From a virus: a stretch of 34,889 nt of DNA. A model generated the notes under the pieces. That model made no database searches and had not been told where the DNA came from. It was given only the letters and a program-made list of their open reading frames with translations. Positions 1 through 34,889 of this stretch are shown in pieces. The number at the start of each line of letters is the position of its first letter. The stretch's first letter is position 1. The DNA is taken from positions 1 through 34,889 of IMG/VR virus record IMGVR_UViG_3300023179_000292, one strand, 5' to 3'. Position numbers and translations under genes: made by a program.

Positions 1-1
1 A

Positions 2-352
2 GAATGGAAAGCACCAAAAACAGAACGTGTTTGGGGGCACTATCGAGTAATTCATGAAACAGGTAAAAAATTTAAAGTAAAAGAATTAATTGTTGAACCG
101 GGTAAAACTCTGAGTATGCAAAAACATGAAAACCGATCAGAATTTTGGTTTGTTGCTGAAGGATATGCTACGGTTTATACAATGAATAACATCGGTACGG
201 AAAAACTAATTGGTGTCTTCGGAGAGCATCAGGACATTTGGATACCAAAACAAAGTTGGCATCGTCTAGAAAATGCAACAAAACAAACCTTACGTTTAAT
301 TGAACTTCAATATGGGGAGGAATGTTCAGAACTGGACATTATAAGGCAATGA
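2..352 (+). CDS. Cupin of the mannose-6-phosphate isomerase type II family (5' end cut)
   Basis: The frame is open from the window edge; 116 residues are visible. The order of motifs (RVWGHYRVI, then FKVKELIVEPGKTLSMQKH, then an SEFWFVAEG strand, then WIPKQSWHRLEN and a closing LIELQYGE) is that of the type II phosphomannose isomerase cupin, found alone or as the C-terminal half of GMP/isomerase fusions. The metal-binding positions are filled by the QKHENRSE segment and the later His of SWHRL. Because the family's beta-barrel begins near the WG-Y motif, probably only a few residues are missing if it is a stand-alone cupin. It could instead be the tail of a mannose-1-phosphate guanylyltransferase fusion whose front lies outside. 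It leads the carbohydrate cassette and overlaps the next gene by ATGA, suggesting translational coupling. Confidence 0.8.
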   Translation, partial: EWKAPKTERVWGHYRVIHETGKKFKVKELIVEPGKTLSMQKHENRSEFWFVAEGYATVYTMNNIGTEKLIGVFGEHQDIWIPKQSWHRLENATKQTLRLIELQYGEECSELDIIRQ

Positions 353-729
353 TACAAATACCAATCAGCATTGGAGAATTGATTGACAAACTCACTATTC
401 TTCAGATAAAATTGCAACAAATTGGAGATCACGAGAAATGGAAAAACGTAAAAACAGAATGGAATATTCTATCTAATCTTCCCGAATATAAAGATATCGC
501 ATATGAGATTGCACCATATTTCACTAATCTTTATATCGTAAACATGCAACTGTGGGAAATTGAAGATGATATTCGTGAATGTGAAAGAAATCAATTATTT
601 GAAGATAAATTTATTCAATTGGCAAGATCAGTCTACATAACAAATGACAAACGTGCTGCAATTAAAAAAGAAATCAATCTAAAATATGGATCAAAAATTG
701 TAGAAGAAAAATTTTATAAGGAATATTAA
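349..729 (+). CDS. DUF6165-like protein of a polysaccharide locus
   Basis: A 126-residue protein beginning MIQIPISIGELIDKLTIL, the signature opening of DUF6165 proteins that sit in surface-polysaccharide clusters and have no assigned reaction. An in-frame ATG at 322 would add nine residues lying within the previous gene; I prefer 349 because the family starts at the I-(Q/K)-(I/V)-P-(I/V)-S motif and because ATG at 349 makes an ATGA overlap with the upstream stop, with an AAGG a few bases before. The rest is helical and charged, with no membrane segment and no catalytic motif I recognise. Function unknown; context implies a role in sugar or glycan assembly. Confidence 0.6.
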   Translation: MIQIPISIGELIDKLTILQIKLQQIGDHEKWKNVKTEWNILSNLPEYKDIAYEIAPYFTNLYIVNMQLWEIEDDIRECERNQLFEDKFIQLARSVYITNDKRAAIKKEINLKYGSKIVEEKFYKEY

Positions 730-730
730 A

Positions 731-1963
731 ATGGTTAAAGTTTTGAATATGGGAAAACACTATGTGAGTGATTTTGTAAAAGATGACAATGAAGTTAGAT
801 CTAAATATTCGTTAGATTTATATTTTGATGATTATGTGGGGGCGGTTAGATTGCCTTCAAATGATCTTGCGCCTCATAATAGTATGTGGGGCAAATATTG
901 GTATCGAAGCGGCATTAATACAAGTATGAAAACTGAATTGATGACAATTACACATGAAATTAAAAAAGTTAAATATCTCAAAAGAGATGATATTTGGCTA
1001 GACATTGCATGTAATGATGGCACACTTTTAAGCTATTTGCCTCCATATTTGAAAAAAATTGGAATCGATCCATGCGATGATTCTTTTGTGAAAGAATCAG
1101 AAAAACACGGAGAAATTATTCAAGATTATTTTTCTAAACAAGCATGGAACAAAACATCCGTAAGAGATAGAAAAGCGAGTGTGATTACATGTATTGCAAT
1201 GTTTTATGATTTGGACAATCCAAATCAATTCATCAAAGATATGTATGATATTCTCGATGACGATGGTTTAATAGTTCTTCAGATGAGTTATACTCCTTTA
1301 ATGCTAAAACAAATGGCATTTGATAATATCTGTCATGAACATGTTTGGTATTATGATCTTACAAGTATCCGTAATCTTTTTGCTCTTCATAAGTTGAAAG
1401 TTGTAGATTGTTCTTTAAATGACACTAATGGTGGAAGTTTTCGAATTTATCTTCAAAAGACATGTGCGAAACCTTCAAGTTTTGGCACTGCACCATATCG
1501 CGATGTTTGTAATACTAGAATTGAAAGTTTGTTGTATTATGAAACAAATGGAATTAATATTCGAAAACATAACACATGGGAAGATTTTAATTTTAAATTG
1601 CATAGAATGAAAAAAGATTTGATGAAAATTATTCATAGTGCAAAAGCTGAAAATAAAACAATCTACGGGTATGGAGCAAGCACAAAAGGCAATACACTTC
1701 TTCAATATTTTGAATTGACTGCAAATGAAATTACAGCGATTGCCGAAAGAAGTCCATACAAATTTGGATTAAAAACAATCGGCACAAACATTCCTATTAT
1801 AAGCGAAGAAGAAATGCGAGCAGCAAAACCAGATTATCTTTTAATACTTCCATGGCATTTTATTAGTGAGTTTATTGTTCGTGAGAGTGCTTTGTTAGCA
1901 GAAGGAACAAAAATGATTGTTCCCTGTCCAAAAGTTCAAATTATAGATGCCTATGAAAGCTGA
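731..1963 (+). CDS. SAM-dependent sugar C-methyltransferase (TylC3/NovU-like)
   Basis: A 410-residue protein of the NDP-sugar C-methyltransferase family, which adds a methyl group to a keto-sugar nucleotide. Visible: the YWYRSGIN motif about residue 57, the SAM-binding loop DIACNDG starting at Asp91, the NICHEHVWYY active-site segment with His202 and His204, and the C-terminal GYGASTKGNTLLQY motif from Gly313. In most relatives the N-terminus holds a four-cysteine zinc site; here no cysteine occurs before the SAM motif, so that site is absent although the VL-MG-YVSDF framework remains. It starts one base after the preceding stop and shares a few codons with the next gene. Its presence implies that a 4-keto NDP-sugar is the substrate, but no dehydratase is visible in the window. 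Confidence 0.8.
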   Translation: MVKVLNMGKHYVSDFVKDDNEVRSKYSLDLYFDDYVGAVRLPSNDLAPHNSMWGKYWYRSGINTSMKTELMTITHEIKKVKYLKRDDIWLDIACNDGTLLSYLPPYLKKIGIDPCDDSFVKESEKHGEIIQDYFSKQAWNKTSVRDRKASVITCIAMFYDLDNPNQFIKDMYDILDDDGLIVLQMSYTPLMLKQMAFDNICHEHVWYYDLTSIRNLFALHKLKVVDCSLNDTNGGSFRIYLQKTCAKPSSFGTAPYRDVCNTRIESLLYYETNGINIRKHNTWEDFNFKLHRMKKDLMKIIHSAKAENKTIYGYGASTKGNTLLQYFELTANEITAIAERSPYKFGLKTIGTNIPIISEEEMRAAKPDYLLILPWHFISEFIVRESALLAEGTKMIVPCPKVQIIDAYES

Positions 1964-2894
1964 TCAAATTATATTTTTTAATCATTGGAGAAATGGCGAT
2001 TGCTACATTAATAAAGAATACGTTCGGGACATCATCAGCAGATATTCTAATGTAAAATTTTATTACGCACATAATAATCATCAGGAAATTATTTTAGATT
2101 TAAACGTTACACACCTTCATATAAATGAAATTGCGAATATTAATACCTTCACTCCGTTAGCTTTTGATAAACAAACTAATACTTTGTATATCAATACATG
2201 GGTTGGATGCTGGATCGGAAAACATCTAAAAGAAAAAGAACATGCTAACTTTTATGTTCTACATAGAATGTGGAAAGAAGTTTTTGATGCTTTAGAATTG
2301 GAAATGAAAGGCGATTATTTTTATTATCTTCCAGAAATTCATTGGCATTATTATGACATGACTTTATGCAATCAATATCTTCAATCTGTGAAAGGCAAAA
2401 GACTTTTTGTTTTTTGCAACGGCAAACAACAAAGCGAACAGAGTAGTATGGGAGATATGGCAAATATCATATTCAACCTTGCATCAAAATATTCTCATTG
2501 CGAATTTTTTGTAACTGATAAGGTTGATGTCGATTTGTCTAATGTTAAGTTTAGTGAAGATATTTTAAAATCAACAACAGGAAATCTAAACAAAATTTCT
2601 TATATCACTCATTACTCAGAATTAATTGTAGGTAAAAATAGTGGTCCTTTTACCTATGCTCACACAAAGTCAAACATGAACAATGTAAAACAAACATTTA
2701 TGTGTTTCAGCCATTTTTCTAGGGATTGTTTGATGGGCGAAGGAACTTACTTGTGTAATTCTTATTTTAGTGATACAATTGATGATAATCAATCAATTTC
2801 AATTTTGGAAAACTTAATTGAAAATCCTATGTACTCATCTATTCGAAAAGCGACTTGCCATGAAACAAAAAATATTATTCGTTACCGGTCCTGA
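1953..2894 (+). CDS. Uncharacterised protein in carbohydrate cassette, possibly glycosyltransferase-like
   Basis: A protein of 313 residues (an ATG two codons earlier at 1947 is equally possible) that I do not recognise with confidence. It has an alternating strand-helix pattern, an ADQIIFFNHWRNGDCY opening and a late GKNSGPFTYAHTKSN segment. These resemble the first Rossmann strand and the nucleotide-binding region of GT-B glycosyltransferases such as heptosyltransferases, where a (G)xxSGP-like loop holds the donor. No signal peptide or membrane segment is seen. It overlaps the genes on both sides, so it is surely part of the same operon. The glycosyltransferase idea is inference from fold pattern and neighbours only. 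Confidence 0.5.
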   Translation: MKADQIIFFNHWRNGDCYINKEYVRDIISRYSNVKFYYAHNNHQEIILDLNVTHLHINEIANINTFTPLAFDKQTNTLYINTWVGCWIGKHLKEKEHANFYVLHRMWKEVFDALELEMKGDYFYYLPEIHWHYYDMTLCNQYLQSVKGKRLFVFCNGKQQSEQSSMGDMANIIFNLASKYSHCEFFVTDKVDVDLSNVKFSEDILKSTTGNLNKISYITHYSELIVGKNSGPFTYAHTKSNMNNVKQTFMCFSHFSRDCLMGEGTYLCNSYFSDTIDDNQSISILENLIENPMYSSIRKATCHETKNIIRYRS

Positions 2895-3852
2895 AGAAAA
2901 ATGCGGAATTTACCAATATGGATATTCCGTTTATAAAATTTTAGAACAATATTCAGATAATGATGTCAAATTTTACGCAACAGATTTTGGACTAAATTTT
3001 TCTAATTCTAATAATTCTAAACACTTTCATTATGATGTTAATGAATATAAACCAGATGTAATTATCTACAATCATCATCCTTGGACGCTGCGTTGGTTGG
3101 ATAATGGAATTACACGAACAATAAAAAACATGACAAAAATTGTTCAAATCGTATTAACTGGACATGAACATATTGATGAATTTATTGGCGTTGATTCTTA
3201 TATAATGACTAATCCAAATTATGAAGAGGACGGTCGTTATTTTTCGGATGGATGTAAAACTTTTTCGGCAATCCCTCCTATTATTTACTTTGATGATATC
3301 AAGTATCGTCCATATGAAAAAGGAACAATTCAAATAGGAACTAGCGGTATTGGCAATAAAAATAAAGAAAGCCATAATATCATAGGATTAATAAATGAGC
3401 AGTTTACAGAAGACGTTATATTAAACGTTCACATCACAAATGGGTATTATGTTGATTCATCAGGAAAAATATCAAACGAAGTTATTGATCACTATAGATC
3501 ATTGGCAAAAAGCAATATAGACATAAGAGTTAATCAAAATTTTCTTTCTAATCATGAATTAGTACAGTGGTTAAATAAAAATGACATAAACATTTATTGG
3601 TATGCAAATAATAACAATCCTGGTGTTAGCTCATCAATAGATAGGGCACTTGCTGCTAAACAACCAATTGGTGTAAATCCTTCAAATTTTTTCGAACATG
3701 TAATTAATGATAAAAATGATTTGGCAAAAGTATCGATTAAAGATATCATCGCATACGGACAAGAACCGCTTTTTCAATATTATGAAAAGTGGAGTCCTTA
3801 CAAACTTGTAGAAAAATATCAAAGTATCATTAATAAGTCACGAAGATCATGA
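2860..3852 (+). CDS. Glycosyltransferase-like protein (GT-B type)
   Basis: A 330-residue protein. The frame extends upstream through a TTG at 2818, but ATG at 2860 places MKQKILFVTGP, a first Rossmann strand, at the N-terminus and is chosen. The following KCGIYQYGYSVYKIL segment matches the acceptor-side glycine loop (CGI..Y...L...L) of many GT4-like transferases. The C-terminal half has the NPGVSSSIDRALAAKQPIGV stretch, equivalent to the E-x7-E donor-binding region of GT4 enzymes but without the usual glutamates. It overlaps the previous gene by 35 bases and the next by ATGA. Likely adds a sugar to a surface or phage glycan; donor and acceptor cannot be told. Confidence 0.55.
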   Translation: MKQKILFVTGPEEKCGIYQYGYSVYKILEQYSDNDVKFYATDFGLNFSNSNNSKHFHYDVNEYKPDVIIYNHHPWTLRWLDNGITRTIKNMTKIVQIVLTGHEHIDEFIGVDSYIMTNPNYEEDGRYFSDGCKTFSAIPPIIYFDDIKYRPYEKGTIQIGTSGIGNKNKESHNIIGLINEQFTEDVILNVHITNGYYVDSSGKISNEVIDHYRSLAKSNIDIRVNQNFLSNHELVQWLNKNDINIYWYANNNNPGVSSSIDRALAAKQPIGVNPSNFFEHVINDKNDLAKVSIKDIIAYGQEPLFQYYEKWSPYKLVEKYQSIINKSRRS

Positions 3853-4577
3853 ATGTAACATTAATGTTGCAAGGTGAATATGAGCCTTTTACTAAAGAAG
3901 TTATACAATCATATATTAAACTTCCATTTGTTGAAAGAATTGTTCTTTCAACATATAAAACTGAACTAAAAATACCTAGTTACGTTGATGTCGTATACAA
4001 TGAAATTGTTGAGCCTAGAGGTATAGGAAATAGAAATCTTCAAATAAACACATCAAAAAATGGTATGAAATTAATTGATAACAAGTTCGCAGTTAAAATG
4101 AGAACAGATCAACTAATTCGACCTCATAGCATGGAAATAATGTACAAGAGATGGATGAAAAATCATAGAGAAAGAAAACTTTTTGTGATGGGAATGTATC
4201 GTGCATTTCCTTATCATCCAAGAGATCATGTGTTTTGGGGGGAAACCGAAGATATTAAAAGTTTATTTAATATTCCATTAGATAATGATTTCTCTACAGA
4301 ACAAGATTATAGATATAAGACAAGAGCGGAAACTTACATTGGTCAGTATTACTATGAAAGATTTGATCCTGAAGTAACAAATCACATCAACAATCCACTA
4401 GAATTTCTTGTAGATACTGCGCCAAGAAAAAATGAAGCACTTACAATTGATTTCAAAGTTAGACACTTAGTTTTTGAGCCTTTTCCTAAAGTAAGTATGG
4501 CTTGGCCTAGAAAAGGACTTTTAGAGTATCATTATCATGTCGGTGAATATTTTACGGAGTATTGGGGAGATGATTAA
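3849..4577 (+). CDS. WavE-like lipopolysaccharide synthesis protein
   Basis: A 242-residue protein resembling the WavE family, named for a Vibrio lipopolysaccharide core gene and regarded as GT-A-like. The recognisable core is GNRNLQINTSKNGMKL from Gly60, followed by FAVKMRTDQLI with Asp87; in relatives this region reads close to N-Q-(x)-S-T..G...A....K-R-(S/T)-D. The segment around FEPFPKVSMAWP near the C-terminus also fits. No signal peptide. ATGA overlap at both ends (with 2860-3852 and with the phosphatase gene) places it in the middle of a tightly coupled operon. Probable role: transfer of a sugar onto an oligosaccharide; the specific linkage is unknown. Confidence 0.65.
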   Translation: MNVTLMLQGEYEPFTKEVIQSYIKLPFVERIVLSTYKTELKIPSYVDVVYNEIVEPRGIGNRNLQINTSKNGMKLIDNKFAVKMRTDQLIRPHSMEIMYKRWMKNHRERKLFVMGMYRAFPYHPRDHVFWGETEDIKSLFNIPLDNDFSTEQDYRYKTRAETYIGQYYYERFDPEVTNHINNPLEFLVDTAPRKNEALTIDFKVRHLVFEPFPKVSMAWPRKGLLEYHYHVGEYFTEYWGDD

Positions 4578-5106
4578 ATTACTTATATTGGATGTTGATG
4601 GTGTAATGACAGATGGTCGTAAATATTATGACAGAGAAGGCACCGTAAGATATAAACAATTTTGCGATAAAGATTGGACTGCAATCAAACGATTTAAAGC
4701 ATTAGGTATTCCCGTCATATTTTTAACTGGTGATGGATTCAATGTTGCAATTGCACACAAAAGAAATATTGATGTTTATGTAAATCGAAACGATACTCAT
4801 CATACGGATAAAATACATATGCTGCCGACTATTTGTGAAGAGTATTCGGTTGAACCTTTTGACATTGCTTATATTGGTGATGATATTTTCGATGTAAGAC
4901 TTCTTGCTGCTGTAGGCCACGCATTCTGCCCTAAAGATGCACCTTCTTGTGTTAAGAGAATTGCACATCATATGCAAGGCAAAGGTGGTGAGAATTTAGT
5001 TATGGAATTATTCGATTATCTTGATCAATCAGGAAAACTTCCTAGTTATTATTTTGATCATCATTTAGAAGAAATTTATAAATTGGATTTAAAGGAGAAG
5101 TTTTAA
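4570..5106 (+). CDS. KdsC-like HAD-family sugar phosphatase
   Basis: A 178-residue haloacid-dehalogenase phosphatase close to KdsC (3-deoxy-manno-octulosonate 8-phosphate phosphatase), a cytoplasmic C0-type HAD enzyme. Motif I is DVDGVMTDG with Asp8 as nucleophile and Asp10 as acid/base; motif II is FLTGDG; motif IV is IGDDIFD with Asp104, Asp105 and Asp108 for magnesium. The length matches the family. The frame is open back to 4537, but ATG at 4570 sits right before the first strand, follows a GGGGAG ribosome-binding site and overlaps the WavE-like stop. It carries a C-terminal tail ending FDHHLEEIYKLDLKEKF beyond the usual fold. Beside a kinase and nucleotidyltransferase it could serve as the dephosphorylation step of sugar activation, as GmhB does in heptose synthesis, rather than in Kdo synthesis. 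Confidence 0.8.
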   Translation: MIKLLILDVDGVMTDGRKYYDREGTVRYKQFCDKDWTAIKRFKALGIPVIFLTGDGFNVAIAHKRNIDVYVNRNDTHHTDKIHMLPTICEEYSVEPFDIAYIGDDIFDVRLLAAVGHAFCPKDAPSCVKRIAHHMQGKGGENLVMELFDYLDQSGKLPSYYFDHHLEEIYKLDLKEKF

Positions 5107-5107
5107 T

Positions 5108-5770
5108 ATGTATGACGTTGCAATTTATGGACATCTAGTCTTTGATACAATTTTTGACAAGGGTAAAAAAGTAAAAGATTTTGGTGGTATTGCTAATGTT
5201 TGGAGGTCTTTTAATTATATTGATCCTAAGTTAGAAGTTTATGTTTGTCCGACAGACATTGGAACCGCACACATTACTTTACATAAAGAAGAGAGCGAAC
5301 GTGATGGGCATTCTCAGCTAAACATTCATAAAGTTGATTTGAGTATTCAGCCAGCTAAGTACAATCATATTCTTTATATAAATGAACTTGACGATCTAGA
5401 ATTTATCTCCAGACTTGATGGCATCAATACTGCGGATATTTGTGCAGGAAGAGAATTAGATTCAATTGTTCTTCCATTTTTAGATTATATTTTTGTGTCG
5501 CACGAAGATAAGCATCTGTTGCCTGATTTGTCTGATTACAATGGCGTTGTTGTCTATCATTCACCAAAAAGAAGCTATACAAATACAGGGTTAGAGTATG
5601 TTGCAAAAGAAAATGAATACATAAAAGGATTGAATGTATTGGGTGCAGGAGATTTTTTTGCATCATGTTTTATTTACGCACACATGCATGAAAGAAAAGA
5701 TGTTGATTGCCTTACATTATCACATAAACTGACAACAAGATGGTTAAAAGAAACAAATGAAGAAACCTAA
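5108..5770 (+). CDS. PfkB/ribokinase-family sugar kinase, short form
   Basis: A 220-residue PfkB-type kinase. The N-terminal strand VAIYGHLVFDTI with the following GGIAN loop is the sugar-binding start of the family, and the C-terminal GAGDFFAS motif (Gly179-Asp182) is the anion hole with catalytic Asp182. The usual length is about 300 residues, so roughly a quarter of the fold, mainly in the lid and central region, is missing or shortened. It has a strong AAGGAG site 10 bases before its ATG and overlaps the following nucleotidyltransferase gene by 14 bases. In heptose pathways the HldE/HddA kinase is of a different or same superfamily and phosphorylates C1 before nucleotidyl transfer; the order here suggests a similar role, which is inference. 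Confidence 0.72.
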   Translation: MYDVAIYGHLVFDTIFDKGKKVKDFGGIANVWRSFNYIDPKLEVYVCPTDIGTAHITLHKEESERDGHSQLNIHKVDLSIQPAKYNHILYINELDDLEFISRLDGINTADICAGRELDSIVLPFLDYIFVSHEDKHLLPDLSDYNGVVVYHSPKRSYTNTGLEYVAKENEYIKGLNVLGAGDFFASCFIYAHMHERKDVDCLTLSHKLTTRWLKETNEET

Positions 5771-6923
5771 TATTCTAGTGCCAATGGCTGGCTTGGGCAG
5801 TCGCTTTCAGAAAGAGGGCTTTACTGTGCCAAAACAACTGATCAATGTTGGTCAGAAACATCTGATTGATCTTTCATTAGCATGTTTGAAAACCGATGAT
5901 TGTAATCTAATCTTTATCATTCGTGATGAACATGTCTATAATTTTCGTATGGATGAAATTCTCAAACACAAGTTTGGTCAAACGTGCGAAGTCATTGTTC
6001 TAGACCATCTGACAAGAGGTTCCGTTGAAAGTTGCTTACATGCTAAGAATCTCATCAACAACGATGCGCCGTTAATCATTCATACACTTGATATAGAATT
6101 TGAACCACAATTCAATCCTTACGATATGCACAAAATATCTGAAGATGGATTGATTCTCACATTTAAGTCTAATAGCATTAATTACAGTTATGCTAAGAGT
6201 GAAAAAGGTTTAGTAACCGAAACTGCCGAAAAAAAAGCAATTAGCACAGACGCATGTGTAGGCATTTACGGTTTCAAGCGAGGTTCCGATTTTGTGAAGT
6301 ATGCAGAACAAATGATTCAAAAAGACATTCGAACAAATAACGAATTCTATATTGCGCCGCTATACAATCTACTCATTCAGAATGATCTAAAAATTACAAC
6401 GCAAAGCGTAGACAAAATGCATGTTTTTGGTACACCAGATGAATATAGATTCTATAAAAATCATGCAATCAAAAACTTAGGCAATACATCAAAACCTATT
6501 GCAATATGTTCTGATCATTCTGGTTACTTTGAAAAAGAAGTTTTTAAAAAAGTAATTGAAGAATACTATCATATGAAGTACATAGATTTTGGTACCTTTG
6601 TCAATCGTGATTGTAATTATAAAGATTATATTGCACAAGCTGTACGATCTATTCAAGAAGGCGAATGTGATATTGGTTTTGCATTTTGTAGGACTGGCCA
6701 AGGTGTAAATATGTGTGCTAACAAATTCAAAGGCATTCGTTCAGCACTCATCTATGATACATACGCAATGGAGATGGCCATTCGGCATAATTGTGCTAAC
6801 TTCTTTTCAGTACCAGCAAAACTTGCAACTAAAGATTGGCTAACTGAATTGATGACAGTTTCAATTAGACACACATTTGATGGTGGTAGACACCAGATGC
6901 GAATACAGGAATTAGAATCATGA
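5757..6923 (+). CDS. Fusion: sugar nucleotidyltransferase + RpiB-type sugar-phosphate isomerase
   Basis: A 388-residue two-domain enzyme. Residues 1 to about 240 are a nucleotidyltransferase: PMAGLGSRF is the nucleotide-binding loop and PKQLINVG the following conserved step, as in RmlA/HddC-type enzymes that join a sugar 1-phosphate to NTP. Residues about 247-388 are an RpiB/LacAB isomerase: CSDHSGY with Asp253/His254, CRTGQGVNM with the catalytic-base cysteine Cys311, ANKFKGIRSAL, and RHNCANF with His344 matching the catalytic His of RpiB. All these residues are present, so both halves look active. RpiB enzymes interconvert ketose and aldose phosphates. One chain thus couples the first and last steps of sugar activation; the separate kinase and phosphatase genes next door could do the steps between. 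ATGA-overlap with the next cupin. Confidence 0.82.
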   Translation: MKKPNILVPMAGLGSRFQKEGFTVPKQLINVGQKHLIDLSLACLKTDDCNLIFIIRDEHVYNFRMDEILKHKFGQTCEVIVLDHLTRGSVESCLHAKNLINNDAPLIIHTLDIEFEPQFNPYDMHKISEDGLILTFKSNSINYSYAKSEKGLVTETAEKKAISTDACVGIYGFKRGSDFVKYAEQMIQKDIRTNNEFYIAPLYNLLIQNDLKITTQSVDKMHVFGTPDEYRFYKNHAIKNLGNTSKPIAICSDHSGYFEKEVFKKVIEEYYHMKYIDFGTFVNRDCNYKDYIAQAVRSIQEGECDIGFAFCRTGQGVNMCANKFKGIRSALIYDTYAMEMAIRHNCANFFSVPAKLATKDWLTELMTVSIRHTFDGGRHQMRIQELES

Positions 6924-7252
6924 AGACATCGGATATAAACAAATACATCAAAGGATGGTTTGTTGGTGATTTTGAACGATCATTTTATAGAACAAAAGAC
7001 TTTGAAGTTGCACATCACTGGCATCCAAAAGGTGATCCTACTTATGCACATTATCACAAACTGACAACCGAATTGAATTACATTGTTCGTGGTGAACTCA
7101 TGGTGTCAGGTGTTTGGATGAAAACTGGTAACATGTGGATCTACGAAGCGAACGAGATTTCAGATGTTGAATTTTTAACGGATACCGATCTCATTGTAGT
7201 TCGGTGGCCAAGCATACCAACGGACAAATACGATGCTACTGATCGCACATAG
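6920..7252 (+). CDS. Small cupin-fold protein
   Basis: A 110-residue single-domain cupin. The motif AHYHKLTTELNYIVRGEL contains the two histidines and the glutamate of cupin motif 1 (H-x-H-x(5)-E variant), and GNMWIYEANEISDVEF is the second half of the barrel. The end LIVVRWPSIPTDKY is typical of small cupins associated with nucleotide-sugar genes. It may be a sugar epimerase/isomerase or a metal-dependent regulator; no Tyr/His pair diagnostic of RmlC is evident. It overlaps the fusion enzyme by ATGA and the GDPD-like gene by 20 bases. Confidence 0.7.
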   Translation: MKTSDINKYIKGWFVGDFERSFYRTKDFEVAHHWHPKGDPTYAHYHKLTTELNYIVRGELMVSGVWMKTGNMWIYEANEISDVEFLTDTDLIVVRWPSIPTDKYDATDRT

Positions 7253-7688
7253 GGGCCTTACAAACGGACCAAATCCAACGTTAGAAAATTCTCCCACACA
7301 AATAACAAATTCAATTAATTTAGGATTTGATTGTGAAATTGATTTTTGGAAAATTTATAATAAATTTTTTCTTGGGCACGATGAACCTCAATATGAAGTT
7401 GATGAATCGTTCTTTTTTGATTCATCAATGTGGATTCATGCAAAAAATATTCAAGCATTAGAATGGCTAACAGGATTAACAAATAAAAATTTAAATTTTT
7501 TTTGGCACCAATCGGATGATTATACTATTACAAGTAAAGGATATATTTGGACATATCCTGGCAAAATTTACACAGATAAAAGCATTTGTGTCATGCCAGA
7601 ACAATTTCTATCAATTGAAAAATCATTAGATCTAAAATGTTATGGCATATGTTCTGATTATGTTGACAATCTAAGAAAAATGATGTAA
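7233..7688 (+). CDS. Short glycerophosphodiester phosphodiesterase-like protein
   Basis: A 151-residue protein with the GDPD active-site set in its first 50 residues: IAHRG (His6, Arg7), CEID (Glu35, Asp37) and LGHD (His49). These coordinate the metal and catalyse cleavage of glycerophosphodiesters. Conserved blocks IHAKN, FFWHQSDD, GYIWTYPG and VMPE follow. Full GDPD barrels are about 240 residues; this form lacks part of the second half, as do related short proteins next to polysaccharide genes. The start lies 20 bases inside the previous gene, in another frame, and is supported by the motif beginning right after it. It might trim or remodel a phosphodiester-linked glycan; the substrate is not evident. 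Confidence 0.7.
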   Translation: MLLIAHRGLTNGPNPTLENSPTQITNSINLGFDCEIDFWKIYNKFFLGHDEPQYEVDESFFFDSSMWIHAKNIQALEWLTGLTNKNLNFFWHQSDDYTITSKGYIWTYPGKIYTDKSICVMPEQFLSIEKSLDLKCYGICSDYVDNLRKMM

Positions 7689-7727
7689 TATACTAAATAT
7701 GCAAAACTTTATACGGAATGAACACAA

Positions 7728-7913
7728 ATGAAAACTGAAAAAAGAGAACTTAAAATTAGGTACTATATTAGTAACAAGGAAAATAATAAATTATATTCCG
7801 CTTCTTCAGAAGAAATTAAAAATCCAAAATACCGTTCCGCAAAACCTGCAAATGTAAAAAACAAATATGGATACTATCAAAATGACGGGATTACAGCATT
7901 TAGGGCAGAATGA
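7728..7913 (+). CDS. Hypothetical protein, 61 residues
   Basis: A small basic, lysine- and tyrosine-rich protein that I do not recognise. It begins MKTEKRELKIRYYISNKENN and ends NKYGYYQNDGITAFRAE. There is no strong ribosome-binding site; a GGAATGAA lies about 8 bases before the ATG. It follows 39 non-coding bases after the carbohydrate cassette and overlaps the gp33 start (ATGA), which argues that it is real and co-translated with the replication/transcription genes. Confidence 0.55.
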   Translation: MKTEKRELKIRYYISNKENNKLYSASSEEIKNPKYRSAKPANVKNKYGYYQNDGITAFRAE

Positions 7914-8149
7914 CACTTAAAATTATAACCTCAAAAGAATTTGAAAGCGAAATTAAAAAAATTGTTGCCGAAAAACGTGAAATTTCAATGATTGACGCAA
8001 TTCTTTTTTTTTGCGAGGAAAGAAAAATTGAAATAGAAACCGCGGCAGGACTTGTCACAACAAGAATGAAGACTGCAATTGAAGCCGAGGCTATAAAATC
8101 TAGAATGTTAAAGAATAACAAAGCAAGATTGCCACTAAACGATGAATAA
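7910..8149 (+). CDS. 33: Late-transcription coactivator gp33-like
   Basis: A 79-residue protein matching the short gp33 of marine T4-like phages. gp33 bridges host RNA polymerase and the phage sliding clamp to activate late promoters. The recognisable block is ISMIDAILFFCEERKIEIETAAGLV followed by a short basic linker and RLPL near the C-terminus; marine relatives read close to YI-(D/E)-AI-(x)2-(F/Y)-CEE-N-IE-(V/I)-E and end in AKLPL. Immediate neighbours gp59 and gp32 keep the T4 order 33-59-32, which strongly supports the assignment. T4 gp33 itself is longer (112 residues) and ends in a hydrophobic clamp-binding tail; here four residues (NDE after LPL) follow the motif. Confidence 0.75.
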   Translation: MTLKIITSKEFESEIKKIVAEKREISMIDAILFFCEERKIEIETAAGLVTTRMKTAIEAEAIKSRMLKNNKARLPLNDE

Positions 8150-8154
8150 CAAAA

Positions 8155-8748
8155 ATGGATGCAATACTCGTATACAAAATATATACCGCAATTAAAAACC
8201 ATTTTGTACTTGACGGCTATGATTATTTCAGATACAATAAAAGAATTAATGTAAACTATGATTCTTTCATGAAGCGAAAAGACAAAATTTTTTTTGCAAA
8301 ATTGGGCAATAGAAAAAAAGAATATTTGGAAGGATTTTTAGTTGCAAACTTTTTACATGATCCGAAAATGTGGGTAGGAGAACTCCTATCAGATGAGAGC
8401 GAAACTCGATATAAAAATTGGAAGAAAAAACAAGAATCTATAAGTTATTTGTTTACAAATGAAATTGATTTTATGGAAGGTCTTAATAAACAAGAATTTA
8501 ATTTGTTGTTTGTTAACGCTCAAAATGAGCATCCAAAGATTATTCAAAAATATCTGAGGAATGAAATCAGCATTGAAACACTTATTATACTGAATGATAT
8601 ATTGAATTTTATTCGAAAGTATGATAAAATTATTGATGATCCAATTTATAAAGAGGTAAGTAAACTATGCAAAAAATACCAGCCATTTTTAAAGTTGGAT
8701 TTGGCAAAGATGAAAAATATTTTGAAAAGCAAATTGATGCAAATTTAG
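8155..8748 (+). CDS. 59: DNA helicase loader gp59-like
   Basis: A 197-residue protein aligned by eye with T4 gp59 (217 residues), which loads the gp41 replicative helicase onto gp32-covered forked DNA. Shared features in order are VYKIY-AIK-H near the start, YDYFRYNKRINVNYDSFMKRKDK with FFAKL, LVANFLHDPKMWVGEL with the D-W-G-SD pattern, and a C-terminal half with YLRNEISIETLIILND. T4 reads VYKLY-MIK-H, YN, YQKRRDKYFFQKL, LVANQDAWIGD and LLQSNIISFETFILLD at the same places. It starts six bases after the gp33 stop. A small overlapping frame at 8667-8861 is not considered a gene. Confidence 0.85.
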   Translation: MDAILVYKIYTAIKNHFVLDGYDYFRYNKRINVNYDSFMKRKDKIFFAKLGNRKKEYLEGFLVANFLHDPKMWVGELLSDESETRYKNWKKKQESISYLFTNEIDFMEGLNKQEFNLLFVNAQNEHPKIIQKYLRNEISIETLIILNDILNFIRKYDKIIDDPIYKEVSKLCKKYQPFLKLDLAKMKNILKSKLMQI

Positions 8749-8772
8749 AAAAAAATAAAAAAATTTGTGCTC

Positions 8773-8798
8773 TTTGCATTTCAAAAGAGAGTTATAAT
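8773..8798 (+). promoter_or_regulatory. Possible promoter before gene 32
   Basis: In the 128-base gap between gp59 and gp32 a perfect TATAAT (8793-8798) follows an 11-base spacer after TTTGCATTT (8773-8781). The latter differs at two positions from the T4 middle-promoter MotA box (W-W-TGCTT-Y-A), and 11 is within the T4 spacer range. No normal -35 at 17 bases is seen. In T4, gene 32 has its own middle promoters, so one is expected here. AT-rich sequence makes chance matches easy, and MotA is not known from marine relatives. Confidence 0.3.
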
Positions 8799-8876
8799 CT
8801 ACTATATAATATAGTAAATTATGATAATGTGGACAAGAAGCATACAATTAATACATTTTAATACGAGGTAATACAT

Positions 8877-9764
8877 ATGGCAAATTCATTCGCAGATTTG
8901 AAGCGTTCTGGTAATAAAGATTTGGAACGCCTAACAGCAGAAATCAGCAAACTTTCAGATAAAAATGAAGGCAAGAAATCCTACGAGGATACTCGATTCT
9001 GGAAACCCACAGTAGATAAGGTAGGTAATGGCTCGGCAGTCATTCGTTTCTTACCTTCTCCGGCAGGAGAAGATATGCCTTGGGTTCAAATTTTCTCCCA
9101 TTCATTTCAAGGCCCAGGTGGATGGTATATTGAAAATTCTCTGACCACTCTTAATAAAAAAGATCCAGTTTCTGAACACAATACTGTGCTTTGGAACTCT
9201 GGCGTTGAAGCAAACAAAGAGATTGCACGAAAACAAAAACGCAAACTTCAGTATATTGCTAACATTTACGTTGTCAAAGACCCAGGAAATCCCGACAACG
9301 AAGGTAAGGTTTTCTTGTTCAAGTTTGGTAAGAAAATCTTTGATAAGATCAATGAAGCAATGAATCCTGATTTCGAAGATGAAACACCTGTGAATCCTTT
9401 TCATCTATGGGAAGGCGCAAACTTCAAGTTGAAGATTCGTAAAGTAGAAGGTTATACAAACTACGACAAATCTGAATTTGATTCTTCCGGTCCATTGTCA
9501 AAGGATGACGATGACCTAGAAAAAATTTGGAAAAGCGAATATCTTCTTTCAGAATTCTTAGATGCTAAGAACTTCAAAACTTATGACGAACTTAAAGAAC
9601 GTTTGAATAAGGTTCTTGGCTTATCAGATTCCTTTAAACCTTCATCATCAGTTGTTGAAGAAAAAGCACCCAAGAAAAAGGCAAGTGCTGAGAGCAGCAA
9701 GGCTTGGGATGATGGTGATGATGAGGATATGAGTTACTTCAACAAATTGGTTGAAGAAGAATAA
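8877..9764 (+). CDS. 32: Single-stranded DNA-binding protein gp32-like
   Basis: A 295-residue gp32. It binds single-stranded DNA cooperatively in replication, recombination and repair and recruits gp59. The N-terminus carries the LAST-type cooperativity motif (LKRSGNKD). The OB-fold core includes FLPSP, WYIENSLTT and a basic KQKRKLQYIANIYVV strand. The last 30 residues are very acidic (WDDGDDEDMSYFNKLVEEE), matching the T4 tail that contacts partner proteins. T4 gp32 holds a zinc ion through one His and three Cys; this protein contains no cysteine at all, so no such site exists. GAGGT nine bases before ATG is the ribosome-binding site. The gene is closed by a hairpin terminator. Confidence 0.93.
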   Translation: MANSFADLKRSGNKDLERLTAEISKLSDKNEGKKSYEDTRFWKPTVDKVGNGSAVIRFLPSPAGEDMPWVQIFSHSFQGPGGWYIENSLTTLNKKDPVSEHNTVLWNSGVEANKEIARKQKRKLQYIANIYVVKDPGNPDNEGKVFLFKFGKKIFDKINEAMNPDFEDETPVNPFHLWEGANFKLKIRKVEGYTNYDKSEFDSSGPLSKDDDDLEKIWKSEYLLSEFLDAKNFKTYDELKERLNKVLGLSDSFKPSSSVVEEKAPKKKASAESSKAWDDGDDEDMSYFNKLVEEE

Positions 9765-9787
9765 TTTTCTCCTTTGTTGGATTTTAT

Positions 9788-9809
9788 GGGGGCTTTATGC
9801 CCCCTTTTT
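9788..9809 (+). terminator. Rho-independent terminator after gene 32
   Basis: Six-base G/C stem GGGGGC (9788-9793) and GCCCCC (9799-9804), loop TTTAT, then TTTTT (9805-9809). It ends rightward transcription from the gp32 side. The T-tract overlaps the stop codon (9808-9810, minus strand) of the converging tape-measure-like gene. In the reverse direction the tail is ATAAAA rather than T-rich, so it should work mainly on the + strand. Confidence 0.9.
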
Positions 9810-12800
9810 ATGCTGCTAATGGCATCATTGTATTTACTCCTGAACTACGCAATGGATCATAACCTAAGGATCCAGCATTGAAATTATTTACTGTTGTACT
9901 ATTGTCTGTTGTTTGATTTCCACTTCCTACAACATTCACACTGTTATCTTCTTTTACCGCTCCACTAGTTGTAGGCAATGCTGAAGCCGGCAAAGGCGTA
10001 ATTCTAGATGATGTTGAAGTTATCAATCCAGTCGGAGAACTTCCGGATGATGAGGTTGAAACAGGTTTTATATAAGTTGATGAATCGACATGTCTTTTAA
10101 TATCTGACACATCAATAGTGTCAGTTGCTGATTTTTGTCCTTGAACATCATAGTTATAGATTGGATTACCATATTTATCAATTGCTATTACATTATCATC
10201 ATATTTTGTAATTGTATAAGGAACTTTATTTCCAGAATCATCTGTTGTTTCGCCCGTCACTGTTATTTTAGGGGCATCGACATATATTCCTTTTTTGAAG
10301 TCATAGACCATTCTAGGACCTTCGTCTTCACCACCGCCATAAGGCCCCTTGACCTTTAACATATTATAATAATCCTCAATTTCTTTTGATAGTGCAGCAT
10401 TTTCGTGATACAATCCTCCACCAATGGTAGGATCAAAAGTTTTATCACGCTTTAATTCTGACATCAATCCGGTTGCAAGTGATGCAAATGATTTTCCTTT
10501 TACCACTTTAACAGCAGCATCAATTTTCTCAAGTTGTTTAGCATCAGATTTAGTAGCAAACAAATCACGAATCTTTGTTGTCATGTCTGATGCAAGTCGA
10601 CCGAGATTTATTTTGTCTGGCGCACCAAAACGATAAGTGTTTCTAGACTGTTGTGCTGATGTTGATGGTGTTTCTGATCCTTCCAACAAATAAATAATAA
10701 CATCTTCCGGATGAATGTAAACAAGAATTGTGTGGAAAGGAGGTTGAACGCCTGATCTAACTTCTATTAATTTTGTAGCGTTGAAACATGCTTTGATGAT
10801 GTAATCGACAAATCCATATAATTCTTTTGGAGGACCATTTTCTTCTCTAACATTGAAAATATTTTCTATGTTATTATTTCCTAGAACTCTAATGCCTCTC
10901 ACAAGAACAGGTTTCTTAGGTCTAGAGCCAAAGAGTTTTCCTCCTATAAACGAACCGATTACAGCACCAATTCCAGGAAGAATTAAATTGCCTATATACG
11001 CTCCTGCTGCTGAACCAGCAGCACCTTTAAAGTCACCTTTAAATGCTCTGTAAATTGCATCAGCATAAGGTAATACTTCACTAAAAGCTTGCATACCTGC
11101 TGACGCAAAACCGGCATTTTGTGCAGCAATCATTGCTGCTTGTTCACCGAAAGGGTTGATTCCATATTGTAATGCAGCACCAAATTGACCAAGTGTTTGA
11201 CTTCCTGTAAACATTGCAGCATTTGTAAGTGATGCACCTAAAGACCCTGCAAGCGTATATCCTGCGCCTGCTGCGCCTGCTGCGCCTGCTGCGCCTGCTG
11301 CACCCGCACCAGCAGCGCCTCCTCCACCTGCCGCTGCTGTTGTACCAAATATATTTCCAAAAAATTGACTTGCTGCTGGTTTTACAAATTGTTGAGCACC
11401 AGCACTGATTGCAAAATTAGCAAACGCCTTTACATAAGGATTCTTTATGTTTTGTGTTAGTTTGTTTGCAATGACTGCTGTGCCCAAATCAAATGCAAAG
11501 TTTCCTAAACTGCCGAAAAATGATGATGCGCTTCCTGTGCCACTACCTACTACTGTTGTTCCACGACCAGTCTTAGATTCAATCGAAGTTAAAATTTGAT
11601 TTTGTGTATTTTGTAACTGTTCATCTGTTACTTGTTTAGCCAACGATGCTGCATCTCTAGCCTGTTGTGCTGCTTCAATGCCTTCGCCAGCCTTTTTAGC
11701 CTCAAGAAATCTTTTTCCCGCATCATCATATTCTTTCTTTGCAGCATCACTTGCGGCTTTTTGATCATCATATTGTTTAATTAATGATTGATCTATTTTC
11801 CTTAAATAGAATTGTGCATCATCGGTTAATGCACCAGTTCTCATATTAAAGAATCGAGGATCAGGAACGCCAGGAACATTTTCCATTCCTGTATATGAAT
11901 GAGTTCTTCCTGTTCTTGGATCAGTATACTTAGGCGCAGGTGCGTTTGGATTGACAACACCTCTTACTTGATTTGTAATTGCTGCTGCACCAACATCGCC
12001 TAGATAATTTGCTGCTTGTTGCCCTGAACTAAATCCATATTTCATGAACAATGTTTCAGGGCCAGAAGCAACACCAGTCAAGCCATAAAGGAATTGTTCA
12101 GTTGCAACTTGCTTGTTGCCTTTTCTGAAGTTTCCTATAATTTGTCCGGTTAATTGCTCTGCTTGTCCTGGAGGAAGAATACTTCCAAACAATGATCTAC
12201 CGACCGATCTTGCGCCAATTTCAAGATATGCTGTACCTAACTGTGTTACAAGAGGTGCATATGCTTTACCTATTGTTTTACCAAATACATTTGTTAGAAC
12301 TTTTTCTGTGTTTTTTGAAAGGTTCAATGCGCCTGCAAGTTGTTGCCCACGATACATTTCGCCTTTTGCGGTTGCGCTAGAAACTAAACGTGTTCCTTCT
12401 TTTCCATAAAATGCAGTAAATGTTGTTCTAAGTGCGTTTGCAATTAATCTTTGTGTTGTTTGATCAAATGCTGAAAGAAATCTATTTTCCGCGTTTTGAA
12501 TTAATCGTCTGTCGCGTTCTTCTGGTGTTAAAACTCTTCTTGTGGGCCTTACTGTTATTGCTGCAATTTTTGCAGTAACGACTGAAGCATTTGCACCTTT
12601 TTTTGTTTCTTTAAGTTGTGCTGCTGCATATTGATTTGCTTTTTTATCTTCAACTTGCACTGGTTTTTGACGATCAGGAATTATAGTTCCTGATGTATCT
12701 TTTCGTGCTTCAGCAAGACGAAGAAGTTTTTCTACTTCAGACGGTGTTTCTGCAATGATTTTTTTTAATTCATCAGGTGTAGTCGGAGAAACTATTGTTT

Positions 12801-14343
12801 TTTTAGCGGCTTCCTGAAGTGCTGCAATTCTTTGTGGTAAAGGAAGTTTGGCTAATTCTGTTTGATCTGCTATAACAGATAAAGAACTTGTCGGTTTTCT
12901 ATTTTTTAATCTATCAGATATATTTTTATTATTCTGTTCGGCGGTAGCAATTGGTGCTGTCGCATCGAATAATTTTGCTTCATCTTCTCTTCTTTTCTTT
13001 AATCCAGCATTTGTTCTTTCAAGTTGTATTTTGTTTAAATGGGGCGCTTTTTTAGGATCAACGGTAGAAATGCCGTTGCGTAAACTAGCCGCTGCTGCGC
13101 CCATATTGCCAGATTTAATTGCATCTGCAAATCCCTGAGGCATTCTTCCAGTATTATAAACATAACTTAGAATTGCAGTCTTTTGATTTTCGCTTAGTTT
13201 GCTGTATGCTTCTTGACCAATTGCGCCAACAACAATATTTTCAAACTTTTTAATGTCAAGATCAAATAGTTTATCAGCTTGTTCTTTATTAATTTTTGTT
13301 AATGAACCATCTTTGCCCCTAACTTCAATTGAATTGCCGCCACCTAAATCAATTTTTCCTGCTTTAACTTCTTGTTCAGTAATATTATGACCATATCCAA
13401 TTGCGTATCGATCTGTATCTTTTTTTGCAATACTAACATAACCTTCTTTTTGGGTTATGAAAGTTTTAGCATTCACGCTTGGTTCCGCACCTCCAGTCTT
13501 TTGTTGATTTTTCTTTTTTTGTGATTCTCTAATTCTTCTTGCAACATTTTCATCTGGCGTTTCGGTTCCTTTGAGTGATCCGCCAAACATTGCGCCAGGC
13601 TTCATCAAGCCTGCCATTGCATCAATTACTTCATAGGCTAAGAGTGCCCAACCTAGATAAGGAACAAATCTACCTAGACCTCTACCTGCTGTTCCTAATA
13701 TGCCTCCGAGTCCGCCAAATCTACCTCCACCTCCTGGAGGTTTTGGAATTTTGGGTGTTGGTGCTTTTCCTCCACCTACTGCACCACCCCCTCTTCCTAA
13801 AATGTCTCCTAACTTTTTTATTCCAAAAATACTGGCAAGAGCAGTGGCTATGTCACCAAGCCCACTGAATTTTCCAAGCAAATCCATCAATGATGATCCG
13901 CCTGCTCCTGATCCAGTTCCGTCTTTACCTGGTTTTAAATCTTGAATCGCTTTTAAAAGTTTATCATCACGAAGTGTTTTTTCTCTTTCAGCCTCTTCTG
14001 TAAATAATTGTTTTTGTTTTTCTGAATTTAATTGTTGCTGTACAAGACGATTTTGAATCGTAACTGAATTGTTAATGGCTCTCAAGGAGCGGGCCATGTC
14101 AAGACTTATAACATTATTTTTTCTTTGCTCTTGAACGACATCTTGTGTTGCTTCTAAATTTTTTTCTTCATATATTTTGTTTGCTTTGTCTTTAATTTCT
14201 TTAGATAAAGCATAAAGCGCAGTAAATGCTGGCATTTCTGCCATTGCTGCACCTTTAATGCCTTGACCAAATCCTTTAACAGTTGCTTTGGCAGAATCGA
14301 GCACCATTTGCCCGATTGCTCTGCCATAATCTGAAATTGCCAT
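9808..14343 (-). CDS. Giant tape-measure-like tail protein with embedded GH24 lysozyme domain
   Basis: A 1511-residue protein, last of the leftward tail operon, placed after the tube-fold protein and the frameshifted chaperone, where long-tailed phages carry the tape measure. Residues 1-150 are helical and Gln/Glu/Lys-rich; about 150-260 form Gly/Pro-rich and hydrophobic segments. Residues about 290-455 are a T4-lysozyme-type domain: KEGYVSIAKKDTDRYAIGYGH gives Glu300 and Asp309 in the exact T4 Glu11/Asp20 spacing, but the catalytic Thr26 position is Ala314. Later parts include Ala/Gly-rich hydrophobic repeats (about residues 980-1120), an unknown domain about 1140-1225 (KPVLVRGIRVLG to DVIIYLLEG) and an Asn/Ser/Thr-rich C-terminus. 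T4 gp29 has 590 residues, so this is far larger. It may be a tape measure plus cell-wall-cutting module; the tape-measure role is inferred from order, the lysozyme domain is seen. Confidence 0.75.
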   Translation of the reverse strand: MAISDYGRAIGQMVLDSAKATVKGFGQGIKGAAMAEMPAFTALYALSKEIKDKANKIYEEKNLEATQDVVQEQRKNNVISLDMARSLRAINNSVTIQNRLVQQQLNSEKQKQLFTEEAEREKTLRDDKLLKAIQDLKPGKDGTGSGAGGSSLMDLLGKFSGLGDIATALASIFGIKKLGDILGRGGGAVGGGKAPTPKIPKPPGGGGRFGGLGGILGTAGRGLGRFVPYLGWALLAYEVIDAMAGLMKPGAMFGGSLKGTETPDENVARRIRESQKKKNQQKTGGAEPSVNAKTFITQKEGYVSIAKKDTDRYAIGYGHNITEQEVKAGKIDLGGGNSIEVRGKDGSLTKINKEQADKLFDLDIKKFENIVVGAIGQEAYSKLSENQKTAILSYVYNTGRMPQGFADAIKSGNMGAAAASLRNGISTVDPKKAPHLNKIQLERTNAGLKKRREDEAKLFDATAPIATAEQNNKNISDRLKNRKPTSSLSVIADQTELAKLPLPQRIAALQEAAKKTIVSPTTPDELKKIIAETPSEVEKLLRLAEARKDTSGTIIPDRQKPVQVEDKKANQYAAAQLKETKKGANASVVTAKIAAITVRPTRRVLTPEERDRRLIQNAENRFLSAFDQTTQRLIANALRTTFTAFYGKEGTRLVSSATAKGEMYRGQQLAGALNLSKNTEKVLTNVFGKTIGKAYAPLVTQLGTAYLEIGARSVGRSLFGSILPPGQAEQLTGQIIGNFRKGNKQVATEQFLYGLTGVASGPETLFMKYGFSSGQQAANYLGDVGAAAITNQVRGVVNPNAPAPKYTDPRTGRTHSYTGMENVPGVPDPRFFNMRTGALTDDAQFYLRKIDQSLIKQYDDQKAASDAAKKEYDDAGKRFLEAKKAGEGIEAAQQARDAASLAKQVTDEQLQNTQNQILTSIESKTGRGTTVVGSGTGSASSFFGSLGNFAFDLGTAVIANKLTQNIKNPYVKAFANFAISAGAQQFVKPAASQFFGNIFGTTAAAGGGGAAGAGAAGAAGAAGAAGAGYTLAGSLGASLTNAAMFTGSQTLGQFGAALQYGINPFGEQAAMIAAQNAGFASAGMQAFSEVLPYADAIYRAFKGDFKGAAGSAAGAYIGNLILPGIGAVIGSFIGGKLFGSRPKKPVLVRGIRVLGNNNIENIFNVREENGPPKELYGFVDYIIKACFNATKLIEVRSGVQPPFHTILVYIHPEDVIIYLLEGSETPSTSAQQSRNTYRFGAPDKINLGRLASDMTTKIRDLFATKSDAKQLEKIDAAVKVVKGKSFASLATGLMSELKRDKTFDPTIGGGLYHENAALSKEIEDYYNMLKVKGPYGGGEDEGPRMVYDFKKGIYVDAPKITVTGETTDDSGNKVPYTITKYDDNVIAIDKYGNPIYNYDVQGQKSATDTIDVSDIKRHVDSSTYIKPVSTSSSGSSPTGLITSTSSRITPLPASALPTTSGAVKEDNSVNVVGSGNQTTDNSTTVNNFNAGSLGYDPLRSSGVNTMMPLAA
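11264..11299 (-). repeat. Four perfect copies of a 9-bp minisatellite inside the tape-measure-like gene
   Basis: The unit GCGCCTGCT (plus strand) is repeated four times without error and continues imperfectly on both sides. It is read on the minus strand as an Ala-Gly-Ala tract. Because the unit is three codons, copy-number changes keep the frame, so the tract can change length by replication slippage. Confidence 0.85.
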
Positions 14344-14834
14344 TAGCCACGCTCCAGAACCGCATCAGGATCAATATCTTTCATGTTTCTATTCATTGCA
14401 GGACGTGGACTTGACATTCCCATCGGAGAAGGATTAATAGGTGTAACAGTATCATAGGTTCTAGTTACTGACATTTGAGTGGTGTTCATTCCCATACCAC
14501 CCATGCCTCCCATACCCATACCACCAGCAGGAGCACCAACACCTACGCTTGATGTTGTAGAAACACCTGCCATTTTTTCTTGTCCTCTAGACCATGCAGT
14601 GATACCTAAAACAGCACCCATGGCTAAATGATATAAACCACCATTCGAAAGAGTAAGTGGAACCCACTGTCTAAAAGCATCATTTGCAGCTTGTGTTTCC
14701 CAAAACTGAACAATTGTAAACATTATAGGAAATACAACAAAATCAAACACGCACACAAACATATATTGCCAGCCCATCATTGGGCGCCATTTTCTTTGCA
14801 TCCAGTCTTCCGCTGGTTTCTTTTCTTCGGCCAT
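14343..14834 (-). CDS. Holin-like membrane protein
   Basis: A 163-residue protein with a RKWRPMMGWQYM entry into a hydrophobic segment (about residues 21-44, containing Asp31), a second one (about 65-81) and the end ITAWSRGQEK. This resembles the 3TM-type holin/GTA holin family (WRP at the first helix and a G-x5-GR/WGRS-EK-like exit from the last). The C-terminal 75 residues are a Gly/Met-rich, probably disordered cytoplasmic tail (GGMGMGGMGGMGM). It starts directly after the stop of the frameshift extension and its own stop shares one base with the ATG of the lysozyme-bearing giant protein. Holin beside a lysozyme domain is suggestive of lysis, but location within the tail operon also allows a structural or DNA-entry role. 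Confidence 0.6.
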   Translation of the reverse strand: MAEEKKPAEDWMQRKWRPMMGWQYMFVCVFDFVVFPIMFTIVQFWETQAANDAFRQWVPLTLSNGGLYHLAMGAVLGITAWSRGQEKMAGVSTTSSVGVGAPAGGMGMGGMGGMGMNTTQMSVTRTYDTVTPINPSPMGMSSPRPAMNRNMKDIDPDAVLERG

Positions 14835-15766
14835 TTATTTGCCTCTTTGTCGTGATTGCTCTTTTATTCTTTCATTTTCTTCAGTCACATGCTGGGAGAG
14901 TAATAGGACATAAATTTCTCTCTCAAAAGGCATCATATTTTCCAAATCTTCTAAACTGTATTTATGATGTTGCATTAGGGCAAAGTTTGTTTTGTAATAG
15001 TTTAACAAACTTTCTTGCCCTAACGTTATACGAAAAAATTTGCTAGGCCCTCCAAAGTAATTTCTTCATCTTTGTTACATCCGGGACACTTCCAACCAAA
15101 CGTATGCTTTAGTTTAGGCATTGTTTCAAAAAATCTTGATAGTTTTTGAAATTGTTCTTGAGATAGATTTTCGACAAATTCTACAAGTTCTTCCTTTGTA
15201 GAATCTTCTTTTTTGTATATGTTATCTTTGTCAAAAATGAAATCAATCGAATTGATAATTGCATCAGTTGCTAGTTCAATCTGATTTTTATCTTCAGCCA
15301 CATCTGCTGAAATAATCATCTCTGCTGTTGGATATTTAAATTTAACACCAATTCCAGTTGCATCATCTAATACAATTTTATCTTGATGCTCAATATTTTT
15401 GTGAACCTCAACATTCAACAAGTTTAGTTTATATCTTGTAGTATGATTGCATTCTTCGCCGTCAACATTTGTATTTGCAGGATGATTTAAATTTAATTCA
15501 ATTTCTTCACCTACAGATTTTGCTCTTAGTCTTAAGAAGAAATATTCTAAATCAAATACAGGCAATTTATCAACGTCAATTTCGTCAATTGCACAGTTTG
15601 TAATAATTTGTTTGATCGCTAACATCATTGCTTTTTGATCTGATGCTTCCATAGCAATCAATAAAATCTTTTGTTCTTTAACTAAGAACGGTCTATATTT
15701 TACTGACTGCCCAGTGGAGGGCAATATTAATTCAAAAAGCGGTGCACTAATTTTAGGTAAAGCCAT
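14835..15766 (-). CDS. -1 frameshift fusion form of the gp26/gp51-type protein (about 310 residues)
   Basis: Ribosomes slipping back one base on AAATTTT at residue 244 would read 66 more codons to a TAA at 14835-14837, directly before the holin-like ATG. The added residues read FRITLGQESLLNYYKTNF, then ALMQHHKYSLEDLENMMPFE, then a helical REIYVLLLSQHVTEENERIK tail. The pattern HHKYSLEDLENMMPFEREIY is typical coding sequence (and resembles the last part of related phage hub/chaperone proteins as I recall them). The frame has no start with a ribosome-binding site of its own, fills the otherwise empty 191 bases, and ends exactly at the next gene. This mirrors lambda gpG/gpGT. It was not reported as a separate open frame because it depends on frameshifting. 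Confidence 0.8.
14972..15041 (-). promoter_or_regulatory. Programmed -1 ribosomal frameshift signal: slippery site plus stem-loop
   Basis: On the minus strand the heptamer A-AAT-TTT (15041-15035) is in the right phase for the X-XXY-YYZ rule. After nine bases (15034-15026, containing the frame-0 TAA) comes a stem: 5' arm 15025-15004, loop 15003-14992, 3' arm 14991-14972. The stem pairs 11 outer bases (one G-U) and 8 inner bases around a three-base GAA bulge. There is no T-tract after it, so it is not a terminator. Confidence 0.88.
15026..15766 (-). CDS. T4 gp26/gp51-type baseplate hub/tail-assembly protein, frame-0 product
   Basis: A 246-residue protein beginning MALPKISAPLFELILPSTG, of the T4 baseplate protein family annotated gp26 or gp51 in marine T4-like phages. 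The core PFLVKEQKILLIAMEA, then IKQIITNC, then LPVFDLEYFFLRLRAKSVGE is the family signature. A CPGCN pair near the C-terminus may bind metal with an upstream Cys/His. The open frame continues to a TTG at 15778, but ATG at 15766 with GGAG six bases before it is clearly the start. The frame-0 stop (15026-15028) lies inside a frameshift signal. Genes at this site, between tube and tape measure, are tail-assembly chaperones in other phages; that role is inferred. Confidence 0.8.
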   Translation of the reverse strand: MALPKISAPLFELILPSTGQSVKYRPFLVKEQKILLIAMEASDQKAMMLAIKQIITNCAIDEIDVDKLPVFDLEYFFLRLRAKSVGEEIELNLNHPANTNVDGEECNHTTRYKLNLLNVEVHKNIEHQDKIVLDDATGIGVKFKYPTAEMIISADVAEDKNQIELATDAIINSIDFIFDKDNIYKKEDSTKEELVEFVENLSQEQFQKLSRFFETMPKLKHTFGWKCPGCNKDEEITLEGLANFFV

Positions 15767-15788
15767 AATTTTCTCCAATCATGAAAAA

Positions 15789-16406
15789 TTAAAGTAAAAA
15801 CGCAAACTCTGAACTGTAAGTATAATATCTATAAGCAAGTGTAACACCAAATCTTTGATAGGTGTTAATTTCTTCCCAAGTCGCACTCATTGGCGTAAGA
15901 GCGATAGGATAAACATCGTACATAGTATATGAACAAAGTATTAAACCTTTCGAATCTAATTGATCTACCGTCAATTTATTTCCTTGTGCATATTCGTTAT
16001 AAAAACGAAGCGTCCCTGCACCTTCATTGCCGGCAGGAATGACAATAAAATCAATCCATGCTTCAAAAAGTGTTCTTTCTGCAAAATCTTCAGCACAAAT
16101 AATTGACAATTGAATATCGTTATAAGTTACATCATACGGCAATTTCAATGAAGGACCAGCGCCGACAGCATCCTCAACTGTTGCAACTGTTCTGCCTGGC
16201 AATTCAGCACGTTCACACCTAAATTTAAAATTATCAAGACTTTTTCCTAATGCAAGTCTTGCTAAAAGACTAGATTTAACTGAAAGTTCGGCTTGAAATA
16301 AATTTGGTCTTGCAAGTCCCGAACCTAACGCTGCCCTTAAATCTGATATCTTAAAACTTGCTCTAGGTATTCGGTTTCCTATAACTGTTACTGTTTCATT
16401 TGCCAT
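15789..16406 (-). CDS. Tail-tube-fold protein (gp19/gp54 family)
   Basis: A 205-residue protein of the T4 tube fold. The start SGLARPNLFQAELSV matches T4 gp19 (SGDFARPNLFQVEI). FKFRCERAELPGRTVATVE is equivalent to the gp19 FQCKATALPAG step, and the C-terminus has YPIALTPMSATWEEINTYQRFGVTLAYRYY, like the gp19/gp54 final strands ending in FEVTLA-DYW or FDVTFAYR. gp19 builds the inner tail tube; gp54 starts it on the baseplate and has the same fold. The main tube gene usually sits by the sheath gene, which is not here, so a gp54-like tube initiator is at least as likely. It follows GGAG ten bases upstream and precedes the chaperone-like gene. Confidence 0.75.
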   Translation of the reverse strand: MANETVTVIGNRIPRASFKISDLRAALGSGLARPNLFQAELSVKSSLLARLALGKSLDNFKFRCERAELPGRTVATVEDAVGAGPSLKLPYDVTYNDIQLSIICAEDFAERTLFEAWIDFIVIPAGNEGAGTLRFYNEYAQGNKLTVDQLDSKGLILCSYTMYDVYPIALTPMSATWEEINTYQRFGVTLAYRYYTYSSEFAFLL

Positions 16407-16407
16407 A

Positions 16408-17004
16408 TTAAACTCCTATTTTTTTCCTTGATTCAGACCAAACTAAACTTGTATCTGCTTTTCTAAATGATTCTGTTGGTAAAAACAAAGCAATGTCCCA
16501 TTCGGTTACTTGAATTTCCATAAAAGGCGAACGAACATGATTTCTTAAATATTTTTTAAGTGTTGGTTTAAAAAAACGATACTTTGATGCACTTTTTAAA
16601 ACTTGATACGATATTTTTACTCTTGTTGATTCGTCATATTTTTTATTTGTTAATGTTGAGTATAAAGCATTCATTAGCTTTGTTCTTAAAGTGTGAGGAA
16701 GATAGTGAAAATTAATTCCTAAAAATCCATCGTTTTGAAATTCAACAGGAAAAATAAGAGGAAATGTATCGTAATAAGGAAGTTCAGCTTTGAATTTAGG
16801 ATCATAACGAAACGCATACATATATCCATACTCCATTTCGTATGTTTTTCTTGCTCTGTCGGTTCTTTTTTCAAAATTTGTTGCGCTGATACGATTTAAA
16901 TTGCCAGCAGCGTTCCGATACCAATCCCTCGCAGCAGCAGTTCTTGCTGGTACGATACCTTTACGAATGCCTTGAAGCAAAATGTCGTCGAAAATTGTTG
17001 TCAT
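16408..17004 (-). CDS. Conserved T4-like virion protein of unknown role
   Basis: A 198-residue protein. The block MEYGYMYAFRYDPKFKAELPYYD, then FPLIFPVEF, then GFLGINFHYLP with LRTKLMNALYS, then a C-terminal LRNHVRSPFMEIQVTEWDIALFLPTE is a conserved pattern I know from structural proteins of marine T4-like phages. I cannot tie it to a T4 number. In T4 the gene next to the head-completion gene 4 is gene 2 (DNA end protector), and that is a possible equivalent by position, without sequence support I can show. It starts eight bases after the gp4 stop. No membrane segments, no cysteine cluster. Confidence 0.55.
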   Translation of the reverse strand: MTTIFDDILLQGIRKGIVPARTAAARDWYRNAAGNLNRISATNFEKRTDRARKTYEMEYGYMYAFRYDPKFKAELPYYDTFPLIFPVEFQNDGFLGINFHYLPHTLRTKLMNALYSTLTNKKYDESTRVKISYQVLKSASKYRFFKPTLKKYLRNHVRSPFMEIQVTEWDIALFLPTESFRKADTSLVWSESRKKIGV

Positions 17005-17012
17005 ATAGTTAT

Positions 17013-17456
17013 TTATGTCAATTGTTTTTCAGTTATAATTTTAAATTCCCATTTTCTATCATGTGCATATTCGATTGCTGCTTTCCATTTTGCTTGATTG
17101 ACCCCCCAAGTGGCAACTTCATTTAGAAATCGTCTTGTTGGTTTTCCTTTAGGAGTGTCTTTTCTTTTTGGCGGCTGTGTTTGTGAATGCGGTTTAATCT
17201 CAATTAAAACCGTTTTGATTTGCTCATCTTTATCTTTGTATTTCATCCAAAAATCTACAAAGTATCGATGATATCGATTGTCGAGAGGCGAAACATATGG
17301 AACAACCACTTCTTCAGATGCCCATTCTAAAACATTATCATTTAGATCGCAATAAACCATGAATCTTCGTTCTAAAAGACTGCGATAGGTAATTTTAGTA
17401 GGATCACCTTTATACTTTCTATAATTTTTTGGTTTAAATTTACCTTTATAAGACAT
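17013..17456 (-). CDS. 4: Head-completion protein gp4 (gp50)
   Basis: A 147-residue protein nearly the length of T4 gp4 (150). MSYKGKFKPKNYRKYKGDPTKITYRSLLERRFMVYCDLN aligns along its whole length with T4 (KGRFRPKNPKKYIGD, IYRSLWERKFMQHCDLN), followed by VLEWASEEVVVPYVSPLDNRYHRYFVDFW and VLIEIKPHSQT-PP. The E-x(n)-D-x(n)-E-x-K arrangement is that of endonuclease-like folds. gp4 acts after DNA packaging to finish the head before tail joining. It is the first gene of the leftward operon, with its ATG 27 bases from the divergent gp48 start. Confidence 0.92.
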   Translation of the reverse strand: MSYKGKFKPKNYRKYKGDPTKITYRSLLERRFMVYCDLNDNVLEWASEEVVVPYVSPLDNRYHRYFVDFWMKYKDKDEQIKTVLIEIKPHSQTQPPKRKDTPKGKPTRRFLNEVATWGVNQAKWKAAIEYAHDRKWEFKIITEKQLT

Positions 17457-17461
17457 AAATA
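17454..17461 (+). promoter_or_regulatory. Candidate late promoter for the rightward baseplate operon
   Basis: CATAAATA differs at its first base from the T4 late box TATAAATA. A start about seven bases downstream would leave a short leader with AAGGAG (17473-17478) and ATG at 17484, the same geometry as the perfect box before gp8. It overlaps the first codon of the divergent gp4 gene. Confidence 0.4.
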
Positions 17462-17483
17462 TATAAAATTACAAGGAGTTTAC

Positions 17484-18575
17484 ATGGCTGAAGAAACCAT
17501 ATTTGGTATTGATTTAGGAACGGACGTGTCCTTTGCTTATGCAGGCACAGGAGACATAATTTTTGGTGCTGAATATGCAAATCAAGATTTTTTAGTTCCA
17601 CTCGCCAAATTTACGTTCTATGATGCATTTGGCAATTCACTATCAGACACCGCACCAACTATTTATATTCGTATGCCAGGCACATTCAATACGTCACTGA
17701 TCAATGGTTATCAACCGATTACAGGAATTTTTGGTCGACCATCATTAGATGAAGTCAATGCAGTATTTACAGATAAACTTTCTCAATTGGGGGACGCTGC
17801 AATCACTTCGTTACAAAAACAAATTGTAAGTGCAGCAGCAGGTGGTATAGGATATGCAGCAAGCGCAGGTAATTCTGGAAAAGCGCAGGTTGAATTTTTA
17901 CAAAGAAAACTTCTAAATTCATTTCAGCAATTGATTTATCAAGGTCCAACATTTAGAAGATTTCAAATACCTTTTATAATGAAACCATCAGATATAAATG
18001 AAGCAACATACATGAGAGCAATTATTCACAATTTTAGATACGCATCTTCTCCTCGAATAGATACAAATACTTTGGTGAATTCTGATTCGTCATCAATTGA
18101 TTTTCTTGCACTGTCAACACCGGAAGAAAATAATAACGAAAATGCACAAGCAGCAGCAGAGGCGGCGGCTCAAGCAGTATTGTTTACTCAAGAAGAGGCT
18201 GCACAATTAGCACAATTGTCAGGAAGCGTTCTTGCATTTGGATATCCAGATTTGTGTCGATTGGAACTAGTGTTAGGACAAACAGGTTTATCCGCAATCA
18301 AAGATAGAAATGGTAATGAAACGGGAGGGGAATCACTTAATATAACATCTTTAGTGCCAGTATTTAAATCTGACTATTGTGTAATTGAAAGTGTAGCAGT
18401 TGACTATGGCGCACAAAACAAGATGACATTTTTAAATGCAAAAGATGCTGGTGGTGAAGATGGTGATTACGTTCCAAGCGAAGTCACAATGACAATATCA
18501 CTTCAAGAAATCAATCTCATCACAGCAAACAAAGTTGCTAGAGATTACCATAACAATAAGATGATCATACTATAA
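17484..18575 (+). CDS. 48: Baseplate tail-tube cap gp48-like
   Basis: A 363-residue protein, T4 gp48 being 364. gp48 caps the baseplate hub and receives the tail tube. Supporting features are the middle GPTFRRFQIPFIMKPSDINEATYM-IIHNFRY segment, equivalent to the T4 region FTWDLTPRSTEDLMAIINIYQYF, and the end YVPSEVTMTISLQEINLITANKVA, equivalent to LPSTFTLEITMREIITLNRAS. A low-complexity Ala/Glu/Gln insert (about residues 214-245) precedes the final domain. It has a strong AAGGAG site and heads the operon; its stop overlaps the gp53 ATG (TAATG). Confidence 0.8.
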   Translation: MAEETIFGIDLGTDVSFAYAGTGDIIFGAEYANQDFLVPLAKFTFYDAFGNSLSDTAPTIYIRMPGTFNTSLINGYQPITGIFGRPSLDEVNAVFTDKLSQLGDAAITSLQKQIVSAAAGGIGYAASAGNSGKAQVEFLQRKLLNSFQQLIYQGPTFRRFQIPFIMKPSDINEATYMRAIIHNFRYASSPRIDTNTLVNSDSSSIDFLALSTPEENNNENAQAAAEAAAQAVLFTQEEAAQLAQLSGSVLAFGYPDLCRLELVLGQTGLSAIKDRNGNETGGESLNITSLVPVFKSDYCVIESVAVDYGAQNKMTFLNAKDAGGEDGDYVPSEVTMTISLQEINLITANKVARDYHNNKMIIL

Positions 18576-19105
18576 TGAGTATTTTCCAACTTCAACCAAA
18601 AATTCAACTATCGCTTGACGATATTGATACGATTCGTGTAATTGATATTACACTTTCTCAGAGAATAAAAGAATTTTTAAAAACTTTTAGAGGTATTGCA
18701 TATCAACCATATGTTGTTAAAGATGGAGAACGTCCAGACTATGTTGCTTATAAAATTTATAAAGATCCAACACTAGATTGGATGATTCTTTTGGCGAATG
18801 ATATGTATAGTGTTTACGAAGACTGGCCAAAAGATCAGAATTCTTTTGAAAACTACATTACGGATAAGTATGAAAGTTTAAATTCGGCAAGATCAACCGT
18901 AAAATATTATTATGATTCGAAAAGGAATATTATTGATTTGACAACATATACGGCATTAAGTCCTCTCTTGAGGAGTTCAGAAAGCATTTATGATTGGGAA
19001 TTCAGAAAAAATATCAATAAATCAAAAATTAAAGTTATTTTACCTTCTCTCGTAGGCCCAATTCAAACTGAACTAAAATCACGAAAAATTATACCAATCA
19101 CTTAA
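18575..19105 (+). CDS. 53: Baseplate wedge protein gp53
   Basis: A 176-residue protein (T4: 196). IAYQPYVVKDGERPDYVAYKIYKDPTLDWMILLANDMYSVYEDWP corresponds to T4 RTYYIKGSPRPEELANAIYGNPQLYWVLLMCNDNYDPYYGW, the family core. Then TVKYYYDSKRNIIDLTTY matches the following strand region, and the C-terminal INKSKIKVILPSLVGPIQTELKSRK matches the T4 ending KLRQIKIIAKSDINSFMNDL. gp53 joins neighbouring wedges into the ring. Its start overlaps gp48 and its stop directly abuts the gp27-like start. Confidence 0.88.
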   Translation: MSIFQLQPKIQLSLDDIDTIRVIDITLSQRIKEFLKTFRGIAYQPYVVKDGERPDYVAYKIYKDPTLDWMILLANDMYSVYEDWPKDQNSFENYITDKYESLNSARSTVKYYYDSKRNIIDLTTYTALSPLLRSSESIYDWEFRKNINKSKIKVILPSLVGPIQTELKSRKIIPIT

Positions 19106-20659
19106 ATGGCTATCGTAACTCCTACACAAAAATTTATTGATGATTTAAAGGGTGTATCTCCTTTTGTCTCCACTAATGTCAATCAAAATAATAAGTTGAG
19201 TATAAACAATGAACCGGGAACACGTTCTATTATTATAGGAAGTACAACTGTAGTTGACTTTATTAATTTAACGTTGAACAATGGTGAAACGGTTTCATTA
19301 AAAGCAACATATAAAGGCATAAGTGTTGAAGAAAGTATATTCAATGCTGCAATTAGAGGCACACTTATGATGTATGATGATTCAGGAGGCCTCGAAAAAT
19401 TTACCATCGAAGGCGGAGAAAAAATATCAATTAAAATTTCTGGGCCCAAAACAAAAGAAGGAAATGCTGGACCAATTCTTATTTGGCGAGAAGATTTAGT
19501 CGTACAATCAATTACAAAAAATGAAGTTTCAATAAGAAACACTGCTTTACAATATTCGTTAATTTTCACATCTAAATCATATTTAACATCAATAAAAAGA
19601 AATTATTTTTATCCGTGTAGAGAATCAATTGCAACTGCCGTTGTTAGTATCTTTAAACAAATGAGTACCAATGATTTGTTTATTGAAGATCCGAAAATCA
19701 CACTAAAAACACCTTATCTTCCTCCCGGAATTAATCCGCACAAAGTAATTGATCAGTTAGCACAAAGGGCATGTGCAAGCGGAAAATATTTTGTTTTTTT
19801 TGAGAGATTTGTGCCAATCACAGGAACCTATCCAGACGGAAGACCTTTTGCAGCAACTCACGTTTTCATGAGTTTAGATACGATTTACTCACAGGCACGT
19901 GGTGTGCCAAAAATTATTTTTGCACAAAAATTAAATGCAAATTTAGAAAGTAATAATTATCTTAGAGCAGGACGGTATGTAAGAGAAAACAATTTTAATC
20001 ATATCAATGCAATGATGCTTGGTCTTTACAACTCTGAGTTGGTATCAATTAATCCAATTAGAAAGGTTTCTAATACTGAAATTTTATCATATACAAGAAA
20101 TGACACAAGAACTAGTGATTTTTACGTTAATAAATTATTAAGCAGTAAAAACTTTTTTAGTTATTATAATGATCTTGAAAATGAAAATCCTGGAAGAAAA
20201 CTATTTTTCAAATCAGTTAATGATCCTGTTGCTAAAGAATCTTGGCTATCAAAGCATATTTTCGGAAACCTTACAAAAAATTTATTTAAAGTTACTGTAG
20301 ATATTCAAGGCGGAACAAATACCATTGGTATTGGACAAGTTGTAGATTTTTATGCACCAAGTCAAGTTTCATTGATATCAAATCCCCAATCATCAACGCC
20401 TGAAATTGACCGATTATATTCTGGATTTTATTTGGTCACTTCAGTTGTCCATCAAATCGTTGAAGGTAAATATATAAAAACACTTGAGTTGAGTAGAGGA
20501 TCGTCTCCAATAAATTTAGATTCTGAATTAAGATATGTAGAATTATCTAAACAAGAACAAGATCAAAATGATAAAATTAATAATAACATTCGTCTTCCAT
20601 CAAGCGAAATAACATTAATAGCAGAACGCAAAACCAGCACAAAATCAAAAAGTCGTTAA
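19106..20659 (+). CDS. 27: Baseplate hub protein gp27-like
   Basis: A 517-residue protein, longer than T4 gp27 (391). gp27 trimers form the hub cylinder between gp48/gp54 and the gp5 spike. The protein has the tail-hub pattern: two beta-barrel segments about residues 40-180 (IGSTTVVDFINLTL, AIRGTLMMYDDSGGLEKF, ISIKISGP) with an insert LPPGINPHKVIDQLAQRACASGKYFVFFER about 200-230, and late beta-strands with GGTNTIGIGQVVDFYAPS. GLEKF and the LxxRA-(x)n-FFE core recur in marine gp27 annotations as I know them. It starts with no visible Shine-Dalgarno directly after the gp53 stop, so it likely depends on coupling. Assignment rests on this pattern and the position before gp5. Confidence 0.7.
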   Translation: MAIVTPTQKFIDDLKGVSPFVSTNVNQNNKLSINNEPGTRSIIIGSTTVVDFINLTLNNGETVSLKATYKGISVEESIFNAAIRGTLMMYDDSGGLEKFTIEGGEKISIKISGPKTKEGNAGPILIWREDLVVQSITKNEVSIRNTALQYSLIFTSKSYLTSIKRNYFYPCRESIATAVVSIFKQMSTNDLFIEDPKITLKTPYLPPGINPHKVIDQLAQRACASGKYFVFFERFVPITGTYPDGRPFAATHVFMSLDTIYSQARGVPKIIFAQKLNANLESNNYLRAGRYVRENNFNHINAMMLGLYNSELVSINPIRKVSNTEILSYTRNDTRTSDFYVNKLLSSKNFFSYYNDLENENPGRKLFFKSVNDPVAKESWLSKHIFGNLTKNLFKVTVDIQGGTNTIGIGQVVDFYAPSQVSLISNPQSSTPEIDRLYSGFYLVTSVVHQIVEGKYIKTLELSRGSSPINLDSELRYVELSKQEQDQNDKINNNIRLPSSEITLIAERKTSTKSKSR

Positions 20660-20672
20660 AATAGGGGCAAAA

Positions 20673-21623
20673 ATGAAACTATCATTTACAGAATATGCAA
20701 CATTAAAAGATTATCGTGCAACAGAATTAATTGAAAAACAAATTGTATATGGCAATGGGGGCTCATATGGTCAAATTGTTTTTCTTGCAGGCGGAGCAGG
20801 ATCAGGAAAAGGTTTTGCAATCAAAAATTTCATGAGATGGCAGGACTTTAAAAAATTTGATGTGGATGAATTGAAAACTGCGTTTCAAGAATTAGATAGA
20901 CTAGGAAAATTTACCACAAAGGACTTACTGGATAAGTACGGTAAAAATATTTCTGCAAAAGACATGGAACACATTCAAAAACATGTATTGGATAAAGGAT
21001 ATGGTTTAAAAGATTTAAATCTTAAAACATCAGCACACGTTGCAGCACTACATATTTTTGTTCGTGCAACAGGCGCAAAAAACAAAGTGTTAGATCTAGT
21101 TTTACAAGGCGCAGAAAAAGATAGACTACCCAATCTATTGTTTGATTCTACATTTAAAGATTTAGATGATTTAAATACAATTATTCCTCTTGCAATCAAT
21201 GCTGGCTATTTACCAAAAAATATTCACCTAACTTGGATTCTAACAAACTACGAAATTGCAATTAAAAATAATAAAAGTCGTTCTAGGGTTGTTCCGGATG
21301 ACATTTTGCTTGCAACTCATAGGGGTGCCGCATCAACAGTTTATAATTTAATTTACAAAGGTGTTCCCGCAGAAATAGATGGTGGAATTTATGTGGTGTT
21401 AAATAATCCTGAGAATACAATTTATATCAAAGATCCAAAAACGGGAAAACCTTACAAAAATTTAAAAGGCGATATGATTGTCAAAGATTTTAAATATTTG
21501 AATTTTAAAGACCCAGGCAAACCAGCGAAAAAAGAAATCGAATTGAAAAAACAATTGCTACAATGGATTCAAAATAATGTTCCGCCCAATTCATTAGACA
21601 CCTCAGATTTTGATAACCTATGA
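20673..21623 (+). CDS. P-loop kinase, zeta-toxin-like, in the baseplate operon
   Basis: A 316-residue protein with a clear P-loop QIVFLAGGAGSGKGFA (Gly40-Gly47). The residue after GK is Gly, not Ser/Thr, as in adenylate-kinase-type loops, though those continue GKGT. The following KKFDVDELKTAF resembles the substrate-binding start of zeta toxins and other small-molecule kinases (F-(x)-DxDE). A middle THLTWILTNY-like strand (IHLTWILTNYEIAIKNN) with SRSRVVP downstream matches the zeta/kinase lid pattern where an Arg contacts ATP. It lies between hub genes 27 and 5, far from nucleotide genes, with a downstream ATGA overlap. Possible substrates: a nucleotide, sugar or protein; not determined. No antitoxin gene is recognisable beside it. 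Confidence 0.65.
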   Translation: MKLSFTEYATLKDYRATELIEKQIVYGNGGSYGQIVFLAGGAGSGKGFAIKNFMRWQDFKKFDVDELKTAFQELDRLGKFTTKDLLDKYGKNISAKDMEHIQKHVLDKGYGLKDLNLKTSAHVAALHIFVRATGAKNKVLDLVLQGAEKDRLPNLLFDSTFKDLDDLNTIIPLAINAGYLPKNIHLTWILTNYEIAIKNNKSRSRVVPDDILLATHRGAASTVYNLIYKGVPAEIDGGIYVVLNNPENTIYIKDPKTGKPYKNLKGDMIVKDFKYLNFKDPGKPAKKEIELKKQLLQWIQNNVPPNSLDTSDFDNL

Positions 21624-21853
21624 AAAAATATAAAGAATTAATTCAAGGCATTACTCTTTCACAAAAAGAATGGGAAGAAGAAGTTTATGGTCCAGAACTA
21701 ACAGAAGTTTTGAAAATGGTAGACGGAAGGTGGGCTTTAGTTTCCAAAAAAACAGAACGCCCTCTTGCGTACTATAAAGGAGAAGGTAAGCCATCAGACG
21801 AATGGGTTGCAGATCAAGAACGAAGAATACAATATTTTAAACACAGAGGATAA
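21620..21853 (+). CDS. Small phage protein, 77 residues, unknown
   Basis: A charged 77-residue protein. The second half, GRWALVSKKTERPLAYYKGEGKPSDEWVADQERRIQYFKH, has the look of a compact motif (ALVSKK, then L-YY/WF, then KPSDE-V-x-E-ERR-(I/V)-Q-YF) that I have seen in various phage proteins without an assigned function. It overlaps the kinase stop by ATGA and its own stop directly precedes the gp5 ATG, so it is translated with both. It may be an accessory of the kinase or of gp5. Confidence 0.6.
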   Translation: MKKYKELIQGITLSQKEWEEEVYGPELTEVLKMVDGRWALVSKKTERPLAYYKGEGKPSDEWVADQERRIQYFKHRG

Positions 21854-23071
21854 ATGAGAAATTTTATAGGACACGATGGATTTATCTGGTGGGTTGGGGT
21901 TGTTGAAGATGTAGAAGATCCTCTCAGATTAGGTCGATGTAAAGTAAGATGTTTTGGATATCATCCACCAAAGTCTGCTAACCAAGTTTTAACTTCAGAT
22001 TTGCCTTGGGCGACTACAATTCATCCAATCAATACTCCAAATTTATATGCAACACCTAAAGTTGGAGATTGGTTATTTGGATTCTTTCTTGATAGTTTGT
22101 CTGCACAAGAACCAGCAATCATAGGATACTTTCCTTCAATACCCCTCAATATAAATGATCCAAACGCATATAAATCTCTTTTCAGCGTTGTGCCTGAAAG
22201 AAAAAGAAATTTTGATAAAGCAAACACAGCATCGGCGAAATCTTTTAAAACAATCCAGGATGATGTTCGATGGGAGTTTGATAAATTTAGTTTTATTGCT
22301 AATAATCATTACATTTCAATTTTAGAAAATGATGCAACATTAGGATTAGAACAACAAATTACAATTAGTAAAATACCACAGTATGTCAGTGGCATTCTAA
22401 AAAGTTACTCAAATAATATAACAATTGCCAGTTTGAATGGAACAATCAAAATTGACGATGTGGAAAAATCAGTCAAAATCAGAGGTGGTTTAGATAAAAT
22501 AAACGAAAAAGAATTTTCGCTGGTTATTGATAGAGCAGAAAATAAAATGACTTTGGGTGATGAAGATAAACGATTCATTAAATTTGAATCGGGAAACATT
22601 ATCTTTAAGCATAATGATGGCGCAGAAATTACTTTAAATAAAGACATAAAGCTAGACGCAACTGGACAGTTTAATGTTCAGATTGATGGAAAAATAATTA
22701 TAGATACACTACAACACATTGAAGTTACAACAAATAAGTTCACAATGACAGGAACTGATTTTGAATTCAATTCAGATAATTTTACAGTAAATGGTGGGTC
22801 GGTAGACATCATTGCATCAGAAGCCACAATTAGTTCCGAAAGTTCTTTATCATTAATAGATGAAAATTGGAATACCAATTTAAATTATATAATGCAAAAA
22901 ATACATTTACTTAGCGAAGCAGTTGATAGTTTAGGATTGGCGGTAAATGAAATTGTTGGTGCAATAAATGGGGCACCACAGGCAACCGCACAAACACCAG
23001 GAGGAGGAACAGTGACAGTTATCACAGATATTGCATCAGTAAGTCCGGTGATAATTTCCATCGATGTCTAA
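21854..23071 (+). CDS. 5: Baseplate central spike/hub protein gp5-like without lysozyme domain
   Basis: A 405-residue protein. GFIWWVGVVEDVEDPLRLGRCKVRCFGYHPP (residues 9-38) aligns closely with the OB-fold start of T4 gp5 (NWFVGVVEDRMDPLKLGRVRVRVVGLHPP), and LPWATTIHP and GDWLFGFFLD continue it. T4 gp5 (575 residues) then has a lysozyme domain; none is present here. The middle and C-terminal part (about 140-340) is a series of short beta-strands (IKIDDVEKSVKIRG, NKMTLGDEDKRFIKFE, FNVQIDGKIIID, IEVTTNKFTMTG) like the gp5 beta-helix spike. The end is Ala/Gly/Thr-rich. AGAGGATAA precedes the ATG. Acts in the cell-puncturing device; peptidoglycan cutting must come from elsewhere. Confidence 0.88.
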   Translation: MRNFIGHDGFIWWVGVVEDVEDPLRLGRCKVRCFGYHPPKSANQVLTSDLPWATTIHPINTPNLYATPKVGDWLFGFFLDSLSAQEPAIIGYFPSIPLNINDPNAYKSLFSVVPERKRNFDKANTASAKSFKTIQDDVRWEFDKFSFIANNHYISILENDATLGLEQQITISKIPQYVSGILKSYSNNITIASLNGTIKIDDVEKSVKIRGGLDKINEKEFSLVIDRAENKMTLGDEDKRFIKFESGNIIFKHNDGAEITLNKDIKLDATGQFNVQIDGKIIIDTLQHIEVTTNKFTMTGTDFEFNSDNFTVNGGSVDIIASEATISSESSLSLIDENWNTNLNYIMQKIHLLSEAVDSLGLAVNEIVGAINGAPQATAQTPGGGTVTVITDIASVSPVIISIDV

Positions 23072-23085
23072 AATAGGAGAAACTT

Positions 23086-23265
23086 ATGACAAATCATGAA
23101 AATTTAGTTAATTTATTTGATACTTACCTTGCTGAAAATGCAAAGTTTACAGAAAAAGGCAACAAAACAGCAGGAACAAGAGCTAGAAAAGCACTTGCTG
23201 AAATTGCGAAAGCGACAAAAGAGCGCAGAAAAGAAATACAAGAACAAAAGACAGTTCAAGAATAG
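23086..23265 (+). CDS. Histone H1-like (Hc1-type) small basic protein
   Basis: A 59-residue protein starting MTNHENLVNLFDTYLAENAK, with AGGAG nine bases before its ATG. The core EKGNKTAGTRARKALAEIAK and the following ERRKEIQEQK match the conserved segment of bacterial Hc1/histone-H1-like proteins, which typically read EKGNKAAG-(T/A)-RARKA-LE-(x)-K-(x)3-E-(F/L)-RK-(x)-I. Those proteins bind DNA. It sits between gp5 and gp25, so it is made late and could be packaged or could be a wedge accessory that happens to share the helix. Too short for the supplied open-frame limit but well spaced and in the operon. Confidence 0.7.
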   Translation: MTNHENLVNLFDTYLAENAKFTEKGNKTAGTRARKALAEIAKATKERRKEIQEQKTVQE

Positions 23266-23284
23266 AAATAAATAAAAGGAAAAA

Positions 23285-23668
23285 ATGGCAACAATAATTT
23301 TCTATAAAGATTTACCTCTAGATTTCACACCACATCCTGTGAGTGGAGACGTTTTACCCGTAACAAATGAGGTTGCAATTCGAAGGGCGGTAATTAACCT
23401 AATTCGAACAAAGAAAGGAACTCGCCCATTTTTTCCTGAATATGGATGCGATGTTGATGCGATGATTTTTGGAAATGATGACGCTTTCACAAAAGAAAGA
23501 ATTAAGGATTCAATTGTAAATGCAATCTCTCGATATGAGCCAAGAATTAATTTAGAAAAAATTGCAATTCGATATGAAAACTATGGATTAGACGTAACAT
23601 TAACTTATCGAATTAAAAATGTTGGGCTACAATCAACAGCAACGACAACAATTAAAAGGGCTGCATAA
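23285..23668 (+). CDS. 25: Baseplate wedge protein gp25
   Basis: A 127-residue protein of the GpW/gp25 family (T4 gp25: 132 residues). Key parts are NEVAIRRAVINLIRTKKGTRPFFPEYGCDVDAMIFGNDD, where the (L/I)-x-T-x-xG-x-R-(x)-FxPxYG motif is the family hallmark, then ERIKDSIVNAISRYEPRINLEKI. gp25 is the wedge subunit common to all contractile injection systems. An AAGGA site lies four to eight bases before the ATG, and its stop overlaps the gp6 ATG (TAATG). Confidence 0.95.
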   Translation: MATIIFYKDLPLDFTPHPVSGDVLPVTNEVAIRRAVINLIRTKKGTRPFFPEYGCDVDAMIFGNDDAFTKERIKDSIVNAISRYEPRINLEKIAIRYENYGLDVTLTYRIKNVGLQSTATTTIKRAA

Positions 23669-25482
23669 TGGCTGAGCAAAAAAATCTTAGAGTTGATGAT
23701 CTCAACTTCTCAGGAATTAAAACAAATTTAAAAAATTATTTAAAGGCTCAAGATCAATTTAGAGATTATAACTTTGATTCTTCAGGTATGAACATTTTGC
23801 TTGACCTTCTTTCCTATAACACATACTATAATGCAGTTTATTTGAATTTAGCCTCATCCGAAGCATTTTTATCTACCGCACAAAAAAGAAATTCAGTTGT
23901 TAATCTTGCAAAATCTTTGAATTATACACCAAGATCAACAACTTCTGCAAAAGTTTCAGGCACAGTTGTTGCAACAGTAACGGGTGCTCCATCGTCAATA
24001 ACAATTCCTCAGTATACAGAATTTACTGGAACTATAAATGGAGTAACGTTTAGTTTTTTAAGCGATGAAGCTATCACTCTTTACAGTGCAGATGATTATG
24101 AAGGAACAATTAACCTTACTGAAGGAACTTTAATCACCCGAAGATATACTGTAAATACTTCAGATGCGGAACAAAGATTTTTAATTCCAAATCTAAATGT
24201 AGATACAAGCACATTATCAGTTAGCGTTCTAAATTCTTCTTCAGACAGCACATCTAGAACATTTGAGCCAGTCGATAATTTAGTTGAGGTTTCATCGACA
24301 TCAAGAATTTACTATCTGGAAGAAGTTGAAGATGGTCAATTTGAAATTAAATTTGGTGACGATATTTTTGGTGTTGAACTTGACAACGGAAATATTGTTG
24401 TGTTACAATACTTAGTGTCAAGTGGATCGGAATCAAATGACATTCAAGAACTTACTTTTGCTGATACAATTACTTCAGTAACTGATTTAGCGTTCACCGC
24501 AACATCAGGCGCAGCAGGAGGAAATGCAAGAGAAACAATTTCATCAATAAAGTATAACGCACCAAAATTCTATCAATCTCAAAATAGAGTTGTAACCGCA
24601 GAAGATTATAAGGCGCTTTTACTCAGGCAATCCACAGTTAAATCTGTTATCGTTTGGGGCGGTGAGGACAATGATCCTCCCGAATACGGAAAAGTTTTCA
24701 TTGCAGTTAAACCAGTTGTAGGATTAGCACTGACTGCAACCGAAAAAAACAATTTAATTAATACTATTATGAAACCAAAAAAAGTATTGACAGTATCAAC
24801 TGAAATTGTCGATCCAGAATATCTTTACCTGTTAATTGATTTAACCGTCAAATATGATTCTACCGCTACATCTTTAACAGAGGCAGCAATTGAATCATTG
24901 ATTCAAGCAGTTGTTGAAAATTATAATGATACAGAAATTAATACTTTTTCGAAATATTTTAGATTTTCAAAATTGAATCGTTTGGTTGATTTTTCTGAAC
25001 GTTCTATTTTAAATAGTGATCTTGTTGTTCGTATGAGAAGAGAGATTGATGTAACATTAGGTCTTTCTACACGATATGAAATTAATTTTTCAAACTCAAT
25101 TGATTCTACAACAAATGAAAGACCTTCTACTCATCCTTATGGTGCGGGAAACAAACTAACGTCTAATGCATTTACATACTTAGGATATGAGAATTGTTAC
25201 CTTGAAGAAAATAACGGAATTCTCAGAATCTACAGAATTTCTGGTTCTAGTAGATTAGGCGTCTTAAACAATGCTGGCACCCTCAATTATACAACAGGTA
25301 GGGTTGTCTTGTCAAGTTTTGCTCCAACAGAATTTGCAGATGGAGGAAATACACTAAAACTTACTGCATATCCTGCACAGAAAGATATTCTACCTTTAAG
25401 AAAACAAATTATTCAAATTCGTGACGCAGATATTAATATTACCATGTTGGACGATAATACAATCAGTTTGGTAAGTAGGTAA
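23668..25482 (+). CDS. 6: Baseplate wedge protein gp6
   Basis: A 604-residue protein (T4 gp6: 660) of the gp6/baseplate J family, the core of each wedge that changes shape on sheath contraction. It opens with LRVDDLNFSGIKTNLKNYLKAQDQFRDYNFDSSGMNILLDLLSYNTYYNAVYLNLASSEAFLSTAQ, a highly conserved block in T4-like phages. FEIKFGDDIFG, a loop of the J-type domain, lies near residue 230, and NRVVTAEDYKALLL follows near 310. Overlaps of TAATG with both gp25 and the next gene mean coupled translation at fixed ratio. No anomalies seen. Confidence 0.93.
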   Translation: MAEQKNLRVDDLNFSGIKTNLKNYLKAQDQFRDYNFDSSGMNILLDLLSYNTYYNAVYLNLASSEAFLSTAQKRNSVVNLAKSLNYTPRSTTSAKVSGTVVATVTGAPSSITIPQYTEFTGTINGVTFSFLSDEAITLYSADDYEGTINLTEGTLITRRYTVNTSDAEQRFLIPNLNVDTSTLSVSVLNSSSDSTSRTFEPVDNLVEVSSTSRIYYLEEVEDGQFEIKFGDDIFGVELDNGNIVVLQYLVSSGSESNDIQELTFADTITSVTDLAFTATSGAAGGNARETISSIKYNAPKFYQSQNRVVTAEDYKALLLRQSTVKSVIVWGGEDNDPPEYGKVFIAVKPVVGLALTATEKNNLINTIMKPKKVLTVSTEIVDPEYLYLLIDLTVKYDSTATSLTEAAIESLIQAVVENYNDTEINTFSKYFRFSKLNRLVDFSERSILNSDLVVRMRREIDVTLGLSTRYEINFSNSIDSTTNERPSTHPYGAGNKLTSNAFTYLGYENCYLEENNGILRIYRISGSSRLGVLNNAGTLNYTTGRVVLSSFAPTEFADGGNTLKLTAYPAQKDILPLRKQIIQIRDADINITMLDDNTISLVSR

Positions 25483-28400
25483 TGCAAAATTCAAATTTTA
25501 AACCGTCATTAAATATAGATTCATTTTTTGGCGAAACAGTAGACAACGAAAGATTCTTGCTTTTCGTTAGAGCGTACTATGAATGGCTACAAACTTCGAA
25601 AATCACCATTAGTGATAAAGTTGGCACGTTTTCTCGTGGCGAAACAATTACTGGATCAACATCAAAATCTACAGCAGTTATTAAGGAAGTTGGATCAGAC
25701 TATCTTGTTATAAAATCCGAATCATACTTACCTTTTGAAATAGATGAAACAATTACTGGAGGCACATCTGGCGCAACTGCAAGCATCAGTGTCATCAAAG
25801 ATAATGTTGTTAGAGCGACAGGACAGTTTTTAAATAACCGTTACCTCGAAAGTTCGGTAGATAAGTATGTTGATTATTTAAGAACAGAGCTTTACGACAG
25901 TATACCCAAAGACTATCTAGGCGATAAGCGCCAACTCGCACTTAAATTTAAAAACTTTTTTGAATCAAAAAGTAACGAAGAATCGTATCGTTTTATATTC
26001 AAACTTTTATATAATGAACCTGTAGAATTTTATTATCCAGGAGAAGATGTTCTTAGAGTTTCAGACGGCAACTTTGAAAAAACTAGAATTATTCGTGCCG
26101 TTGTTACAGATGAAATTTTTGATTTTTTAGAAAAAACAATTCGTGGAGAAACTTCTGGAGCACTTGCTAATGTAGTCGATGTTAAAAAGTTTTTCATCGG
26201 CGGAACAGAAATTGCAGAGTTAACATTAAAACTTGTCAGCGGAAATTTCAGTGACGGAGAAACCATTGTTGATATCGATGACGAAACATTAACCACCACT
26301 CTGTATGGAATTATTACAGGGTTTACAATTAATGATGCTGGTTCTGGTTATCAAGTCGATGATGAGATTATAATTACTGGTAATGGATCAGAAGCTGCGG
26401 CTAAAATTTCTTCAGTAAAAAAATCGCCAATTAGCGCACTAAAGATAAACACTATTGGGCATGGCTATCAATTAAATGCAAATGCAACAATTAATAATTC
26501 TGGTACTGGAGGTTCCGGATTAATTGTTCGTGTGACTGAACTTGCAAATACCTACACAGTTACAAACATAAACACCAGCGCATCCTATACAGTAGGTGAA
26601 ATTTCAAGAGTTTCAATTATTAATCGTGGCGAAAACTATTACGCCGCACCCACAATTACTTTACAAGATACAACAATTGCATCTTTGGGTTTGTTATCGC
26701 CAAAGTTAATTACAATTAATAATGCAGGTTCAAATTATGGTGTCGGAAATACACTTATTTTTACCGGAGGATCAGGAGCAAATGCTGCTGGTCAAATTGC
26801 ATCAATTAATGAATCTTTTGGTTACTCAAACAATTTACTTTTTGAAGATGGATTTTTAATGCTGTCTGAGAACAGCTATGACGATGTTATCAAAACTGAA
26901 GATTGGAATACATTAGGTTCAATTAAGCGTATTGAATTGACTAATTTTGGTAACGGCTATACAACAGCAAATCTTCCTTCGATTAGTGTGTCATCAACAA
27001 CAGGATCGAACGCAAATCTTGTTACAACAAATATTCAAGGCAAAAATGCAAATGTAGAAGTTGACATTGCAAACAATGTTACTGGATTAGGATCGATTCG
27101 AGCAATTGAAGTAACTAATTTTGGTATAAATTACAGCACAGCAACTGCCTTTGCAAATACTGGAGATGGTAACGCAAATATTACACCAATCATCAGCGGT
27201 TTAGGAATTAAAGATGGAAATTGGATTGATGATGACGGCAAAGTATCATACAAATATATTCAAGATTCATATTATTATCAAGATTTTTCATATGTTTTAA
27301 AAAGTGGACTTGCGTTTAGTGGCTACTCCGATATAATTAAAAAAATTATTCATCCAGCTGGTTTGCAATTTTTTGGCGAAATTCTCATTAAAAGCAATAT
27401 TCTTAATGTTTCAGAATTCTTGTCTGAAGTGCAAAAATATGTAATTACATTTATATCATCAGGCGTGGGCGGTATTATTGATGTTCAAATGATGATTGAT
27501 CAGTTTGATCACGAATATGATATTATTATTACGCCTACCGTTCTTGTGGCAGATGCATTTGGGGATCCAGATAGAAGTATTGTTGTGTCTAAATTTACTC
27601 TTGGACTGAGTGAAGTTCAACATAACAATACTAGAATTAAATTTGAATTGCCTATTACAATACCTTCAGAAATATTATCGATTCCAACAAATTACATAAT
27701 AAGTCTTCAGTTAAACGCAGGATCAAGTTATGGCGAATTTGCATATGGTGATTTAATCATTGGAGGAACAGAAACTCCATTGGGACCACTATCGGAAAGT
27801 TATGTTGATATACCTATTTCAGATTTAGCTTCATTTAAATTTAGTGATGCCTTATTAATAGACACTGAAATTTTTAATACATCATCAATTGTTCTTGAGA
27901 TAGACAATATAACTTCTTTAAATATTTTAACCATTATGTCTAATGAACTTAAAATTATTTTAAAGGAAATGGGCGGGATAATTGATGTTCAGTCATCAAT
28001 CGATAAAGAAAAAACACAAATATCTGAAATTATAGAAACACTTATTAGTGAAACTTCAGTAAGTGCAATAGTGTTTAGTTATTACGATGCATTTAAAACA
28101 TTTACAACATTATCTTCTGTCGAAAGCACTTCAAATATTGAAGTTCAAATTAAACTGCCAACTATTACAATACCTTCAGAAATATTATCGATTCCAACAA
28201 ATTACATAATAAGTCTTCAGTTAAACGCGGGATCAAGTTATGGCGAATTTATATATGATAATTTAGTAATTGGGGGGACAGAAACTCCATTGGGACCACT
28301 ATCGAATAATTATGCCGATACCCCCATTTCAGATTTAGCTTCATTTAAATTTAGTGATGCCTTATCAATAGACACTGAAATTTTTAATACATCATCAATT

Positions 28401-28970
28401 GTTCTTGAGATAAATAATATGTCTTCTTTTGATTTTTTAATTGAAAAAGAAGTTAAAAATGAAATAATTTCAGAATTCGAAACTTTAGCGTCAATTAATT
28501 CTGAACAAAGTGTTTTACTTACCACTTTATATCCAATATCTTCATATGGAACAAAAGAATACCAAGAAACGCCAATTTCAACATACGCATTCAATACAAT
28601 TTCAGAATATGCATCTAATACAATTGGCGATCAATATTCTTTAGATGCCTCAACTGAAAGTGTATATAATAATTATCAGGCAATACAAGGAAATGTTTCA
28701 TATGCTTTAACCGGGGTTATTCAATCGGAAACAATAAATTTATTATCGCAAACAACTTTAGAGGCTGTGGCAGGACTAACATTTTTTGATACCTTACCAC
28801 AAATTTTAGGAATTGGAACAATATTCAATTCAGATTTTGGTGTAAATGATGTTTTTGTTGCAAATGATGAATATTTTTCAGTAACTTCTGTAGTAAGTAA
28901 TACTTTACTTTATGTTGATAGAAATCCATCATCAACATTCACAAATGTTATTGCGTATAAACAAATTTGA
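25482..28970 (+). CDS. 7: Baseplate wedge protein gp7-like, with internal repeats
   Basis: An 1162-residue protein (T4 gp7: 1032) in the gene-7 position after gp6 and before gp8. Its N-terminus (FFGETVDNERFLLFVRAYYEWLQTS, then FLNNRYLESSVDKYVDYLRTELYDSIP, then KRQLALKFKNFFESKSNEESYRFIFKLLYNEPVEFYYPGEDVLR) is a conserved wedge block of marine T4-like phages. GETITG-(S/G)-TS-(x)-TA strands surround it. Residues about 278-575 are six Gly-Tyr beta-repeats, and about 660-980 contain a two-copy duplicated module. The C-terminus carries FGVNDVFVANDEYFSVTSV, a strand-rich end. gp7 assignment is by position, size and N-terminal block rather than direct alignment with T4. The only stop-to-start gap of the right half, holding a late promoter, follows it. 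Confidence 0.75.
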   Translation: MQNSNFKPSLNIDSFFGETVDNERFLLFVRAYYEWLQTSKITISDKVGTFSRGETITGSTSKSTAVIKEVGSDYLVIKSESYLPFEIDETITGGTSGATASISVIKDNVVRATGQFLNNRYLESSVDKYVDYLRTELYDSIPKDYLGDKRQLALKFKNFFESKSNEESYRFIFKLLYNEPVEFYYPGEDVLRVSDGNFEKTRIIRAVVTDEIFDFLEKTIRGETSGALANVVDVKKFFIGGTEIAELTLKLVSGNFSDGETIVDIDDETLTTTLYGIITGFTINDAGSGYQVDDEIIITGNGSEAAAKISSVKKSPISALKINTIGHGYQLNANATINNSGTGGSGLIVRVTELANTYTVTNINTSASYTVGEISRVSIINRGENYYAAPTITLQDTTIASLGLLSPKLITINNAGSNYGVGNTLIFTGGSGANAAGQIASINESFGYSNNLLFEDGFLMLSENSYDDVIKTEDWNTLGSIKRIELTNFGNGYTTANLPSISVSSTTGSNANLVTTNIQGKNANVEVDIANNVTGLGSIRAIEVTNFGINYSTATAFANTGDGNANITPIISGLGIKDGNWIDDDGKVSYKYIQDSYYYQDFSYVLKSGLAFSGYSDIIKKIIHPAGLQFFGEILIKSNILNVSEFLSEVQKYVITFISSGVGGIIDVQMMIDQFDHEYDIIITPTVLVADAFGDPDRSIVVSKFTLGLSEVQHNNTRIKFELPITIPSEILSIPTNYIISLQLNAGSSYGEFAYGDLIIGGTETPLGPLSESYVDIPISDLASFKFSDALLIDTEIFNTSSIVLEIDNITSLNILTIMSNELKIILKEMGGIIDVQSSIDKEKTQISEIIETLISETSVSAIVFSYYDAFKTFTTLSSVESTSNIEVQIKLPTITIPSEILSIPTNYIISLQLNAGSSYGEFIYDNLVIGGTETPLGPLSNNYADTPISDLASFKFSDALSIDTEIFNTSSIVLEINNMSSFDFLIEKEVKNEIISEFETLASINSEQSVLLTTLYPISSYGTKEYQETPISTYAFNTISEYASNTIGDQYSLDASTESVYNNYQAIQGNVSYALTGVIQSETINLLSQTTLEAVAGLTFFDTLPQILGIGTIFNSDFGVNDVFVANDEYFSVTSVVSNTLLYVDRNPSSTFTNVIAYKQI
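26314..27207 (+). repeat. Six degenerate Gly-Tyr beta-repeats within gp7-like protein
   Basis: Each repeat has the plan: beta-strand, N-x-G-x-(G/N)-Y, about ten residues, beta-strand, a Gly/Ser-rich turn, then A-x-(I/V). Examples are INDAGSGYQVDDEIIITG, INTIGHGYQLNANATIN, INNAGSNYGVGNTLIFTGG, LTNFGNGYTTANLPSISV and VTNFGINYSTATAFANTG. Spacing is 40-60 residues. They suggest a modular beta-solenoid or a chain of small beta-domains. Confidence 0.75.
27654..27925 (+). repeat. First copy of a duplicated segment in gp7-like gene
   Basis: This segment recurs, without any gap and with only scattered base differences, 510 bases downstream at 28164-28435. Both encode IPSEILSIPTNYIISLQLNAGSS and the following GGTETPLGPLS and SFKFSDAL-IDTEIFNTSSIVLEI parts. 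The module begins earlier at a GGIIDVQ motif (27468 and 27972), making a unit of about 170 residues whose first half has diverged. Confidence 0.9.
28164..28435 (+). repeat. Second copy of the duplicated segment in gp7-like gene
   Basis: Near-identical to 27654-27925 at an offset of 510 bases. Most differences cluster around 28250-28320 (IYDNLVIGGTETPLGPLSNNYADTP in this copy). High identity at DNA level in both variable and fixed codon positions implies a recent duplication or ongoing gene conversion. Confidence 0.9.
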
Positions 28971-28980
28971 GTAAAAAAAA

Positions 28981-28988
28981 TATAAATA
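28981..28988 (+). promoter_or_regulatory. T4-type late promoter before gp8
   Basis: A perfect TATAAATA, the T4 late-promoter -10 element recognised by gp55-loaded RNA polymerase, stands in the 49-base gap between gp7 and gp8. There is no -35, as expected for late promoters. AGGAGA (29009-29014) and ATG at 29020 follow. Its presence beside a gp33 gene in the same window makes T4-style late control likely. Confidence 0.8.
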
Positions 28989-29019
28989 AACAAAACCAAA
29001 TAAAATTTAGGAGATTTTT

Positions 29020-30312
29020 ATGGGGTCAATTGTAACAAGTAAATTTAGAATTCACAATGCAGAGCAATTTGTTGAGGGATTCGACGAATCGGCAAATTCC
29101 ATTGTTTATCTAACAATCGGTAGAAATAGAGAATTTGCTGATGACAACAACCCACCAACACCAGTTAATTCTACGGCAAATATTGAATTTACGCCATGGA
29201 GAGAAGCATACGCGGCAAAAAGAATTACTGCGTCAGATGTAACCCATGCTGTTCCTAGACATGACTGGACATCTGGCACAGTCTACGACCAGTATGATGA
29301 TCAGGACACAAACCTTCTAGATGACGATTTTTATGTCCTCACAGAAGATTATAATGTTTATAAGTGTCTTTTTAATAATGGAGCCACGGCATCAACAACT
29401 AAACCAACTGGAGTTTCATCATCAAGATTTGAAACTGCTGATGGATACATTTGGAAATATATGTATACCATCACAACAGCAAAGGCTTTAAAATTTTTAA
29501 CAAATGATTATATTTCTGTTCAAACTCTTGCATCTGATGGAGGCGAAGACCAGTGGGATGTGCAGGCCGCTGCTGTAGATGGAGCTTTAGATATTGTTCT
29601 TGTAACATCTGGCGGATCAGCATATGGTTCAGCACCGGCAGTTACAATCCGTGGAGATGGAACTGGAGCGACTGCAAATAGTACAATATCTGGTGGTGTG
29701 GTCACAAAAGTAACCATTATCAATCGCGGATCGGGTTATACAAACGCAAGTGTTTCTTTTGCTTCTGGCGCAGCAACAGCAAGAGCAATTATCGGTCCTA
29801 AAGGTGGTCACGGTGCAGATGCAATTGAGGAGTTGGGCGGAAAATATGTTATGATGAATATACGCTTAGACGGTAATCAATCAAATACATTTTCAACAGC
29901 AAATGAATTTAGACAAGTTTCTCTTATTCGTGATCCGTATGAATGGAACACATCAACCAGAGCGGTGTCAACAGTATATCGTCAAACCATGCGATATACA
30001 TTAGGTGGTGTTTCTGGCACATTTACTGCGGATGAATTTGTTTCTGATGCAGGTTCACCAGCAAATACTGCAAGCGTTGTTGAATGGGATGCAACAAATA
30101 ATTACTTGTATACATTGCTACCACTTAACACAGTGTTTGCAAACGCTGCGGTTTTAACTGGAGGTTCTTCTAGTGCAACAGGTACAGTTATTGCAACATC
30201 AAATGCAGGACTTCAGCCTTACAGCGGTGAAATTCTTTATGTTGAAAATAGAGTGCCTATTGCTAGAGCGGATGATCAAATTGAAGACGTAAAACTAATT
30301 ATTCAATTTTAA
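29020..30312 (+). CDS. 8: Baseplate wedge protein gp8, enlarged
   Basis: A 430-residue protein (T4 gp8: 334). IVTSKFRIHNAEQFVEGF matches T4 IVTSKFRTEKMLNFYNS; IVYLTIGRNREF matches IFITFGRSEPW; VPRHDWTSGTVYDQYD matches IPRRDWGDTRYPDPYT; GYIWKYMYTI matches GYVWEYLFEI; FRQVSLIRDPYEW matches FRQISIITNPLEA; the end SGEILYVENRVPIARADDQIEDVKLIIQF matches the T4 end. The extra hundred residues are an insertion about 185-275 with two Gly-Tyr repeats of the gp7 type (SGGSAYGSAPAVTIRGDG and IINRGSGYTNASVSFASG) and a GGSSSATG strand before the last domain. gp8 connects gp7, gp10 and gp6 within the wedge. Confidence 0.93.
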   Translation: MGSIVTSKFRIHNAEQFVEGFDESANSIVYLTIGRNREFADDNNPPTPVNSTANIEFTPWREAYAAKRITASDVTHAVPRHDWTSGTVYDQYDDQDTNLLDDDFYVLTEDYNVYKCLFNNGATASTTKPTGVSSSRFETADGYIWKYMYTITTAKALKFLTNDYISVQTLASDGGEDQWDVQAAAVDGALDIVLVTSGGSAYGSAPAVTIRGDGTGATANSTISGGVVTKVTIINRGSGYTNASVSFASGAATARAIIGPKGGHGADAIEELGGKYVMMNIRLDGNQSNTFSTANEFRQVSLIRDPYEWNTSTRAVSTVYRQTMRYTLGGVSGTFTADEFVSDAGSPANTASVVEWDATNNYLYTLLPLNTVFANAAVLTGGSSSATGTVIATSNAGLQPYSGEILYVENRVPIARADDQIEDVKLIIQF

Positions 30313-30329
30313 TAAATTAAATTTAATCA

Positions 30330-33300
30330 ATGGCAAATACAAATCCTGGTGGTTTGGACTTAAATGTAAGTCCATATTTCGATGACTATGATGAAGATAA
30401 AAAGTTTACAAGAGTTCTTTATCGTCCTGGACGCGCAGTTCAGGCTAGAGAACTCACACAAGCGCAAACTTATCAACAAGCACAAATTCGTCGATTTGCA
30501 GATTATTTTTTCAAACAAGGTTCAATTATTGATGGCTGTGAAGTTAAGCTAGATACAAATTTAGATTTTGTAAAAATTCAAACAAATTATAATGGTTCTG
30601 AGGTTGATGTTGAAGATTTTAAAGGCAAAATTATTTATGGTGCTAATAGTGGACTTAAAGCATATTGTGGCATTGTTTCCGATCTAGAAAATGAGGATCC
30701 AAAAACTTTATTCATTAATTATCTTTCTACTGGCTCAGTCGTGCTTACAACCAATGTGGCTCCTATCACATTAGTTTCAGGCAATACTATTACATTTTCT
30801 ACAGGCAATACTGCAACAATTGAAGCCGGTTTTATAGATCCAATTAGTGGAACATGTAAAATTCTTGTTTCAAATGTTACGGGAATACTCACAACAACAA
30901 CAGCAAACACAGTATCAAACACCGGATCAATAATTTCAATCAGCGTTAGTGATGTAAATGATAGAAGGTCTAATACAGTTTTTTTGAATTCTGATACACT
31001 TTTCACCAAAGATGTGACATCAAGGGCATATGCCTTAGCCGCAACATCAAGGGCCACAATTAATGTTGTAGATGAAGGTTTGTCTACGCAAAAAATATAT
31101 CTTAAAGGATCTAAAGTAACTATTAAAGAAGGTGTCATGTGGACATCTGACCATTTCGTAAAAAATTCAGAACAAACTATTATTCTTGATAAGTATAAAA
31201 ATGTTCCATCATATAAAGTTGGTCTTGTGCCAGTCAAAACTTTTGTAGATCACATTGCCGATACAAGTTTATTAGATAATTCTCAAGGAACACCTAACTT
31301 TCAAGCACCTGGAGCCGATCGATTAAAAATTGATGTATCTCTTGCTAAAGTTGCATTAGGTCAAGCAACAGATGAAAATGAATTCATCACAATGGTCGAA
31401 ATCGAAGATGGATCAATTCGCGAGAAAAAAAGCACATCCGTAGAAAGAAAACTTGAAAGTGAGATTGCAAAAAGAACTTTTGAAGAATCTGGCGATTACA
31501 CACTCAATGATCCTTTGATTTATATCAGAGAACATTTACTCATTAATGACAATAACGGTAAATATAGTTCAAATAATGGAGGTCAGAATGATTTTCTTTT
31601 AGCTGAAATTGATCCTTTTGTAAGTTATGTTTCTGGTTATAGAAATGAAACATTTCTGAAAAATTCTGTACCAATTCTAAAAGGTTTAGATACTGAATAT
31701 AGAGAACAGACAAAAACTCAAATTAATTATGGCCAATACATCGAAGTAAGAGAATTGGTTGGCGCATGGGATTTTATGGAAGGCACTAAAGTTGATCTAT
31801 ATGATACTGCTCAACAAGTTATAACAAAAGATTATTGGTCCGCCGCATCATTGTCAGGATCAAAAATTGGTGAAGCAAGAGTTAGAGCAATTGAGCATGT
31901 CAGCGGAGTTCATGGTGTGGCATCGGCAACATATTATTTGTATTTGTATGAAATGACAATGAATGCAAATAAAAATTTTGCAGATGTTCGATCAATTTAT
32001 GATTCAGCAACTCCGTCAAGATTTGCTGACGTTGTATTGAGTCCAGCTGGAAATGCAGTATTAAATGAATCATCTTTTAATACTTTAATTTTTAAATTGC
32101 CCTATGATGCAATTAAAACAATTCGTGATGATCAACAAAACATTGAAAGCCAATTTAGATTTAAAAAGAAATTTTCAATTACTTTTAACTCTGGAATTGC
32201 AACAATTTCGTCAACTGATTCATCAGAAACTTTTGTCGGAACAGGTGAACTGAGTGATACACAGAAAAATGAATTTTACATGGCGGTTGTCACAAACGGC
32301 GGGGCAAATGTTGAAACTACATCACTTTCGGGCACAGTGACAGTATCAGCGAGTTCAAATGCAGTTACGGGAACTAGTACATCATTTACGACACAAGTTA
32401 ATATTGGCGATGTTTTAAAAATTAACAGCTTGAATAGAAAAGTTTCTTCAATTTCAAATAATACGTTTTTAAATCTTGAAGACGTTCATACAACTGGAGC
32501 AACATCAAATACGTTTACTAAAATTTTACCTGCAGGTGCAATAATACCATTGACAAATTTTGGTGGCACTGGATCTGAAAGAAGTGTTAACATTCCATCT
32601 CCTGGTACGGCTGTTGTTGACATAAAAGAAAATGCAACATTTACTGCCGACGTAATTACAACAATGGATCGCATAAATGCGAGAGAGAAAAAGAAAACAC
32701 TTGTATATCAAGCAACAGCAAATATAAATCCTGATGTTCATTCAAATGGTAAAACAGGACCTTTTAGCTTAGGATATGGTGACGTATATCAAATTCATGC
32801 AATTTATCAGTCATCAAATTTTAGCACTGCTGCTACAACTTCTAATACAGATGTAACTTCAAATTATAAATTTGATAATGGGCAGCGAGATTATGCATAC
32901 GAACATGCAACAATTACTCCGAATCCTGGTGTAACTCCCACAGGAAGACTTCTTGTTGTGTTTGATCATTTCACGCATGACACAACACAGGGCGTCGGCT
33001 ATTTTTCAGTTGATTCTTATCCTGTAAATGATTCGGCGGCATCAAATACAACAATTACAACAGCGACCATTAGTCAATTCAGAAGTCCAATTTCAGGTAC
33101 ATTATACAAATTGCGCGATTGTGTGGATTTTAGACCAATTAAAACTGCAAACACTTCATTGAACCCAATTGATACAGGAACGTATCAAGTTCCAGTAGGC
33201 GGTTTACATATACCAACTTCTCTGTCCGATTTTGATGCAGACTTGATTTATTATAAAGGAAGAATTGGCAAATTATTCATCACAACTCTTGGCGCATTTG

Positions 33301-34889
33301 GTATCAATAACGGCAAACCCGCAAGTAAAAATAATTCAAATCCAACAATACCTCCAAAATTACCTGACACACTTGAACTAGCCCAATTAAATATACCACC
33401 TTATCCATCTGAGCCTAAAGATGTAAAAATTACACTGTTTAAAAATAGACGATATACTATGGCCGACATTGGTCAAATTAATGATAAAGTCCAAAGACTT
33501 GAATATTTTACAACTTTGAATTTTTTAGAAAAACAAGCACAACAATCAACACTTTTAGATGATGCCGGCCTTGATCGATTTAAAAATGGCATTCTTGTTG
33601 ACGCATTTACTGGGCATTCAGTTGGAAATGTTTTAAGCCCAGATTATGCAGCAGCGATTAATAAACAAGAAAGATATTTAACTTGTTTACAAGACAATGC
33701 AAATTCTATAGCAGTGAGATATAATAGCACAACATCTACAACCACAAAAACGGTTGGAAATAAAGTTATGCTGCCTTATACACAAGTTGTTGCTACAGAT
33801 TTAAATCAGCCCTATGCGTCAAAACAAATTAGACTAACTGAAGAACTCCAATACATATGGGAAGGCGATTTAAGAATTGTACCATTTGCAGACAATTGGA
33901 TAAACACGACAAATGATACAACAAAAAATATTGTTTATAACGACAATGGTGATTCGGATAATTGGGCTAGTCTTGTTAACGCATGGAATACTGAAATTGC
34001 GCCATTGACAAACCATATTGTTGGAACACCTGCAACAAGCACAAGAGCGGAAACAACTCAATTGGGTGATTTTAGAATCACCGAGCAAGTTGCAACAACA
34101 ACAACGACACTCCGAGGATTTCAACAATTAGCTTCAGGCACTCAACAAACCGTTCCTCAGAGAATTAGTGGTGATAGAGTTGTAGACATTGTAGCATCAC
34201 AATTTATCAGATCTAGAGATTTTATAATTCATGCCACTGGATTGAAAAACAATACAAGAGTTTATGCATATTTTGATAATGAAAACGTTACTCAAAATTG
34301 CAAACAAATTAGACTTTTAGGAGCAACAACAACAATTGAATCTTTCAATGATCTTTATAATAATAATGGTATATTGACTGGCGAAGGCACATCTTGGGAA
34401 AAGATTGCAGATGGAGCTAGTGCTCAGCCTTTTTATGTAAAAAATAATGAAATTTATATCATCTTTACTGTGCCTCAAAATAAATTTTATGTTGGACAAA
34501 GAGAATTTAAAATCACAGACAATGAAATCAATAATGATGGCTTAGCACTTACTTTTGCGAAGAATACGTTATTTGCACAGGGGCTTACACAAGTTAAAAG
34601 TGATATAACAATCAACACAAGACCATTTAATGCTTCATTTAATTCAGCGACCAATAGAAGAACTACTCAGACATCAACATCCTCATCAAACCGAACACTT
34701 TCTGGAATAGTTTCTACTGCTGAGCCAATTGTGCCAGTTGTAAATAACATTACAAATAATTTTATAACACAAAGAATTGAAGCAACGGATCAAGTTACTG
34801 TTAATCAAGTCAATGACATTGTAAGTAGGGCTGTTGCAGGCATTCCAATAAATGCGCCAACAGATTTAACTGCTGTAAATAATCGATTA
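30330..34889 (+). CDS. Giant DUF4815-type virion structural protein (3' end cut)
   Basis: An open frame of 1520 codons running off the window. It begins MANTNPGGLDLNVSPYFDDY, then KFTRVLYRPGRAVQARELTQAQTYQQAQIRRFADYFFKQGSIIDGCEV, the hallmark of DUF4815 proteins, large structural proteins that follow gp8 in marine T4-like phages. They are thought to belong to the baseplate or its fibre attachment. Later features are ILKGLDTEYREQT, TLYKLRDCVDFRP near residue 930, a beta-rich middle with Gly/Ser/Thr turns, and a C-terminal NNITNNFITQRIEATDQVTVNQV stretch suited to a trimeric fibre. There is no convincing ribosome-binding site within 17 bases of gp8's stop, so reinitiation after gp8 is expected. 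A gp10-like role by position is possible. It was missed by simple frame searches because it lacks a stop in the window. Confidence 0.85.
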   Translation, partial: MANTNPGGLDLNVSPYFDDYDEDKKFTRVLYRPGRAVQARELTQAQTYQQAQIRRFADYFFKQGSIIDGCEVKLDTNLDFVKIQTNYNGSEVDVEDFKGKIIYGANSGLKAYCGIVSDLENEDPKTLFINYLSTGSVVLTTNVAPITLVSGNTITFSTGNTATIEAGFIDPISGTCKILVSNVTGILTTTTANTVSNTGSIISISVSDVNDRRSNTVFLNSDTLFTKDVTSRAYALAATSRATINVVDEGLSTQKIYLKGSKVTIKEGVMWTSDHFVKNSEQTIILDKYKNVPSYKVGLVPVKTFVDHIADTSLLDNSQGTPNFQAPGADRLKIDVSLAKVALGQATDENEFITMVEIEDGSIREKKSTSVERKLESEIAKRTFEESGDYTLNDPLIYIREHLLINDNNGKYSSNNGGQNDFLLAEIDPFVSYVSGYRNETFLKNSVPILKGLDTEYREQTKTQINYGQYIEVRELVGAWDFMEGTKVDLYDTAQQVITKDYWSAASLSGSKIGEARVRAIEHVSGVHGVASATYYLYLYEMTMNANKNFADVRSIYDSATPSRFADVVLSPAGNAVLNESSFNTLIFKLPYDAIKTIRDDQQNIESQFRFKKKFSITFNSGIATISSTDSSETFVGTGELSDTQKNEFYMAVVTNGGANVETTSLSGTVTVSASSNAVTGTSTSFTTQVNIGDVLKINSLNRKVSSISNNTFLNLEDVHTTGATSNTFTKILPAGAIIPLTNFGGTGSERSVNIPSPGTAVVDIKENATFTADVITTMDRINAREKKKTLVYQATANINPDVHSNGKTGPFSLGYGDVYQIHAIYQSSNFSTAATTSNTDVTSNYKFDNGQRDYAYEHATITPNPGVTPTGRLLVVFDHFTHDTTQGVGYFSVDSYPVNDSAASNTTITTATISQFRSPISGTLYKLRDCVDFRPIKTANTSLNPIDTGTYQVPVGGLHIPTSLSDFDADLIYYKGRIGKLFITTLGAFGINNGKPASKNNSNPTIPPKLPDTLELAQLNIPPYPSEPKDVKITLFKNRRYTMADIGQINDKVQRLEYFTTLNFLEKQAQQSTLLDDAGLDRFKNGILVDAFTGHSVGNVLSPDYAAAINKQERYLTCLQDNANSIAVRYNSTTSTTTKTVGNKVMLPYTQVVATDLNQPYASKQIRLTEELQYIWEGDLRIVPFADNWINTTNDTTKNIVYNDNGDSDNWASLVNAWNTEIAPLTNHIVGTPATSTRAETTQLGDFRITEQVATTTTTLRGFQQLASGTQQTVPQRISGDRVVDIVASQFIRSRDFIIHATGLKNNTRVYAYFDNENVTQNCKQIRLLGATTTIESFNDLYNNNGILTGEGTSWEKIADGASAQPFYVKNNEIYIIFTVPQNKFYVGQREFKITDNEINNDGLALTFAKNTLFAQGLTQVKSDITINTRPFNASFNSATNRRTTQTSTSSSNRTLSGIVSTAEPIVPVVNNITNNFITQRIEATDQVTVNQVNDIVSRAVAGIPINAPTDLTAVNNRL

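Follow-up and report, generated by a model that had tools for sequence, protein, structure and literature searches.

A conserved six-T slippery run and a putative programmed -1 frameshift linking gp26 to gp51 in a T4-like virus

The gp51 protein of cyanophages was reported to have about 20% of its usual length (Sullivan et al., 2010, PMC3037559), and in cyanophages and marine vibriophages it appears without its first ~200 residues (PMC3037559). The locus described here raises the question of whether gp51 in such genomes is a gene of its own or the end of gp26, reached by a change of reading frame. The DNA analysed, referred to below as the window, is the whole 34,889-base stretch of the IMG/VR record IMGVR_UViG_3300023179_000292; it belongs to a marine T4-like virus and carries the gp26/gp51 locus on the minus strand. 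A sequence-only reading of the window had proposed a programmed -1 frameshift that fuses gp26 to a gp51-like domain, and had offered as a new idea that these proteins are tail assembly chaperones (TAC). The latter was already published: according to PMC10885494 and PMC12846349, gp26/gp51 were described as the tail assembly chaperones of T4-like phages by Vladimirov, Gautam and Davidson (2022, Virology 566:9-15). As cited in the PRFect paper (PMC10885494), that study found separate short and fused long genes in some T4-like phages, and the Adele paper (PMC12846349, 2025) credits it with poly-T slippery signals in T4-like TAC-N genes. The core trick, as in the gpG/gpGT frameshift of lambda (Xu, Hendrix and Duda, 2004, cited in PMC10885494; reviewed in PMC5009743), is already known in phages, and the window is very probably a further case. 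Here, the elements around the putative slip site and their conservation among relatives are described.

The genes around the locus form a tail/neck module of the ordinary T4-like kind (Table 1). Besides the tail-tube-like gene, the upstream side has gp4 (phrog_218) and a DNA end protector (phrog_429). Genes for the baseplate wedge and hub are close by. Downstream of the gp26-like gene, the 1511-aa ORF is a tape-measure candidate by position only. Its lysozyme domain, the only part with an assignment, is located near the N-terminal third, which would make it a candidate tape measure with a built-in lysozyme, and the holin-like ORF sits between the chaperone gene and this candidate.

Table 1. 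Features of the gp26/gp51 locus and its neighbours, with positions in the window.
Feature	Position	Strand	Basis
Tail-tube-like gene, directly upstream of the gp26-like ORF	15789..16406	-	phrog_45 tail tube, E=4.6e-38
gp26-like frame-0 ORF, putative TAC-N, 246 aa from ATG 15766	15026..15766	-	PF12322, phrog_150, AlphaFold2
Internal Shine-Dalgarno-like GGAGGG, 9 nt upstream of the slippery heptamer	15048..15053	-	Sequence; anti-SD energy
AAATTTT, overlapping the in-phase heptamer	15035..15041	-	36/153 distinct loci; not conserved
Conserved heptamer U UUU UUC, in phase (AAT TTT TTC)	15032..15038	-	In-frame T6 in 153/153 distinct loci
gp26 frame-0 stop TAA, one codon past UUUUUUC	15026..15028	-	Sequence
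-1 extension, 65 codons + stop, gp51-like C-terminal domain of the putative 310-aa TAC-NC	14835..15032	-	phrog_634, dN/dS
Putative stimulatory stem-loop, 11 bp + 3-nt bulge + 8 bp, 12-nt loop	14973..15025	-	RNAfold -22.1 kcal/mol
Holin-like membrane protein, 163 aa, directly downstream of the -1 extension	14343..14834	-	PF11351, E=7.3e-6; phrog_3427, E=3e-7
1511-aa protein with a lysozyme domain	9808..14343	-	PF00959, E=3.7e-9, residues 298-455

The gp26-like ORF matched PF12322 (T4_baseplate, E=8.8e-62) and phrog_150 (E=1.7e-66). An alternative in-frame TTG at 15778, upstream of the ATG, would lengthen its product to 250 aa; counted from the ATG, the sizes of 246 and 310 residues predicted for the short and the long product are right. 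The AlphaFold2 model of gp26, for which the input rows were the window and IMG/VR loci only, had a pLDDT of 90.7, and its clear fold matches were other T4-like gp26 proteins. The top match of the model in a PDB fold search was the HK97 tail assembly chaperone 2ob9, which at a non-significant E=0.8 gives only a hint of a shared fold, and a sequence search of the PDB returned no credible match.

The in-frame 3' end of the gp26-like ORF reads TTG GAG GGC CTA GCA AAT TTT TTC GTA TAA. Two in-phase heptamers, AAATTTT and T TTT TTC, overlap in the same T-run, and in-frame heptamers of the form X XXY YYZ are frequent by chance in the window (96 in 9248 codons), although T TTT TTC occurs in frame only in the gp26-like gene, one codon from its stop. 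A heptamer by itself proves nothing, and the proof lies in its conservation. Scanning viral contigs by protein alone, with the gp26 of the window as query, gave no matches, and relatives were retrieved instead with the -1 extension and with a clade alignment. The in-phase U UUU UUN was present in all 89 loci found via the -1 extension, and equally in all 80 loci found with gp26 motifs only, a set that was not chosen by its slippery site. Combined, the two sets comprise 153 distinct loci, with the variants UUUUUUC (121), UUUUUUU (17) and UUUUUUA (15), and none of them keeps the gp26 stop and lacks the slippery run. The column diversity at the six T positions was 0.00, and the adjacent columns vary. 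The gp26 stop lay 0-2 codons past the heptamer in 86 of the 89 extension-found loci and in all 80 of the gp26-motif set. The sequence-only reading had named AAATTTT as the slippery site and overlooked both T TTT TTC and the GGAGGG at 15053-15048. AAATTTT is indeed present and in frame, at 15041-15035, but as the slip site it was rejected, since only 36 of the 153 distinct loci have it whereas all of them have the T6. The first Phe codon at the slip site is always TTT, compared with TTC in 212 of 805 Phe codons elsewhere, and the UUUUUUA sites encode Phe-Leu; therefore it is the nucleotides that are conserved, and not the protein alone.

Beyond the gp26 stop, the -1 frame is open up to the next ATG, as had been noted from the sequence, and ends with TAA at 14837-14835, directly before the ATG at 14834. 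The extension matched phrog_634, the "baseplate hub assembly catalyst" (E=2.7e-28), and also the extreme C-terminal end of the gp26 profile (phrog_150, positions 237-279), which would be expected of a family that includes a fused form. A three-helix domain was predicted for it, and a fold search with the gp51 domain gave no significant match. The frame is open in all loci of both sets, with two short cases in the gp26-motif set that coincide with contig ends. Among 84 distinct loci its variation is of the codon type, with third positions most variable, and dN/dS was ~0.14 for codons 1-18 and ~0.10 for codons 19-48. The substitution pattern is therefore of the coding type, in agreement with the earlier claim, and by this measure purifying selection acts on the -1 extension. 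Of 89 loci, 82 lack any ATG, GTG or TTG in the -1 ORF before the slip; the first ATG mostly comes at residue 18 or 19, past a conserved LxNYYKTNFAL stretch. Judged by its substitutions, the -1 ORF is thus a real coding region, without its own start codon in most loci, and the scarcity of start codons before the slip together with the conserved early codons makes translation from upstream the best explanation of the N-terminal part of gp51.

These start codons also bear on the view that gp51 is a separate small gene, with its own start, translated by reinitiation or translational coupling after gp26. Isolate genomes are annotated in this way: gp51 is given as a separate short CDS in P-SSM2 (L003), S-SSM5 (L008), phiM7 and nt-1 (L006), as well as in DLP6 (L094), and in none of seven isolate records checked that have gp51 as its own CDS is it joined to gp26. 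A Shine-Dalgarno element near a gene end can also serve coupling (PMC5009743), and the window has a TTG at residue 8 of the extension. However, besides the lack of early start codons in most loci, the position of the first ATG, GTG or TTG varies from residue 1 to 19, the usual first ATG lies downstream of codons that are conserved and under purifying selection, the Shine-Dalgarno element is too distant from any such start, and the invariant in-phase T6 would be left unexplained. We consider a separate gp51 gene very unlikely. The invariant in-phase T6, the coding -1 frame and the usual lack of a start before the slip lead instead to a programmed -1 ribosomal frameshift, strongly supported by comparative evidence, that would make gp26 and gp26-gp51 as a short/long TAC pair.

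The same slip site was found in Kyanoviridae, the Vibrio nt-1 group, Emdodecavirus, Melnitz, DLP6, Yut2 and ACP17, and T TTT TTC with a gp51-like -1 extension in Acidovorax phage ACP17, S-CRM01, DLP6 and Yut2. The T4-type arrangement, with a separate short gp26 and a long gp51, is absent in the window, which has a single gp26 ORF with the -1 extension. It is present in IME13, where gp26 and a 249-aa gp51 are separate genes; in both IME13 and Vibrio phage phiKT1024, a short gp26-like gene accompanies a longer one that ends in the gp51 domain. In phiKT1024 (L093, 811-2153), adjacent genes encode a 216-aa gp26-like and a 229-aa gp26-gp51-like protein, a pair that resembles the T4-type split without a frameshift and is tandem, not divergent. 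In CBA120 and VP-1 (Ackermannviridae), gp26 is followed by a gp51-like -1 extension, but no canonical X XXY YYZ heptamer is present; GATTTTC or GTTTTTC was seen at the heptamer position in CBA120 (L095, 2715-2744) and VP-1 (L096, 2730-2759).

Two further elements flank the slippery run. Upstream, the Shine-Dalgarno-like GGAGGG has an anti-SD energy of -9.8 and no start codon at initiation distance. Family-wide, the mean anti-SD energy within the last 90 nt has a peak only at the offset of this element. The site encodes a conserved Glu-Gly pair in which GAG is used in a ratio of 74:48, against 2:41 in the other Glu-Gly pairs of the same genes (Fisher p=1.5e-11), and this synonymous enrichment suggests that selection acts on the RNA. 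Internal Shine-Dalgarno elements were reported to promote -1 frameshifts in dnaX as well as in many IS elements (PMC5009743).

Downstream, the stem-loop begins 6 nt from UUUUUUC, a typical distance, and RNAfold confirmed the geometry that had been proposed for it. It folds better than dinucleotide shuffles (z -4.7; 0/200 shuffles fold as well) and than synonymous recodings of the -1 frame (z -6.8; 0/3000 reach it), and it is the strongest of those at the 153 loci. Based on a 78-nt window and the synonymous-recoding null, a family-wide excess of structure was detected, with a mean z of -1.46 at the site versus -0.20 to -0.71 in four control windows; the Mann-Whitney p of 6e-12 is uncorrected for the relatedness of the loci and is optimistic, because related loci are not independent and the control windows are themselves slightly negative in z. 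A 50-nt folding window gave no family-wide signal, because it cuts off the long 3' arms. The excess is significant family-wide and its form varies by lineage: the clade of the window has long-range stems, several UUUUUUA loci have compact hairpins right behind the gp26 stop, and about two thirds of the relatives have no clearly unusual downstream structure. It had been expected that the stem arms are conserved with compensatory changes. As such this did not hold, since a search of the relatives gave no conserved stem of which the pairs show simple compensatory changes. The nearest relatives retain 6-10 of the 11 outer and 3-5 of the 8 inner pairs of the window, with the exception of one locus (L103) that keeps only 4 of the 11 outer pairs, and in another (L098) the stem is re-formed in a shifted register. 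As its pairs are only partly kept even there, the long stem is best regarded as a lineage-specific elaboration.

Some observations concern the A-ending heptamers, which have the strongest mean structure. The compact hairpin just past the gp26 stop is perfect in the UUUUUUA-class loci L017, L022, L025, L029, L054, L085 and L015, and its arms covary (GGCTCTC/GAGAGCC, GACTCTC/GAGAGTC, GACTATC/GATAGTC and GACTTTC/GAAAGTC).

The positioned Shine-Dalgarno element and the structure excess also weigh against transcriptional slippage, in which the six-T run would give rise to length-altered mRNAs and the fusion would be made by standard translation. In its favour, what is conserved is a homopolymer, and transcriptional slippage is a recognised alternative to frameshifting by the ribosome (PMC5009743). 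However, this homopolymer is a short one, and in every case its phase (U UUU UUN) lets both tRNAs re-pair in the -1 frame. The two flanking elements, moreover, are of the kind that stimulates ribosomes and would be irrelevant to slipping of RNA polymerase. Runs of six bases are in general poor sites of transcriptional slippage. Altogether, we regard this explanation as highly improbable. The window is a single metagenomic record, but the chance that its frame change reflects a sequencing error or gene decay is negligible. Conservation already excludes this, as the same architecture recurs in no fewer than 150 distinct loci, and also in isolate genomes, with the -1 frame under purifying selection.

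As a whole, the data are very probably best explained by a -1 slip at UUUUUUC that yields a TAC-N and TAC-NC pair. We infer the slip itself, its frequency and the share of each stimulator, and the following course can be proposed. Most ribosomes would finish at the gp26 stop and release the TAC-N. A minority would pause, with the internal Shine-Dalgarno element pairing with 16S rRNA behind and the stem-loop resisting unwinding ahead, and the tRNA-Phe in the P and A sites on U UUU UUC would re-pair one base back (UUU UUU). The slipped ribosomes would then read CGT ATA ACG and onwards beyond the stop, adding the gp51 domain to give the TAC-NC. If the two forms work like lambda gpG and gpGT, the tape-measure protein may be coated by many copies of the short form and few of the long one, and the gp51 domain of the latter may recruit tail-tube subunits.

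The locus shares several features with known systems. As in lambda gpG/gpGT, one gene would give both a short and a long chaperone through a -1 slip close to where its first ORF ends. The gene belongs to the tail module, with a tail-tube-like gene upstream and, by position only, a tape-measure candidate downstream. Unlike in lambda, the heptamer is UUUUUUC, an internal Shine-Dalgarno element and a long stem are present, and one ORF intervenes before the tape-measure candidate. The gp26 protein is also about twice the size of the small siphophage chaperones, such as the HK97 chain of 104-107 aa. The protein families, and the gp51 domain on the long form, are the same as in the T4-like gp26/gp51 pairs, whereas the two separate genes of IME13 are replaced here by one gene and a putative frameshift. 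In the chaperone genes of Vandenendeviridae and Andersonviridae (PMC12846349), a T-rich run at the TAC-N end and an open -1 frame are likewise present in all genomes, but the invariant sequence there is GTTTTT rather than a full T TTT TTN. The overall layout resembles E. coli dnaX, which has an internal Shine-Dalgarno element ~10 nt upstream of an in-phase heptamer and a stem-loop a few nucleotides downstream; dnaX differs in its heptamer (A AAA AAG) and in that its slip product is the shorter one, whereas here it would be the longer. In this dnaX-like cassette, the Shine-Dalgarno element at its 9-nt gap is enriched family-wide beyond protein coding, and the stem at its 6-nt spacer is variable in relatives.

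A tentative and somewhat doubtful extension of this comparison is that a three-part cassette (internal Shine-Dalgarno element, invariant U6 and fast-evolving 3' structure) is kept and tuned across Kyanoviridae and their neighbours, with lineages trading heptamer against stem strength to set the short/long ratio. The UUUUUUA sites, which tend to have the strongest compact hairpins, would fit into such a scheme, and the window would be an extreme strong-stem case. Unlike the slippery run, the cassette may be undescribed so far; no description of the Shine-Dalgarno element and the lineage-specific stems was found in the open-access literature, which is weak evidence of novelty.

With regard to the question raised at the outset, the frameshift appears to account for the gp51 annotation puzzle: gp51 would seem short in cyanophages and marine vibriophages because it is the frameshifted tail of gp26 and has no gene of its own. 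Many annotations of marine phage genomes could be corrected on this basis, and a gp51 CDS with the frameshift architecture should be annotated as a joined CDS. The Shine-Dalgarno element and the variable stems, moreover, make the ratio of the short to the long product directly testable with reporters.
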